Notes under the pieces: generated by a model
Seen by the model: the letters and a program-made list of their open reading frames with translations, nothing else
What the model was told of the DNA's origin: nothing
Databases searched by the model: none
Program-made: the position numbers and the translations under genes
Shown: positions 1 to 40,807 of the stretch, piece after piece
How positions within the stretch are numbered: position 1 is the stretch's first letter
Layout of the letters: each line of letters opens with the position of its first letter
Origin: Desulfobulbaceae bacterium
Lineage (GTDB): Bacteria > Desulfobacterota > Desulfobulbia > Desulfobulbales > Desulfocapsaceae
Assembly: GCA_008933635.1 (NCBI GenBank)
Contig: WBUQ01000021.1
Coordinates: forward strand, 1 to 40,807
DNA: 40,807 bases
Direction of reading: 5' to 3'

Positions 1-1
1 G

Positions 2-1084
2 AATGATGCCCTGCTGCATCTCAACCTCGGGGCAATCCGGGAGGAGCAGGGGGATATCCCTGCGGCTGAATCCTGCTACAGGCGTGCGATGGAACTTGAG
101 CCCGGCAACGCCAAGGCGCTCAACAACATGGGGAAGGTCCTGCAGCGGCAGGGGCGGGGCGCGGAGGGGGAAAAATACCTCCGCTGGGCCCTGCAGCTGG
201 CCCCGGATTATCCTCTCGCCCTGAACAACCTGGGGGTCATCTGCAGTGGCCAGGGGCGGCATGACGAGGCCCTGGCCTGTTTCCTCCGGGCCCTGGAACT
301 GGAGCCGCAGTCGGTCAACGCCCTGTACAACGCCGCCGGGGCCTGCAACTGCCTGAACCAGCAAGACGAGGCCATTTCCCATCTGCGGCGGCTACTGGAG
401 CTGCGGCCGGATCACGCCCCGGCCCGCCACATGCTGGCGGCCCTTTCCGGCGAGACCACCGAGACGGCGCCCCGGGCCTATGTCGAGGAGACCTTCGATG
501 CCTACGCCGAACGATTCGACCGGCACCTGACCGAACACCTACACTATGCCGTACCGACGGTCCTGCAGGAAATGGTGTCCGCCGCTCTGGGAAATGGACA
601 GCGGGTCGGAATGGCGATCGACCTCGGCTGCGGCACGGGGCTGGCCGGTGAGGCCTTCCGTCCTCTCGCCGTACAACTGCACGGGATAGACATTTCTGCC
701 GGGATGCTGGCGAAGGCCGCGGCGAAAGGTATCTATGACCGGCTGGAGCGCGAGGACCTCGGCCAGTGGCTCGACAACTGCGGGCAGAAGTATGACCTGT
801 TTGTCGCCGCCGACGTCTTTGTCTACGTCGGCAGGCTGGATGGGGTGTTCGCCTCCCTGGGGCGCTGCGCGGCTGCGGGCGCCTTTTTTGCCTTTTCGGT
901 CGAACACAGTGGCGAAGGGGGGGATTATCTCCTCAGGCCTTCCGGCCGTTACGCCCACTCGCCCGACTATATCGAGAGGCTTGCCGGCGCGCATGGCTGG
1001 TCGGTGGTGGACCGGCGGCATCAGGGAACCCGTCGCGAACAGGGGAAGTGGATCGAAGGCGATCTCTTCCTACTCCGTCGGTAA
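2..1084 (+). CDS. TPR-repeat SAM-dependent methyltransferase (5' end outside the window)
   Basis: The frame is open from the first bases of the window, so the start lies upstream. The visible part (about 360 residues) begins with tandem tetratricopeptide repeats, recognisable by repeated A-L-N-N-L-G and A-L-E-L-E-P blocks over roughly the first 140 residues. A class I methyltransferase domain follows; its SAM-binding motif I reads DLGCGTGLAGEAF and the motif II region reads LHGIDIS. Such fusions are usually annotated as predicted TPR methyltransferases; the substrate is unknown. The TPR part probably binds a partner protein. It ends 9 bp from the convergent MerR gene. Family confident, function unknown. 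Confidence 0.85.
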   Translation, partial: NDALLHLNLGAIREEQGDIPAAESCYRRAMELEPGNAKALNNMGKVLQRQGRGAEGEKYLRWALQLAPDYPLALNNLGVICSGQGRHDEALACFLRALELEPQSVNALYNAAGACNCLNQQDEAISHLRRLLELRPDHAPARHMLAALSGETTETAPRAYVEETFDAYAERFDRHLTEHLHYAVPTVLQEMVSAALGNGQRVGMAIDLGCGTGLAGEAFRPLAVQLHGIDISAGMLAKAAAKGIYDRLEREDLGQWLDNCGQKYDLFVAADVFVYVGRLDGVFASLGRCAAAGAFFAFSVEHSGEGGDYLLRPSGRYAHSPDYIERLAGAHGWSVVDRRHQGTRREQGKWIEGDLFLLRR

Positions 1085-1093
1085 ATGTGTCGG

Positions 1094-1660
1094 CTACGGT
1101 TGTGCCGCCGGCGGCCCCTGCGGCTGCCAGGTCCTTGACCAAGCCCGGATACGGTCGACAGACTCCTCGTCAACGCCGAGCGACAACAGGAAATGACGAT
1201 GGGCTTCGGGTGCGGATTTCTCGAATTCGAAATGCCAGCGATGCATCCCTTGTTCATCCAGGCCCGCGGTCGCCAGCATGCTTGTCCATTGTTTCCTGGT
1301 CAGGGCGACGGCCGGTTCCTGGCCGCCGAGATCCGGATGACGCAGCAATTTCAGGGTGATCTGCTGCTGAGCTTGCAACTGTCTGATTTCGCCGGCTATC
1401 TGCTCCAGGCGGCGCCTGAGGATTGTCTGCGACAGGCGCGGGTCGGCGGCGAGGATGCCAGCGATATCCGCAAGCGCCAGCCCTGCCCGGCGCAGCCGGC
1501 AGATCTCCTGCAGCCTCTCCAGTTCCTTTTCTCCGTAAACCCTGTAGTTGGAGGCCGAGCGGCCACATGGCCGGAGCAGACCGATCCGGCTGTAGTAGAG
1601 CAGGGTTGAGCGGGACAGCCCGCACTGCCCTGCCAGCTCGCCGATCGAATAGTTCTTCAT
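1094..1660 (-). CDS. MerR-family transcriptional regulator
   Basis: 188 residues. The N-terminus is a MerR winged helix: YSIGELAGQCGLSRSTLLYY, then a wing with NYRVYGEKELERL. A helical dimerisation segment (about 75-115) follows. The C-terminal part (about 125-180), with RWHFEFEKSAPEAHRHFL, is a conserved effector-region type seen in MerR proteins of unknown ligand. No cysteine cluster typical of metal-sensing MerR members is visible. It is the second gene after the SRPBCC gene, with a 6-bp gap, and its Shine-Dalgarno AGGAG lies in that junction. It probably regulates its own operon through the 19-bp-spacer promoter upstream. The inducer is not predictable. Confidence 0.85.
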   Translation of the reverse strand: MKNYSIGELAGQCGLSRSTLLYYSRIGLLRPCGRSASNYRVYGEKELERLQEICRLRRAGLALADIAGILAADPRLSQTILRRRLEQIAGEIRQLQAQQQITLKLLRHPDLGGQEPAVALTRKQWTSMLATAGLDEQGMHRWHFEFEKSAPEAHRHFLLSLGVDEESVDRIRAWSRTWQPQGPPAAQP

Positions 1661-1666
1661 CCTCTC

Positions 1667-2149
1667 CTATCCCTGTTGTCCCCTGAACATCCGGCCTGTC
1701 TGCAGGTAATGGTTGAGCAGGGTTTCCAGCGTTGCCACCTGCTCCGCAAAGGCCTCGGCGGTCAGGGTCCTGATGTGTTCGTTGCCCTCTTCGCAGGTGG
1801 CGGTGATGGTCTGCTGCCATCGGGCCCTGGTCAGGCCGGGGGCCAGATCCGCCAAGGTGATGGCGTAGCGCATGATCCGCAGGCTGTTGGTGCGGATGAA
1901 CTCGATCCGGACCGGCGGTTCATGGCGGCTGACGACCCAGGTGTCCCTGCCGCCGGGATCGGGGAAGCCGGTGGTGAAGATACAGTCGGGTTCGGCGAAG
2001 CCGGAGGCGGTGTAGACCATTTCGCACGCCCAGTGCTCAATCCAGTCATATTCCCGCACCGGGCAGAGCAGCGGAAAAATGTCCCCGGGGCTGCCGGTGA
2101 GCGTCTGCTGTGCCGTTCGTGTCGTCCGCATTGCCTTGAATGTGTTCAT
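1667..2149 (-). CDS. SRPBCC (START-like) family protein
   Basis: 160 residues. The start at 2149 is chosen because GGGAGGA lies 4-5 bases upstream; a longer frame reaches 2221 but would run across the promoter. The pattern (Q-T-L-T-G-S-P-G-D-I-F-P-L-L-C-P-V-R-E-Y-D-W near the N-terminus, a central strand-rich part and a long C-terminal helix) fits the helix-grip fold of polyketide cyclase/START-like proteins, which bind hydrophobic ligands. No signal peptide. It is co-transcribed with the MerR regulator, so ligand handling and regulation may be linked. The ligand is unknown. Confidence 0.7.
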   Translation of the reverse strand: MNTFKAMRTTRTAQQTLTGSPGDIFPLLCPVREYDWIEHWACEMVYTASGFAEPDCIFTTGFPDPGGRDTWVVSRHEPPVRIEFIRTNSLRIMRYAITLADLAPGLTRARWQQTITATCEEGNEHIRTLTAEAFAEQVATLETLLNHYLQTGRMFRGQQG

Positions 2150-2190
2150 GATCGTCCTCCCTGGACAGAATGGGTATTTGAATGCCGGGG

Positions 2191-2221
2191 AGGATACAGT
2201 GTGCAGCCGTAGACAGGTCAA
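2191..2221 (-). promoter_or_regulatory. Promoter with MerR-type 19-bp spacer
   Basis: On the minus strand a -35 TTGACC (2216-2221) and a -10 TATCCT (2191-2196) are separated by 19 bp. Promoters activated by MerR proteins characteristically have 19-20 bp spacers, and this one sits directly upstream of a MerR operon. I could not see a good dyad in the spacer, so the operator assignment rests on spacing and context only. Confidence 0.5.
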
Positions 2222-2261
2222 CCGGGAAAATCGGCAGGCAGAAAAAATCCGTGGCTGCGGA

Positions 2262-2825
2262 TCAGAACAGATAGCCGTAACGGATGCCGAGGGTGTCGAG
2301 TCCTTCGTTGGGGTCGGCCAGATAGCCGTTCGACATGTGATCGAACATCAGCAGCAGCCGGCTGTGGTCTGTGATGCAGTAGCCGATTTCGGCCGAGATA
2401 TGGAACAGCAGGGTGCTGCCCAGTTGTTTGCGGTCAGGCGCCAGGAGATTGTCGGTCTCGCCGTCGTGGAGGGCAAGTCCCAGGCCGAGGTCGAGGAGCA
2501 CGCCGTTCCGCCAGAGATACTGCCAGACGCCGCCGCCGTAGATCTTGCTGGTGTTGCCGCGGTCGCTCACCGACACGCCGAGATTGGGGCGGAGGGTGCC
2601 GTGCCAGAGTGCCAGGCTCGGGGTGAAGACCAGTTCGGCGTTGAGATCGACGCCATCCTCCCGGGAAGTGCCGCTCCACAGGTTGTCGGTATCGTGGTCG
2701 AGGACGCCGGCGCGGATCTCATGCAGCCAGGATTGGCCTTCCCCGCTGTCTGCCTGCTGAGGCAGGAGAAAGGAGCACAGCGCTGCAAGCAGGACGAGGC
2801 GGGGGAGCAGGTTTGGACGTGTCAC
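2262..2825 (-). CDS. pagL: PagL-like lipid A 3-O-deacylase (outer membrane)
   Basis: 187 residues from a GTG start at 2825, which has GGAGG 4 bases upstream; an ATG at 2855 would add 10 residues. A signal peptide (hydrophobic LVLLAALCSFLL) is followed by a beta-rich barrel ending in terminal Phe, as in outer-membrane barrels. The active-site region FDHMSNG holds His163 and Ser165 (numbered from the GTG), matching the PagL catalytic His-x-Ser. PagL uses these with a Glu 14 residues after the His; here that place is Asp177. Family members remove the 3-linked acyl chain of lipid A. It lies downstream of the opg genes but has its own promoter. Confidence 0.8.
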   Translation of the reverse strand: MTRPNLLPRLVLLAALCSFLLPQQADSGEGQSWLHEIRAGVLDHDTDNLWSGTSREDGVDLNAELVFTPSLALWHGTLRPNLGVSVSDRGNTSKIYGGGVWQYLWRNGVLLDLGLGLALHDGETDNLLAPDRKQLGSTLLFHISAEIGYCITDHSRLLLMFDHMSNGYLADPNEGLDTLGIRYGYLF

Positions 2826-2896
2826 GTTTCCTCCGGGGTTGCAGGGATGGCGCATCGGATACTCCCCGAGGCCGGGCCTCGATGGATGTGCGCCGT

Positions 2897-2925
2897 ATCG
2901 TAGTCAATCTGCGGCGGAATCTCAA
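2897..2925 (-). promoter_or_regulatory. Candidate sigma-70 promoter of the pagL-like gene
   Basis: Minus strand: -35 TTGAGA (2920-2925), 17-bp spacer, -10 TACGAT (2897-2902). It lies in the 156-bp gap between the opgH stop and the deacylase start. A 13-base palindrome (2868-2880, 6-bp arms around one base) would fall in the leader. Confidence 0.5.
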
Positions 2926-2981
2926 CGGGAAAGGGCGGGGGAGCCGGTGGACGACGGAGCAGGGGCCGGTATCCGGCGGTG

Positions 2982-5099
2982 CTACCCCAGGCGGTCACTG
3001 GGGAGCAATGACGCCCAGCGGCTCTCCCTGTCGGCCAGCCAGACGGCCTGGTGCAGCCACTCCAGCGACTCGCTGTCGCGGGCGAGGATGGCCAGCTCCC
3101 CGGTGGTCAGGGCCGCCGGACCTTCTTTCAGGCAGAGATCCCGGAGTCGTGCCAGCATCTCTTCGCCGGCCCGGCCACGCCGTCGCCGGCCAAGTGACCG
3201 GTGCAGCCTGTTGATCGCCGGGTCGATGACCGCCTCGGCGAACAATGACAGGCCCCCTGTCGGCACACAGGCAGTCAGCGGTCTCTCCAGAGCCCGGAGC
3301 AGGTGGCTGTCCTCCAGTTCCTCGGCCACCAGCAGCAAACCCCATCTTCGCAACTGCTGACCGGTGCTGATGCGGCCGAGGAAGATGGAGATCGGCGCTG
3401 CCATGACCAGGGGGATGACCACCGGCAGAGACCAGAGAAAAAAGCGTTCCTCAAGCCTGAAGGCGAAGATCGCCCAGCAGATGGCGAGAATGGTGCCCGG
3501 CAGCTGGTTGACCAACGTTGCCCTCCAGCCGGTTTCACTGCCGCGGTTCTGGCCGGCCCAGAGCAGACTGAGGTTGAACAGGGCCCGGATCACATACCGG
3601 CTGTGGGCCAGCATGCGGGTCGGGGCCAGCAGGGCCGAGATCAGGCTTTCCAGCAGGATGCCGGCCGTAAGGCGCAGGAGGCCGCCGAATTCCCCCAGCC
3701 TGCGGTGTACCACGGCGTCGATGAAGGCCAGCAGTTTCGGCAGCAGGAGCAGGAAAAAGGTGCTGGAGGCCAGGGCCAGGGCGAGTTCGGGATGCCATTC
3801 CGGCCAGACCGGGAAAGGGCTGTGTCGGGCCGGGAAATAGTTGATCGGCTGCAGGACCAGGCGGGTCGTTTCGACCGTGGCGAGGATCAGGAAGGCCAGC
3901 CACAGCGGCGAAGCCAGGTAGGACATGGCGCCGTTGAGGAAGGCCAGGCGATGGGCCATGCGGATTCTCGGGGCGAAGAAAAGGAGCCGGAGGTGCTGCA
4001 GGTTGCCCTTTGACCAGCGCCGGTCGCGGGTCAGGTCTTCCACCAGGGTCGGCGGCGATTCCTCGAACGACTCCTGCAGTCCCGGTTCGAGCCAGATTTC
4101 GTAGCCGGCACGGGCCATATAGGCGGCCTCGACAAAATCATGACTCAGGATCGGGCCGCCGAACAGGCCGCGGCCCGGGAGTTTTTTCAGCCCGCAGTGG
4201 CGCATGAAGGGCCTGCAGCGAAGTATGGCGTTGTGGCCCCAGTAGGTCGCCTCGCCGAGCTGCAGCGCTGCGAGGCCGGTGGAGAAGATCGGTCCGTAGA
4301 GGCGGTTGGCGAACTGCTGGGTCCGGGCGAACAGCGATCGGGCGTTGACCAGGGCCGGGGCCGTCTGGAGGATGCCGATGCGGGGCTCGGCCTCCATCAG
4401 GCGGACCATCCGGACGATGGTCCCGCCCGCCATCAGGCTGTCGGCGTCAAGGACGACAGCGTAGGCATAGCTGCTGCCCCAGCGGCGGAAGAAGTCGGCG
4501 ATGTTGCCGCTCTTGTGCTTCAGGTTGATCTGCCGCCGGCGGTAAAACAGCCTGCCTTCCGCGCCAAGTTCGCGGCAGAGCTGGTGCCAGGCCTTCTGTT
4601 CGGCCAGCCAGATCTCGGGATCACGGCTGTCGGAGAGGATGAAGAAGTCGAAACAGGCAAGCTGGCCGGTCGCCTCGACCGACTGGTAAACAGCCCGCAG
4701 GCCGGCGAATGTCCGTTCGATCGGCTCGTGGTAGATCGGCATGACGATCGCCGTGCGGGCCAGCGGGACGGCTTCGAGGCTTGCGGCTGGGTGCCGTCGC
4801 AGCGGCGACAGGCGGTCGCCGCCGGTCAGCCGGATCAGGAAGCCGAAGATCCCGAACCAGGAGCCGACCGAGATGCCGAAGAAGAGCAGGCTGAAGACGG
4901 CGGCGAGGCTGATTTCGATCGGGTCGGCGCCATGGTACGGCAGTACCCTGACCACCCCCCAGGCGGCAATGCCGCACTGGCCGATGACGATCGTGGCGAG
5001 CAGGGAACGGCGCAGCAGGGCGGCTCGCCGCCATGGTGCCGATGTCGCCGTCGCTTCCGATGATGCCGTCAGCCGTCCGGCGCCAGCCGCCTGGAGCAT
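2982..5099 (-). CDS. opgH: Glucans biosynthesis glucosyltransferase H (catalytic part)
   Basis: 705 residues. Membrane glycosyltransferase family 2 enzyme that makes the beta-glucan backbone of osmoregulated periplasmic glucans from UDP-glucose. Visible motifs: FFILSDS near 153-158, DAD at about 218-220, LSHDFVEAA near 319-326 and RDRRW near 358-362, the D,D,D,QxxRW-type set. Hydrophobic segments flank the catalytic domain, two before it and several after it. Known homologues (E. coli OpgH is about 847 residues) carry a cytoplasmic N-terminal region of about 140 residues that is absent here; the preceding small ORF seems to encode it. The ATG at 5099 overlaps that ORF's stop (TGATG); a GTG at 5102 is also possible. 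Translation is probably coupled. Confidence 0.93.
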   Translation of the reverse strand: MLQAAGAGRLTASSEATATSAPWRRAALLRRSLLATIVIGQCGIAAWGVVRVLPYHGADPIEISLAAVFSLLFFGISVGSWFGIFGFLIRLTGGDRLSPLRRHPAASLEAVPLARTAIVMPIYHEPIERTFAGLRAVYQSVEATGQLACFDFFILSDSRDPEIWLAEQKAWHQLCRELGAEGRLFYRRRQINLKHKSGNIADFFRRWGSSYAYAVVLDADSLMAGGTIVRMVRLMEAEPRIGILQTAPALVNARSLFARTQQFANRLYGPIFSTGLAALQLGEATYWGHNAILRCRPFMRHCGLKKLPGRGLFGGPILSHDFVEAAYMARAGYEIWLEPGLQESFEESPPTLVEDLTRDRRWSKGNLQHLRLLFFAPRIRMAHRLAFLNGAMSYLASPLWLAFLILATVETTRLVLQPINYFPARHSPFPVWPEWHPELALALASSTFFLLLLPKLLAFIDAVVHRRLGEFGGLLRLTAGILLESLISALLAPTRMLAHSRYVIRALFNLSLLWAGQNRGSETGWRATLVNQLPGTILAICWAIFAFRLEERFFLWSLPVVIPLVMAAPISIFLGRISTGQQLRRWGLLLVAEELEDSHLLRALERPLTACVPTGGLSLFAEAVIDPAINRLHRSLGRRRRGRAGEEMLARLRDLCLKEGPAALTTGELAILARDSESLEWLHQAVWLADRESRWASLLPSDRLG

Positions 5100-5350
5100 C
5101 ACACGGCACCGTAGCCCATACTGCTGCGCCGGATAGGCGGGCGGGCAGCGGGTATCGGGGTCTCTGCAAGTTCGAGGCGACGGGGCAGTTCCACAACGGC
5201 CTGCCGTATCGGGTCGGGCGTGTCGGCGACCAGGATTTCCTCGATCAAACGCAGCGCCGCCAGGGCCCTGTCCCGGGTCAGCTGGATCCCGCTCCCCGTC
5301 AGGTACCCGAAAGTTCTTGAAAAAAGGTCGTCATAGGCGATGTCCCGCAT
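5099..5350 (-). CDS. Small protein between opgG and opgH, probable detached OpgH N-terminal domain
   Basis: 83 residues, soluble, no signal peptide. AAGGAG lies 7 bases before the ATG, and the start is 1 bp after the opgG stop, so it is a convincing gene. It ends P-P-I-R-R-S-S-M-G-Y-G-A-V. From memory, gammaproteobacterial OpgH proteins carry a similar PPIRR or RSSM segment just before their first membrane helix (E. coli ATRSSMFPDPW). The order and position match: this ORF stops where the truncated OpgH begins. I infer that OpgH is split into two translationally coupled polypeptides. Alternatives are an old frameshift in one opgH, or an unrelated accessory subunit. Confidence 0.7.
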   Translation of the reverse strand: MRDIAYDDLFSRTFGYLTGSGIQLTRDRALAALRLIEEILVADTPDPIRQAVVELPRRLELAETPIPAARPPIRRSSMGYGAV

Positions 5351-5351
5351 G

Positions 5352-6968
5352 TCAGTCTCCTTCCGGGCGAATGTCGTTGTCGGCGGGCAGCCTGTAGGTC
5401 CAGGTTTCCGTCAGGGTATCCACGCCGCTCTGCAGGAAGGCGCGGAGAGAGAGCGGCTTGTCGGCCGCGGGGCGGGCGAGCATCGACAGCCGCCAGCATC
5501 TGTGCGCCGGCACGTATTCGACGTAGTGGTCCAGGATCTCCCCGTCGTCCAGGGCGGTGACGGTCGCCGTGACCCTGGCCCGGCTTGAAAGTCCGTCCAG
5601 CCTGCCGCCGGTGAAGTCGACGACCAGCCGGTAGGCCCCTTCCGTGGTCCCGCCGCCGATCCGGCTGCCGTCACCGACCAGGGTATTGACCACCCGCCCC
5701 ATCTGTTCCCCGGTAATCTGGTGATTGCCGAATTGCAGGACATACTCGAGGGCCAGAGGGGCTTCGGGGCTGACCGGCCGGTCAGGTGTCCAGAAGGCGA
5801 CGATGTTGTCGTTGGTCTCGTCCTGCGTCGGCAGCTGCACCAGGACCACCCGGCCCTTGCCCCAGTCGCCGACCGGTTCAACCCAGGCGCTCGGCCGGCT
5901 GTGATATTGCGCCTCGCCGTCGAGATAGTCGCGGAAGTCGGTGTCGCGCTGCAGCAGGCCGAAACCGCGCACATTGTCGGTGGTGAAGGAGTCCATCTGC
6001 AGCGTTTTCGGGTTCAGCAGCGGTCGCCACAGCCACTCGCCGGTGCCCCCGTCGTGGATCAGCAGGCCGTCCGAATCGTGGACCTGGCGCCGCCATTCGC
6101 CGGCAGGGCGACCGGTGTTCTCGCCATAGAAAAACATGCTGGTCAGGGGTGCCAGACCCGGCAGCCCGAGCGGTTTGCGGGCGAAGAGCCTGGCCTTGAC
6201 GGCGACCGTGGTGGCGGTGCCGGGGGTGATGGTGAAGGCGTAGGCGCCGGTTGCACTCGGTCCGTCGAGGAGGGCGTAGACCTGCATTTGCCTGGCCTCG
6301 GGAGAGGGACGAAGCAGCCAGAATTCGACGAAGGAGGGAAACTCCTCGCCGGAAGGCAGGCCGGTGTCGAGGGCCATGCCGCGGGCCGACAACCCGAAGC
6401 CGTTGTCGCGGCCGACCCCCCGGAAATAACTGGCCCCGGCAAAGACCAGAAACTGGTTGCGCTCTCCCTGTCCCTTGAGCGGAAAGGTCAGTTTGAAGCC
6501 GGCGTGGCCGAGGTCCGGCGGAATGCGTTTTGCCAGGTTCGGATCGGAAAAGGTGAAGGCATCGCGCCGGAAGGGCAGGGGCCTGCTGCCCTCGGCATCG
6601 ACGATGTTGATCCGCACCGCATGGCCGTAGAACAGCCCGGGGGGAATCAGCATAACCTGGAAATTCGCACCCGTCTCCCGCCACAGGCTCTTTTCCGGGT
6701 CGAAGCGGATGTCCTGGTACTGGCTGTAGTCCAGCTCCCGCATGAACTTCGGCACGGCGGGAGGGGCCTGAAACGGTGAGGTGGCGAGCGTTTCGGCCCT
6801 GTTGATGACGGTTGCGAATTCAAAGGCTGCAAGGGAGTGGGGGAAACCGGCCAGGAGCAGCAGGAGGAGAGCCGTCCGGCGGATCTGGGTGATCGGCAGG
6901 ACTGGCCGGGAGCGGAGGCTGATACGGTCGTCAGGTCGTCGGGCAAGGAGCTTCGGGAACGGTGTCAT
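5352..6968 (-). CDS. opgG: Glucans biosynthesis protein G/D family (periplasmic)
   Basis: 538 residues. An N-terminal signal sequence (hydrophobic TALLLLLLAGF, cleavage near SLAA-FEF) directs it to the periplasm. The mature part starts with FEFATVINRAETLATSPF and continues with the conserved LDYSQYQDIRFDPEKSLW block, as in OpgG/OpgD proteins. These proteins act with OpgH to branch or process periplasmic glucans. The start at 6968 has no clear Shine-Dalgarno and gives about 30 residues before the hydrophobic core, so a later start is possible. It begins 31 bp after the chemoreceptor stop and ends 1 bp before the small ORF, so the genes probably form one operon. Confidence 0.92.
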   Translation of the reverse strand: MTPFPKLLARRPDDRISLRSRPVLPITQIRRTALLLLLLAGFPHSLAAFEFATVINRAETLATSPFQAPPAVPKFMRELDYSQYQDIRFDPEKSLWRETGANFQVMLIPPGLFYGHAVRINIVDAEGSRPLPFRRDAFTFSDPNLAKRIPPDLGHAGFKLTFPLKGQGERNQFLVFAGASYFRGVGRDNGFGLSARGMALDTGLPSGEEFPSFVEFWLLRPSPEARQMQVYALLDGPSATGAYAFTITPGTATTVAVKARLFARKPLGLPGLAPLTSMFFYGENTGRPAGEWRRQVHDSDGLLIHDGGTGEWLWRPLLNPKTLQMDSFTTDNVRGFGLLQRDTDFRDYLDGEAQYHSRPSAWVEPVGDWGKGRVVLVQLPTQDETNDNIVAFWTPDRPVSPEAPLALEYVLQFGNHQITGEQMGRVVNTLVGDGSRIGGGTTEGAYRLVVDFTGGRLDGLSSRARVTATVTALDDGEILDHYVEYVPAHRCWRLSMLARPAADKPLSLRAFLQSGVDTLTETWTYRLPADNDIRPEGD

Positions 6969-6999
6969 GGGGAAGGCGTTCTTCGGTGACGGCTGGGGA

Positions 7000-8850
7000 T
7001 CAGGAACGGACAGCCGACTGGCTGAGGTCGAGGTCGGCGAGCCGGCTTATGCTGCCGCCCCCACCCCTGCCCAACTGCTGCAGGCGGGCCGTGGTCTCAT
7101 GGAGGAGCTCGGCGAGCCTGGCGGCTATTTCACTGGCATGGTCGTGGACCTGCCGCGAGAGGTCGCTGGTCCTGGCGGCGGCGATATTGACCTCGGCGAT
7201 GCTCTCGGAGACGGTCCTGGTATTGTCCGATGTCTGGCTGACCAGGCCGGCGATATTGCCGGTTACCATCTCCTGCTCGATGACGGTCCGCGAGATGTTG
7301 GCGGAGACCTGTCGGAGATCCTGCATGCCCCGGTCGATGTCCCGCAGGCTGCGATCCAGCATGACCCCGGCAGTCTCGATCCCTGAGACCTTGACCATGA
7401 TCTCCCTGGTGGCCTCTTCGGTCCTGTGCGAAAGCGCACGGATGCCGGCGGCCACCACCGCAAAGCCCTTGCCGGCTTCACCGGCACGGGCGGCCTCGAT
7501 GGTGGCGTTCAGCGCGAGAACCTTGGTCTGGACCGCCACTTCCTGGATCATCCGGACGATGCTGTCGATTTCCTTCACCGACTGGTTGAGTTGAAGAATG
7601 CTGCTCCGGGAGCTGTCATTGCCGGCGAGGATCGATTGGACAACCTCGCCCTGGTTGCCGACCTGGCTGCTGATCTCCTGCATCATCGACCGCAGCCGGC
7701 TGGTCGACTCCGAGACCCCGGCGGTATGGTCCGCCGTATCGCTGGCATGCAGCGAGACACTGCCGGACCGGTCCCCGGCAGTGTCTGCCAGGTTCTGCAG
7801 CGTGGTCGACATATGGACCAGTTCCCGCGCCCGTTCGTCGAGGGCATGGACGACGGCGGCGATCGTCTCGATCAGGTCATCGACAATGGACTGTTCGTGG
7901 ACCTTTCGCTGGTTCTCCAGGTGCAGCTCGTCGAGGGCCTCGCGGAAACTGCTGATTGCCCCGGAGAGCACGCCGATCTGGTCGCGACGGTCGCGCCACG
8001 GGATTTCCGGCGACTTGCCGGCCCGGATCTCTTCGATGGTGTGGGTCAGGCGGTGCAGGGGTTTTTCGACGATCAGCCGCACCAGGAAGAACAGCACGAT
8101 CATGTTGGCGAAAATCGCCACAACTCCCATGCCGAGGGTGAAGCGCCGCTGCTGGTCCCGCGTCGCCGCCAGCTGCCGCTCCTTGGCGGAGATCTCGTCG
8201 ACGTGGTAGAGGATCTCGTTGCGGGTGGTCTCGGCCTTCAGTCCGACGTCGGCAACCTTGGCGGAGAGGGCGGCGACCCGCTCCTGGATATCCTGCGTCT
8301 TGACGCTGGCGGCGGAGAGTTCGGCAACCCTCGCCGCCATGCGGGCCGCATCCTCTGCCGGTGCACTGCTGGTGAAGGTGACCCGTTCGACGGAGTCGGC
8401 GAAGCTGCCTGCGGCATCGAAGATTCCTGCCGACACGAAGACTTCGCCGCTGCCGGTCTGGATCACCAGGTGGTTGGTGAGCAGGTCGCGGCGCTCCTGG
8501 CGCGAGTACAGCCGCTGATAGTTTTCCCTGCCGGCCAGGGTGGCTGCGCCGGCGGCCCGGAATTCGACCTTCAGCCTGTCCAGCATCGCCGATTGCTGAG
8601 ATACCTTCAGGAACGCCGGCAGGCCGAGGAACTCCTGCTGCAGGTCGACGATGGTCCGGCGCAGGTTGGCGCTGAGCTCTTCCCGGATGGCCAGAACCTC
8701 GTTGACGGTCTCCTCGACGGTGGCGGTGGCCTGCTGGTTGATGTACAGCAGGGTGCCGATCAGGAGGTTGGAGATGAGGGAGACCCCGAAGAGGATCTTG
8801 GTTCCCAGGGTGATCCATTGTCGTTTCGTTTTTGTCTGCGTGACCTGCAT
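7000..8850 (-). CDS. Methyl-accepting chemotaxis protein
   Basis: 616 residues from the ATG at 8850; AAGGAG lies about 14 bases upstream, which is long, and no nearer start codon is better placed. Layout: TM1 (about 12-37), a mostly helical extracytoplasmic domain (38-235), TM2 (about 237-260), HAMP (261-313), then a long coiled-coil signalling domain. The hairpin tip near 441-470 reads VAVQTKVLALNATIEAARAG followed by GKGFAVVAAGIRALS, close to the usual QTNLLALNAAIEAARAGE. The ligand is unknown. It is followed on the same strand by opgG after only 31 bp. Confidence 0.92.
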   Translation of the reverse strand: MQVTQTKTKRQWITLGTKILFGVSLISNLLIGTLLYINQQATATVEETVNEVLAIREELSANLRRTIVDLQQEFLGLPAFLKVSQQSAMLDRLKVEFRAAGAATLAGRENYQRLYSRQERRDLLTNHLVIQTGSGEVFVSAGIFDAAGSFADSVERVTFTSSAPAEDAARMAARVAELSAASVKTQDIQERVAALSAKVADVGLKAETTRNEILYHVDEISAKERQLAATRDQQRRFTLGMGVVAIFANMIVLFFLVRLIVEKPLHRLTHTIEEIRAGKSPEIPWRDRRDQIGVLSGAISSFREALDELHLENQRKVHEQSIVDDLIETIAAVVHALDERARELVHMSTTLQNLADTAGDRSGSVSLHASDTADHTAGVSESTSRLRSMMQEISSQVGNQGEVVQSILAGNDSSRSSILQLNQSVKEIDSIVRMIQEVAVQTKVLALNATIEAARAGEAGKGFAVVAAGIRALSHRTEEATREIMVKVSGIETAGVMLDRSLRDIDRGMQDLRQVSANISRTVIEQEMVTGNIAGLVSQTSDNTRTVSESIAEVNIAAARTSDLSRQVHDHASEIAARLAELLHETTARLQQLGRGGGGSISRLADLDLSQSAVRS

Positions 8851-9186
8851 ATGCTGTATGTCTGCTCCTTTTGACGGTTTCTGGAAGCCTCCCGAACATG
8901 CCCGGGTCTCCTCCGGGCCGGGGGATCGTATCTGCAGCAGAACGTACACGGGCCATGTTGGGATTGGATTAAGAGACGGTTATGAACTGGCAAGAAAACC
9001 TGTAACCTCAACCCGGCGGGAACGGCAGTCGCCAGCAGGTACCGTCCCGGAACGCTATCGCCATCGGCAGACGGACAACAGCTGAAGGCAGCAGAAGCCC
9101 GACATGAAAGAAATGCAATGCACGATCGGCCGCTGCCCGCTGTGGCGGCCCTGCGGACAGCGAGGAAAGAACGGGCTGCAGAGTGA

Positions 9187-9213
9187 GCCGGCCGGAGCCG
9201 GATGCACCGGCCG
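9187..9213. repeat. Perfect inverted repeat CCGGCCGG-N11-CCGGCCGG
   Basis: Two 8-bp arms (9187-9194 and 9206-9213), each also self-complementary, flank 11 bases. It could form a stable hairpin or be a protein-binding site. It lies 22 bp upstream of the -35 of the exporter promoter. No T-run follows on either strand. Confidence 0.55.
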
Positions 9214-9235
9214 GGAAAAATCTGCCGCCGATCCT

Positions 9236-9263
9236 TTGAAAAATCCGTCGCTCCCGGTATAGT
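9236..9263 (+). promoter_or_regulatory. Sigma-70-type promoter for the DMT exporter
   Basis: -35 TTGAAA (9236-9241), 16-bp spacer, -10 TATAGT (9258-9263). Transcription would start near 9270, about 50 bases before the ATG at 9319. The same pair of hexamers and the same spacer occur upstream of pdhA. Confidence 0.65.
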
Positions 9264-9318
9264 GGGCCCGCAACCTTTACTGCCGTTCCTATCCACGCAC
9301 TCAACTGTCGGTACTGTA

Positions 9319-10215
9319 ATGAGTCGAATCCAGGCCAATCTCCTGTTGACCCTCGCCGCCATGATCTGGGGCAGCGCCTTCGTCGTCCAGCAGATCGGCA
9401 CCGGCGACCTCGGCACGATCTCGTTCACCGGCGCCCGCTTCCTGCTCGGCGCCTTTGTCGTCCTGCCCTTCGCCCTGCTGCAGTTCAGGCGGGTGCAGCG
9501 GGAGGAACGGGCTTTTACGCGCCGCGACTGGATCGGTCTCTTCGCTACCGGTCTGGTGCTCTGCACCGCCGCCGTGCTGCAGCAGCACGGCATCCTCCGC
9601 ACGACGGTGGCCAATGCCGGTTTCCTCACCGCCCTCTACGTGCCGCTGGTGCCGATCATCGGGCTTGCCGTCCTTCGGCGTCGGGTTCACTGGTCGGTCT
9701 GGCCGGCATCCATCGGTTCCCTGGCCGGTACCTACATCATGAGCGGGGCGGAGGGGCTCAACTTCCGCATCGGCGATCTCTGGGTCATTTCCAGTACGGT
9801 GTTCTGGGCGGTGCATGTCATCCTCGTCGGCATCATGGCCTCGCGTACCCGGGCGCCGCTGGTCGTTGCCGCCTGCCAGTTCTTCGTCTGCGGCCTGGCC
9901 GGGCTCGCGGCCGGCAGTGTTGCCGAGGGGCCGCAGCTGGCCGACTTTTTCGGCGCCATCTACGGCATCCTCTATGTCGGCATCTTCTCGGTCGGCATGG
10001 CCTTCACCCTGCAGGTGGTCGGCCAGCGGTTCACCCCGGCGGCCGATGCCGCCATCATCCTCAGTTCGGAGACGGTCTTCGCCGCCCTGGCCGGCGTCGT
10101 CTTCCTGGGCGAGCACCTGTCCGCGGTCAGGATGGCCGGTGCCGGGCTGATCCTGTGCAGCATCCTTGCCGTCGAACTGCTGCCGATGCTAGCAAAACCG
10201 CGGCCGCTCAGTTGA
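9319..10215 (+). CDS. DMT-superfamily transporter (EamA family)
   Basis: 298 residues, start ATG at 9319 downstream of a promoter. About ten hydrophobic segments arranged as two EamA repeats; the first begins NLLLTLAAMIWGSAFVVQQ, and the second around residue 155 contains DLWVISSTVFWAVHVILVG. EamA proteins usually export amino acids or other small metabolites across the inner membrane. The substrate is not predictable. A weak terminator-like hairpin follows the stop. It is one of two EamA proteins in the window; the other is at 23154-24080. Confidence 0.88.
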   Translation: MSRIQANLLLTLAAMIWGSAFVVQQIGTGDLGTISFTGARFLLGAFVVLPFALLQFRRVQREERAFTRRDWIGLFATGLVLCTAAVLQQHGILRTTVANAGFLTALYVPLVPIIGLAVLRRRVHWSVWPASIGSLAGTYIMSGAEGLNFRIGDLWVISSTVFWAVHVILVGIMASRTRAPLVVAACQFFVCGLAGLAAGSVAEGPQLADFFGAIYGILYVGIFSVGMAFTLQVVGQRFTPAADAAIILSSETVFAALAGVVFLGEHLSAVRMAGAGLILCSILAVELLPMLAKPRPLS

Positions 10216-10226
10216 CGGAAGACCGG

Positions 10227-10245
10227 AAAAGCCCTTGCTTTTTTC
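10227..10245 (+). terminator. Weak intrinsic terminator-like hairpin after the exporter gene
   Basis: AAAAGC (10227-10232), loop CCTT, GCTTTT (10237-10242), running on into further T then C residues. The stem is short and AT-rich, so efficiency is doubtful. Confidence 0.35.
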
Positions 10246-10317
10246 CCCTAATCTTTTTATCAGAGAGTACCACTCACGGCCCGCTATCCCATTGTCCCTC
10301 TGCAGGAGGTTTCCGCT

Positions 10318-10944
10318 ATGACGATTCATGTTGCTGACCATCCCCTCATCCGGCACAAACTCGGCCTGATGCGGCGGCACGACATCTCCACCAAGGATTT
10401 TCGCGATCTCTCCTCCGAGGTGGCCCGGCTGCTGACCTACGAGGCGACAAAGGACCTGCAGACCCAGAGGAAGACCATCCAGGGCTGGGCCGGAGAGGTC
10501 GAGGTCGAGGAGATCCGCGGCAAGAAGATCACCATCGTGCCGATCCTGCGTGCCGGGCTGGGGATGATGAACGGGGTCATCGACATGATCCCCTCGGCCA
10601 AGGTCAGCGTCGTCGGCTATTACCGCAACGAGGAAACCCTGCAGCCGGTTGAGTACTATGTGAAGACCGCCGGTGAACTGGAGGAGCGGGTGGCCCTGAT
10701 CCTCGACCCGATGCTGGCCACCGGCGGCACCCTGCTGGCGACCATCGAGACCCTGAAAAGCCGGGGCTGCCGCAACATCAAGGGCATCTTCCTGGTCGCC
10801 GCCCCGGAAGGGCTGAAACGGATCACCGAGGCCCATCCCGATGTCGATATCTATGTGGCGGCAGTGGACGAGCGGCTCAACGAAGTGGGCTACATCCTGC
10901 CCGGTCTGGGAGACGCCGGCGACAAGATATTCGGCACCAAATGA
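10318..10944 (+). CDS. upp: Uracil phosphoribosyltransferase
   Basis: 208 residues, the usual length. It converts uracil and PRPP to UMP in pyrimidine salvage, in the cytoplasm. The PRPP-binding loop reads [18 protein letters not shown], and the C-terminal uracil-binding region reads [24 protein letters not shown], both characteristic of Upp. AGGAGG is 8 bases before the ATG. It stands alone between the exporter and the dpp operon; uracil uptake genes are not adjacent. Confidence 0.97.
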
Positions 10945-10995
10945 GGTCGATCACGGGCAGGGGAGAGAGCCGGCCATCGGTCGACCTGTATCTCC

Positions 10996-11025
10996 TTGAC
11001 CTCGGTCTTTGTCTGCATGTATAGA
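10996..11025 (+). promoter_or_regulatory. Candidate sigma-70 promoter of the dpp operon
   Basis: -35 TTGACC (10996-11001), 18-bp spacer, -10 TATAGA (11020-11025). Start near 11032 would give a leader of about 80 bases before dppA. Confidence 0.6.
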
Positions 11026-11112
11026 AAAGAATGGATGTGCCGATGGCGCATTTTCGGGAAGTTGAGTGAAGTAACGGGATTCACGAAAACACACAAACAG
11101 GAGAAGACAACA

Positions 11113-12711
11113 ATGGGAAAATCGAAAAAGCTGTTGGCCGCGTTCTGCGGTTTTTCACTGCTGACTCTGGGCGCCCTCGATGTTCAGGCAAAGACCCTGG
11201 TCTATTGCTCGGAAGGCAGCCCGGAAGGATTCAACCCGGCGTTTTATACGGCAGGCACCACATTTGATGCGACTTCGAAGAACATCTTCAGCAAGCTGGT
11301 CGAGTTCGAGCGCGGCACGACGAAGATCGTTCCCGGCGTGGCCGAGAGCTGGGAGATCTCCGCTGACGGCAAGGAATACACCTTCCATCTGCGCAAGGGC
11401 GTGAAATTCCACACTACCAAGACCTTCACCCCGACCCGCGACCTCAATGCCGACGACGTCATCTTCAGCTTCATGCGCCAGATCGACAAGAATCATCCTT
11501 TCTACAAGGTCTCTGGCGGTACCTACGAATACTCCGACGGCATGGAGATGCCGGTTCTGGTCAAGGAGATCGTCAAGGTCGATGACAACACCGTCAAGTT
11601 CATCCTGACCCGGCCGGAAGCGCCGATGCTCGCCAACCTGGCGATGGACTTCGCCTCGATCCACTCCAAGGAGTATGCCGACAAGATGATGGCCGCCGGC
11701 ACCCCCGAGGTCATCGACCAGGAGCCGGTCGGCACCGGCCCCTTCCAGTTCGTCGCCTACCAGAAGGACGCGGTCATCCGCTACAAGGCCAACCCGGACT
11801 ACTGGATGGGCAAGGCCCCGATCGATGACCTGGTCTTCGCCATCACCCCCGACGCCTCGGTCCGCTATCAGAAGCTGAAGGCCGGCGAGTGCCACGTCAT
11901 GCCGTATCCGAACCCTGCCGATCTCGCCGCCCTGGCCAAGGAGCCCGACATCAACCTGATGCAGCAGGAAGGGCTCAACGTCGGCTACCTGGCCTACAAC
12001 ACCCTGACCAAACCCTATGACAACCCGAAGGTCCGCAAGGCCCTGAACATGGCGATCAACAAGCAGGCGATCATCGACGCGGTCTTCCAGGGCGCCGGCA
12101 AGGTGGCCAAGAACCCGCAGCCGCCGACCATCTGGTCCTACAACGACGCAGTGGTCGACGATCCCTACGATCCTGTCGCTGCCAAGAAAATGCTCGAGGA
12201 AGAAGGGGTCAAGGGCCTGAAGGCCAAGGTCTGGGCGATGCCGGTGCAGCGCCCCTACAATCCCAATGCCCGCCGCATGGCCGAACTGATCCAGGCCGAC
12301 TGGGCCAAGGTCGGGGTCGAGACTGAAATCGTCTCCTTCGAGTGGGCCGAGTACCTGAAACGCTCCAGCGACAAGAACCGTGACGGTGCGGTCCTGCTCG
12401 GCTGGACTGGCGACAACGGCGATCCGGACAACTTCCTCGCCACTCTGCTTGGCTGTGCCGCCGTCGGCGGCAACAACCGCGCTCAGTGGTGCCATCAGCC
12501 CTTCGAGGACCTGATCCAGAAGGCCAAGGTCACCTCCGACGTGGCCGAGCGGACCAAACTGTATGAGCAGGCCCAGGTTGTCTTCAAGGAACAGGCGCCA
12601 TGGGCCACCATCGCCCACTCGCTGGTCTCCGAACCGGTTCGCAAGGAAGTCGTCGATTACAAGATCGATCCCCTCGGCGGCCATATCTTCTATGGAGTCG
12701 ACCTGAAGTAG
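11113..12711 (+). CDS. dppA: Dipeptide/oligopeptide ABC transporter substrate-binding protein
   Basis: 532 residues, ATG at 11113 with AGGAG 9 bases upstream. The signal peptide (KKLLAAFCGFSLLTLGALDVQA) exports it to the periplasm. It is a cluster C (SBP family 5) protein: KTLVYCSEGSPEGFNPAFYT at the mature start, VAESWEISADGKEYTFHLRKGVKFH, and EPVGTGPFQF, all hallmark blocks of DppA/OppA. It binds peptides or, in some relatives, other solutes, and delivers them to the DppBC pore. First gene of dppABCDF. Two strong hairpins after its stop probably raise its transcript level over that of the membrane genes. Confidence 0.93.
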   Translation: MGKSKKLLAAFCGFSLLTLGALDVQAKTLVYCSEGSPEGFNPAFYTAGTTFDATSKNIFSKLVEFERGTTKIVPGVAESWEISADGKEYTFHLRKGVKFHTTKTFTPTRDLNADDVIFSFMRQIDKNHPFYKVSGGTYEYSDGMEMPVLVKEIVKVDDNTVKFILTRPEAPMLANLAMDFASIHSKEYADKMMAAGTPEVIDQEPVGTGPFQFVAYQKDAVIRYKANPDYWMGKAPIDDLVFAITPDASVRYQKLKAGECHVMPYPNPADLAALAKEPDINLMQQEGLNVGYLAYNTLTKPYDNPKVRKALNMAINKQAIIDAVFQGAGKVAKNPQPPTIWSYNDAVVDDPYDPVAAKKMLEEEGVKGLKAKVWAMPVQRPYNPNARRMAELIQADWAKVGVETEIVSFEWAEYLKRSSDKNRDGAVLLGWTGDNGDPDNFLATLLGCAAVGGNNRAQWCHQPFEDLIQKAKVTSDVAERTKLYEQAQVVFKEQAPWATIAHSLVSEPVRKEVVDYKIDPLGGHIFYGVDLK

Positions 12712-12720
12712 CAACTGTCC

Positions 12721-12746
12721 GGACCGGGCCGCCGGCGGCCCGGTCC
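12721..12746 (+). repeat. 26-base perfect palindrome in the dppA-dppB gap
   Basis: Arms 12721-12733 and 12734-12746 are exactly complementary (GGACCGGGCCGCC and its reverse complement), followed by CTTTCCCC. It starts 9 bases after the dppA stop. Such hairpins protect 3' ends of binding-protein mRNAs or attenuate transcription into permease genes; there is no real U-tract. Confidence 0.7.
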
Positions 12747-12764
12747 CTTTCCCCATTGTCCACT

Positions 12765-12791
12765 GGCAGGCCGGGGCGATCCCGGCCTGCC
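12765..12791 (+). repeat. Second strong hairpin in the dppA-dppB gap
   Basis: Perfect 11-bp stem, GGCAGGCCGGG (12765-12775), loop GCGAT, CCCGGCCTGCC (12781-12791). It lies 19 bases after the first palindrome and 26 bases before the dppB start. Confidence 0.7.
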
Positions 12792-12817
12792 GGAACTCCA
12801 GCTTCCCACGGCATTCC

Positions 12818-13828
12818 ATGGTCGCATTCCTCCTCCGGAAACTCCTGGTCCTCGTGCCGACCTTTTTCGGGGTCACCCTGATCGCCTTCGTTTTCATCCG
12901 CATGCTCCCCGGCGACCCGGTGATCCTGATGGCCGGCGAGAAGGCCATGAGTCCTGAGCGGCACGCCCGGCTGATGAAGGAGTTCGGCTATGACCAGCCG
13001 GTCCTCGTCCAGTACGGCAGGTACCTCAAGGCAATGGCCCATGGCAACCTCGGCCAGTCGATCATCACCAAGAAGCCGGTGCTGGATGAATTCCTCACCC
13101 TCTTCCCTGCCACCGTCGAACTGTCGCTGTGTGCCATTCTCATCGCCGTCTTCTTCGGCCTGCCGGCAGGGATGATCGCCGCGACGAAGCGGGGCTCGGT
13201 CTTCGACCACACGGTGATGGCCGGAGCCCTGACCGGCTATTCGATGCCGATCTTCTGGTGGGGGCTGCTGCTGATCATCTTCTTCTCCGGCATCCTCGGC
13301 TGGACACCGGTATCCGGCCGGATCTCGCTGATGTACTATTTCGAACCGGTGACCGGATTCATGCTGATCGACAGCCTGCTGTCGGACCAGAGCGGGGCAT
13401 TTACCTCTGCCCTCTCGCATCTGGTCCTGCCCTCGCTGGTGCTGGCGACCATCCCGCTGGCGGTCATTGCCCGCCAGACCCGCTCGGCGATGCTCGAAGT
13501 CCTGGGCGAGGACTACGTCCGCACCGCCCGGGCCAAGGGCCTCGGGCCGGGCCGGGTCATCGGCCTCCATGCCCTGCGCAACGCCATGATCCCGGTCATC
13601 ACCACCATCGGACTGCAGGTGGGGGTCCTGTTCGCCGGCGCCATCCTCACCGAGACCATCTTTTCCTGGCCCGGCATCGGCAAGTGGATGGTCGACTCGA
13701 TCTTCCGCCGCGACTACCCCTCGGTGCAGGGCGGTCTGCTGCTGATCGCCGCCGTGGTCATGCTGGTCAACCTGGTGGTCGATCTGCTCTACGGCCTGAT
13801 CAACCCGCAAATACGCCATATGGACTAG
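12818..13828 (+). CDS. dppB: Dipeptide ABC transporter permease DppB
   Basis: 336 residues. Inner-membrane permease with about six helices; the N-terminus FLLRKLLVLVPTFFGVTLIAF and block MLPGDPV are typical of DppB/OppB. The ATPase-contact (EAA) loop reads EDYVRTARAKGLGPGRVIGLHALRNA. No Shine-Dalgarno is visible before the ATG at 12818, where the sequence upstream is taken up by the second hairpin. This may lower its translation relative to dppA. Its stop is 2 bp before dppC. Confidence 0.95.
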   Translation: MVAFLLRKLLVLVPTFFGVTLIAFVFIRMLPGDPVILMAGEKAMSPERHARLMKEFGYDQPVLVQYGRYLKAMAHGNLGQSIITKKPVLDEFLTLFPATVELSLCAILIAVFFGLPAGMIAATKRGSVFDHTVMAGALTGYSMPIFWWGLLLIIFFSGILGWTPVSGRISLMYYFEPVTGFMLIDSLLSDQSGAFTSALSHLVLPSLVLATIPLAVIARQTRSAMLEVLGEDYVRTARAKGLGPGRVIGLHALRNAMIPVITTIGLQVGVLFAGAILTETIFSWPGIGKWMVDSIFRRDYPSVQGGLLLIAAVVMLVNLVVDLLYGLINPQIRHMD

Positions 13829-13830
13829 CC

Positions 13831-14745
13831 ATGAGCGAAACAGCGATCCTGTCCCACGAGACGGACACACGCCCCGTAGGCCGCATGGCCCTGCTCGCCG
13901 AATTCTGGGCCTATTTCAGCGAGAATCGCGGCGCGGTCTATGGCCTGTTCTTCTTCATCGCCATTGTCCTGATCGCCGTCTTCGCCGAATTCCTCGCCCC
14001 CCACCAGCCCAACGAGCAGTTCCGCGAAGCCTTCCTGCAGCCGCCGTTCTGGCAGGAGGGCGGAAGCCTGCGCTTTCCGCTGGGCACCGACGCGGTCGGC
14101 CGGGATGTGCTGTCGCGGCTGATCCACGGTGCCCGCTACTCGCTGTTCATCGGCTGCATCGTCGTTTCGGTGTCGCTGATGGTCGGGGTCTTCCTCGGCC
14201 TCTGTGCCGGCTTTTTCCGCGGCAAGGTCGACACCGTGATCATGCGGATCATGGACATCGTCCTTGCCTTCCCCAGCCTTCTGCTGGCCCTGGTGCTGGT
14301 CGCCGTGCTCGGCCCGAGCCTGATCAACGCGATGATCGCCATCGCCATCGTCCAGCAGCCCCACTACGTGCGCCTGACCCGGGCGGCGGTGATGGGAGAG
14401 ATGACCAAGGACTACGTGACGGCGGCCAGGGTGGTCGGGGTGCGGATGCTCAGGCTGATGTTCGTCACCGTCCTGCCCAACTGCATGGGACCGCTGATCG
14501 TCCAGGCGGCGCTGAGTTTTTCCTCGGCGGTCCTCGATGCCGCCGCCCTCGGCTTCCTCGGCATGGGGGCCCAGCCGCCGACCCCGGAATGGGGGACGAT
14601 GCTGGCCGAGGCCCGCGAATTCATCCTCCGCGCCTGGTGGGTGGTGACCTTCCCCGGTCTGGCCATCCTGTCGACGGTGCTGGCCATCAACCTGATGGGC
14701 GACGGGCTGCGGGATGCCCTCGATCCGAAACTCAAACGTTCGTGA
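13831..14745 (+). CDS. dppC: Dipeptide ABC transporter permease DppC
   Basis: 304 residues. The start at 13831 is 2 bp after the dppB stop; the frame stays open far upstream inside dppB, but homologues begin here, shortly before the first helix GLFFFIAIVLIAVFAEFLAP. The block PLGTDAVGRDVLSRLIHGARYSL and the EAA loop KDYVTAARVVGVRMLRLM are typical DppC/OppC. It pairs with DppB to form the transmembrane channel. Confidence 0.95.
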   Translation: MSETAILSHETDTRPVGRMALLAEFWAYFSENRGAVYGLFFFIAIVLIAVFAEFLAPHQPNEQFREAFLQPPFWQEGGSLRFPLGTDAVGRDVLSRLIHGARYSLFIGCIVVSVSLMVGVFLGLCAGFFRGKVDTVIMRIMDIVLAFPSLLLALVLVAVLGPSLINAMIAIAIVQQPHYVRLTRAAVMGEMTKDYVTAARVVGVRMLRLMFVTVLPNCMGPLIVQAALSFSSAVLDAAALGFLGMGAQPPTPEWGTMLAEAREFILRAWWVVTFPGLAILSTVLAINLMGDGLRDALDPKLKRS

Positions 14746-14753
14746 CGGCTGCC

Positions 14754-15751
14754 ATGCCTCTTCTTGAAATCGAAAACCTGACCGTGACCTTCCAGACCGC
14801 CGGCGGCCAGTTCACCGCCGTCGACCGGGTGTCGCTGTCGCTTGCCGCCGGCGAGATCGTCTCGATCGTCGGCGAGTCGGGATCGGGCAAGTCGGTGGCG
14901 ATGCTGGCCCTGATGGGCCTTTTGCCCTGGACCGCAACGGTGACCGCCGACGTCCTGCGCTTCGACGGCAAGGATATGCTGCGTCTGACCAGACGCCAGC
15001 TGCGGCAGATCATCGGCTGTGAACTGGCGATGATCTTCCAGGAGCCGATGACCAGCCTCAATCCCTGCTTCACCGTCGGTTTCCAGATCACCGAATCCCT
15101 GAAGACCCACCAGGGCATGAACCGTCGGCAGAGCCGCCTCAGGGCCCTGGAACTGCTCGACCAGGTCGGCATCCCCGAGCCGGAGAAGCGCCTGGCGGCC
15201 TTTCCCCACCAGCTGTCGGGGGGGATGAACCAGCGGGTGATGATCGCCATGGCGATTGCCTGCAATCCGCGCCTCTTGATCGCCGACGAGCCGACAACCG
15301 CCCTCGATGTGACGATCCAGGCCCAGATCCTCGATCTGCTCCTGCGCCTGCAGAAGGAGAAGAACATGTCGCTGATCCTCATCACCCACGATATGGGGGT
15401 GGTGGCGGAGACCGCCGAGCGCGTGGTGGTCCAGTATGCCGGTCAGCAGGTGGAACGCCAGGAGGTCCGGGGGCTGTTCGGCAATCCGCATCACCCCTAC
15501 ACTTCGGCCCTGCTCGATTCGCTGCCCGAGCGCTCGACGGCCAGGTACCTGCCGTCGATCTCCGGGGTGGTGCCCGGCCAGTTCGACAAACCTGAGGGAT
15601 GCCTGTTCACTCCGCGATGCCGTTACGCCACCGACCTGTGCCGGAGCACGCCGCCGCAGCCGGCGGCGGCCGAGCTGGGCTTCGCCCTCTGCCATTACCC
15701 CCTGCAGAACGGCGTCAGCCTCGGCCATCCGGGGAACAAGGAGGTCCAGAT

Positions 15752-15755
<4 letters not shown>
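14754..15755 (+). CDS. dppD: Dipeptide ABC transporter ATP-binding protein DppD
   Basis: 333 residues, ATG at 14754, 8 bp after dppC. Walker A GESGSGKS (near residue 39-46), signature LSGGMNQRV, Walker B LLIADEPTTALD, and the H-loop ITHDMG are all present. The C-terminal oligopeptide/dipeptide extension contains GCLFTPRCRYA with cysteines that, in family members, can bind an iron-sulfur cluster. It energises import with DppF. Its last codons overlap the DppF start (ATGA). Confidence 0.95.
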
Positions 15756-16720
<965 letters not shown>

Positions 16721-16728
16721 ACCGGTCC

Positions 16729-16757
16729 TCCGGCAGCCGCCGGATGGACATGCATGT
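16729..16757 (+). repeat. Short hairpin and adjacent 10-bp palindrome after dppF
   Basis: TCCGGC (16729-16734), loop AGCC, GCCGGA (16739-16744), then the palindrome ACATGCATGT (16748-16757). No T-run follows. It may be a processing signal or a binding site in the 81-bp gap before the transketolase gene. Confidence 0.4.
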
Positions 16758-16801
16758 ATGAGCCACTGAAATCCTGAAACTTTTCCCCTGGAGATGCACT
16801 G

Positions 16802-18694
<1,893 letters not shown>

Positions 18695-18721
18695 TCTCCC
18701 AACTTCTTTGCAGATAATCCA

Positions 18722-18758
18722 CGCCAGTTCCAGCATTCCCACGGCACTGGAACTGGCG
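18722..18758 (+). repeat. Hairpin with 12-bp perfect stem before the LysE-type gene
   Basis: CGCCAGTTCCAG (18722-18733), 13-base loop, CTGGAACTGGCG (18747-18758). It starts 28 bases after the transketolase stop and ends 17 bases before the next start codon. No T-run follows, so it is not a classical terminator; an operator or a translation-affecting structure is possible. Confidence 0.65.
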
Positions 18759-18775
18759 CAAACTGGGTACATGCC

Positions 18776-19402
18776 ATGCTGCCCGTCGACGCCCTGCTGC
18801 TCTTTTTCTCCTCCTCCATCCTGCTGGCCTTGGCACCGGGACCGGACAACCTCTTCGTGATGGTCCAGGCCGCCCAGCGCGGCAGGATCGCCGGCCTGGC
18901 GGTGACGCTGGGGCTGTGCACCGGCCTGCTGGTTCACACCACCGCCGTGGCATTGGGCCTGGCGGCGGTGTTCACCGCCTCGGCCCTGGCCTTCAATCTG
19001 CTCAAGTATATCGGTGCGGCCTATCTGCTCTGGCTCGCCTGGGGGGCATTCCGGGCCGGCGGCGAAGCGGGCGGCGCGTCCCGGGCCGTCGATCTGCCCT
19101 TTGCCAGGCTGTACCGGCGCGGCATCATCATGAACGTCACCAACCCGAAGGTCTCGATCTTTTTCCTTGCCTTCCTGCCCCAGTTCGCCGATCCCGTTTA
19201 CGGTCCGCTGGTGCCGCAGATCGTGCTGCTCGGAGCTGTGTTCATCGCCGCAACGATCCTGATCTTCGGCGGCATCAGCCTGTTCGCCGGGGCCTGCGGC
19301 GAGCGCATCCGCGCATCGGCAAGGGCGAACAGGCTGCTGAACATGCTCGCCGGCAGTGTCTTTGCGGGGCTGGCGATCAAACTGGCACTGACCGAACGCT
19401 GA
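18776..19402 (+). CDS. LysE/RhtB-family exporter
   Basis: 208 residues, about six hydrophobic segments. The N-terminal LALAPGPDNLFVMVQAAQRG and central NVTNPKVSIFFLAFLPQF are the family hallmarks. Such proteins export amino acids (lysine, threonine, homoserine lactone and others) by proton exchange. The start ATG at 18776 is fixed by the family's N-terminus, but no Shine-Dalgarno is visible and a stable hairpin sits just upstream. Substrate unknown. Confidence 0.9.
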   Translation: MLPVDALLLFFSSSILLALAPGPDNLFVMVQAAQRGRIAGLAVTLGLCTGLLVHTTAVALGLAAVFTASALAFNLLKYIGAAYLLWLAWGAFRAGGEAGGASRAVDLPFARLYRRGIIMNVTNPKVSIFFLAFLPQFADPVYGPLVPQIVLLGAVFIAATILIFGGISLFAGACGERIRASARANRLLNMLAGSVFAGLAIKLALTER

Positions 19403-19423
19403 GGATTGCCCTCCCGAGCACGG

Positions 19424-19481
19424 CACCACCCTGAGGAAACTGTCGCCTGCGCGCCATTCGCCGCCAGGCGATCGGGTGGTG
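19424..19481 (+). ncRNA. Nested inverted repeats in the LysE-SLC13 gap (possible structured RNA)
   Basis: Outer arms CACCACCC (19424-19431) and GGGTGGTG (19474-19481) enclose inner arms TCGCCTG (19443-19449) and CAGGCGA (19465-19471). The two stems are compatible and would stack with an 11-base bulge on one side. The gap is 195 bp and lies upstream of the SLC13 gene. No known riboswitch motif recognised; chance pairing in GC-rich DNA is possible. Confidence 0.3.
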
Positions 19482-19597
19482 GAGCTGAGCCTGTCCCCGG
19501 CCCGGAGCACGGTCGGGGTGGAATACCGGGCCCGTCGGCAGGTCTCCTGTCGCCTGTTACACTCACTTGAAAGGAGCAAGGGCCGCCAGTCGGAACG

Positions 19598-21433
19598 ATG
19601 AACATCCTCCTCCCCCCTAATCCCCACGCCGCAGGGGTTCTGGTGCTGATCGCCGCCGCACTGGTTCTCTTCAGCCGCAGCAGGATAGCACTGGAAACCT
19701 CCAGCCTGGTGGTCCTGGTCATCCTGGCCGTCGGTTTCGAGCTCTTCCCCTTTGCAGCGGGTGGCAGAACCATCCATGCCGTCGATTTCTTCCACGGTTT
19801 CGGCAACGAGGCGCTGGTCGCCGTCTGCGCGCTGATGATCGCCGGTCAGGCCGTTATGCGCACCGGGGCGCTGGAGCCGGTGGGACGTGTCCTTGCGAGG
19901 ATGTGGAGAACATTTCCCCGAGGCTCGTTCCTCCTTACCCTGCTCTTCGGCGCCTTTCTCAGTGCCTTTATCAACAATGTCCCGGTCGTCGTGCTGCTGC
20001 TGCCGGTGCTGATCAGCGTCTCGGCGAGAACAGGTGCGCCCGCCTCGGCAGTCCTGATGCCCATGGGATTTTCGACGCTGCTGGGAGGGATGACCACCAC
20101 CATCGGGACCTCGACCAACCTGTTGGTCGTGTCCATCGCCGCGGACATGGGCCTGGCGAGGATAGGGATGTTCGATTATCTCGTCCCGGCTGTCCTTGCC
20201 GGCAGTGTCGGCATCGCCTACCTCTGGCTGGTGGCGCCGCGGCTCCTGCCGGAGAGGCGTCTGTCCCTTGACGACGCCTCTCCGCGGGTGTTCGCCGCCC
20301 ATCTCGCCCTCCTGCCGGAAAGCCCGGTGGTGGAAGACAGCCTCGCCGCGGCCCTGCGGTTGACTGACGGGGCGATGAAGGTGGAGGCGGTGCAAAGGGG
20401 GCAGGGAAACATAATCGTGCCGCTACCGGATGTGACCCTGCGGGCCGGCGACCGGCTTGTGCTTCGTGACACCCCAGCGCGGCTGAAGGAGTATGAGAAA
20501 ATCCTGGCCGGGACCCTCTATCCGGTCGGTTCGGCCGAGAGCCCGGTCAGCGAAGACAATCCGCTCCAGGCCGGTGATCAGCAGATCGCCGAGGTCGTGG
20601 TGATCCAGGGCTCCCCTCTGCAGGGGGCGACGCTCAGCAGTTCCCGCTTCGCCGACCGCTATGGCCTGATCACCCTGGCGATCCACCGCCCGGGCCGGCA
20701 CCTGGAGCGATTCCAGGAGAAGATCGGGGACATTCAGCTGGCCATTGGCGATATCCTGCTGGTGCAGGGCCCCCGCGAGCAGATAGCGGAACTGAAACGC
20801 AGCACCGACATGCTGGTCCTCGATGCCACCATCGACCTGCCGTTCACCGGCAAGGCGCCAACGGCGATGTTCATCATGAAGGGCATCATCCTCACCGCTG
20901 CCTTCGGCATCCTGCCGATCGCCATCAGCGCCACCTGCGGCGTGCTGCTGATGATTGTCAGCGGCTGCCTGAGCTGGCGCGACGCCACCCGGGCGCTCAA
21001 CGCCCAGGTCGTACTGATCGTGGTGACGAGCCTGGCCCTGGGGAAGGCGATGGTCGACACCGGCGGGGCGGCGTACCTCGGCAGCCTGTTTGTGGCCGCG
21101 ACCGGCGACGCCTCGCCGGCCCTGGCCATCAGCGGCCTGATGCTGCTGGTGGCTTTTTTCACCAATATCATCTCCAACAATGCCGCGGCCGTCATCGGCA
21201 CGCCGATTGCCATCTCCATCGCCGGTCAGACCGGTCAGGCGCCGGAGGCATATGTCCTCGCCGTACTCTTTGCCGCCAACATGAGCTTCGCCACCCCGAT
21301 GGCCTACAAGACCAACCTGCTGATAATGAACGCCGGGGAATATTCCTTCGGCGATTTCCTCAGGGCCGGCCTGCCGATGGTGGTGCTGATGTGGCTGGCC
21401 TTCTCGGTTCTGCTGCCTCTGATCTACCTGTAG
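19598..21433 (+). CDS. SLC13/DASS-type anion permease with RCK_C domains
   Basis: 611 residues. Hydrophobic segments at the N-terminus (to about 215), a soluble middle (about 220-410), then more helices. The first membrane half contains FLSAFINNVPVVVLLLPV and GMTTTIGTSTNLL; the second has FFTNIISNNAAAVIGTPIAI. These paired N-N-x-P/S-N-N and T-S-T-N motifs mark the divalent-anion:Na+ symporter fold. The middle holds two TrkA-C-like (RCK_C) domains with RAGDRLVLRD and AIGDILLVQG. Proteins of this build carry sulfate, dicarboxylates or similar anions. The start at 19598 has a weak ribosome site; AAAGGAG lies about 22 bases upstream. Confidence 0.85.
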   Translation: MNILLPPNPHAAGVLVLIAAALVLFSRSRIALETSSLVVLVILAVGFELFPFAAGGRTIHAVDFFHGFGNEALVAVCALMIAGQAVMRTGALEPVGRVLARMWRTFPRGSFLLTLLFGAFLSAFINNVPVVVLLLPVLISVSARTGAPASAVLMPMGFSTLLGGMTTTIGTSTNLLVVSIAADMGLARIGMFDYLVPAVLAGSVGIAYLWLVAPRLLPERRLSLDDASPRVFAAHLALLPESPVVEDSLAAALRLTDGAMKVEAVQRGQGNIIVPLPDVTLRAGDRLVLRDTPARLKEYEKILAGTLYPVGSAESPVSEDNPLQAGDQQIAEVVVIQGSPLQGATLSSSRFADRYGLITLAIHRPGRHLERFQEKIGDIQLAIGDILLVQGPREQIAELKRSTDMLVLDATIDLPFTGKAPTAMFIMKGIILTAAFGILPIAISATCGVLLMIVSGCLSWRDATRALNAQVVLIVVTSLALGKAMVDTGGAAYLGSLFVAATGDASPALAISGLMLLVAFFTNIISNNAAAVIGTPIAISIAGQTGQAPEAYVLAVLFAANMSFATPMAYKTNLLIMNAGEYSFGDFLRAGLPMVVLMWLAFSVLLPLIYL

Positions 21434-21843
21434 CAGTCGTTTCCGACCGCTGCACCGATGAAGAATGCCTCCGGCACGCCGACTGAGTTGCACCTGGCCT
21501 GGAAAATTCCGTCTTTCTCGCTGGTTATGACATACATTGCGGTGCTTCCGGATTGCCGTGGCAGCGGGGGAATTGGCGCACTTGCAAAAAGCCTCATAAT
21601 GTTATATAGTTCTGCAATATTCCGGTTTCCGGGTAGTACATCTCCTCTTCTGCCGCATGGCTGAAGGCCGCCAGTCCCTGCCTGCCGCCAGCCCCTTCTG
21701 TACCGTCGTTCTCTCTGCGAGGATAACTCTTCTGCTGTGCATTGAAGTCATCCGGAGGCGGTTGTGTATTCCCCGGTTTTCCCTGAGGCGTGCGTCGTAT
21801 CTCCAGGACGCCCGTCGCTCTCAATTCAGTACGAGGAGAAAAC
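21434..21843. other. Intergenic region upstream of gltA
   Basis: 410 bp with no convincing gene. A good promoter (21582-21610) leaves an untranslated leader of about 225 bases before gltA. I saw no known riboswitch or clear terminator in it. Confidence 0.6.
21582..21610 (+). promoter_or_regulatory. Sigma-70-type promoter of gltA
   Basis: -35 TTGCAA (21582-21587), 17-bp spacer, -10 TATAGT (21605-21610) in an AT-rich island. A second weaker candidate (TTGAAG, 17 bp, TGTATT) lies closer to the gene, near 21746-21774. Confidence 0.6.
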
Positions 21844-23139
21844 ATGTCGGTTCGAACTGCGCAACTCACCCTTGATAATAACGTCTACACTCTGCCGGTC
21901 GTTGAAAGCACCACCGGTGAACAGGCAATCGATATCAGGAGCCTGCTCCGCGAAACCGGTTTGATAACCCTCGACAGCGGGTTCATGAATACCGGGTCCT
22001 GCCAGTCGCAGATTACGTATCTGGATGGCGAACAGGGGATTCTCCGCTACCGCGGCTACGACATCGCCGACCTGGCGGAGAAATGCCTGTTCGTCGAAGT
22101 CGCCTTCCTGCTCCTGACGGGGGAACTGCCAACGAAGGATGAACTTGATCAATTCCAGCGTGATATGACGAAATATGCGCTTATCCACGAGGATATGATC
22201 CACTTCTTCGACCACTTCCCGCCAAGCGCCTCGCCGATGTCGATCCTGTCGACGATGGTTGGCACCCTGCACGATTTTTATCCGGAGATGGATCTCGATG
22301 AGGATCCCTACGGAGGTATCACCACTACGGCGGCCCGGCTGCTGTCGAAGATCAGAACCATCGCAGCCTTTTCGTACAAGAAGAATATGGGGCATCCGCT
22401 GGTCTACCCCCGGGCCGATCTGAGCTATTGCGCCAATTTCCTGCACATGATGTTCGACCGGCCGAACATGCCGTATACGGTTGATCCGGTCATCGTTTCA
22501 GCCCTCAACAAGCTGCTGATTCTTCATGCCGATCACGAGCAGAATTGTTCGACTTCCACTGTGCGCCTGGTGGGGAGTTCCGGCGTCCGCCTCTATCCCT
22601 CGATATCGGCCGGAATCAGCGCCCTTTGGGGGCCGCTGCATGGCGGGGCGAACGCGGCGGTGATGCGGATGCTGGAAAAGATCCAGGCCGACGGGCGGAA
22701 CTATGGCAAGTATATCGAAATGGCCAAGGATCCGGAGGGATCGTTCAGGCTGAGCGGTTTCGGGCACCGGGTCTACAAGACCTACGACCCCCGCGCTGCG
22801 ATTATCAAGGAGGCCTGCCATGAAGTGCTTGGCAGCCTGAAGCTATCGGATCCGCTGCTCGAGGTGGCGCTGGAACTGGAGGAACGGGTGGGCAGAGACG
22901 ACTATTTCCGGGAGCGCAACCTCTATCCGAACGTGGATTTCTATTCTGGCATCATCTACCGTGCCATCGGCATCCCGACCAACATGTTCACGGTCATGTT
23001 CGCCCTTGGCCGGCTGCCTGGCTGGATCGCCCACTGGCAGGAAATGAACCTCGACAAGGACAGCAGCAGGATCGGCCGTCCGCGGCAGGTGTACACCGGT
23101 ATCGTCAGCAGACCATTTACAGAACTTGCGGAGCGTTAG
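21844..23139 (+). CDS. gltA: Citrate synthase (type II)
   Basis: 431 residues, ATG at 21844 with AGGAG 5 bases upstream. It condenses oxaloacetate and acetyl-CoA, the entry step of the TCA cycle. The catalytic residues are visible: His in WGPLHGGANAAV, His in GFGHRVYKTYDPRA, and Asp in NVDFYSGI. The N-terminal domain (ITYLDGEQGILRYRGYDI) and the length match hexameric bacterial GltA rather than the eukaryote-like enzyme described in Geobacter. It converges with the EamA gene downstream, 14 bp apart. PDH, encoded elsewhere in the window, would supply its acetyl-CoA. Confidence 0.97.
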   Translation: MSVRTAQLTLDNNVYTLPVVESTTGEQAIDIRSLLRETGLITLDSGFMNTGSCQSQITYLDGEQGILRYRGYDIADLAEKCLFVEVAFLLLTGELPTKDELDQFQRDMTKYALIHEDMIHFFDHFPPSASPMSILSTMVGTLHDFYPEMDLDEDPYGGITTTAARLLSKIRTIAAFSYKKNMGHPLVYPRADLSYCANFLHMMFDRPNMPYTVDPVIVSALNKLLILHADHEQNCSTSTVRLVGSSGVRLYPSISAGISALWGPLHGGANAAVMRMLEKIQADGRNYGKYIEMAKDPEGSFRLSGFGHRVYKTYDPRAAIIKEACHEVLGSLKLSDPLLEVALELEERVGRDDYFRERNLYPNVDFYSGIIYRAIGIPTNMFTVMFALGRLPGWIAHWQEMNLDKDSSRIGRPRQVYTGIVSRPFTELAER

Positions 23140-23153
23140 ACCGGCGCTCGCCG

Positions 23154-24080
23154 TTATTCCTGATCCAGAACAACCGCCTCCATGGCCAGCGCAGGGGGAG
23201 GAGGCTGGTAATTGGCGAGATAGACGGCTCCGAGGACGACTATTCCGCCCGCCCCCTGCAGCGGCGAAAGCTGCTCGCCGAGGAGCAGCCACGCCCCGAA
23301 GGTGGTGACCAGCGGAATGGCGTTGATGCAGACCGCCGCCCGCGCCGCCGGGATGCGGCTGAGGGCGTAGTTGTAGCAGAAAAATGCGCCAATGGTGGCG
23401 AACAGGGTGAGGGCGACGAGGGCGATCAGGGAGTTGGCGGGGATCGACTGCCACTGCATCCTGGGGAGGTCCCGGAGGAAGAGGGGGAAAAAGATCACGG
23501 CGCCGAAGATGATCTGCATGGCGGTGATCTGCAGCGGCGCTATCGACTGGCCGAGACGGCGGGTGATGATCATGTAGATCGCGGCGGAGAAGACGGCCCC
23601 GAAGATCAGCAGGTCGCCGAACAGGGACCCCTCCAGCCCGCCGGCATCACCGCCGCCGAAGATCAGCAGGGCAACCCCGGCGAGCGAGATGGCGACTCCC
23701 AGCGCATTGACCGGACGCAGGCGTTCCTTGAGGAAGAGCATCGACAGGACGAGGACGGTGACGGGGATGGTGGCGATGATCAGCGAGGTCGTGGTGGCCG
23801 AGGTGTACTGCAGGCCGATGGTCTCGAAGGCGAAGTAGAGTCCGGGTTGAAAGACCGCCAGCACCGCCAGCTGGCCTCTCTGCCGGTTTGTCAGCCGGGG
23901 CAGGCGGTACCGCCGGAGGAGCAGCAGGAAGAAGATCGAGGCCGCGGCGAAGCGGAGGAAGACCAGGGTGAAGGGGGTGAAGCCCAGCAGGGCGATCTTC
24001 GTGGCGACAAAGGAAAAGCCCCAGAAGACAACGGCCAGGGCCAGGGCCAGGTAGGTAAGGAACAGGTTGTGACGGTGCAT
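23154..24080 (-). CDS. DMT-superfamily transporter (EamA family)
   Basis: 308 residues from ATG at 24080 (AGGA 6 bases upstream); a TTG at 24122 would add 14 residues. Ten hydrophobic segments in two EamA repeats: VFWGFSFVATKIALLGFTP near the N-terminus, and FGAVFSAAIYMIITRRLGQ at the start of the second half. Likely exporter of an amino acid or related metabolite. It lies 143 bp after an AraC regulator gene on the same strand, a common pairing in which the regulator controls the exporter. Confidence 0.88.
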   Translation of the reverse strand: MHRHNLFLTYLALALAVVFWGFSFVATKIALLGFTPFTLVFLRFAAASIFFLLLLRRYRLPRLTNRQRGQLAVLAVFQPGLYFAFETIGLQYTSATTTSLIIATIPVTVLVLSMLFLKERLRPVNALGVAISLAGVALLIFGGGDAGGLEGSLFGDLLIFGAVFSAAIYMIITRRLGQSIAPLQITAMQIIFGAVIFFPLFLRDLPRMQWQSIPANSLIALVALTLFATIGAFFCYNYALSRIPAARAAVCINAIPLVTTFGAWLLLGEQLSPLQGAGGIVVLGAVYLANYQPPPPALAMEAVVLDQE

Positions 24081-24223
24081 GGTGGATCCTGGTTGAGGAA
24101 CGGGCAAAAGGTTCGACGACAAGGTGTCGCCTTGAAAACGGAGCCGAGTCTAGCACGGGGGAGGAACCTTTTCTTGCACGTTCTTGCGGTGGCTGGAAGA
24201 GGACCGGGCAGATGCCGTCGGCA

Positions 24224-25099
24224 TCAACACCCCTGGGCGGACCGGTACTGCCCCGGTGTGGCGCCGGTGAACTGCCTGAACTTGCGGCTGAAGTGGCACT
24301 GGTCGCTGAAGCCGGTGCAGTAGGCGACATCGGCGATCTCCTCGCCGCGGCGGAGCAGCTGCTTGGCCCGGTCGATGCGGAGCTGAGTCTGGAAGGCGTG
24401 GGGCGGCAACCCTTTGGCCGCCTTGAACAGGCGAAGGAAATGCCAGGGGCTGAGCCCGCTGAGGCTTGCCAGCGTCTCAAGGGAAACCGTCTCTTCGATG
24501 TTGGTCCGGAGATACTCCTCGGCGAGGAGGACGGCAGCCGGCTGGCGGGCTGTCCCGGTCGGGGGACGGCATTCGCCGAGGCGGATGAGCAGCGAGGACA
24601 GGGAGGCATACATCGCCTCTTCCCTCTCGCCGGCATCGCTGCCGCCGTCCTGCAGCAGGGAACCGAAATGCAGTAGATGGCCGGCGACGGTGCGGTCGTC
24701 GGCGACATGCGACCGGAAGCAGGGGCGGGCGCCGCTACCGGCCACCACTTCCGCCAGCTCATGCAGCCGTTGAGGGTCGATATACCACATCCGGTACCGC
24801 CAGCCCCGGCCGTCCTCGGGGTTGCAGGAGTGGACCTCGTCCGGCGGAATCAGGGCGAGCTGGCCCGCGCCGATGCGGTGGTAGCCGCCGCGGTAGTAGA
24901 AGGTGCTCTCCCCTCTTTCCACCAGGCCGATGGCATAGCAGTCATGGCTGTGCTTCGGGAAGGTCGGGGTGTCGTAGCTGGAGAGGCGCAGCTCGATGCC
25001 CGGAAGGGCCGGGTCGCGCCAGAAAGTTGCCTTTTTTTCCTGACTGGATGCAGCCATGCCGCAGTTGCCTCCGGTGATGCTCCTCGTTGCTTTTCTCAT
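24224..25099 (-). CDS. AraC-family transcriptional regulator
   Basis: 291 residues. The N-terminal cupin-like ligand-binding domain contains HSHDCYAIGLVERGESTFYYRG and GQLALIPPDEVHSCNP; the C-terminal part (about 190-288) has two helix-turn-helix motifs, with SLETLASLSGLSPWHFLRLFKAAKG and IADVAYCTGFSDQCHFSRKFRQFTG. The ATG at 25099 overlaps the kinase stop (ATGA); an internal ATG at 25057 has a better GGAGG. This layout is typical of regulators of amino-acid exporters. It probably responds to a small ligand and activates the neighbouring EamA gene. Confidence 0.9.
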   Translation of the reverse strand: MRKATRSITGGNCGMAASSQEKKATFWRDPALPGIELRLSSYDTPTFPKHSHDCYAIGLVERGESTFYYRGGYHRIGAGQLALIPPDEVHSCNPEDGRGWRYRMWYIDPQRLHELAEVVAGSGARPCFRSHVADDRTVAGHLLHFGSLLQDGGSDAGEREEAMYASLSSLLIRLGECRPPTGTARQPAAVLLAEEYLRTNIEETVSLETLASLSGLSPWHFLRLFKAAKGLPPHAFQTQLRIDRAKQLLRRGEEIADVAYCTGFSDQCHFSRKFRQFTGATPGQYRSAQGC

Positions 25100-28077
25100 G
25101 CCTTGCGCTCCGTTTCACCGGCGCTCAGCGTTTCCCTGATTTTGGCTGCCAATTCGCCGGCGGTGAATGGTTTCTGAATGAAATGCACTCCCGCCTCCAG
25201 CACGCCATGGTGGGCGATGACGTTGGCGGTGTAGCCTGACATGAACAGGCATCGCAGATCGGGCAGGTGCGTCTGCAGCCGATCTGCCAAGTCGCGGCCA
25301 TTCATGCCCGGCATGATCACATCGGTCATCAGCACGTGGATCGGGCCGTCATGGTCCCGGGCAATCTGCAATGCCTCCGCCGGGCTAGCGGCAGTCAGGA
25401 CGGTATGGCCCTGGAGTTCCAGCATCGCCTTTGTCATGTCGAGGATCATCGGTTCATCTTCGACCAGCAGGATGGTCTCATGCCCTTCGACGGTCGGAGG
25501 AACAGCCGATTCCGCCAGTCCGGGGCCTTCGGCGCTGGCATGGCGGGGCAGGTAGATCTTGAAGGTGGTTCCCTGGCCGGGCTCGCTGTAGACATTGATG
25601 AAGCCGTTGTTCTGGTTGACGATGCCATACACCGTGGCCAGTCCCAGGCCTGTGCCCTTGCCGGTTTCCTTGGTGGTGAAGAAAGGTTCGAAGAGGTTGT
25701 CCAGCACGTCTTTCGTCATCCCGCAGCCGTTGTCGCTGACTGCCAGCAGAATATACTCGCCTGGAAGAAAACCGGAGTGCTGGGCGCAGTACTGTTCATC
25801 GAAATCTGCCCGGGCCGTTTCGATGGTGATCCGGCCGGTATCGCCGATGGCATCGCGGGCGTTGACGCAGAGGTTGGCGAGGATCTGGTCGATCTGGGAT
25901 GGGTCTATCCTCACCGGTTCCAGGTGTTTCCCAGGCAGCCAGGCCAGATCGATGTCTTCACCGATCAGCCGGCGCAGCATCTTCAGCATGCCCTCGACGG
26001 TGTCGTTGAGGTCAAGCACCTTCGGCGCTACTGTCTGCCGGCGGGCAAAGGCCAGCAGCTGGCGAGTCAGAGCCGCTGATCGTTCGGCGGCCCGTCGGAT
26101 CTCCTGCAGACTGCCGGCAAGAGGCTGCGCCGGATCCAGCTGGCGGAGGGCCAGTTCGGTATGGCCGAGGATCACCCCCAGCATGTTGTTGAAGTCATGG
26201 GCCACGCCGCCAGCCAGCCGGCCGACGGCCTCCATCTTCTGGGCCTGGAGCAGCTGTTCGCTGAGGCTCCTGCGGATCTCCTCGGCCTCCTTGCGCTCAG
26301 TGATGTCCCGGCCGGCGCCGATGATGGCGACCACCTGACCCTGATCGTCGAGAACGGCTGTGTCGGACCAGGCCAGCCAGCGCCAGCCGTCCCGGGTCAT
26401 CGCCCGCTGCTCGATATAGGCGGTGTGGGGTGGCCGGCAAAGATTTTCCATCGCCTTGGCCGTCGCGGCACGGTCGTCCTCGTGTACCAGCGGCATGAAT
26501 TGCTGGCCCAGCAGTTCTTCCCGGCTCTTGCCGAAGGTCGTGCAGTAAGAGGGGCTGACGAAGAGGAAGCGGCCGTCCGGGTCGACCTTGACCACCAGGT
26601 CGGTCTGGTTCTCCACCAGCAGCCGGTAATCCTCCCGGCTACGCCGGAGGGAGTCCAGAGTCCCCTTGAGCCGCCGGGCCATGGTGTTGAACCCGTCCGC
26701 CAGCTGGTTCGTTTCGATGTCCCCGCCGCCGCTGACAACGACGTCGAGATCGCCTTCTTCCATCTCCCGGACCGCTTCGGTCAGCCTTTTCAGCGGCTGG
26801 CCGATACGGTGGCCGATGGAGGCAGAAGCGAGTACCACTGCCAGGGCGAGGCAACCGAGCAGGATGATCTGATGACGGATCTGGTTGGCGACGGCTGCGT
26901 TGTAGCCGTCGAGATTCTGGGTGACAACGACGACCCAGGGCTGCTCGCTGAGGAGGATCGCCGCATGCAGCGCTGGCTCTGCTGAAGTAACCAGGTCCCG
27001 TGCCAGGAAGATGGCCCGTTGGGCCTCCCTGGCCTGCCGCAGCCCGGCAAGATAGGCGGTGGTGGCCGGCTGGATGCGGCTGGAACCGGTGGCGAGGCCG
27101 GTATCGGTGGAAGGCATTGTCTCCGCTGTCCGGAGTTCAGCCAGGTATCCCTGGGGATTTCTGTTATCGGCCAGGATAGTCTGTCGGTCGTCGTAGAGTA
27201 CCACCCGCCGGTTGGCATCCTGCCACTGGGTGCTGCGCTGCAGGAGGATCTGCTGGAATACCAAGGCATTGTAACGGATGCGGAGGACACCGATCACCCT
27301 GCCTGCGGTATTGCGGATCGGGGCGGTAAAGAAGACGGAAGTGGCGGGGGAGGCTTCGGCAATATCCCCTCTGGAAAAGACCGGCTTCCCGGTGCGCAGC
27401 GTTTCCCGGAAATACCGGCGGTCGGATTTGTCCCGGCCCATGTCGAGACTGAAGGTGTCAAGAACATCCCTGCCGCGGGCGTCGAGCAGGCCGCAGGAAG
27501 TGATGTTCAGCGGGTCCCGGCGTTGCAGTGTATGGAGGGTGTTGAGCACGGTGTCCTCCAGCGCGCTGCCTGACCGTTCCGCCATCGGGCGGGCGAGGTA
27601 TTCGGCCAGTTGGGGCAGCAGGGACAGGGTACGGATATTTTCCAGATTGTCGTCGACGAAGCCGTCAAGCAGCATCGCGTTATGCCTGCCCGCCTCTTCC
27701 AGGGATTGCCGCAGGCTGCCGGTGATGGCGGTCAGTGAGGCGCCGGTGTTGAGAATGGCCAGCAGGAGCATGGGGAAGAAGGCGATGAAGAGAAAGCCTT
27801 CGACCAATTTCGCCCTGAGTCCACCCCGCTCCCGGCCGATAGCGAAGGCGGCGATCAGGGAGATGGCGAGGAGTAAGGTCGCCGCCAGCGGCAGCTGCGA
27901 CGCCAGGACGGAGAAAGGAATTTCCCTGGCGTGCAGCAATCCCCACAGGACGAGGAGCAGGGTGAGGAAAAAGGCGATGATCAGCAGTCCCGGTAACAGC
28001 CGCCAGCCATGGTGGATCAGCAGGTGGTTCACTTGTCCCGGTCGGGACTTTGCTGTCGCTGTCGTTTCGCGGATCAT
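25096..28077 (-). CDS. Hybrid sensor histidine kinase (Cache-HAMP-PAS-HisKA-HATPase-REC)
   Basis: 993 residues from ATG at 28077; an ATG at 28110 inside the preceding gene is an alternative. Several hydrophobic helices (about 27-112) precede a Cache-like extracytoplasmic domain (113-395), then a last TM (403-422), HAMP (424-480), PAS (485-595), HisKA with GGVAHDFNN (phospho-His627), HATPase with NLCVNARDAI and GTGLGLATVYG, and a C-terminal receiver whose phospho-Asp is Asp919 in LMTDVIMPG. No DNA-binding output. It starts 4 bp after the binding-protein gene and overlaps the AraC gene, so it is probably co-transcribed with both. Confidence 0.93.
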   Translation of the reverse strand: MIRETTATAKSRPGQVNHLLIHHGWRLLPGLLIIAFFLTLLLVLWGLLHAREIPFSVLASQLPLAATLLLAISLIAAFAIGRERGGLRAKLVEGFLFIAFFPMLLLAILNTGASLTAITGSLRQSLEEAGRHNAMLLDGFVDDNLENIRTLSLLPQLAEYLARPMAERSGSALEDTVLNTLHTLQRRDPLNITSCGLLDARGRDVLDTFSLDMGRDKSDRRYFRETLRTGKPVFSRGDIAEASPATSVFFTAPIRNTAGRVIGVLRIRYNALVFQQILLQRSTQWQDANRRVVLYDDRQTILADNRNPQGYLAELRTAETMPSTDTGLATGSSRIQPATTAYLAGLRQAREAQRAIFLARDLVTSAEPALHAAILLSEQPWVVVVTQNLDGYNAAVANQIRHQIILLGCLALAVVLASASIGHRIGQPLKRLTEAVREMEEGDLDVVVSGGGDIETNQLADGFNTMARRLKGTLDSLRRSREDYRLLVENQTDLVVKVDPDGRFLFVSPSYCTTFGKSREELLGQQFMPLVHEDDRAATAKAMENLCRPPHTAYIEQRAMTRDGWRWLAWSDTAVLDDQGQVVAIIGAGRDITERKEAEEIRRSLSEQLLQAQKMEAVGRLAGGVAHDFNNMLGVILGHTELALRQLDPAQPLAGSLQEIRRAAERSAALTRQLLAFARRQTVAPKVLDLNDTVEGMLKMLRRLIGEDIDLAWLPGKHLEPVRIDPSQIDQILANLCVNARDAIGDTGRITIETARADFDEQYCAQHSGFLPGEYILLAVSDNGCGMTKDVLDNLFEPFFTTKETGKGTGLGLATVYGIVNQNNGFINVYSEPGQGTTFKIYLPRHASAEGPGLAESAVPPTVEGHETILLVEDEPMILDMTKAMLELQGHTVLTAASPAEALQIARDHDGPIHVLMTDVIMPGMNGRDLADRLQTHLPDLRCLFMSGYTANVIAHHGVLEAGVHFIQKPFTAGELAAKIRETLSAGETERKA

Positions 28078-28081
28078 CGAT

Positions 28082-29059
28082 TCACGGCAGCGGAGGCAGG
28101 AAGGAACCATCCAGGGCCGTACCGAGGTCCGGAGTTCTGGCAGCGTCGCCCATGTTCATGATGAAATCGACCTGCTGTCTGCCGACATGGTGGAGGGATG
28201 TCGAATCATCGCCGGGAGTGAAAGCGGCATGGTTGTCGGCCAGCGAATATTGGCGGCAGCCGGCCAAGCTGACATCGCCGGGCGGCAGGCCGGTGACCCG
28301 GGCGATGCTTGCCGCAGCATCGGCGGGATGTTCCCGCCAGAACTCGACAGCCTCGAACCAGGCCCTCAGAAAGGCGCGGACCTCGTCAGGCCGGTCGGAA
28401 ACCACCTTCCCCTGGAGGGCGAGGACATCCGGGATCATGCCAGGGGTGTCGGCGGTGGTGAAAAGGATATGGTTGCCTTCGGCTACTGCCCTGGTCAGAA
28501 AGGGATCCCAGGTGTAGCCGGCATGGATTTTCTCCGGCATCTGCTCCAGAACCGACTCCGGCTCGACATGGACGAATGTCACATCGGCCCGGGACAGGCC
28601 ATAGCGGCGCAGCATGGTGGTAACCATGAACTCGCTGCCGGTGAGTCCTCCCTGGATGCCGATTCGCTTTCCGGCGAGGTCCTGCGGCCGTCTGACCGAG
28701 GGCAGGGCGACCACTCCCTCGGCACCGTCCGAGGTATCGGTGACGAGGACTACCTTCATGGCCGGGACATTGATCTTGAGGAGTTCATAAAGACCGCCGA
28801 ACCCCCCGTCCAGCAACCCGGCGGCATAATCGCTGAAGATGCTGGTATAGCTCGAATAGAGAATGGGTTTGACCTGAACGCCGTGTTTGGCGAAGAGACC
28901 GCGATCCTGGGCGATGGCCATCGGGTACCAGCCGGGCCAGAGGTACCAGCCTATCCGCAGTGGTGGCTGTACGGGCCGGACAGGCTCTTCCGGGGCGCAA
29001 CCCCAGCAGAGCAGGAGCAGCGGGATGGCGAGGATGGTGTTTCGTAGGGCTGTTCGCAT
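28082..29059 (-). CDS. NMT1/ThiY-like ABC substrate-binding lipoprotein
   Basis: 325 residues from ATG at 29059, chosen because it begins a signal peptide (RTALRNTILAIPLLLLCWGC) with a lipobox-like Cys. The reading frame stays open far upstream, antisense to the divergent kinase; that part is spurious. The body (IGWYLWPGWYPMAIAQDRGLF, GVQVKPI, LAGKRIGIQGGLTGSEFM) is typical of NitT/TauT-type periplasmic binding proteins for thiamine precursors, nitrate or sulfonates. No permease or ATPase is nearby, and it is joined to a sensor kinase, so a sensing role is likely. No good Shine-Dalgarno seen. Confidence 0.88.
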   Translation of the reverse strand: MRTALRNTILAIPLLLLCWGCAPEEPVRPVQPPLRIGWYLWPGWYPMAIAQDRGLFAKHGVQVKPILYSSYTSIFSDYAAGLLDGGFGGLYELLKINVPAMKVVLVTDTSDGAEGVVALPSVRRPQDLAGKRIGIQGGLTGSEFMVTTMLRRYGLSRADVTFVHVEPESVLEQMPEKIHAGYTWDPFLTRAVAEGNHILFTTADTPGMIPDVLALQGKVVSDRPDEVRAFLRAWFEAVEFWREHPADAAASIARVTGLPPGDVSLAGCRQYSLADNHAAFTPGDDSTSLHHVGRQQVDFIMNMGDAARTPDLGTALDGSFLPPLP

Positions 29060-29377
29060 CGGCGGTCGTGGTGAGTGGGTTACGTGAGGATGCCTGAGTG
29101 GATCAAGAGAAATGGTATACTTAACGCGGTTGAGAAGCAAGCTGCATCGATGACCGGTTCCGAGAATGGCACTTCTCCTGCCGGATCTGTGCATTGCTGG
29201 ACAACCGGTGCTGGCAGGTGCTAATATGACCTTTATCGTTGTGCGGGTTGGGGCCCGATGCCTGCTGTCGGTGGATGCCGGCTGGCAAAGGGCCGGCGTT
29301 TGTTGCGGGCGGGTTACGAACAACGGCAGGAAGGACCGGAAGGCGAAATGGCAGAAGGACGATCGCGGAAAGGAGAC
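29060..29377. other. Divergent promoter region between binding-protein operon and second kinase
   Basis: 318 bp without a gene. Minus strand: TTGCTT-17-TACCAT centred near 29125. Plus strand: extended -10 TGGTATACT (29113-29121) with no clear -35, and TGGACA (29198-29203)-18 bp-TAATAT (29222-29227). The two -10 candidates overlap back to back around 29113-29121, so opposing transcription may be mutually exclusive. Confidence 0.45.
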
Positions 29378-31528
29378 ATGCGTAACCGACGGAAGGGTCT
29401 CTTCCTGGCCGGCATCCTGCTGTTCGTCGCCATACTGGCCTGCAGCGCTGTTTCCCGCCACCTGCCGGAGGCCTCTCCGCTTGGGCTCCTGCTTGCCGCT
29501 TTGCTGGCAGCGGTATCGGTTCCGGCTGTCGGGAGGCTGCTCTGCCGCAGCCGATCCGGCTCTCAGGAGTCCGAAGAGGCCCTGCGCGAGAGCAACGAGC
29601 TGTTTTCCCTCTTCATGCGCCATTCGCCGGTCTACACCTTCATCAAGGAGGTGACGGCGACCGAGAGCCGGGTGATCCAGGCGAGCGCGAACTACACCGA
29701 GATGCTCGGCCCGGCCGGCCGGGATATGATCGGCAAGACCATGGCGGAACTGTTCCCGCCCGAGTTCGCCGCCAGGATCACCGCCGACGACTGGGATGTG
29801 GTGACCAGCGGCAAGGTGCTCCGGCTCGACGAAGACCTGCACGGCCGGAACTATACGACGATCAAGTTCCCCATTGTCCAGGGCAGACGGACCCTGCTCG
29901 CGGGGTACACCATCGATATCACCGACCGCAAGCAGGCCGAGGAGGCGCTGCGGCAGAGCGAAGCCAGACTGCTGGAGGCCAATGCCCGCCTGCAGCAGGC
30001 ACATGAACGCTTTCTGACGGTACTCAACGGTATCGACGCCTACATCCACGTCACCGATACCAGGAACCATGTCATCCTGTTTGGCAATAATGCCGCGAAG
30101 AAACTGTTCGGGGAGGATATCGAGGGGCGGAAGTGTTACCAGGTGCTCCGGCAGGACAGTCAGCCCTGCCGTTTCTGCAAGATTCCCGGCCTGCTTGCAT
30201 CCAGGGGGGAGAAGGTTACGGTTGCGACCTGGGAATCCTACAATCCGATGACCGACAGCTGGTTCCTGAACAGCGAGCGGATCATCGACTGGCCCGAAGC
30301 ACCATCGGCCCTGCTGACGATCGGCACCGACATTACCGGGTTGAAGCAGGCCGAAGAGGAAAAGCAGCTGCTCGCCGAGAAGCTGCACCAGGCCCAGAAG
30401 ATGGAGGCGATCGGTGTTCTCGCCAGCTCGATCGCCCATGACCTGAACAATATCCTCACCGGCATAGTCAGCTATCCCGATCTCCTGCTGGCCAGGCTGG
30501 ATCCGGATGACCCGATGCGCCCGGCCCTGGAGACGATACGCACCGCCGGCAGCAAGGCGGCCAAGATCGTCCAGGGTCTGCTCACCCTCTCGCGGAGAGG
30601 GATGCAGGTCGATGAGCCGGTCGACCTGCTGCGCCTGATCGATGAGTATCTGCAGAGTCCGGAATGCCAGGAGCTGCAGCGTCGGCATCCGCTGGTAAGC
30701 ATCATCCCGCCGGCAGAGCGGTGTCAACTCGTCATATCCGGCTCGCCGGTCCACCTCGCCAATGTGCTGATGAACCTGATGATCAATGCCGCCGAGGCGA
30801 TGCCGGAGGGAGGGATCATCACCATCGGCCTTGACCGGGTGGAACTGGCGGAACCGCTGCCGGGATTTACCGGCTGGCGTCCAGGACCCTATGCCCGGCT
30901 GACCGTCGGCGATACCGGAATCGGTATCGCCAAGGCGGACCGGGAGCGGATCTTCGAACCGTTTTTCTCCCTCAAGACCCAGGGAATCAGCGGCACCGGC
31001 CTCGGTCTGGCGGTTGTCTGGAGCACCATCGCCGATCATCACGGGCATATCGAGGTGGCATCGGAAGAGTCGAGGGGCACCAGTTTCGCCCTTTACCTGC
31101 CGCTGGCCGCCGAGAGCGGAAATGTGGCCCCGGAACCAGCCGGGCAGCCGGTGGCTATGGGCCGGGGCGAGACCGTGCTGGTGGTTGACGACGATGCCTC
31201 CCAGCGTCAGATCGCCTCGGAAATCCTGACCCATCTGGGGTATCAGGTCGCCGTAGCCGCCAGCGGTGAAGAGGCGGTGCGCTCCCTGCACGACCGCCCG
31301 GTCGATCTCGTCGTCCTCGACATGCTGATGCCGCCCGGTATCGACGGACTCGAGACATACAACCGGATCCGTGCAATCCGCCCGGACCAGAAGGCCATCA
31401 TCGTCAGCGGGTTCTCCCAGTCGGAGCGGGTCAGCGAGGCACAGCGGCAGGGCGTCAGCCACTATCTGCAGAAACCGTACAGCCTGGAGAAGATCAGCGA
31501 GGCTGTACGGGCGGCGTTGGCCGGGTGA
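29378..31528 (+). CDS. PAS-domain hybrid sensor histidine kinase
   Basis: 716 residues from the ATG at 29378 (AAAGGAG close upstream); an ATG at 29348 would add 10. Two N-terminal hydrophobic segments with almost no extracytoplasmic loop, then PAS (about 65-185), a coiled segment, a second PAS (about 207-325), HisKA with SSIAHDLNN (His354), HATPase with [14 protein letters not shown] and [11 protein letters not shown], and a receiver domain with Asp648 in [10 protein letters not shown]. The second PAS has a Cys pattern, Cys253, Cys264 and Cys267 (KCYQV, PCRFC), which could bind metal or sense redox state. It is divergent from the other hybrid kinase operon. truA follows 87 bp later. Confidence 0.92.
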
Positions 31529-31615
31529 TCTCCTGGCTGCCGGTTATTGGTTGCATTTGAGGAATCTCCGTCACTAACGCAAGTCCCCCGCTGGACTGGA
31601 TCGAGTACAGGAGCC

Positions 31616-32491
31616 ATGAGCAGGAAAACCCATCGCCGTCGCTACAGATTGACCCTGGAGTTCGACGGCACCAACTTCAGCGGCTGGCAGAAGCAGGCGG
31701 ACGCCCGGACGGTGCAGGGGGATCTGCTGAAGGCCGCGACCCGGGTCTTCGGCATCACGCCGAGCGATCTCCAGGGCTGCGGCCGCACCGATGCCGGGGT
31801 CCATGCCCTCGCCTACGCGGCCCATCTCGAGGTGGCGAGCACGCTGCCGCCGGCCGAGGTCGCCGGCCGGCTCAACGACACCCTGCCCAAGGATATCGCG
31901 GTCAGGGCGGTCGAACTGGCGCACCCCCGTTTCCACGCACGCCACAACTGCCTCGCCAGAAGCTATGTCTACCGGCTCCGCACCGGCAAAAGCGCCTTCG
32001 GCAAGCGCTATGACTGGTGGATCCATGAGGAGCCCGATCTGTCGGCGATGCGGCGGGCGGCGGCCGTCATGGTCGGCATGCATGATTTCGCCAGCTTCGC
32101 CGACACGCCCGAACTGAAGAAATCGACCAGGGTGCTCGTTCACGCCATCGGGATTGCCGCTGCCGGCGAGCTCATCCAGGTGAGAGTGGTCGGCTCGCAT
32201 TTCCTCTGGCACATGGTGCGGCGGATGGTGGGGCTCCTGGTCGAGGCCGGGGGCCATCGCCTGGGCGAGGAGGATATCCGGGCCCTGCTGCAGGGGAGGT
32301 CCGATATGCCGGTCCGCCATACCGCACCGGCCGCGGGCCTGTTCTTCGAACGCGCCTTCTACGACGCCGATGAGCTGGGTCGGTTCCTCAGCAGCCCGTC
32401 TTTTGCGGCAGGCCGGGAGGCGGGAGGCCCTGACCCGGATGTGCCCGGATCAGACCAGATCCTGCCGGGCGAGGCTGACCAGGATCGCTGA
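31616..32491 (+). CDS. truA: tRNA pseudouridine(38-40) synthase
   Basis: 291 residues from ATG at 31616 (AGGAG 2 bases upstream, unusually close). It isomerises uridines 38-40 of the tRNA anticodon arm. The catalytic Asp is in GCGRTDAGVHALAY; FDGTNFSGWQKQ and SHFLWHMVRRMVGLL are further family blocks. Most TruA proteins end soon after the LFFERAFYD block; here about 40 further residues follow, rich in Gly, Pro, Asp and Glu. The last 42 bp overlap the convergent gene on the other strand. Confidence 0.95.
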   Translation: MSRKTHRRRYRLTLEFDGTNFSGWQKQADARTVQGDLLKAATRVFGITPSDLQGCGRTDAGVHALAYAAHLEVASTLPPAEVAGRLNDTLPKDIAVRAVELAHPRFHARHNCLARSYVYRLRTGKSAFGKRYDWWIHEEPDLSAMRRAAAVMVGMHDFASFADTPELKKSTRVLVHAIGIAAAGELIQVRVVGSHFLWHMVRRMVGLLVEAGGHRLGEEDIRALLQGRSDMPVRHTAPAAGLFFERAFYDADELGRFLSSPSFAAGREAGGPDPDVPGSDQILPGEADQDR

Positions 32492-33424
32492 TCGCTGGAG
32501 ATCGTTGTTCAAGGTGAGTTCGGCCAGTTCCAGGTCATGGGCTTCCGATTCCTCCTGATCATCGACGATCACATTCATCCAGTTCAGCCGCAGGGATTGG
32601 TGGTGCAGGGTGAGGATGGCGGCGGGGAGTTCGAGGACCCGTTTCAGGTGGGCGAGGGTATCGTTCGGGGGCTCCAACTCCTTCCGGGCCTGTTCGATCT
32701 CCTTTTCGGTCTCAGCCAGCAGCGTCTTCAGTTCACGGATCTTCTCCGCATGCTGCTGGTCGGGCTGGCAGAGGATCTCGAAGGTCTGGCGCTTGCCGCA
32801 GAGGATGCGGTGCATCGAGGTCAGACGCTCCCGGCGCTCGCGCAGTTCGGAGAGATTGGCCTTGAGGGTGGCGATCCTCTCCATGGCGACGATGGCCAGC
32901 AGTTCCAGGCTGCGCCGCTCGAGCCGGCTGCGGGCTGCCTCCAGGCTGGCGGCCGGCTCGACCAGACGGTGGTCGACGAAGGTCACGGCCTGCATCGGCA
33001 CGTCGCGCAGGGTCATCTCCCCCTGCTGCTGGTGGCCGTAAACGGTCTTTTCGGTCCTGGTCATCGTCAGCAGAGCGAAAAGTTCCGGTTCCGTGCCCGG
33101 GATGTCGGCCTGGCGCACCTGCCGCAGGACGTTCTCCACCTCAGCCGTCGAGAGGAAGAGGGGCTTCACCTGCGGGTCGTCGGCATAGGTTTTCGGGTGC
33201 AGCCGGACCGGGCCGGGGATCATCCGTACCAGGCCGTTGCAGTAGGTTGTTGCCGTTGCCAGCGAAGGCATCAGGTTTTTCCGGTAGCGGCTGCTCAGGC
33301 GGATCAGCGGGTCGGCGATCTCGACCACGGCTTCGACGCTTTCGAGCAGGTCTCTCCTCTGCTGCCGCTCCCGGCGCAGATCGCTGATTTCCTGGCGCAG
33401 CCAGGCAATGCCGTTGGTGAACAT
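32450..33424 (-). CDS. Unrecognised helical/coiled-coil protein, last gene of the PDH operon
   Basis: 324 residues from ATG at 33424, which has GAGGAGG 8 bases upstream. The frame extends upstream to 33865, but that part overlaps lpdA and reads as a shadow. I do not recognise the family. It has no signal peptide or membrane segment. Long stretches are predicted helical with heptad-like Leu/Glu/Arg patterns (about 1-35, 170-205 and 215-260, e.g. IRELKTLLAETEKEIEQARKE). A central block ALLTMTRTEKTVYGH looks strand-like. It follows lpdA by 92 bp with no terminator. The 3' end overlaps truA by 42 bp. The function may relate to PDH assembly or may be independent. Confidence 0.75.
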   Translation of the reverse strand: MFTNGIAWLRQEISDLRRERQQRRDLLESVEAVVEIADPLIRLSSRYRKNLMPSLATATTYCNGLVRMIPGPVRLHPKTYADDPQVKPLFLSTAEVENVLRQVRQADIPGTEPELFALLTMTRTEKTVYGHQQQGEMTLRDVPMQAVTFVDHRLVEPAASLEAARSRLERRSLELLAIVAMERIATLKANLSELRERRERLTSMHRILCGKRQTFEILCQPDQQHAEKIRELKTLLAETEKEIEQARKELEPPNDTLAHLKRVLELPAAILTLHHQSLRLNWMNVIVDDQEESEAHDLELAELTLNNDLQRSAILVSLARQDLV

Positions 33425-33516
33425 GAGCGGGGCCTCCTCAGGGGTGGAAGCGATGTTGTGCTGCGGGTGTGGCAAGCCGGACGAATCAGCCGGGATCGCT
33501 GGAGAACTGAACTCTT

Positions 33517-34953
33517 TTAGCGGGGTTGCGGCTTCTTCGGCAGGATGTGGGTCGGGCTGCCGAGAAAGATTTCCGCCGCTTCCGCCTCCGTCTCCGAAAG
33601 GGTAGGATGGGGGTGGAGGCTCAGCGCCAGATCCTCCGCCAGGGCCCCCATCTCGATTGCCAGTACTCCTTCGGCGATCAGTCCTTCGGCATTGCGGCCG
33701 ACGATGCCGACTCCGAGGATCCTGCCGTCTTCCGGGTTGACCAGGATCTTGGTCAGACCGTCGGCCGCCCCCATCGACTGCGCCCGGCCCGAAAATTTCC
33801 AGGGAAATTTCTGGACGGCGACAGGGATTTGTTGCGCTGCCGCCTGCTCTTCGGTCAATCCGCACCAGGCGATCTGGGGGTCGGTGAAGACCACCGCCGG
33901 GATCGCCCGGACGTCGAAAAGCGAGTTGCCGCCGGCGATGACTTCGGCGGCGATCCGGCCTTCCCTGGTGGCCTTGTGGGCCAGCATGACCCCGCCGGCG
34001 ACGTCGCCGGCGGCAAAGATGTGAGGATCGGCGGTCTGCTGCCGGTCGTCGACCACTATGCTGCCCCGCTCATCCAGACTGACTCCGGTGGTTTCCAGGC
34101 CGAGGTCGGCGGTGTTCGGCCTCCGGCCGACAGCCACCAGTACCCGGTCGAAGACGGTGCGCCCGGTGCTGCCGGTCTCGTCCTGCAGCTGCACCTCGAC
34201 GCCATTCGGCTCTTCCTGCATGGCGGCGACCCTGGTCTGCAGGCTGATATTCTCGAACAGGCCGTCAAGCCTCTGCTGCAACGGTGCGACCAGATCGCGA
34301 TCGATTCCAGCCAGCAGCCGGTCCGCTGCCTCGACCAGCTGTACCCGGCTGCCGAGGGCGGCGTAGAGGGTGCCCAGTTCCAGGCCGACATAGCCGCCGC
34401 CGACCACCAGCAGCGAGTTCGGGATGTCCGCAAGGGCCAGGGCCTGGGACGAATCCATGATCCGGCCTCCCTCCCGGAACGAGGTTCCCGGTAGGGTCAG
34501 CGGCTTGGAGCCGGTGGCGATGACAGATTGGCGGCAGCGGATGCGGCGGATCTCCCCGCCATCGATCCGGAGGGTGGTCGAATCCTCGAATCGGGCCCGC
34601 CCGGCGATATCCTGGATGCCGCGTCGGGAAGAAAGATGGGCAAGGCCTGCGGCCATTGTCTCGATCACCTGCTTCTTCCAGGCCCGCACCTCGGCCAGTT
34701 CGATGCGCGGGACTGCGAAGTGGAGGCCCATCGCCGCCGCCGCTCTGGCGTCGAAAATCAGCTCGGCCAGGTGCAGCCCGGTCTTGGAAGGGATGCAGCC
34801 TTCGTGCAGACAGACTCCGCCCGGCTTCGGCCGGGGATCGATCAGGGCCACGTCGAGTCCCAGGTCGGCGGCCCGGAAGGCGGCGGCATAGCCGGCTGGT
34901 CCGCTGCCGATGACGGCGACTTCGCAGGTCAGTTCCATATCTCCCATTACCAT
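33517..34953 (-). CDS. lpdA: Dihydrolipoyl dehydrogenase (E3)
   Basis: 478 residues, ATG at 34953 with GGAGG 8 bases upstream. It reoxidises the dihydrolipoyl group of the PDH E2 with FAD and NAD+. FAD-binding GSGPAGYAAAFRAADLG is at the N-terminus; the redox disulfide is CLHEGC followed by IPSK (usual form CLNVGC); the NAD-binding block reads VVGGGYVGLELG; the second FAD motif is HIFAAGDVAGG; and the active-site His-Glu pair is in LSLHPHPTLSE, with the Glu placed as usual. It lies 16 bp after the E2 gene in the PDH operon. Confidence 0.95.
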   Translation of the reverse strand: MVMGDMELTCEVAVIGSGPAGYAAAFRAADLGLDVALIDPRPKPGGVCLHEGCIPSKTGLHLAELIFDARAAAAMGLHFAVPRIELAEVRAWKKQVIETMAAGLAHLSSRRGIQDIAGRARFEDSTTLRIDGGEIRRIRCRQSVIATGSKPLTLPGTSFREGGRIMDSSQALALADIPNSLLVVGGGYVGLELGTLYAALGSRVQLVEAADRLLAGIDRDLVAPLQQRLDGLFENISLQTRVAAMQEEPNGVEVQLQDETGSTGRTVFDRVLVAVGRRPNTADLGLETTGVSLDERGSIVVDDRQQTADPHIFAAGDVAGGVMLAHKATREGRIAAEVIAGGNSLFDVRAIPAVVFTDPQIAWCGLTEEQAAAQQIPVAVQKFPWKFSGRAQSMGAADGLTKILVNPEDGRILGVGIVGRNAEGLIAEGVLAIEMGALAEDLALSLHPHPTLSETEAEAAEIFLGSPTHILPKKPQPR

Positions 34954-34969
34954 GGCTGTCCCTCCGGTC

Positions 34970-36253
34970 TCAGACCATCGCGATGAACAGCTCGTCGGGA
35001 TCTTCGAGCAGTTCGATCACTTGGCGCAGGAAGCGGACGGCGTCGGCCCCGTCGACCACCCGATGGTCGAAGCTGAGGACGATCGGCATCATCAGGCGGG
35101 GCATGATCTCCTGTTCGCCCGCATCGCTGGTGACCACCACCGGCTGCATCCGGCCCTGCCCGAGGCCGAGGATGGCCACTTCGGGATGATTGATGATGGC
35201 CGAGAACGAACTGCCGCCCAGGCCGCCGACGTTGGTGATGGTGAAGGTGCCTCCCTGCATTTCCTCCCGGCTCGTGCTCCGCTCCCGAGCCCGTTGCGTT
35301 GCCTCCTGCAACTCGACGGCCAATTCTCTGATGCTCTTGCGGTCGACGTCGCGGATGACCGGCACCATTAAACCGTGTTCGGTGTCGACCGCGATGCCGA
35401 TGTGGTAGTAGTGCTTGACGATGATTTCCTGGGCGGCGGGGTCAAGGCTGGCGTTGAATCGGGGAAAGCGTTTGAGGGCGGTGGCAGCCGCCTTCATCGC
35501 GAAGACAGTCATCGTCAGCCGCCCGCCGGCCTGTTCTATCTCCTCCCTGTGCTTCCGGCGAAAGGCCTCGAGGCGGGTGATGTCGACCGTATCCTGGCAG
35601 TTGACATGGGGGATCAGGGCCCATGATGCGCTCATCCGGGCGGCGGTTGCTCGCCGGATAGAGTGGAAAGGTTCGCGTTCGATCGGCCCCCACTGGCTGA
35701 AATCCGGCAGCGGGGTGGCGGTGTCCGGCCCGGCCGGTGAAGGCTGGGGCGGAACTGTCACCGCCGGGGTCTCGGTGCGGTCGGGTTGCTCCATTGCAGC
35801 CGGAGCGGCCTGACTGTCCTTCGCCTGCGAGGCCTGGCGGACATCGTCGCCGGTAACGATCCCCCCGGAGCCGGTCGGGGTGATCGTTTTCAAGTCGACC
35901 CCGAGTTCCCGGGCCAGACGACGGGTCGCCGGCGAGGCCGGCACCGGTCGGTCGGCCGATACTGCAGCCTTTTTGTTTTCTGCCGGCGGAGGTGCGGATG
36001 GCGGCTTCCCGGCTTGCGCCGTATCGAAGCTGACCAGGATCTGGCCGACCTTGGCGATATCGCCTTTTTGGACATCCACCGCGCTGACCGTGCCGGTGAC
36101 CGGAGAAGGTATCTCGACGGCCGCCTTATCGGTTTCGACTTCGATGAGGGGTTCCCCTTCCCGCACCGACTGCCCCGGGGCGACATGCACTGCGAGAATC
36201 TCCGCTTCGTGAACCCCTTCGCCTAGATCGGGCAAACGAAAATTTGTGCTCAT
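34970..36253 (-). CDS. pdhC: Dihydrolipoamide acetyltransferase (PDH E2)
   Basis: 427 residues, ATG at 36253 with AGGAG 5 bases upstream. One N-terminal lipoyl domain (about 1-78) with the lipoyl-lysine in EVETDKAAVEIPSP, a linker, an E1/E3-binding domain (about 105-142, with ATRRLARELGVDL and GSGGIVTGDDV), a Pro/Ala linker and the catalytic domain (about 195-427). The catalytic DHRVVDGADA near the C-terminus is intact. It passes acetyl groups from E1 to CoA. Branched-chain acyltransferase relatives look similar; the gene set favours pyruvate dehydrogenase but does not prove it. Confidence 0.92.
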   Translation of the reverse strand: MSTNFRLPDLGEGVHEAEILAVHVAPGQSVREGEPLIEVETDKAAVEIPSPVTGTVSAVDVQKGDIAKVGQILVSFDTAQAGKPPSAPPPAENKKAAVSADRPVPASPATRRLARELGVDLKTITPTGSGGIVTGDDVRQASQAKDSQAAPAAMEQPDRTETPAVTVPPQPSPAGPDTATPLPDFSQWGPIEREPFHSIRRATAARMSASWALIPHVNCQDTVDITRLEAFRRKHREEIEQAGGRLTMTVFAMKAAATALKRFPRFNASLDPAAQEIIVKHYYHIGIAVDTEHGLMVPVIRDVDRKSIRELAVELQEATQRARERSTSREEMQGGTFTITNVGGLGGSSFSAIINHPEVAILGLGQGRMQPVVVTSDAGEQEIMPRLMMPIVLSFDHRVVDGADAVRFLRQVIELLEDPDELFIAMV

Positions 36254-36265
36254 GTAATCTCCTGG

Positions 36266-37246
36266 TCAGAGGGAAAGGGTGCGGCGGGCCGCATCGACGA
36301 TGCGCCGGGCATTGGGCAGATACCATCGCTCACGGCTGAACAAGGGGATGATCAGATCATAGCCGGTAACCCTGGCGATGGGAGCCTCGAGATGGTAGAA
36401 GGCTCCCTCCATCAGCCGGCTGACGATTTCGGCCCCTGGTCCGAAGCTGCGGGGGGCCTCATGGATCACTACGGCCCGGCCGGTTTTCGTAACCGATTGG
36501 AGCAGCAGGGCCTCGTCGAGCGGCGAGAGGGTCAGCAGGTCGATGACCTCCGTCTCGACGCCGTCTTCGGTCTGCAGCAGATCGGCAGCTTCCATCGCCG
36601 GCCGGACCATCGCCCCGTAGGCGATCAATGTCAGGTCGGTACCTTCCCGGACGATCTGTGGTCGGCCGATGGGCAGCGTTTCCTCCTCCTCCGGCACCTC
36701 CTCGCGGAAGGCCCGGTACAGTCCCTTGGCCTCGTAGAAGATCACCGGGTCGGGGTCGCGGATCGCGGCCGCGAGCAGGGCCCGGGCGTTGCGGGGCCCC
36801 GAGGGGATGACGGTCTTCAGGCCGGGGGTGTGGGCCCAGTAGGCCTCCCGGCTCTCGGAATGGTGTTCGAGGGCCCGCACGCCGCCGCCGTAGGGGGCGC
36901 GCATCACCATCGGCACCGACAGTCGGCCCTGGGACCGCCAGCGCAGCCGGGCGGCATGGCTCTCGAGCTGGTGAAAGGTGTGGTAGGCGAAGCCGGAGAA
37001 CTGGATCTCGCAGACCGGGTGCAGGCCATAGACGGCCATGCCGATGGCCATGCCGACGATGGCCGATTCGGCCAGGGGGGTGTCGACCACCCGCTGCGGG
37101 CCGAACCGGTCGATCAGGCCGTCGGTGACCCGGAAGACGCCGCCGTCCCGGCCGATATCCTCACCGAGCAGAACCACTCGGTCGTCCTTGGTCATTTCCT
37201 GCTGCAGGGCCAGGTTGATGGCTTGGACCATGGTCATTTTAGCCAT
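36266..37246 (-). CDS. pdhB: Pyruvate dehydrogenase E1 component, beta subunit
   Basis: 326 residues. ATG at 37246 follows AAGGAGG inside the end of pdhA, so the two genes overlap by 8 bp and are probably translationally coupled. Family blocks: LGEDIGRDGGVFRVTDGL, TPLAESAIVGMAIGMA and SHAARLRWRSQG. The beta subunit builds the TPP-binding site with the alpha subunit in an alpha2beta2 E1 that decarboxylates pyruvate. Frames further upstream are inside pdhA and not used. The relation to branched-chain 2-oxoacid E1 subunits cannot be fully resolved from sequence alone. Confidence 0.93.
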   Translation of the reverse strand: MAKMTMVQAINLALQQEMTKDDRVVLLGEDIGRDGGVFRVTDGLIDRFGPQRVVDTPLAESAIVGMAIGMAVYGLHPVCEIQFSGFAYHTFHQLESHAARLRWRSQGRLSVPMVMRAPYGGGVRALEHHSESREAYWAHTPGLKTVIPSGPRNARALLAAAIRDPDPVIFYEAKGLYRAFREEVPEEEETLPIGRPQIVREGTDLTLIAYGAMVRPAMEAADLLQTEDGVETEVIDLLTLSPLDEALLLQSVTKTGRAVVIHEAPRSFGPGAEIVSRLMEGAFYHLEAPIARVTGYDLIIPLFSRERWYLPNARRIVDAARRTLSL

Positions 37247-38345
37247 GGCTGACCTCCTTGTCTCCGGCGGCGACATCCCGTTCGAGTTCCGATCTCTGCG
37301 TTCGCAGCGACGAGGGCATCTCGGCGTAGAGGTGATCGAACATGTCGAGAGGGTCGCCAAGCTCTTTCATCCGTTCCTCGGCCCGTTCGACGGCGGCCTG
37401 AATCTCCTGCATCACCTGATTCCCAATGTCTTCGAGGAGTGCTTCACCGACCGTTCCTTTGCCGAGCAGGTATTTGGCGAAACGGGGGATGGGGTCGCGC
37501 CGCTGCCATTGGTCGACCTCCTCCTCACTGCGGTAACGCCTGGGGTCGTCGGCGGTGGTGTGCATCATCAATCGGTAGGTCACGCACTCGATCAGGGTCG
37601 GACCGCCGCCGCTGCGGGCCCTCTCCACCGCTTCTTTTGCAGCGGCATAGACGGCGAGGACGTCGTTGCCGTCGACCCGGATGCCGGGCATACCGTAGGC
37701 GTGCGCCTTCTGTGCCAGGGTCGGGGTGTGGGTCTGCTTCTCCACCGGCACCGAAATGGCCCACTGGTTGTTCTGGCAGACCGCAATCAGCGGCAGCTGG
37801 TAGACCGCCGCCATGTTCAACCCTTCGTGGAAATCGCCCTGGGAGGTTGCCCCGTCGCCGAAAAAGGTCATCACCACCTCGTCGGTGCGGCGGTAGCTGG
37901 CGGCCCAGGCAAGCCCTGCAGCGTGCAGGACCTGTGAGCCGACGGGTATCGCTATCGGCAGGTCTTTATGGTGGTCCGGGAGGATGGCGCCTTCGTTGTA
38001 GCCGTTGAAATAGAGGAGGAAACTGTCCAGTGGCCGGCCCCGCCAGATCTCGGCCGCCGTTTCCCGGAAGGCCGGCACGAACCAGTCTTCCGGCCGCAGG
38101 TTGAACACGGCGCCTATCTGCGAGGCCTCCTGGCCCTTGATTGGAGGAAAGGTGCCGATCCTGCCTTGGCGCTGCAGGTCGAGCATGCGCTCGTCGAACC
38201 GGCGTCCGAGCAGCATGGCCCGGTAGAGGGCTTTAAGCTCGTCATCGGAGAGCTGCGGCTCCAGCGGTTGGTCGAGTCTGCCGTCCTCGTCGAGGATGGA
38301 GAGATATTCGAGACGATCGGCAACTTCTATGTCATGACGTGGCAT
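37239..38345 (-). CDS. pdhA: Pyruvate dehydrogenase E1 component, alpha subunit
   Basis: 368 residues, ATG at 38345 with GGGAGG upstream. The TPP/Mg motif GDGATSQGDFHEGLN ending in QNNQWAIS is intact. The phosphorylation-loop-like segment YRLMMHTTADDPRRYRS and N-terminal RMLDLQRQGRIGTF resemble Gram-positive-type PdhA. It starts the operon pdhA-pdhB-pdhC-lpdA-unknown. In this bacterial group pyruvate is often oxidised by ferredoxin oxidoreductase, so a PDH complex indicates an NADH-yielding route in addition. Confidence 0.94.
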   Translation of the reverse strand: MPRHDIEVADRLEYLSILDEDGRLDQPLEPQLSDDELKALYRAMLLGRRFDERMLDLQRQGRIGTFPPIKGQEASQIGAVFNLRPEDWFVPAFRETAAEIWRGRPLDSFLLYFNGYNEGAILPDHHKDLPIAIPVGSQVLHAAGLAWAASYRRTDEVVMTFFGDGATSQGDFHEGLNMAAVYQLPLIAVCQNNQWAISVPVEKQTHTPTLAQKAHAYGMPGIRVDGNDVLAVYAAAKEAVERARSGGGPTLIECVTYRLMMHTTADDPRRYRSEEEVDQWQRRDPIPRFAKYLLGKGTVGEALLEDIGNQVMQEIQAAVERAEERMKELGDPLDMFDHLYAEMPSSLRTQRSELERDVAAGDKEVSHG

Positions 38346-38423
38346 GGTTGCCTCCCTGGTTGCTGATTGGCCCCGCTTCCTGCGGTCGAAAGGATGCTGC
38401 TGTTTTCTGAGCCCTATGGTTCA

Positions 38424-38451
38424 ACTATATCTATGGGTGGATAAATTTCAA
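38424..38451 (-). promoter_or_regulatory. Sigma-70-type promoter of the PDH operon
   Basis: Minus strand: -35 TTGAAA (38446-38451), 16-bp spacer, -10 TATAGT (38424-38429), in an AT-rich stretch. The start would be near 38417, about 70 bases before pdhA. Confidence 0.65.
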
Positions 38452-38636
38452 TCGCCGGCGGCAAGAAAACGGCGGCAGCCGGATGGCGGAAGGGCGGAAT
38501 CCGGCTTGCTGCATGCGCTTGCAAGAGCCGCCGTGACGGGGCCGGAATGAGGAAGATTCTCCTTGAGTTTTGCCCTGTAGTTTGTTACGCAAAGGCATTG
38601 TCAAATGAGGGGATTTTTCGCGCCGGGAGGTAAACG

Positions 38637-38807
38637 ATGGTGCATGATCGCGGGAAAAACGAACCGGTTGAGCTGGTCTGCCCCATATGCCGGCAGCGGA
38701 AGATCGTCTATCTGCCGATCGAAGAGCTGCCCCGGTGTCCCAACCCCCAGTGCAAGGGGGTTCGGATGATCATTGAGGAGCTGCTGGACGAAGGAAAATC
38801 ATTCTGA
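38637..38807 (+). CDS. Zinc-ribbon microprotein (56 residues)
   Basis: ATG at 38637 with a strong GGGAGG 7 bases upstream. The protein has two Cys pairs: CPIC at residues 15-18 and CPNPQC at 34-39, separated by a basic and hydrophobic segment (RQRKIVYLPIEELPR). This is a four-Cys zinc-ribbon/rubredoxin-like knuckle. It has no signal peptide, so it should be cytoplasmic. The acidic tail (IIEELLDEGKSF) is likely helical. It ends 73 bp before an amino-acid ABC binding-protein gene on the same strand. No function is recognised; nucleic-acid or protein binding is possible. Confidence 0.75.
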   Translation: MVHDRGKNEPVELVCPICRQRKIVYLPIEELPRCPNPQCKGVRMIIEELLDEGKSF

Positions 38808-38822
38808 GAAAGTGGATGGCAC

Positions 38823-38847
38823 GGGACCTGGCGACGGCCAGGGTCCC
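38823..38847 (+). repeat. Hairpin between the zinc-ribbon gene and the binding-protein gene
   Basis: GGGACCTGGC (38823-38832), loop GACG, GCCAGGGTCCC (38837-38847) with one bulged G. It starts 15 bases after the zinc-ribbon stop and is followed by TTC only. Likely a partial terminator or mRNA-stabilising structure. Confidence 0.55.
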
Positions 38848-38880
38848 TTCAAACCTGAAATCGAAGAAAAGGAGATGACA

Positions 38881-39675
38881 ATGAAGAGACTGTTCCAGCT
38901 GTTGGCCGCGCTGATGGTGTTTGCGTTCGCCGCAACCGCCATGGCCGGTACCCTTGAAGAAATCCAGAAACGCGGCAAGCTGCGGGTCGGCATGGAGCCC
39001 GGCTATATGCCGTTCGAACTGCAGAACAAGAAGGGCGAGATCATCGGTTTCGATGCCGACATGGCCGCCGTGATGGCCAAGGCCATGGGCGTCAAGCTGG
39101 AACTGGTCAGTACCGCCTGGGACGGCATCATCCCCGCCCTGCTCACCGACAAGTTCGATATGATCATGTCCGGCATGACACTGACCCAGGAGCGGAACAT
39201 GAGCATTAACTTCGCCCCGCCCTATGTCGTCATCGGCCAGACCGTCCTGTTGAAGAAGGACCTTGCCGGAGCCGTCAAGTCCTACAAGGACCTCAACGAC
39301 CCGAAATACACCGTTGCCTCGAAGCTCGGCACCACCGGCGAGCAGGCCACCAAGCGCATGATCCCCGATGCCAAGTACATCAGCTATGAAACCGAGCAGG
39401 AAGGCGTCATCGAACTGGTCAACGGCAAGATCGATGCCTTCATCTACGACCAGCCCTACAATATCGTCGCCGTGAGCCAGAAAGGCCAGGGCAAGATCGT
39501 CCATCTCGACACCCCGTTCACCTTCGAGCCGATCGCCTGGGGTATCCGCAAGGGTGATGCCGATTTCCTCAACTGGCTGGAGAACTTCATGTTCCAGGTC
39601 AAGAACGACGGCACCTACGAACGTTTGTATCACAAATGGTTCCAGGATGACGCCTGGATAAAAGAAATCCAGTAA
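38881..39675 (+). CDS. Polar amino-acid ABC transporter substrate-binding protein
   Basis: 264 residues. ATG at 38881 has AAGGAG 6 bases upstream; an in-frame ATG two codons earlier is too close to it. The signal peptide (KRLFQLLAALMVFAFAATAMA) sends it to the periplasm. SBP family 3 blocks: LRVGMEPGYMPFELQNKKGEIIGFDADM, SGMTLTQERN, and GTTGEQATK. It binds a polar amino acid and feeds the adjacent permease. The residue specificity is not clear. Near the end of the window it heads a typical binding protein-permease-ATPase order. Confidence 0.93.
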   Translation: MKRLFQLLAALMVFAFAATAMAGTLEEIQKRGKLRVGMEPGYMPFELQNKKGEIIGFDADMAAVMAKAMGVKLELVSTAWDGIIPALLTDKFDMIMSGMTLTQERNMSINFAPPYVVIGQTVLLKKDLAGAVKSYKDLNDPKYTVASKLGTTGEQATKRMIPDAKYISYETEQEGVIELVNGKIDAFIYDQPYNIVAVSQKGQGKIVHLDTPFTFEPIAWGIRKGDADFLNWLENFMFQVKNDGTYERLYHKWFQDDAWIKEIQ

Positions 39676-39689
39676 AAGCAGGATTCACA

Positions 39690-40649
39690 GTGAACGCCAC
39701 AGAAAACACGTGGCCCTGGAAAATATTGCTGGCGGTCATCCTCCTGGGGATGGCCGCTGCAATTTGGGGGGCCGTAGCGAAGATCGATTACGAATGGCGC
39801 TGGCACCGGGTTCCCCAGTACTTCTTCTACGAGGCGGAAGATCTGCAGAAGGCCCCGTTCGACGGGCGGGTGATCGCGGTCGAGGTGAAGGGCGATGTGG
39901 CGGCGGTTTCGCTGAAGGGCTATGGCGACGAGAAAGCGGTTCTCGAGGTGGCAGGTGATTCGCTGAAGGTCGAAGCCAAGGACGAAGTCTACTCGGGTGA
40001 TGCCCTCGGGGTTGCGCGCAGCTGGAAAATGGGGCCGCTGGTCCTGGGAATGTGGACGACTATCTGGATCTCCTTCGTCTCCGGCGTCCTCGGACTGATC
40101 ATCGGCCTGCTCACCGGTCTGGCCAGGATCTCGAAAAATTTCACGATCAACGGTCTGGCCGCCGTCTATATCGAATTCATCCGCGGCACCCCGCTGCTGG
40201 TCCAGATCTTCATCGCCTACTTTTTCATCGGCACCGTTTTCAACCTCAGCCGCAACGTTGCCGGGGTCGGTGCCCTGGCTCTGTTCGCCGGCGCCTATGT
40301 CGCCGAAATCGTCCGAGCCGGCATCCAGTCGATTTCCAAGGGACAGATGGAGGCGGCCCGTTCGCTGGGGATGACCCTGCCGCAGGCGATGATCGACATC
40401 ATCCTGCCCCAGGCCCTGAAGCGGATTCTACCGCCGCTTTCCGGCCAGTTTATCAGCCTCATCAAAGATTCGTCGCTGGTCTCGGTCATTGCCATCACCG
40501 ATCTGACCAAGGCCGGCCGGGAGATCATCACCAGTACATTCGCCACCTTCGAAGTCTGGCTGGTGGTGGCGGCGATGTACCTGATCATCACCTCGGTGCT
40601 GTCGCAGCTGGTCTTTTATATGGAGCGGAGGTTCGCCGTCAGTGATTAA
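39690..40649 (+). CDS. Amino-acid ABC transporter permease with large N-terminal insert
   Basis: 319 residues from a GTG at 39690 (AGGA 8 bases upstream). The C-terminal two thirds (from about 118) is a normal HisM/GlnP permease: [36 protein letters not shown] and the EAA loop [25 protein letters not shown]. Unlike a typical 220-residue family member it begins with an extra TM (about 11-30) and about 85 extracytoplasmic residues rich in strands ([32 protein letters not shown]). I recall related permeases with such a segment in deltaproteobacteria, function unknown. Its last 8 bp overlap the ATPase start. Confidence 0.9.
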
Positions 40650-40807
40650 AGCCGTCGATGTCAAAAGAATATTCACCGGTCGCGGCATCACCGTCCGGGC
40701 GGTGGATGGGGTTTCCCTCGAAGTTGCCAAAGGCGAGGTGGTGGCGGTGATCGGGCCGTCCGGTTCCGGCAAGTCGACCTTTCTGCGCTGTATCAACGGC
40801 CTGGAAT
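40642..40807 (+). CDS. Amino-acid ABC transporter ATP-binding protein (3' end outside the window)
   Basis: The first 55 residues from GTG at 40642 are visible. Walker [19 protein letters not shown] is intact and of the GlnQ/HisP type. The gene overlaps the permease by 8 bp and would complete the importer. The rest lies beyond the window. Confidence 0.9.

Follow-up and report, generated by a model that had tools for sequence, protein, structure and literature searches.

The 83-codon open reading frame (ORF) that lies between opgG and opgH in the window, the 40,807-nucleotide stretch of Desulfobulbaceae DNA analysed here, probably encodes an OpgI-type subunit, that is, a stand-alone N-terminal subunit of the OpgH glucosyltransferase. 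This reading, drawn from the sequence and by analogy, is the best explanation of the conservation of the ORF, its dN/dS, its profile similarity to OpgH N-terminal domains (N-domains), the alternation of split and fused forms, the terminal motif, the helix layout, the gene order in Sulfitobacter and a published complementation. Subunits of the OpgI kind are known but poorly understood, and that of the window is a variant.

The three genes are read from the minus strand in the order opgG, small ORF, opgH (Table 1), and this opgG is the sole MdoG gene found in the genome. The small ORF occupies the place that an OpgI-type subunit would have, between opgG and a short opgH. The original prediction described these genes as joined by a 1-bp gap behind a strong AAGGAG and by a TGATG overlap, and all of these are seen in the sequence: one base pair separates the end of opgG (5352) from the start of the small ORF, and the TGA of the small ORF (5099-5101) overlaps the ATG of opgH (5097-5099). 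An alternative opgH start, a GTG at 5102, is possible. The AAGGAG is retained as (A)AGGAG in all three sister genomes, and the stop-to-start spacing is -16 to +25 bp in nearly all split loci.

Table 1. Features of the opgG-small ORF-opgH locus, in window coordinates
Feature	Position	Strand	Details and basis
opgG (mdoG)	5352..6968	-	538 aa; Pfam MdoG PF04349, E=2.8e-178
AAGGAG, ribosome-binding-like site of the small ORF	5357..5362	-	within the 3' end of opgG; sequence
Probable OpgI-like stand-alone OpgH N-terminal subunit, 83 aa	5099..5350	-	conservation, purifying selection, AlphaFold2, profile similarity
Tail motif PPIRRSSM, residues 71-78 of the small protein	5117..5140	-	counterpart motif in 25 related loci
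TGATG stop-start overlap of the small ORF and opgH	5097..5101	-	sequence
opgH core without N-terminal region	2982..5099	-	NCBIfam NF003958 (MdoH), E=5.9e-255

The upstream neighbour of opgG, also read from the minus strand, is a gene for a methyl-accepting-chemotaxis-type signalling protein (PF00015; 7000-8949). Immediately downstream of opgH is a gene for a PagL-type lipid A 3-O-deacylase (PF09411, E 1.2e-15; 2262-2855, minus strand); opgH is followed by a similar ORF in two of the sister genomes (L034 and L032) and by a different one in the third (L031). A MerR-family regulator gene (1094-1660, minus strand) sits beside a gene for a TPR-methyltransferase fusion protein (89-1084, plus strand).

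At 705-706 aa, compared with 847 aa in E. coli, the window OpgH is a clear member of the MdoH subfamily NF003958, a model of 704 positions that it matches from position 5 (847.8 bits, cut-off 419). Its match to the longer model NF003955 starts only at position 131. Together, these matches indicate that the usual N-terminal region is absent from the OpgH chain, as had been predicted. The GT-A D-x-D motif is present as DAD at residues 219-221, the form also given for Caulobacter OpgH (PMC11389396), and both it and the RRW region are invariant in the genus. A PDB sequence search with the window OpgH matched nothing. The short-OpgH subfamily has been recognised before, but its partner ORF has not: NF003958 covers the short enzyme only, and the partner is without a model and is labelled hypothetical protein in the public records examined (Leptospira kobayashii, Sulfitobacter).

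The small ORF was found in three sister Desulfobulbaceae genomes at 52-57% identity (Desulfoprunum sp. C5 bin 56, Desulfobulbus sp. Tol-SR and one Desulfobulbaceae MAG), which are all the sister genomes having opgH, and in 21 gammaproteobacterial loci, always directly before opgH. The window-type set comprises 25 loci. With dN/dS values of 0.05-0.23 and changes between relatives falling mostly at third codon positions, the substitution pattern indicates that the small ORF is under purifying selection. Overlapping ORFs that together reach the length of one gene typically point to a frameshift, and the locus could be read as a normal single-chain OpgH broken by a frameshift or sequencing error, or decaying as a pseudogene. 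The probability of this is negligible, because the ORF is separate in all 25 related loci, is under selection and has a ribosome-binding-like site of its own. Moreover, the junction frame offsets differ among the sister genomes (-1, -4, -8 and +5), so a single indel cannot account for the split. No relative with a single ORF differing by one indel, the alternative raised with the original prediction, was found, and a frameshift or assembly error at 5099-5102 was ruled out by the conservation and the differing junction frames. It is also very improbable that the ORF is a leader whose translation, rather than its product, sets OpgH synthesis. The tight stop-start coupling at nearly all split loci would suit such a leader, but the amino-acid sequence is conserved, dN/dS is well below 1, and in other bacteria the enzyme itself carries this region as a fusion.

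In single-profile searches of Pfam and NCBIfam, neither the small protein nor the longer split ORFs of other bacteria matched a family. The longer split ORFs (95-198 aa) aligned with fused N-domains over nearly their full length in hhalign (probability 97%, P 5.7e-11), and the split ORF of L144 shares 42% identity over 131 aa with the fused domain of L153 (E 7e-20). One domain thus exists in both states, and the homology of the longer split ORFs to fused OpgH N-domains is clear from their sequences. The window-type proteins, from 25 loci, have shorter and more derived sequences. The profile-profile search against the OpgH N-terminus that had been suggested for the small protein gave a similarity: with the bridging sequences L169 and L180 excluded, the window-type group matched the split and fused N-domains at P 4.5e-5 (probability 69%), collinear over the whole protein. 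Against fused N-domains alone the probability was 46% (P 2.1e-4). An initial comparison with a small sequence set had given 20% (P 0.0012), and the match rose as sequences were added. The best of 58 controls, consisting of OpgG and OpgH segments from the same loci, reversed profiles and column-shuffled profiles, reached P 4.7e-3 in local mode; global-mode hhalign was set aside because one column-shuffled control gave P 7.9e-23. The helical part of the window-type proteins alone was not significantly similar to N-domains (P 0.02-0.05), and both halves of the small protein add to the match while neither is strong by itself. On these profiles, the window-type small protein is very likely homologous to the OpgH N-domain, with weaker support than the longer split ORFs have.

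The C-terminal tail carries a motif of the form P-x-[ILV]-x-R-x-[SP]-[MIL], which reads PPIRRSSM in the window and PPVNRGSIGYW or PPIVRGSIGYG in relatives, whose common core is P-[PAVR]-[ILV]-x-R-G-S-[IML]-x-Y. All 25 related loci carry a P-x-[ILV]-x-[RH]-G-S-[IVL]-like motif. The resemblance of PPIRRSSM to the segment before the first membrane helix of known OpgH proteins, on which the original prediction had drawn, is real, but it is weaker in these relatives. Window-type proteins end in a PPxxRGSIGY-like form. In the fused OpgH proteins of beta- and gammaproteobacteria the corresponding sequence is PPLxRxSMVPRPW, and another branch that includes alphaproteobacteria has the alternative PLxMPxQSL. 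The E. coli OpgH counterpart is RSSM at residues 86-89. Almost everywhere the motif occurs once per locus, in the small ORF where the genes are split and at the OpgH N-terminus where they are fused; it is absent from a few alphaproteobacterial OpgH proteins (L195, L215). In L056, which falls within the window's clade, PPIARSSLHYR is fused directly to OpgH and the helices are missing.

AlphaFold2 predicted three helices for the small protein (residues 3-19, 26-42 and 47-58), followed by a disordered, low-confidence tail that holds the motif (mean pLDDT 73). The model of the fused N-domain of L083 has helices at 18-26, 31-41 and 46-58, an extra short helix and a low-confidence motif stretch. Both models show three helices and a tail; they are of moderate confidence, and the agreement of their predicted layouts is suggestive only. 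A fold search of the PDB with the small-protein model gave no match (best E 4.5).

Of 321 gammaproteobacterial species genomes, sampled evenly, 50 had an OpgH with an E of at most 1e-80. In 49 of these loci the sequence preceding the OpgH core was read together, and the fiftieth (G065), which is L056, was read separately. Sorting by ORF position, motif and inspection by eye left 46 classifiable loci, with a separate ORF in 30, a fused N-domain in seven and the terminal motif alone fused in nine. In the 30 split loci the separate ORF takes up the stretch from opgG to the OpgH core. The split layout is not peculiar to the window genome and occurs commonly elsewhere. When 83 OpgH cores were placed on a tree, the separate and fused states needed five changes, at least four of which are forced by well-supported branches. 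If the separate state were ancestral, all five would be fusions, including one in the clade that holds E. coli and the betaproteobacteria; with an unrooted tree and partial sampling, this direction is a suggestion. The original prediction that OpgH is split, with its N-terminal domain made as a separate, coupled protein, is supported by the collinear profiles, the L144/L153 match and the conserved layout. Its wording of a detached domain may have the direction backwards, since separate ORFs are spread widely over the unrooted OpgH tree and fusion is the more parsimonious account, and the FtsZ role that it attached to the domain is not supported here (see below).

Several split loci have features of their own. 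In L160 (about 1081-1506 in opgH orientation) the N-domain ORF and opgH share a frame and are separated by one stop and about five codons, a near-fusion. The split ORFs of L165 and L166 (190 and 206 aa) have hydrophobic ends resembling membrane helices, as does the 122-aa Leptospira ORF in L196, and some stand-alone N-subunits may, judging from these ends, be membrane-anchored.

A two-chain arrangement has a precedent in R. sphaeroides, which has an opgGIH-opgC operon encoding OpgI (Cogez et al. 2002, as cited in PMC10514313 and PMC4726272) and whose opgI and opgH together complement an E. coli opgH deletion (PMC10514313). Like the small protein, OpgI is encoded between opgG and a short opgH, and it acts with OpgH, as the small protein would. 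Cogez et al. are said to have found that inactivation of opgG, opgI or opgH, each on its own, abolished glucan production. In Sulfitobacter (Rhodobacterales) the gene order is opgG, a 56-aa hypothetical protein, mdoH and opgC, the same order as in the R. sphaeroides operon. This 56-aa ORF ends in the alternative motif PLAMPRQSL, and its two NCBIfam matches, both weak, are to the N-terminus of MdoH models. Similar ORFs are found in three genomes with the closest OpgH proteins (L199-L201). Compared with the window type, the Rhodobacterales ORFs examined are mostly shorter, have little or no helical domain and carry the other form of the motif; the small ORF is likened to OpgI by gene order. In Leptospira kobayashii a hypothetical protein of 122 aa is encoded between a glucan biosynthesis protein and opgH, and its helical part ends in LTSMVPRN. 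A reading of OpgI as an OpgG paralogue was dropped on the gene order and PMC10514313.

We propose that coupled translation would place both chains side by side and in matched amounts. The small protein is predicted to fold as a three-helix domain, and this domain, above all its tail motif, would bind the cytoplasmic face of OpgH. The two chains would restore the architecture of the single-chain enzyme and do the job of E. coli OpgH, with the subunit, by analogy to R. sphaeroides OpgI, either needed for glucan backbone synthesis or tuning it.

Could the small protein instead be an unrelated partner of OpgH, such as an assembly factor or regulator, with a tail that is alike by chance or convergence? 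The non-significant match of the helices alone and the lack of a hit in the family libraries would fit, but we consider it unlikely, as the collinear profile similarity lies beyond all local-mode controls, L169 and L180 bridge the two groups, the genomic place is the same, three predicted helices precede the tail in the same order, and the homology of the longer split ORFs in that place is not in dispute. A different question is whether an N-domain of this identity has another job, chiefly as an FtsZ-binding regulator of cell size that is free of the enzyme. In E. coli, the N-terminal cytoplasmic domain of OpgH (residues 1-138) is reported to bind FtsZ, and residues 83-101, as a fusion, are reported to suffice for division inhibition (PMC3723540). 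The small protein shares with that domain its position before the first membrane helix and the terminal motif, but it is a separate 83-residue chain without the segment of about 40 residues that leads from the motif to the first membrane helix. The counterpart of its tail motif falls inside the division-inhibiting stretch, which speaks for such a regulator. In the same study, however, the N-domain still inhibited division when that 18-residue stretch carried alanine substitutions or was deleted, its deletion having no significant effect (PMC3723540). The OpgH of Caulobacter, which has no such extension, is not believed to act on FtsZ by this route (PMC11389396). The motif is also kept in loci without the helical domain and is linked to opgH everywhere, which fits a role on OpgH itself. 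The cell-size role suggested for the domain is not supported beyond the E. coli study, and its probability is low; the OpgI precedent points to glucan synthesis, a role that is favoured over one in division.

As an OpgI-type subunit, the small protein would give a likely identity to the unlabelled small gene that adjoins opgH in many bacteria, and a likely reason why R. sphaeroides needs opgI, which would provide in trans the part that E. coli OpgH carries in cis. One short motif, common across classes, is singled out as a target for mutation in the OpgH N-terminus. The function of the N-terminus in glucan synthesis and the conservation of its reported effect on FtsZ become testable in bacteria that keep the parts separate by nature, and the breadth and the motif make the feature more useful than a lone odd genome. 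More speculatively, and with less than even chances in our view, OpgH may generally be a two-part enzyme whose N-subunit was first separate and was fused several times, including in E. coli; the tail motif would be the docking part, and the division-inhibiting peptide of E. coli a docking motif out of context.

Among 57 relatives from the family and order, OpgH scored above the family cut-off only in members of the genus. In 297 genomes of the phylum, a set that did not include the sister genomes, which sat in another sample, the small protein was found only in the window genome, besides one weak, chance-like match. The nearest OpgH proteins outside the genus are from the marine gammaproteobacteria HdN1, Marinobacterium, Vreelandella and Halospina (56-60% identity), which also have the small ORF, and the OpgH tree nests the genus inside this group. 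Since opgH is missing from the other sampled genomes of the family, the whole opgG-small ORF-opgH cluster was probably acquired by this Desulfobulbaceae genus from marine gammaproteobacteria, horizontal transfer being the simplest account of the sequences. Further loci came from 194 genomes surveyed in the Marinobacterium order; these included three (L141-L143) with the small ORF and opgH and no opgG detected alongside, indicating that the small protein travels with opgH, not with opgG. The genes in these three loci are a second, diverged small ORF-opgH pair, the OpgH of which is 50-55% identical to that of the window.
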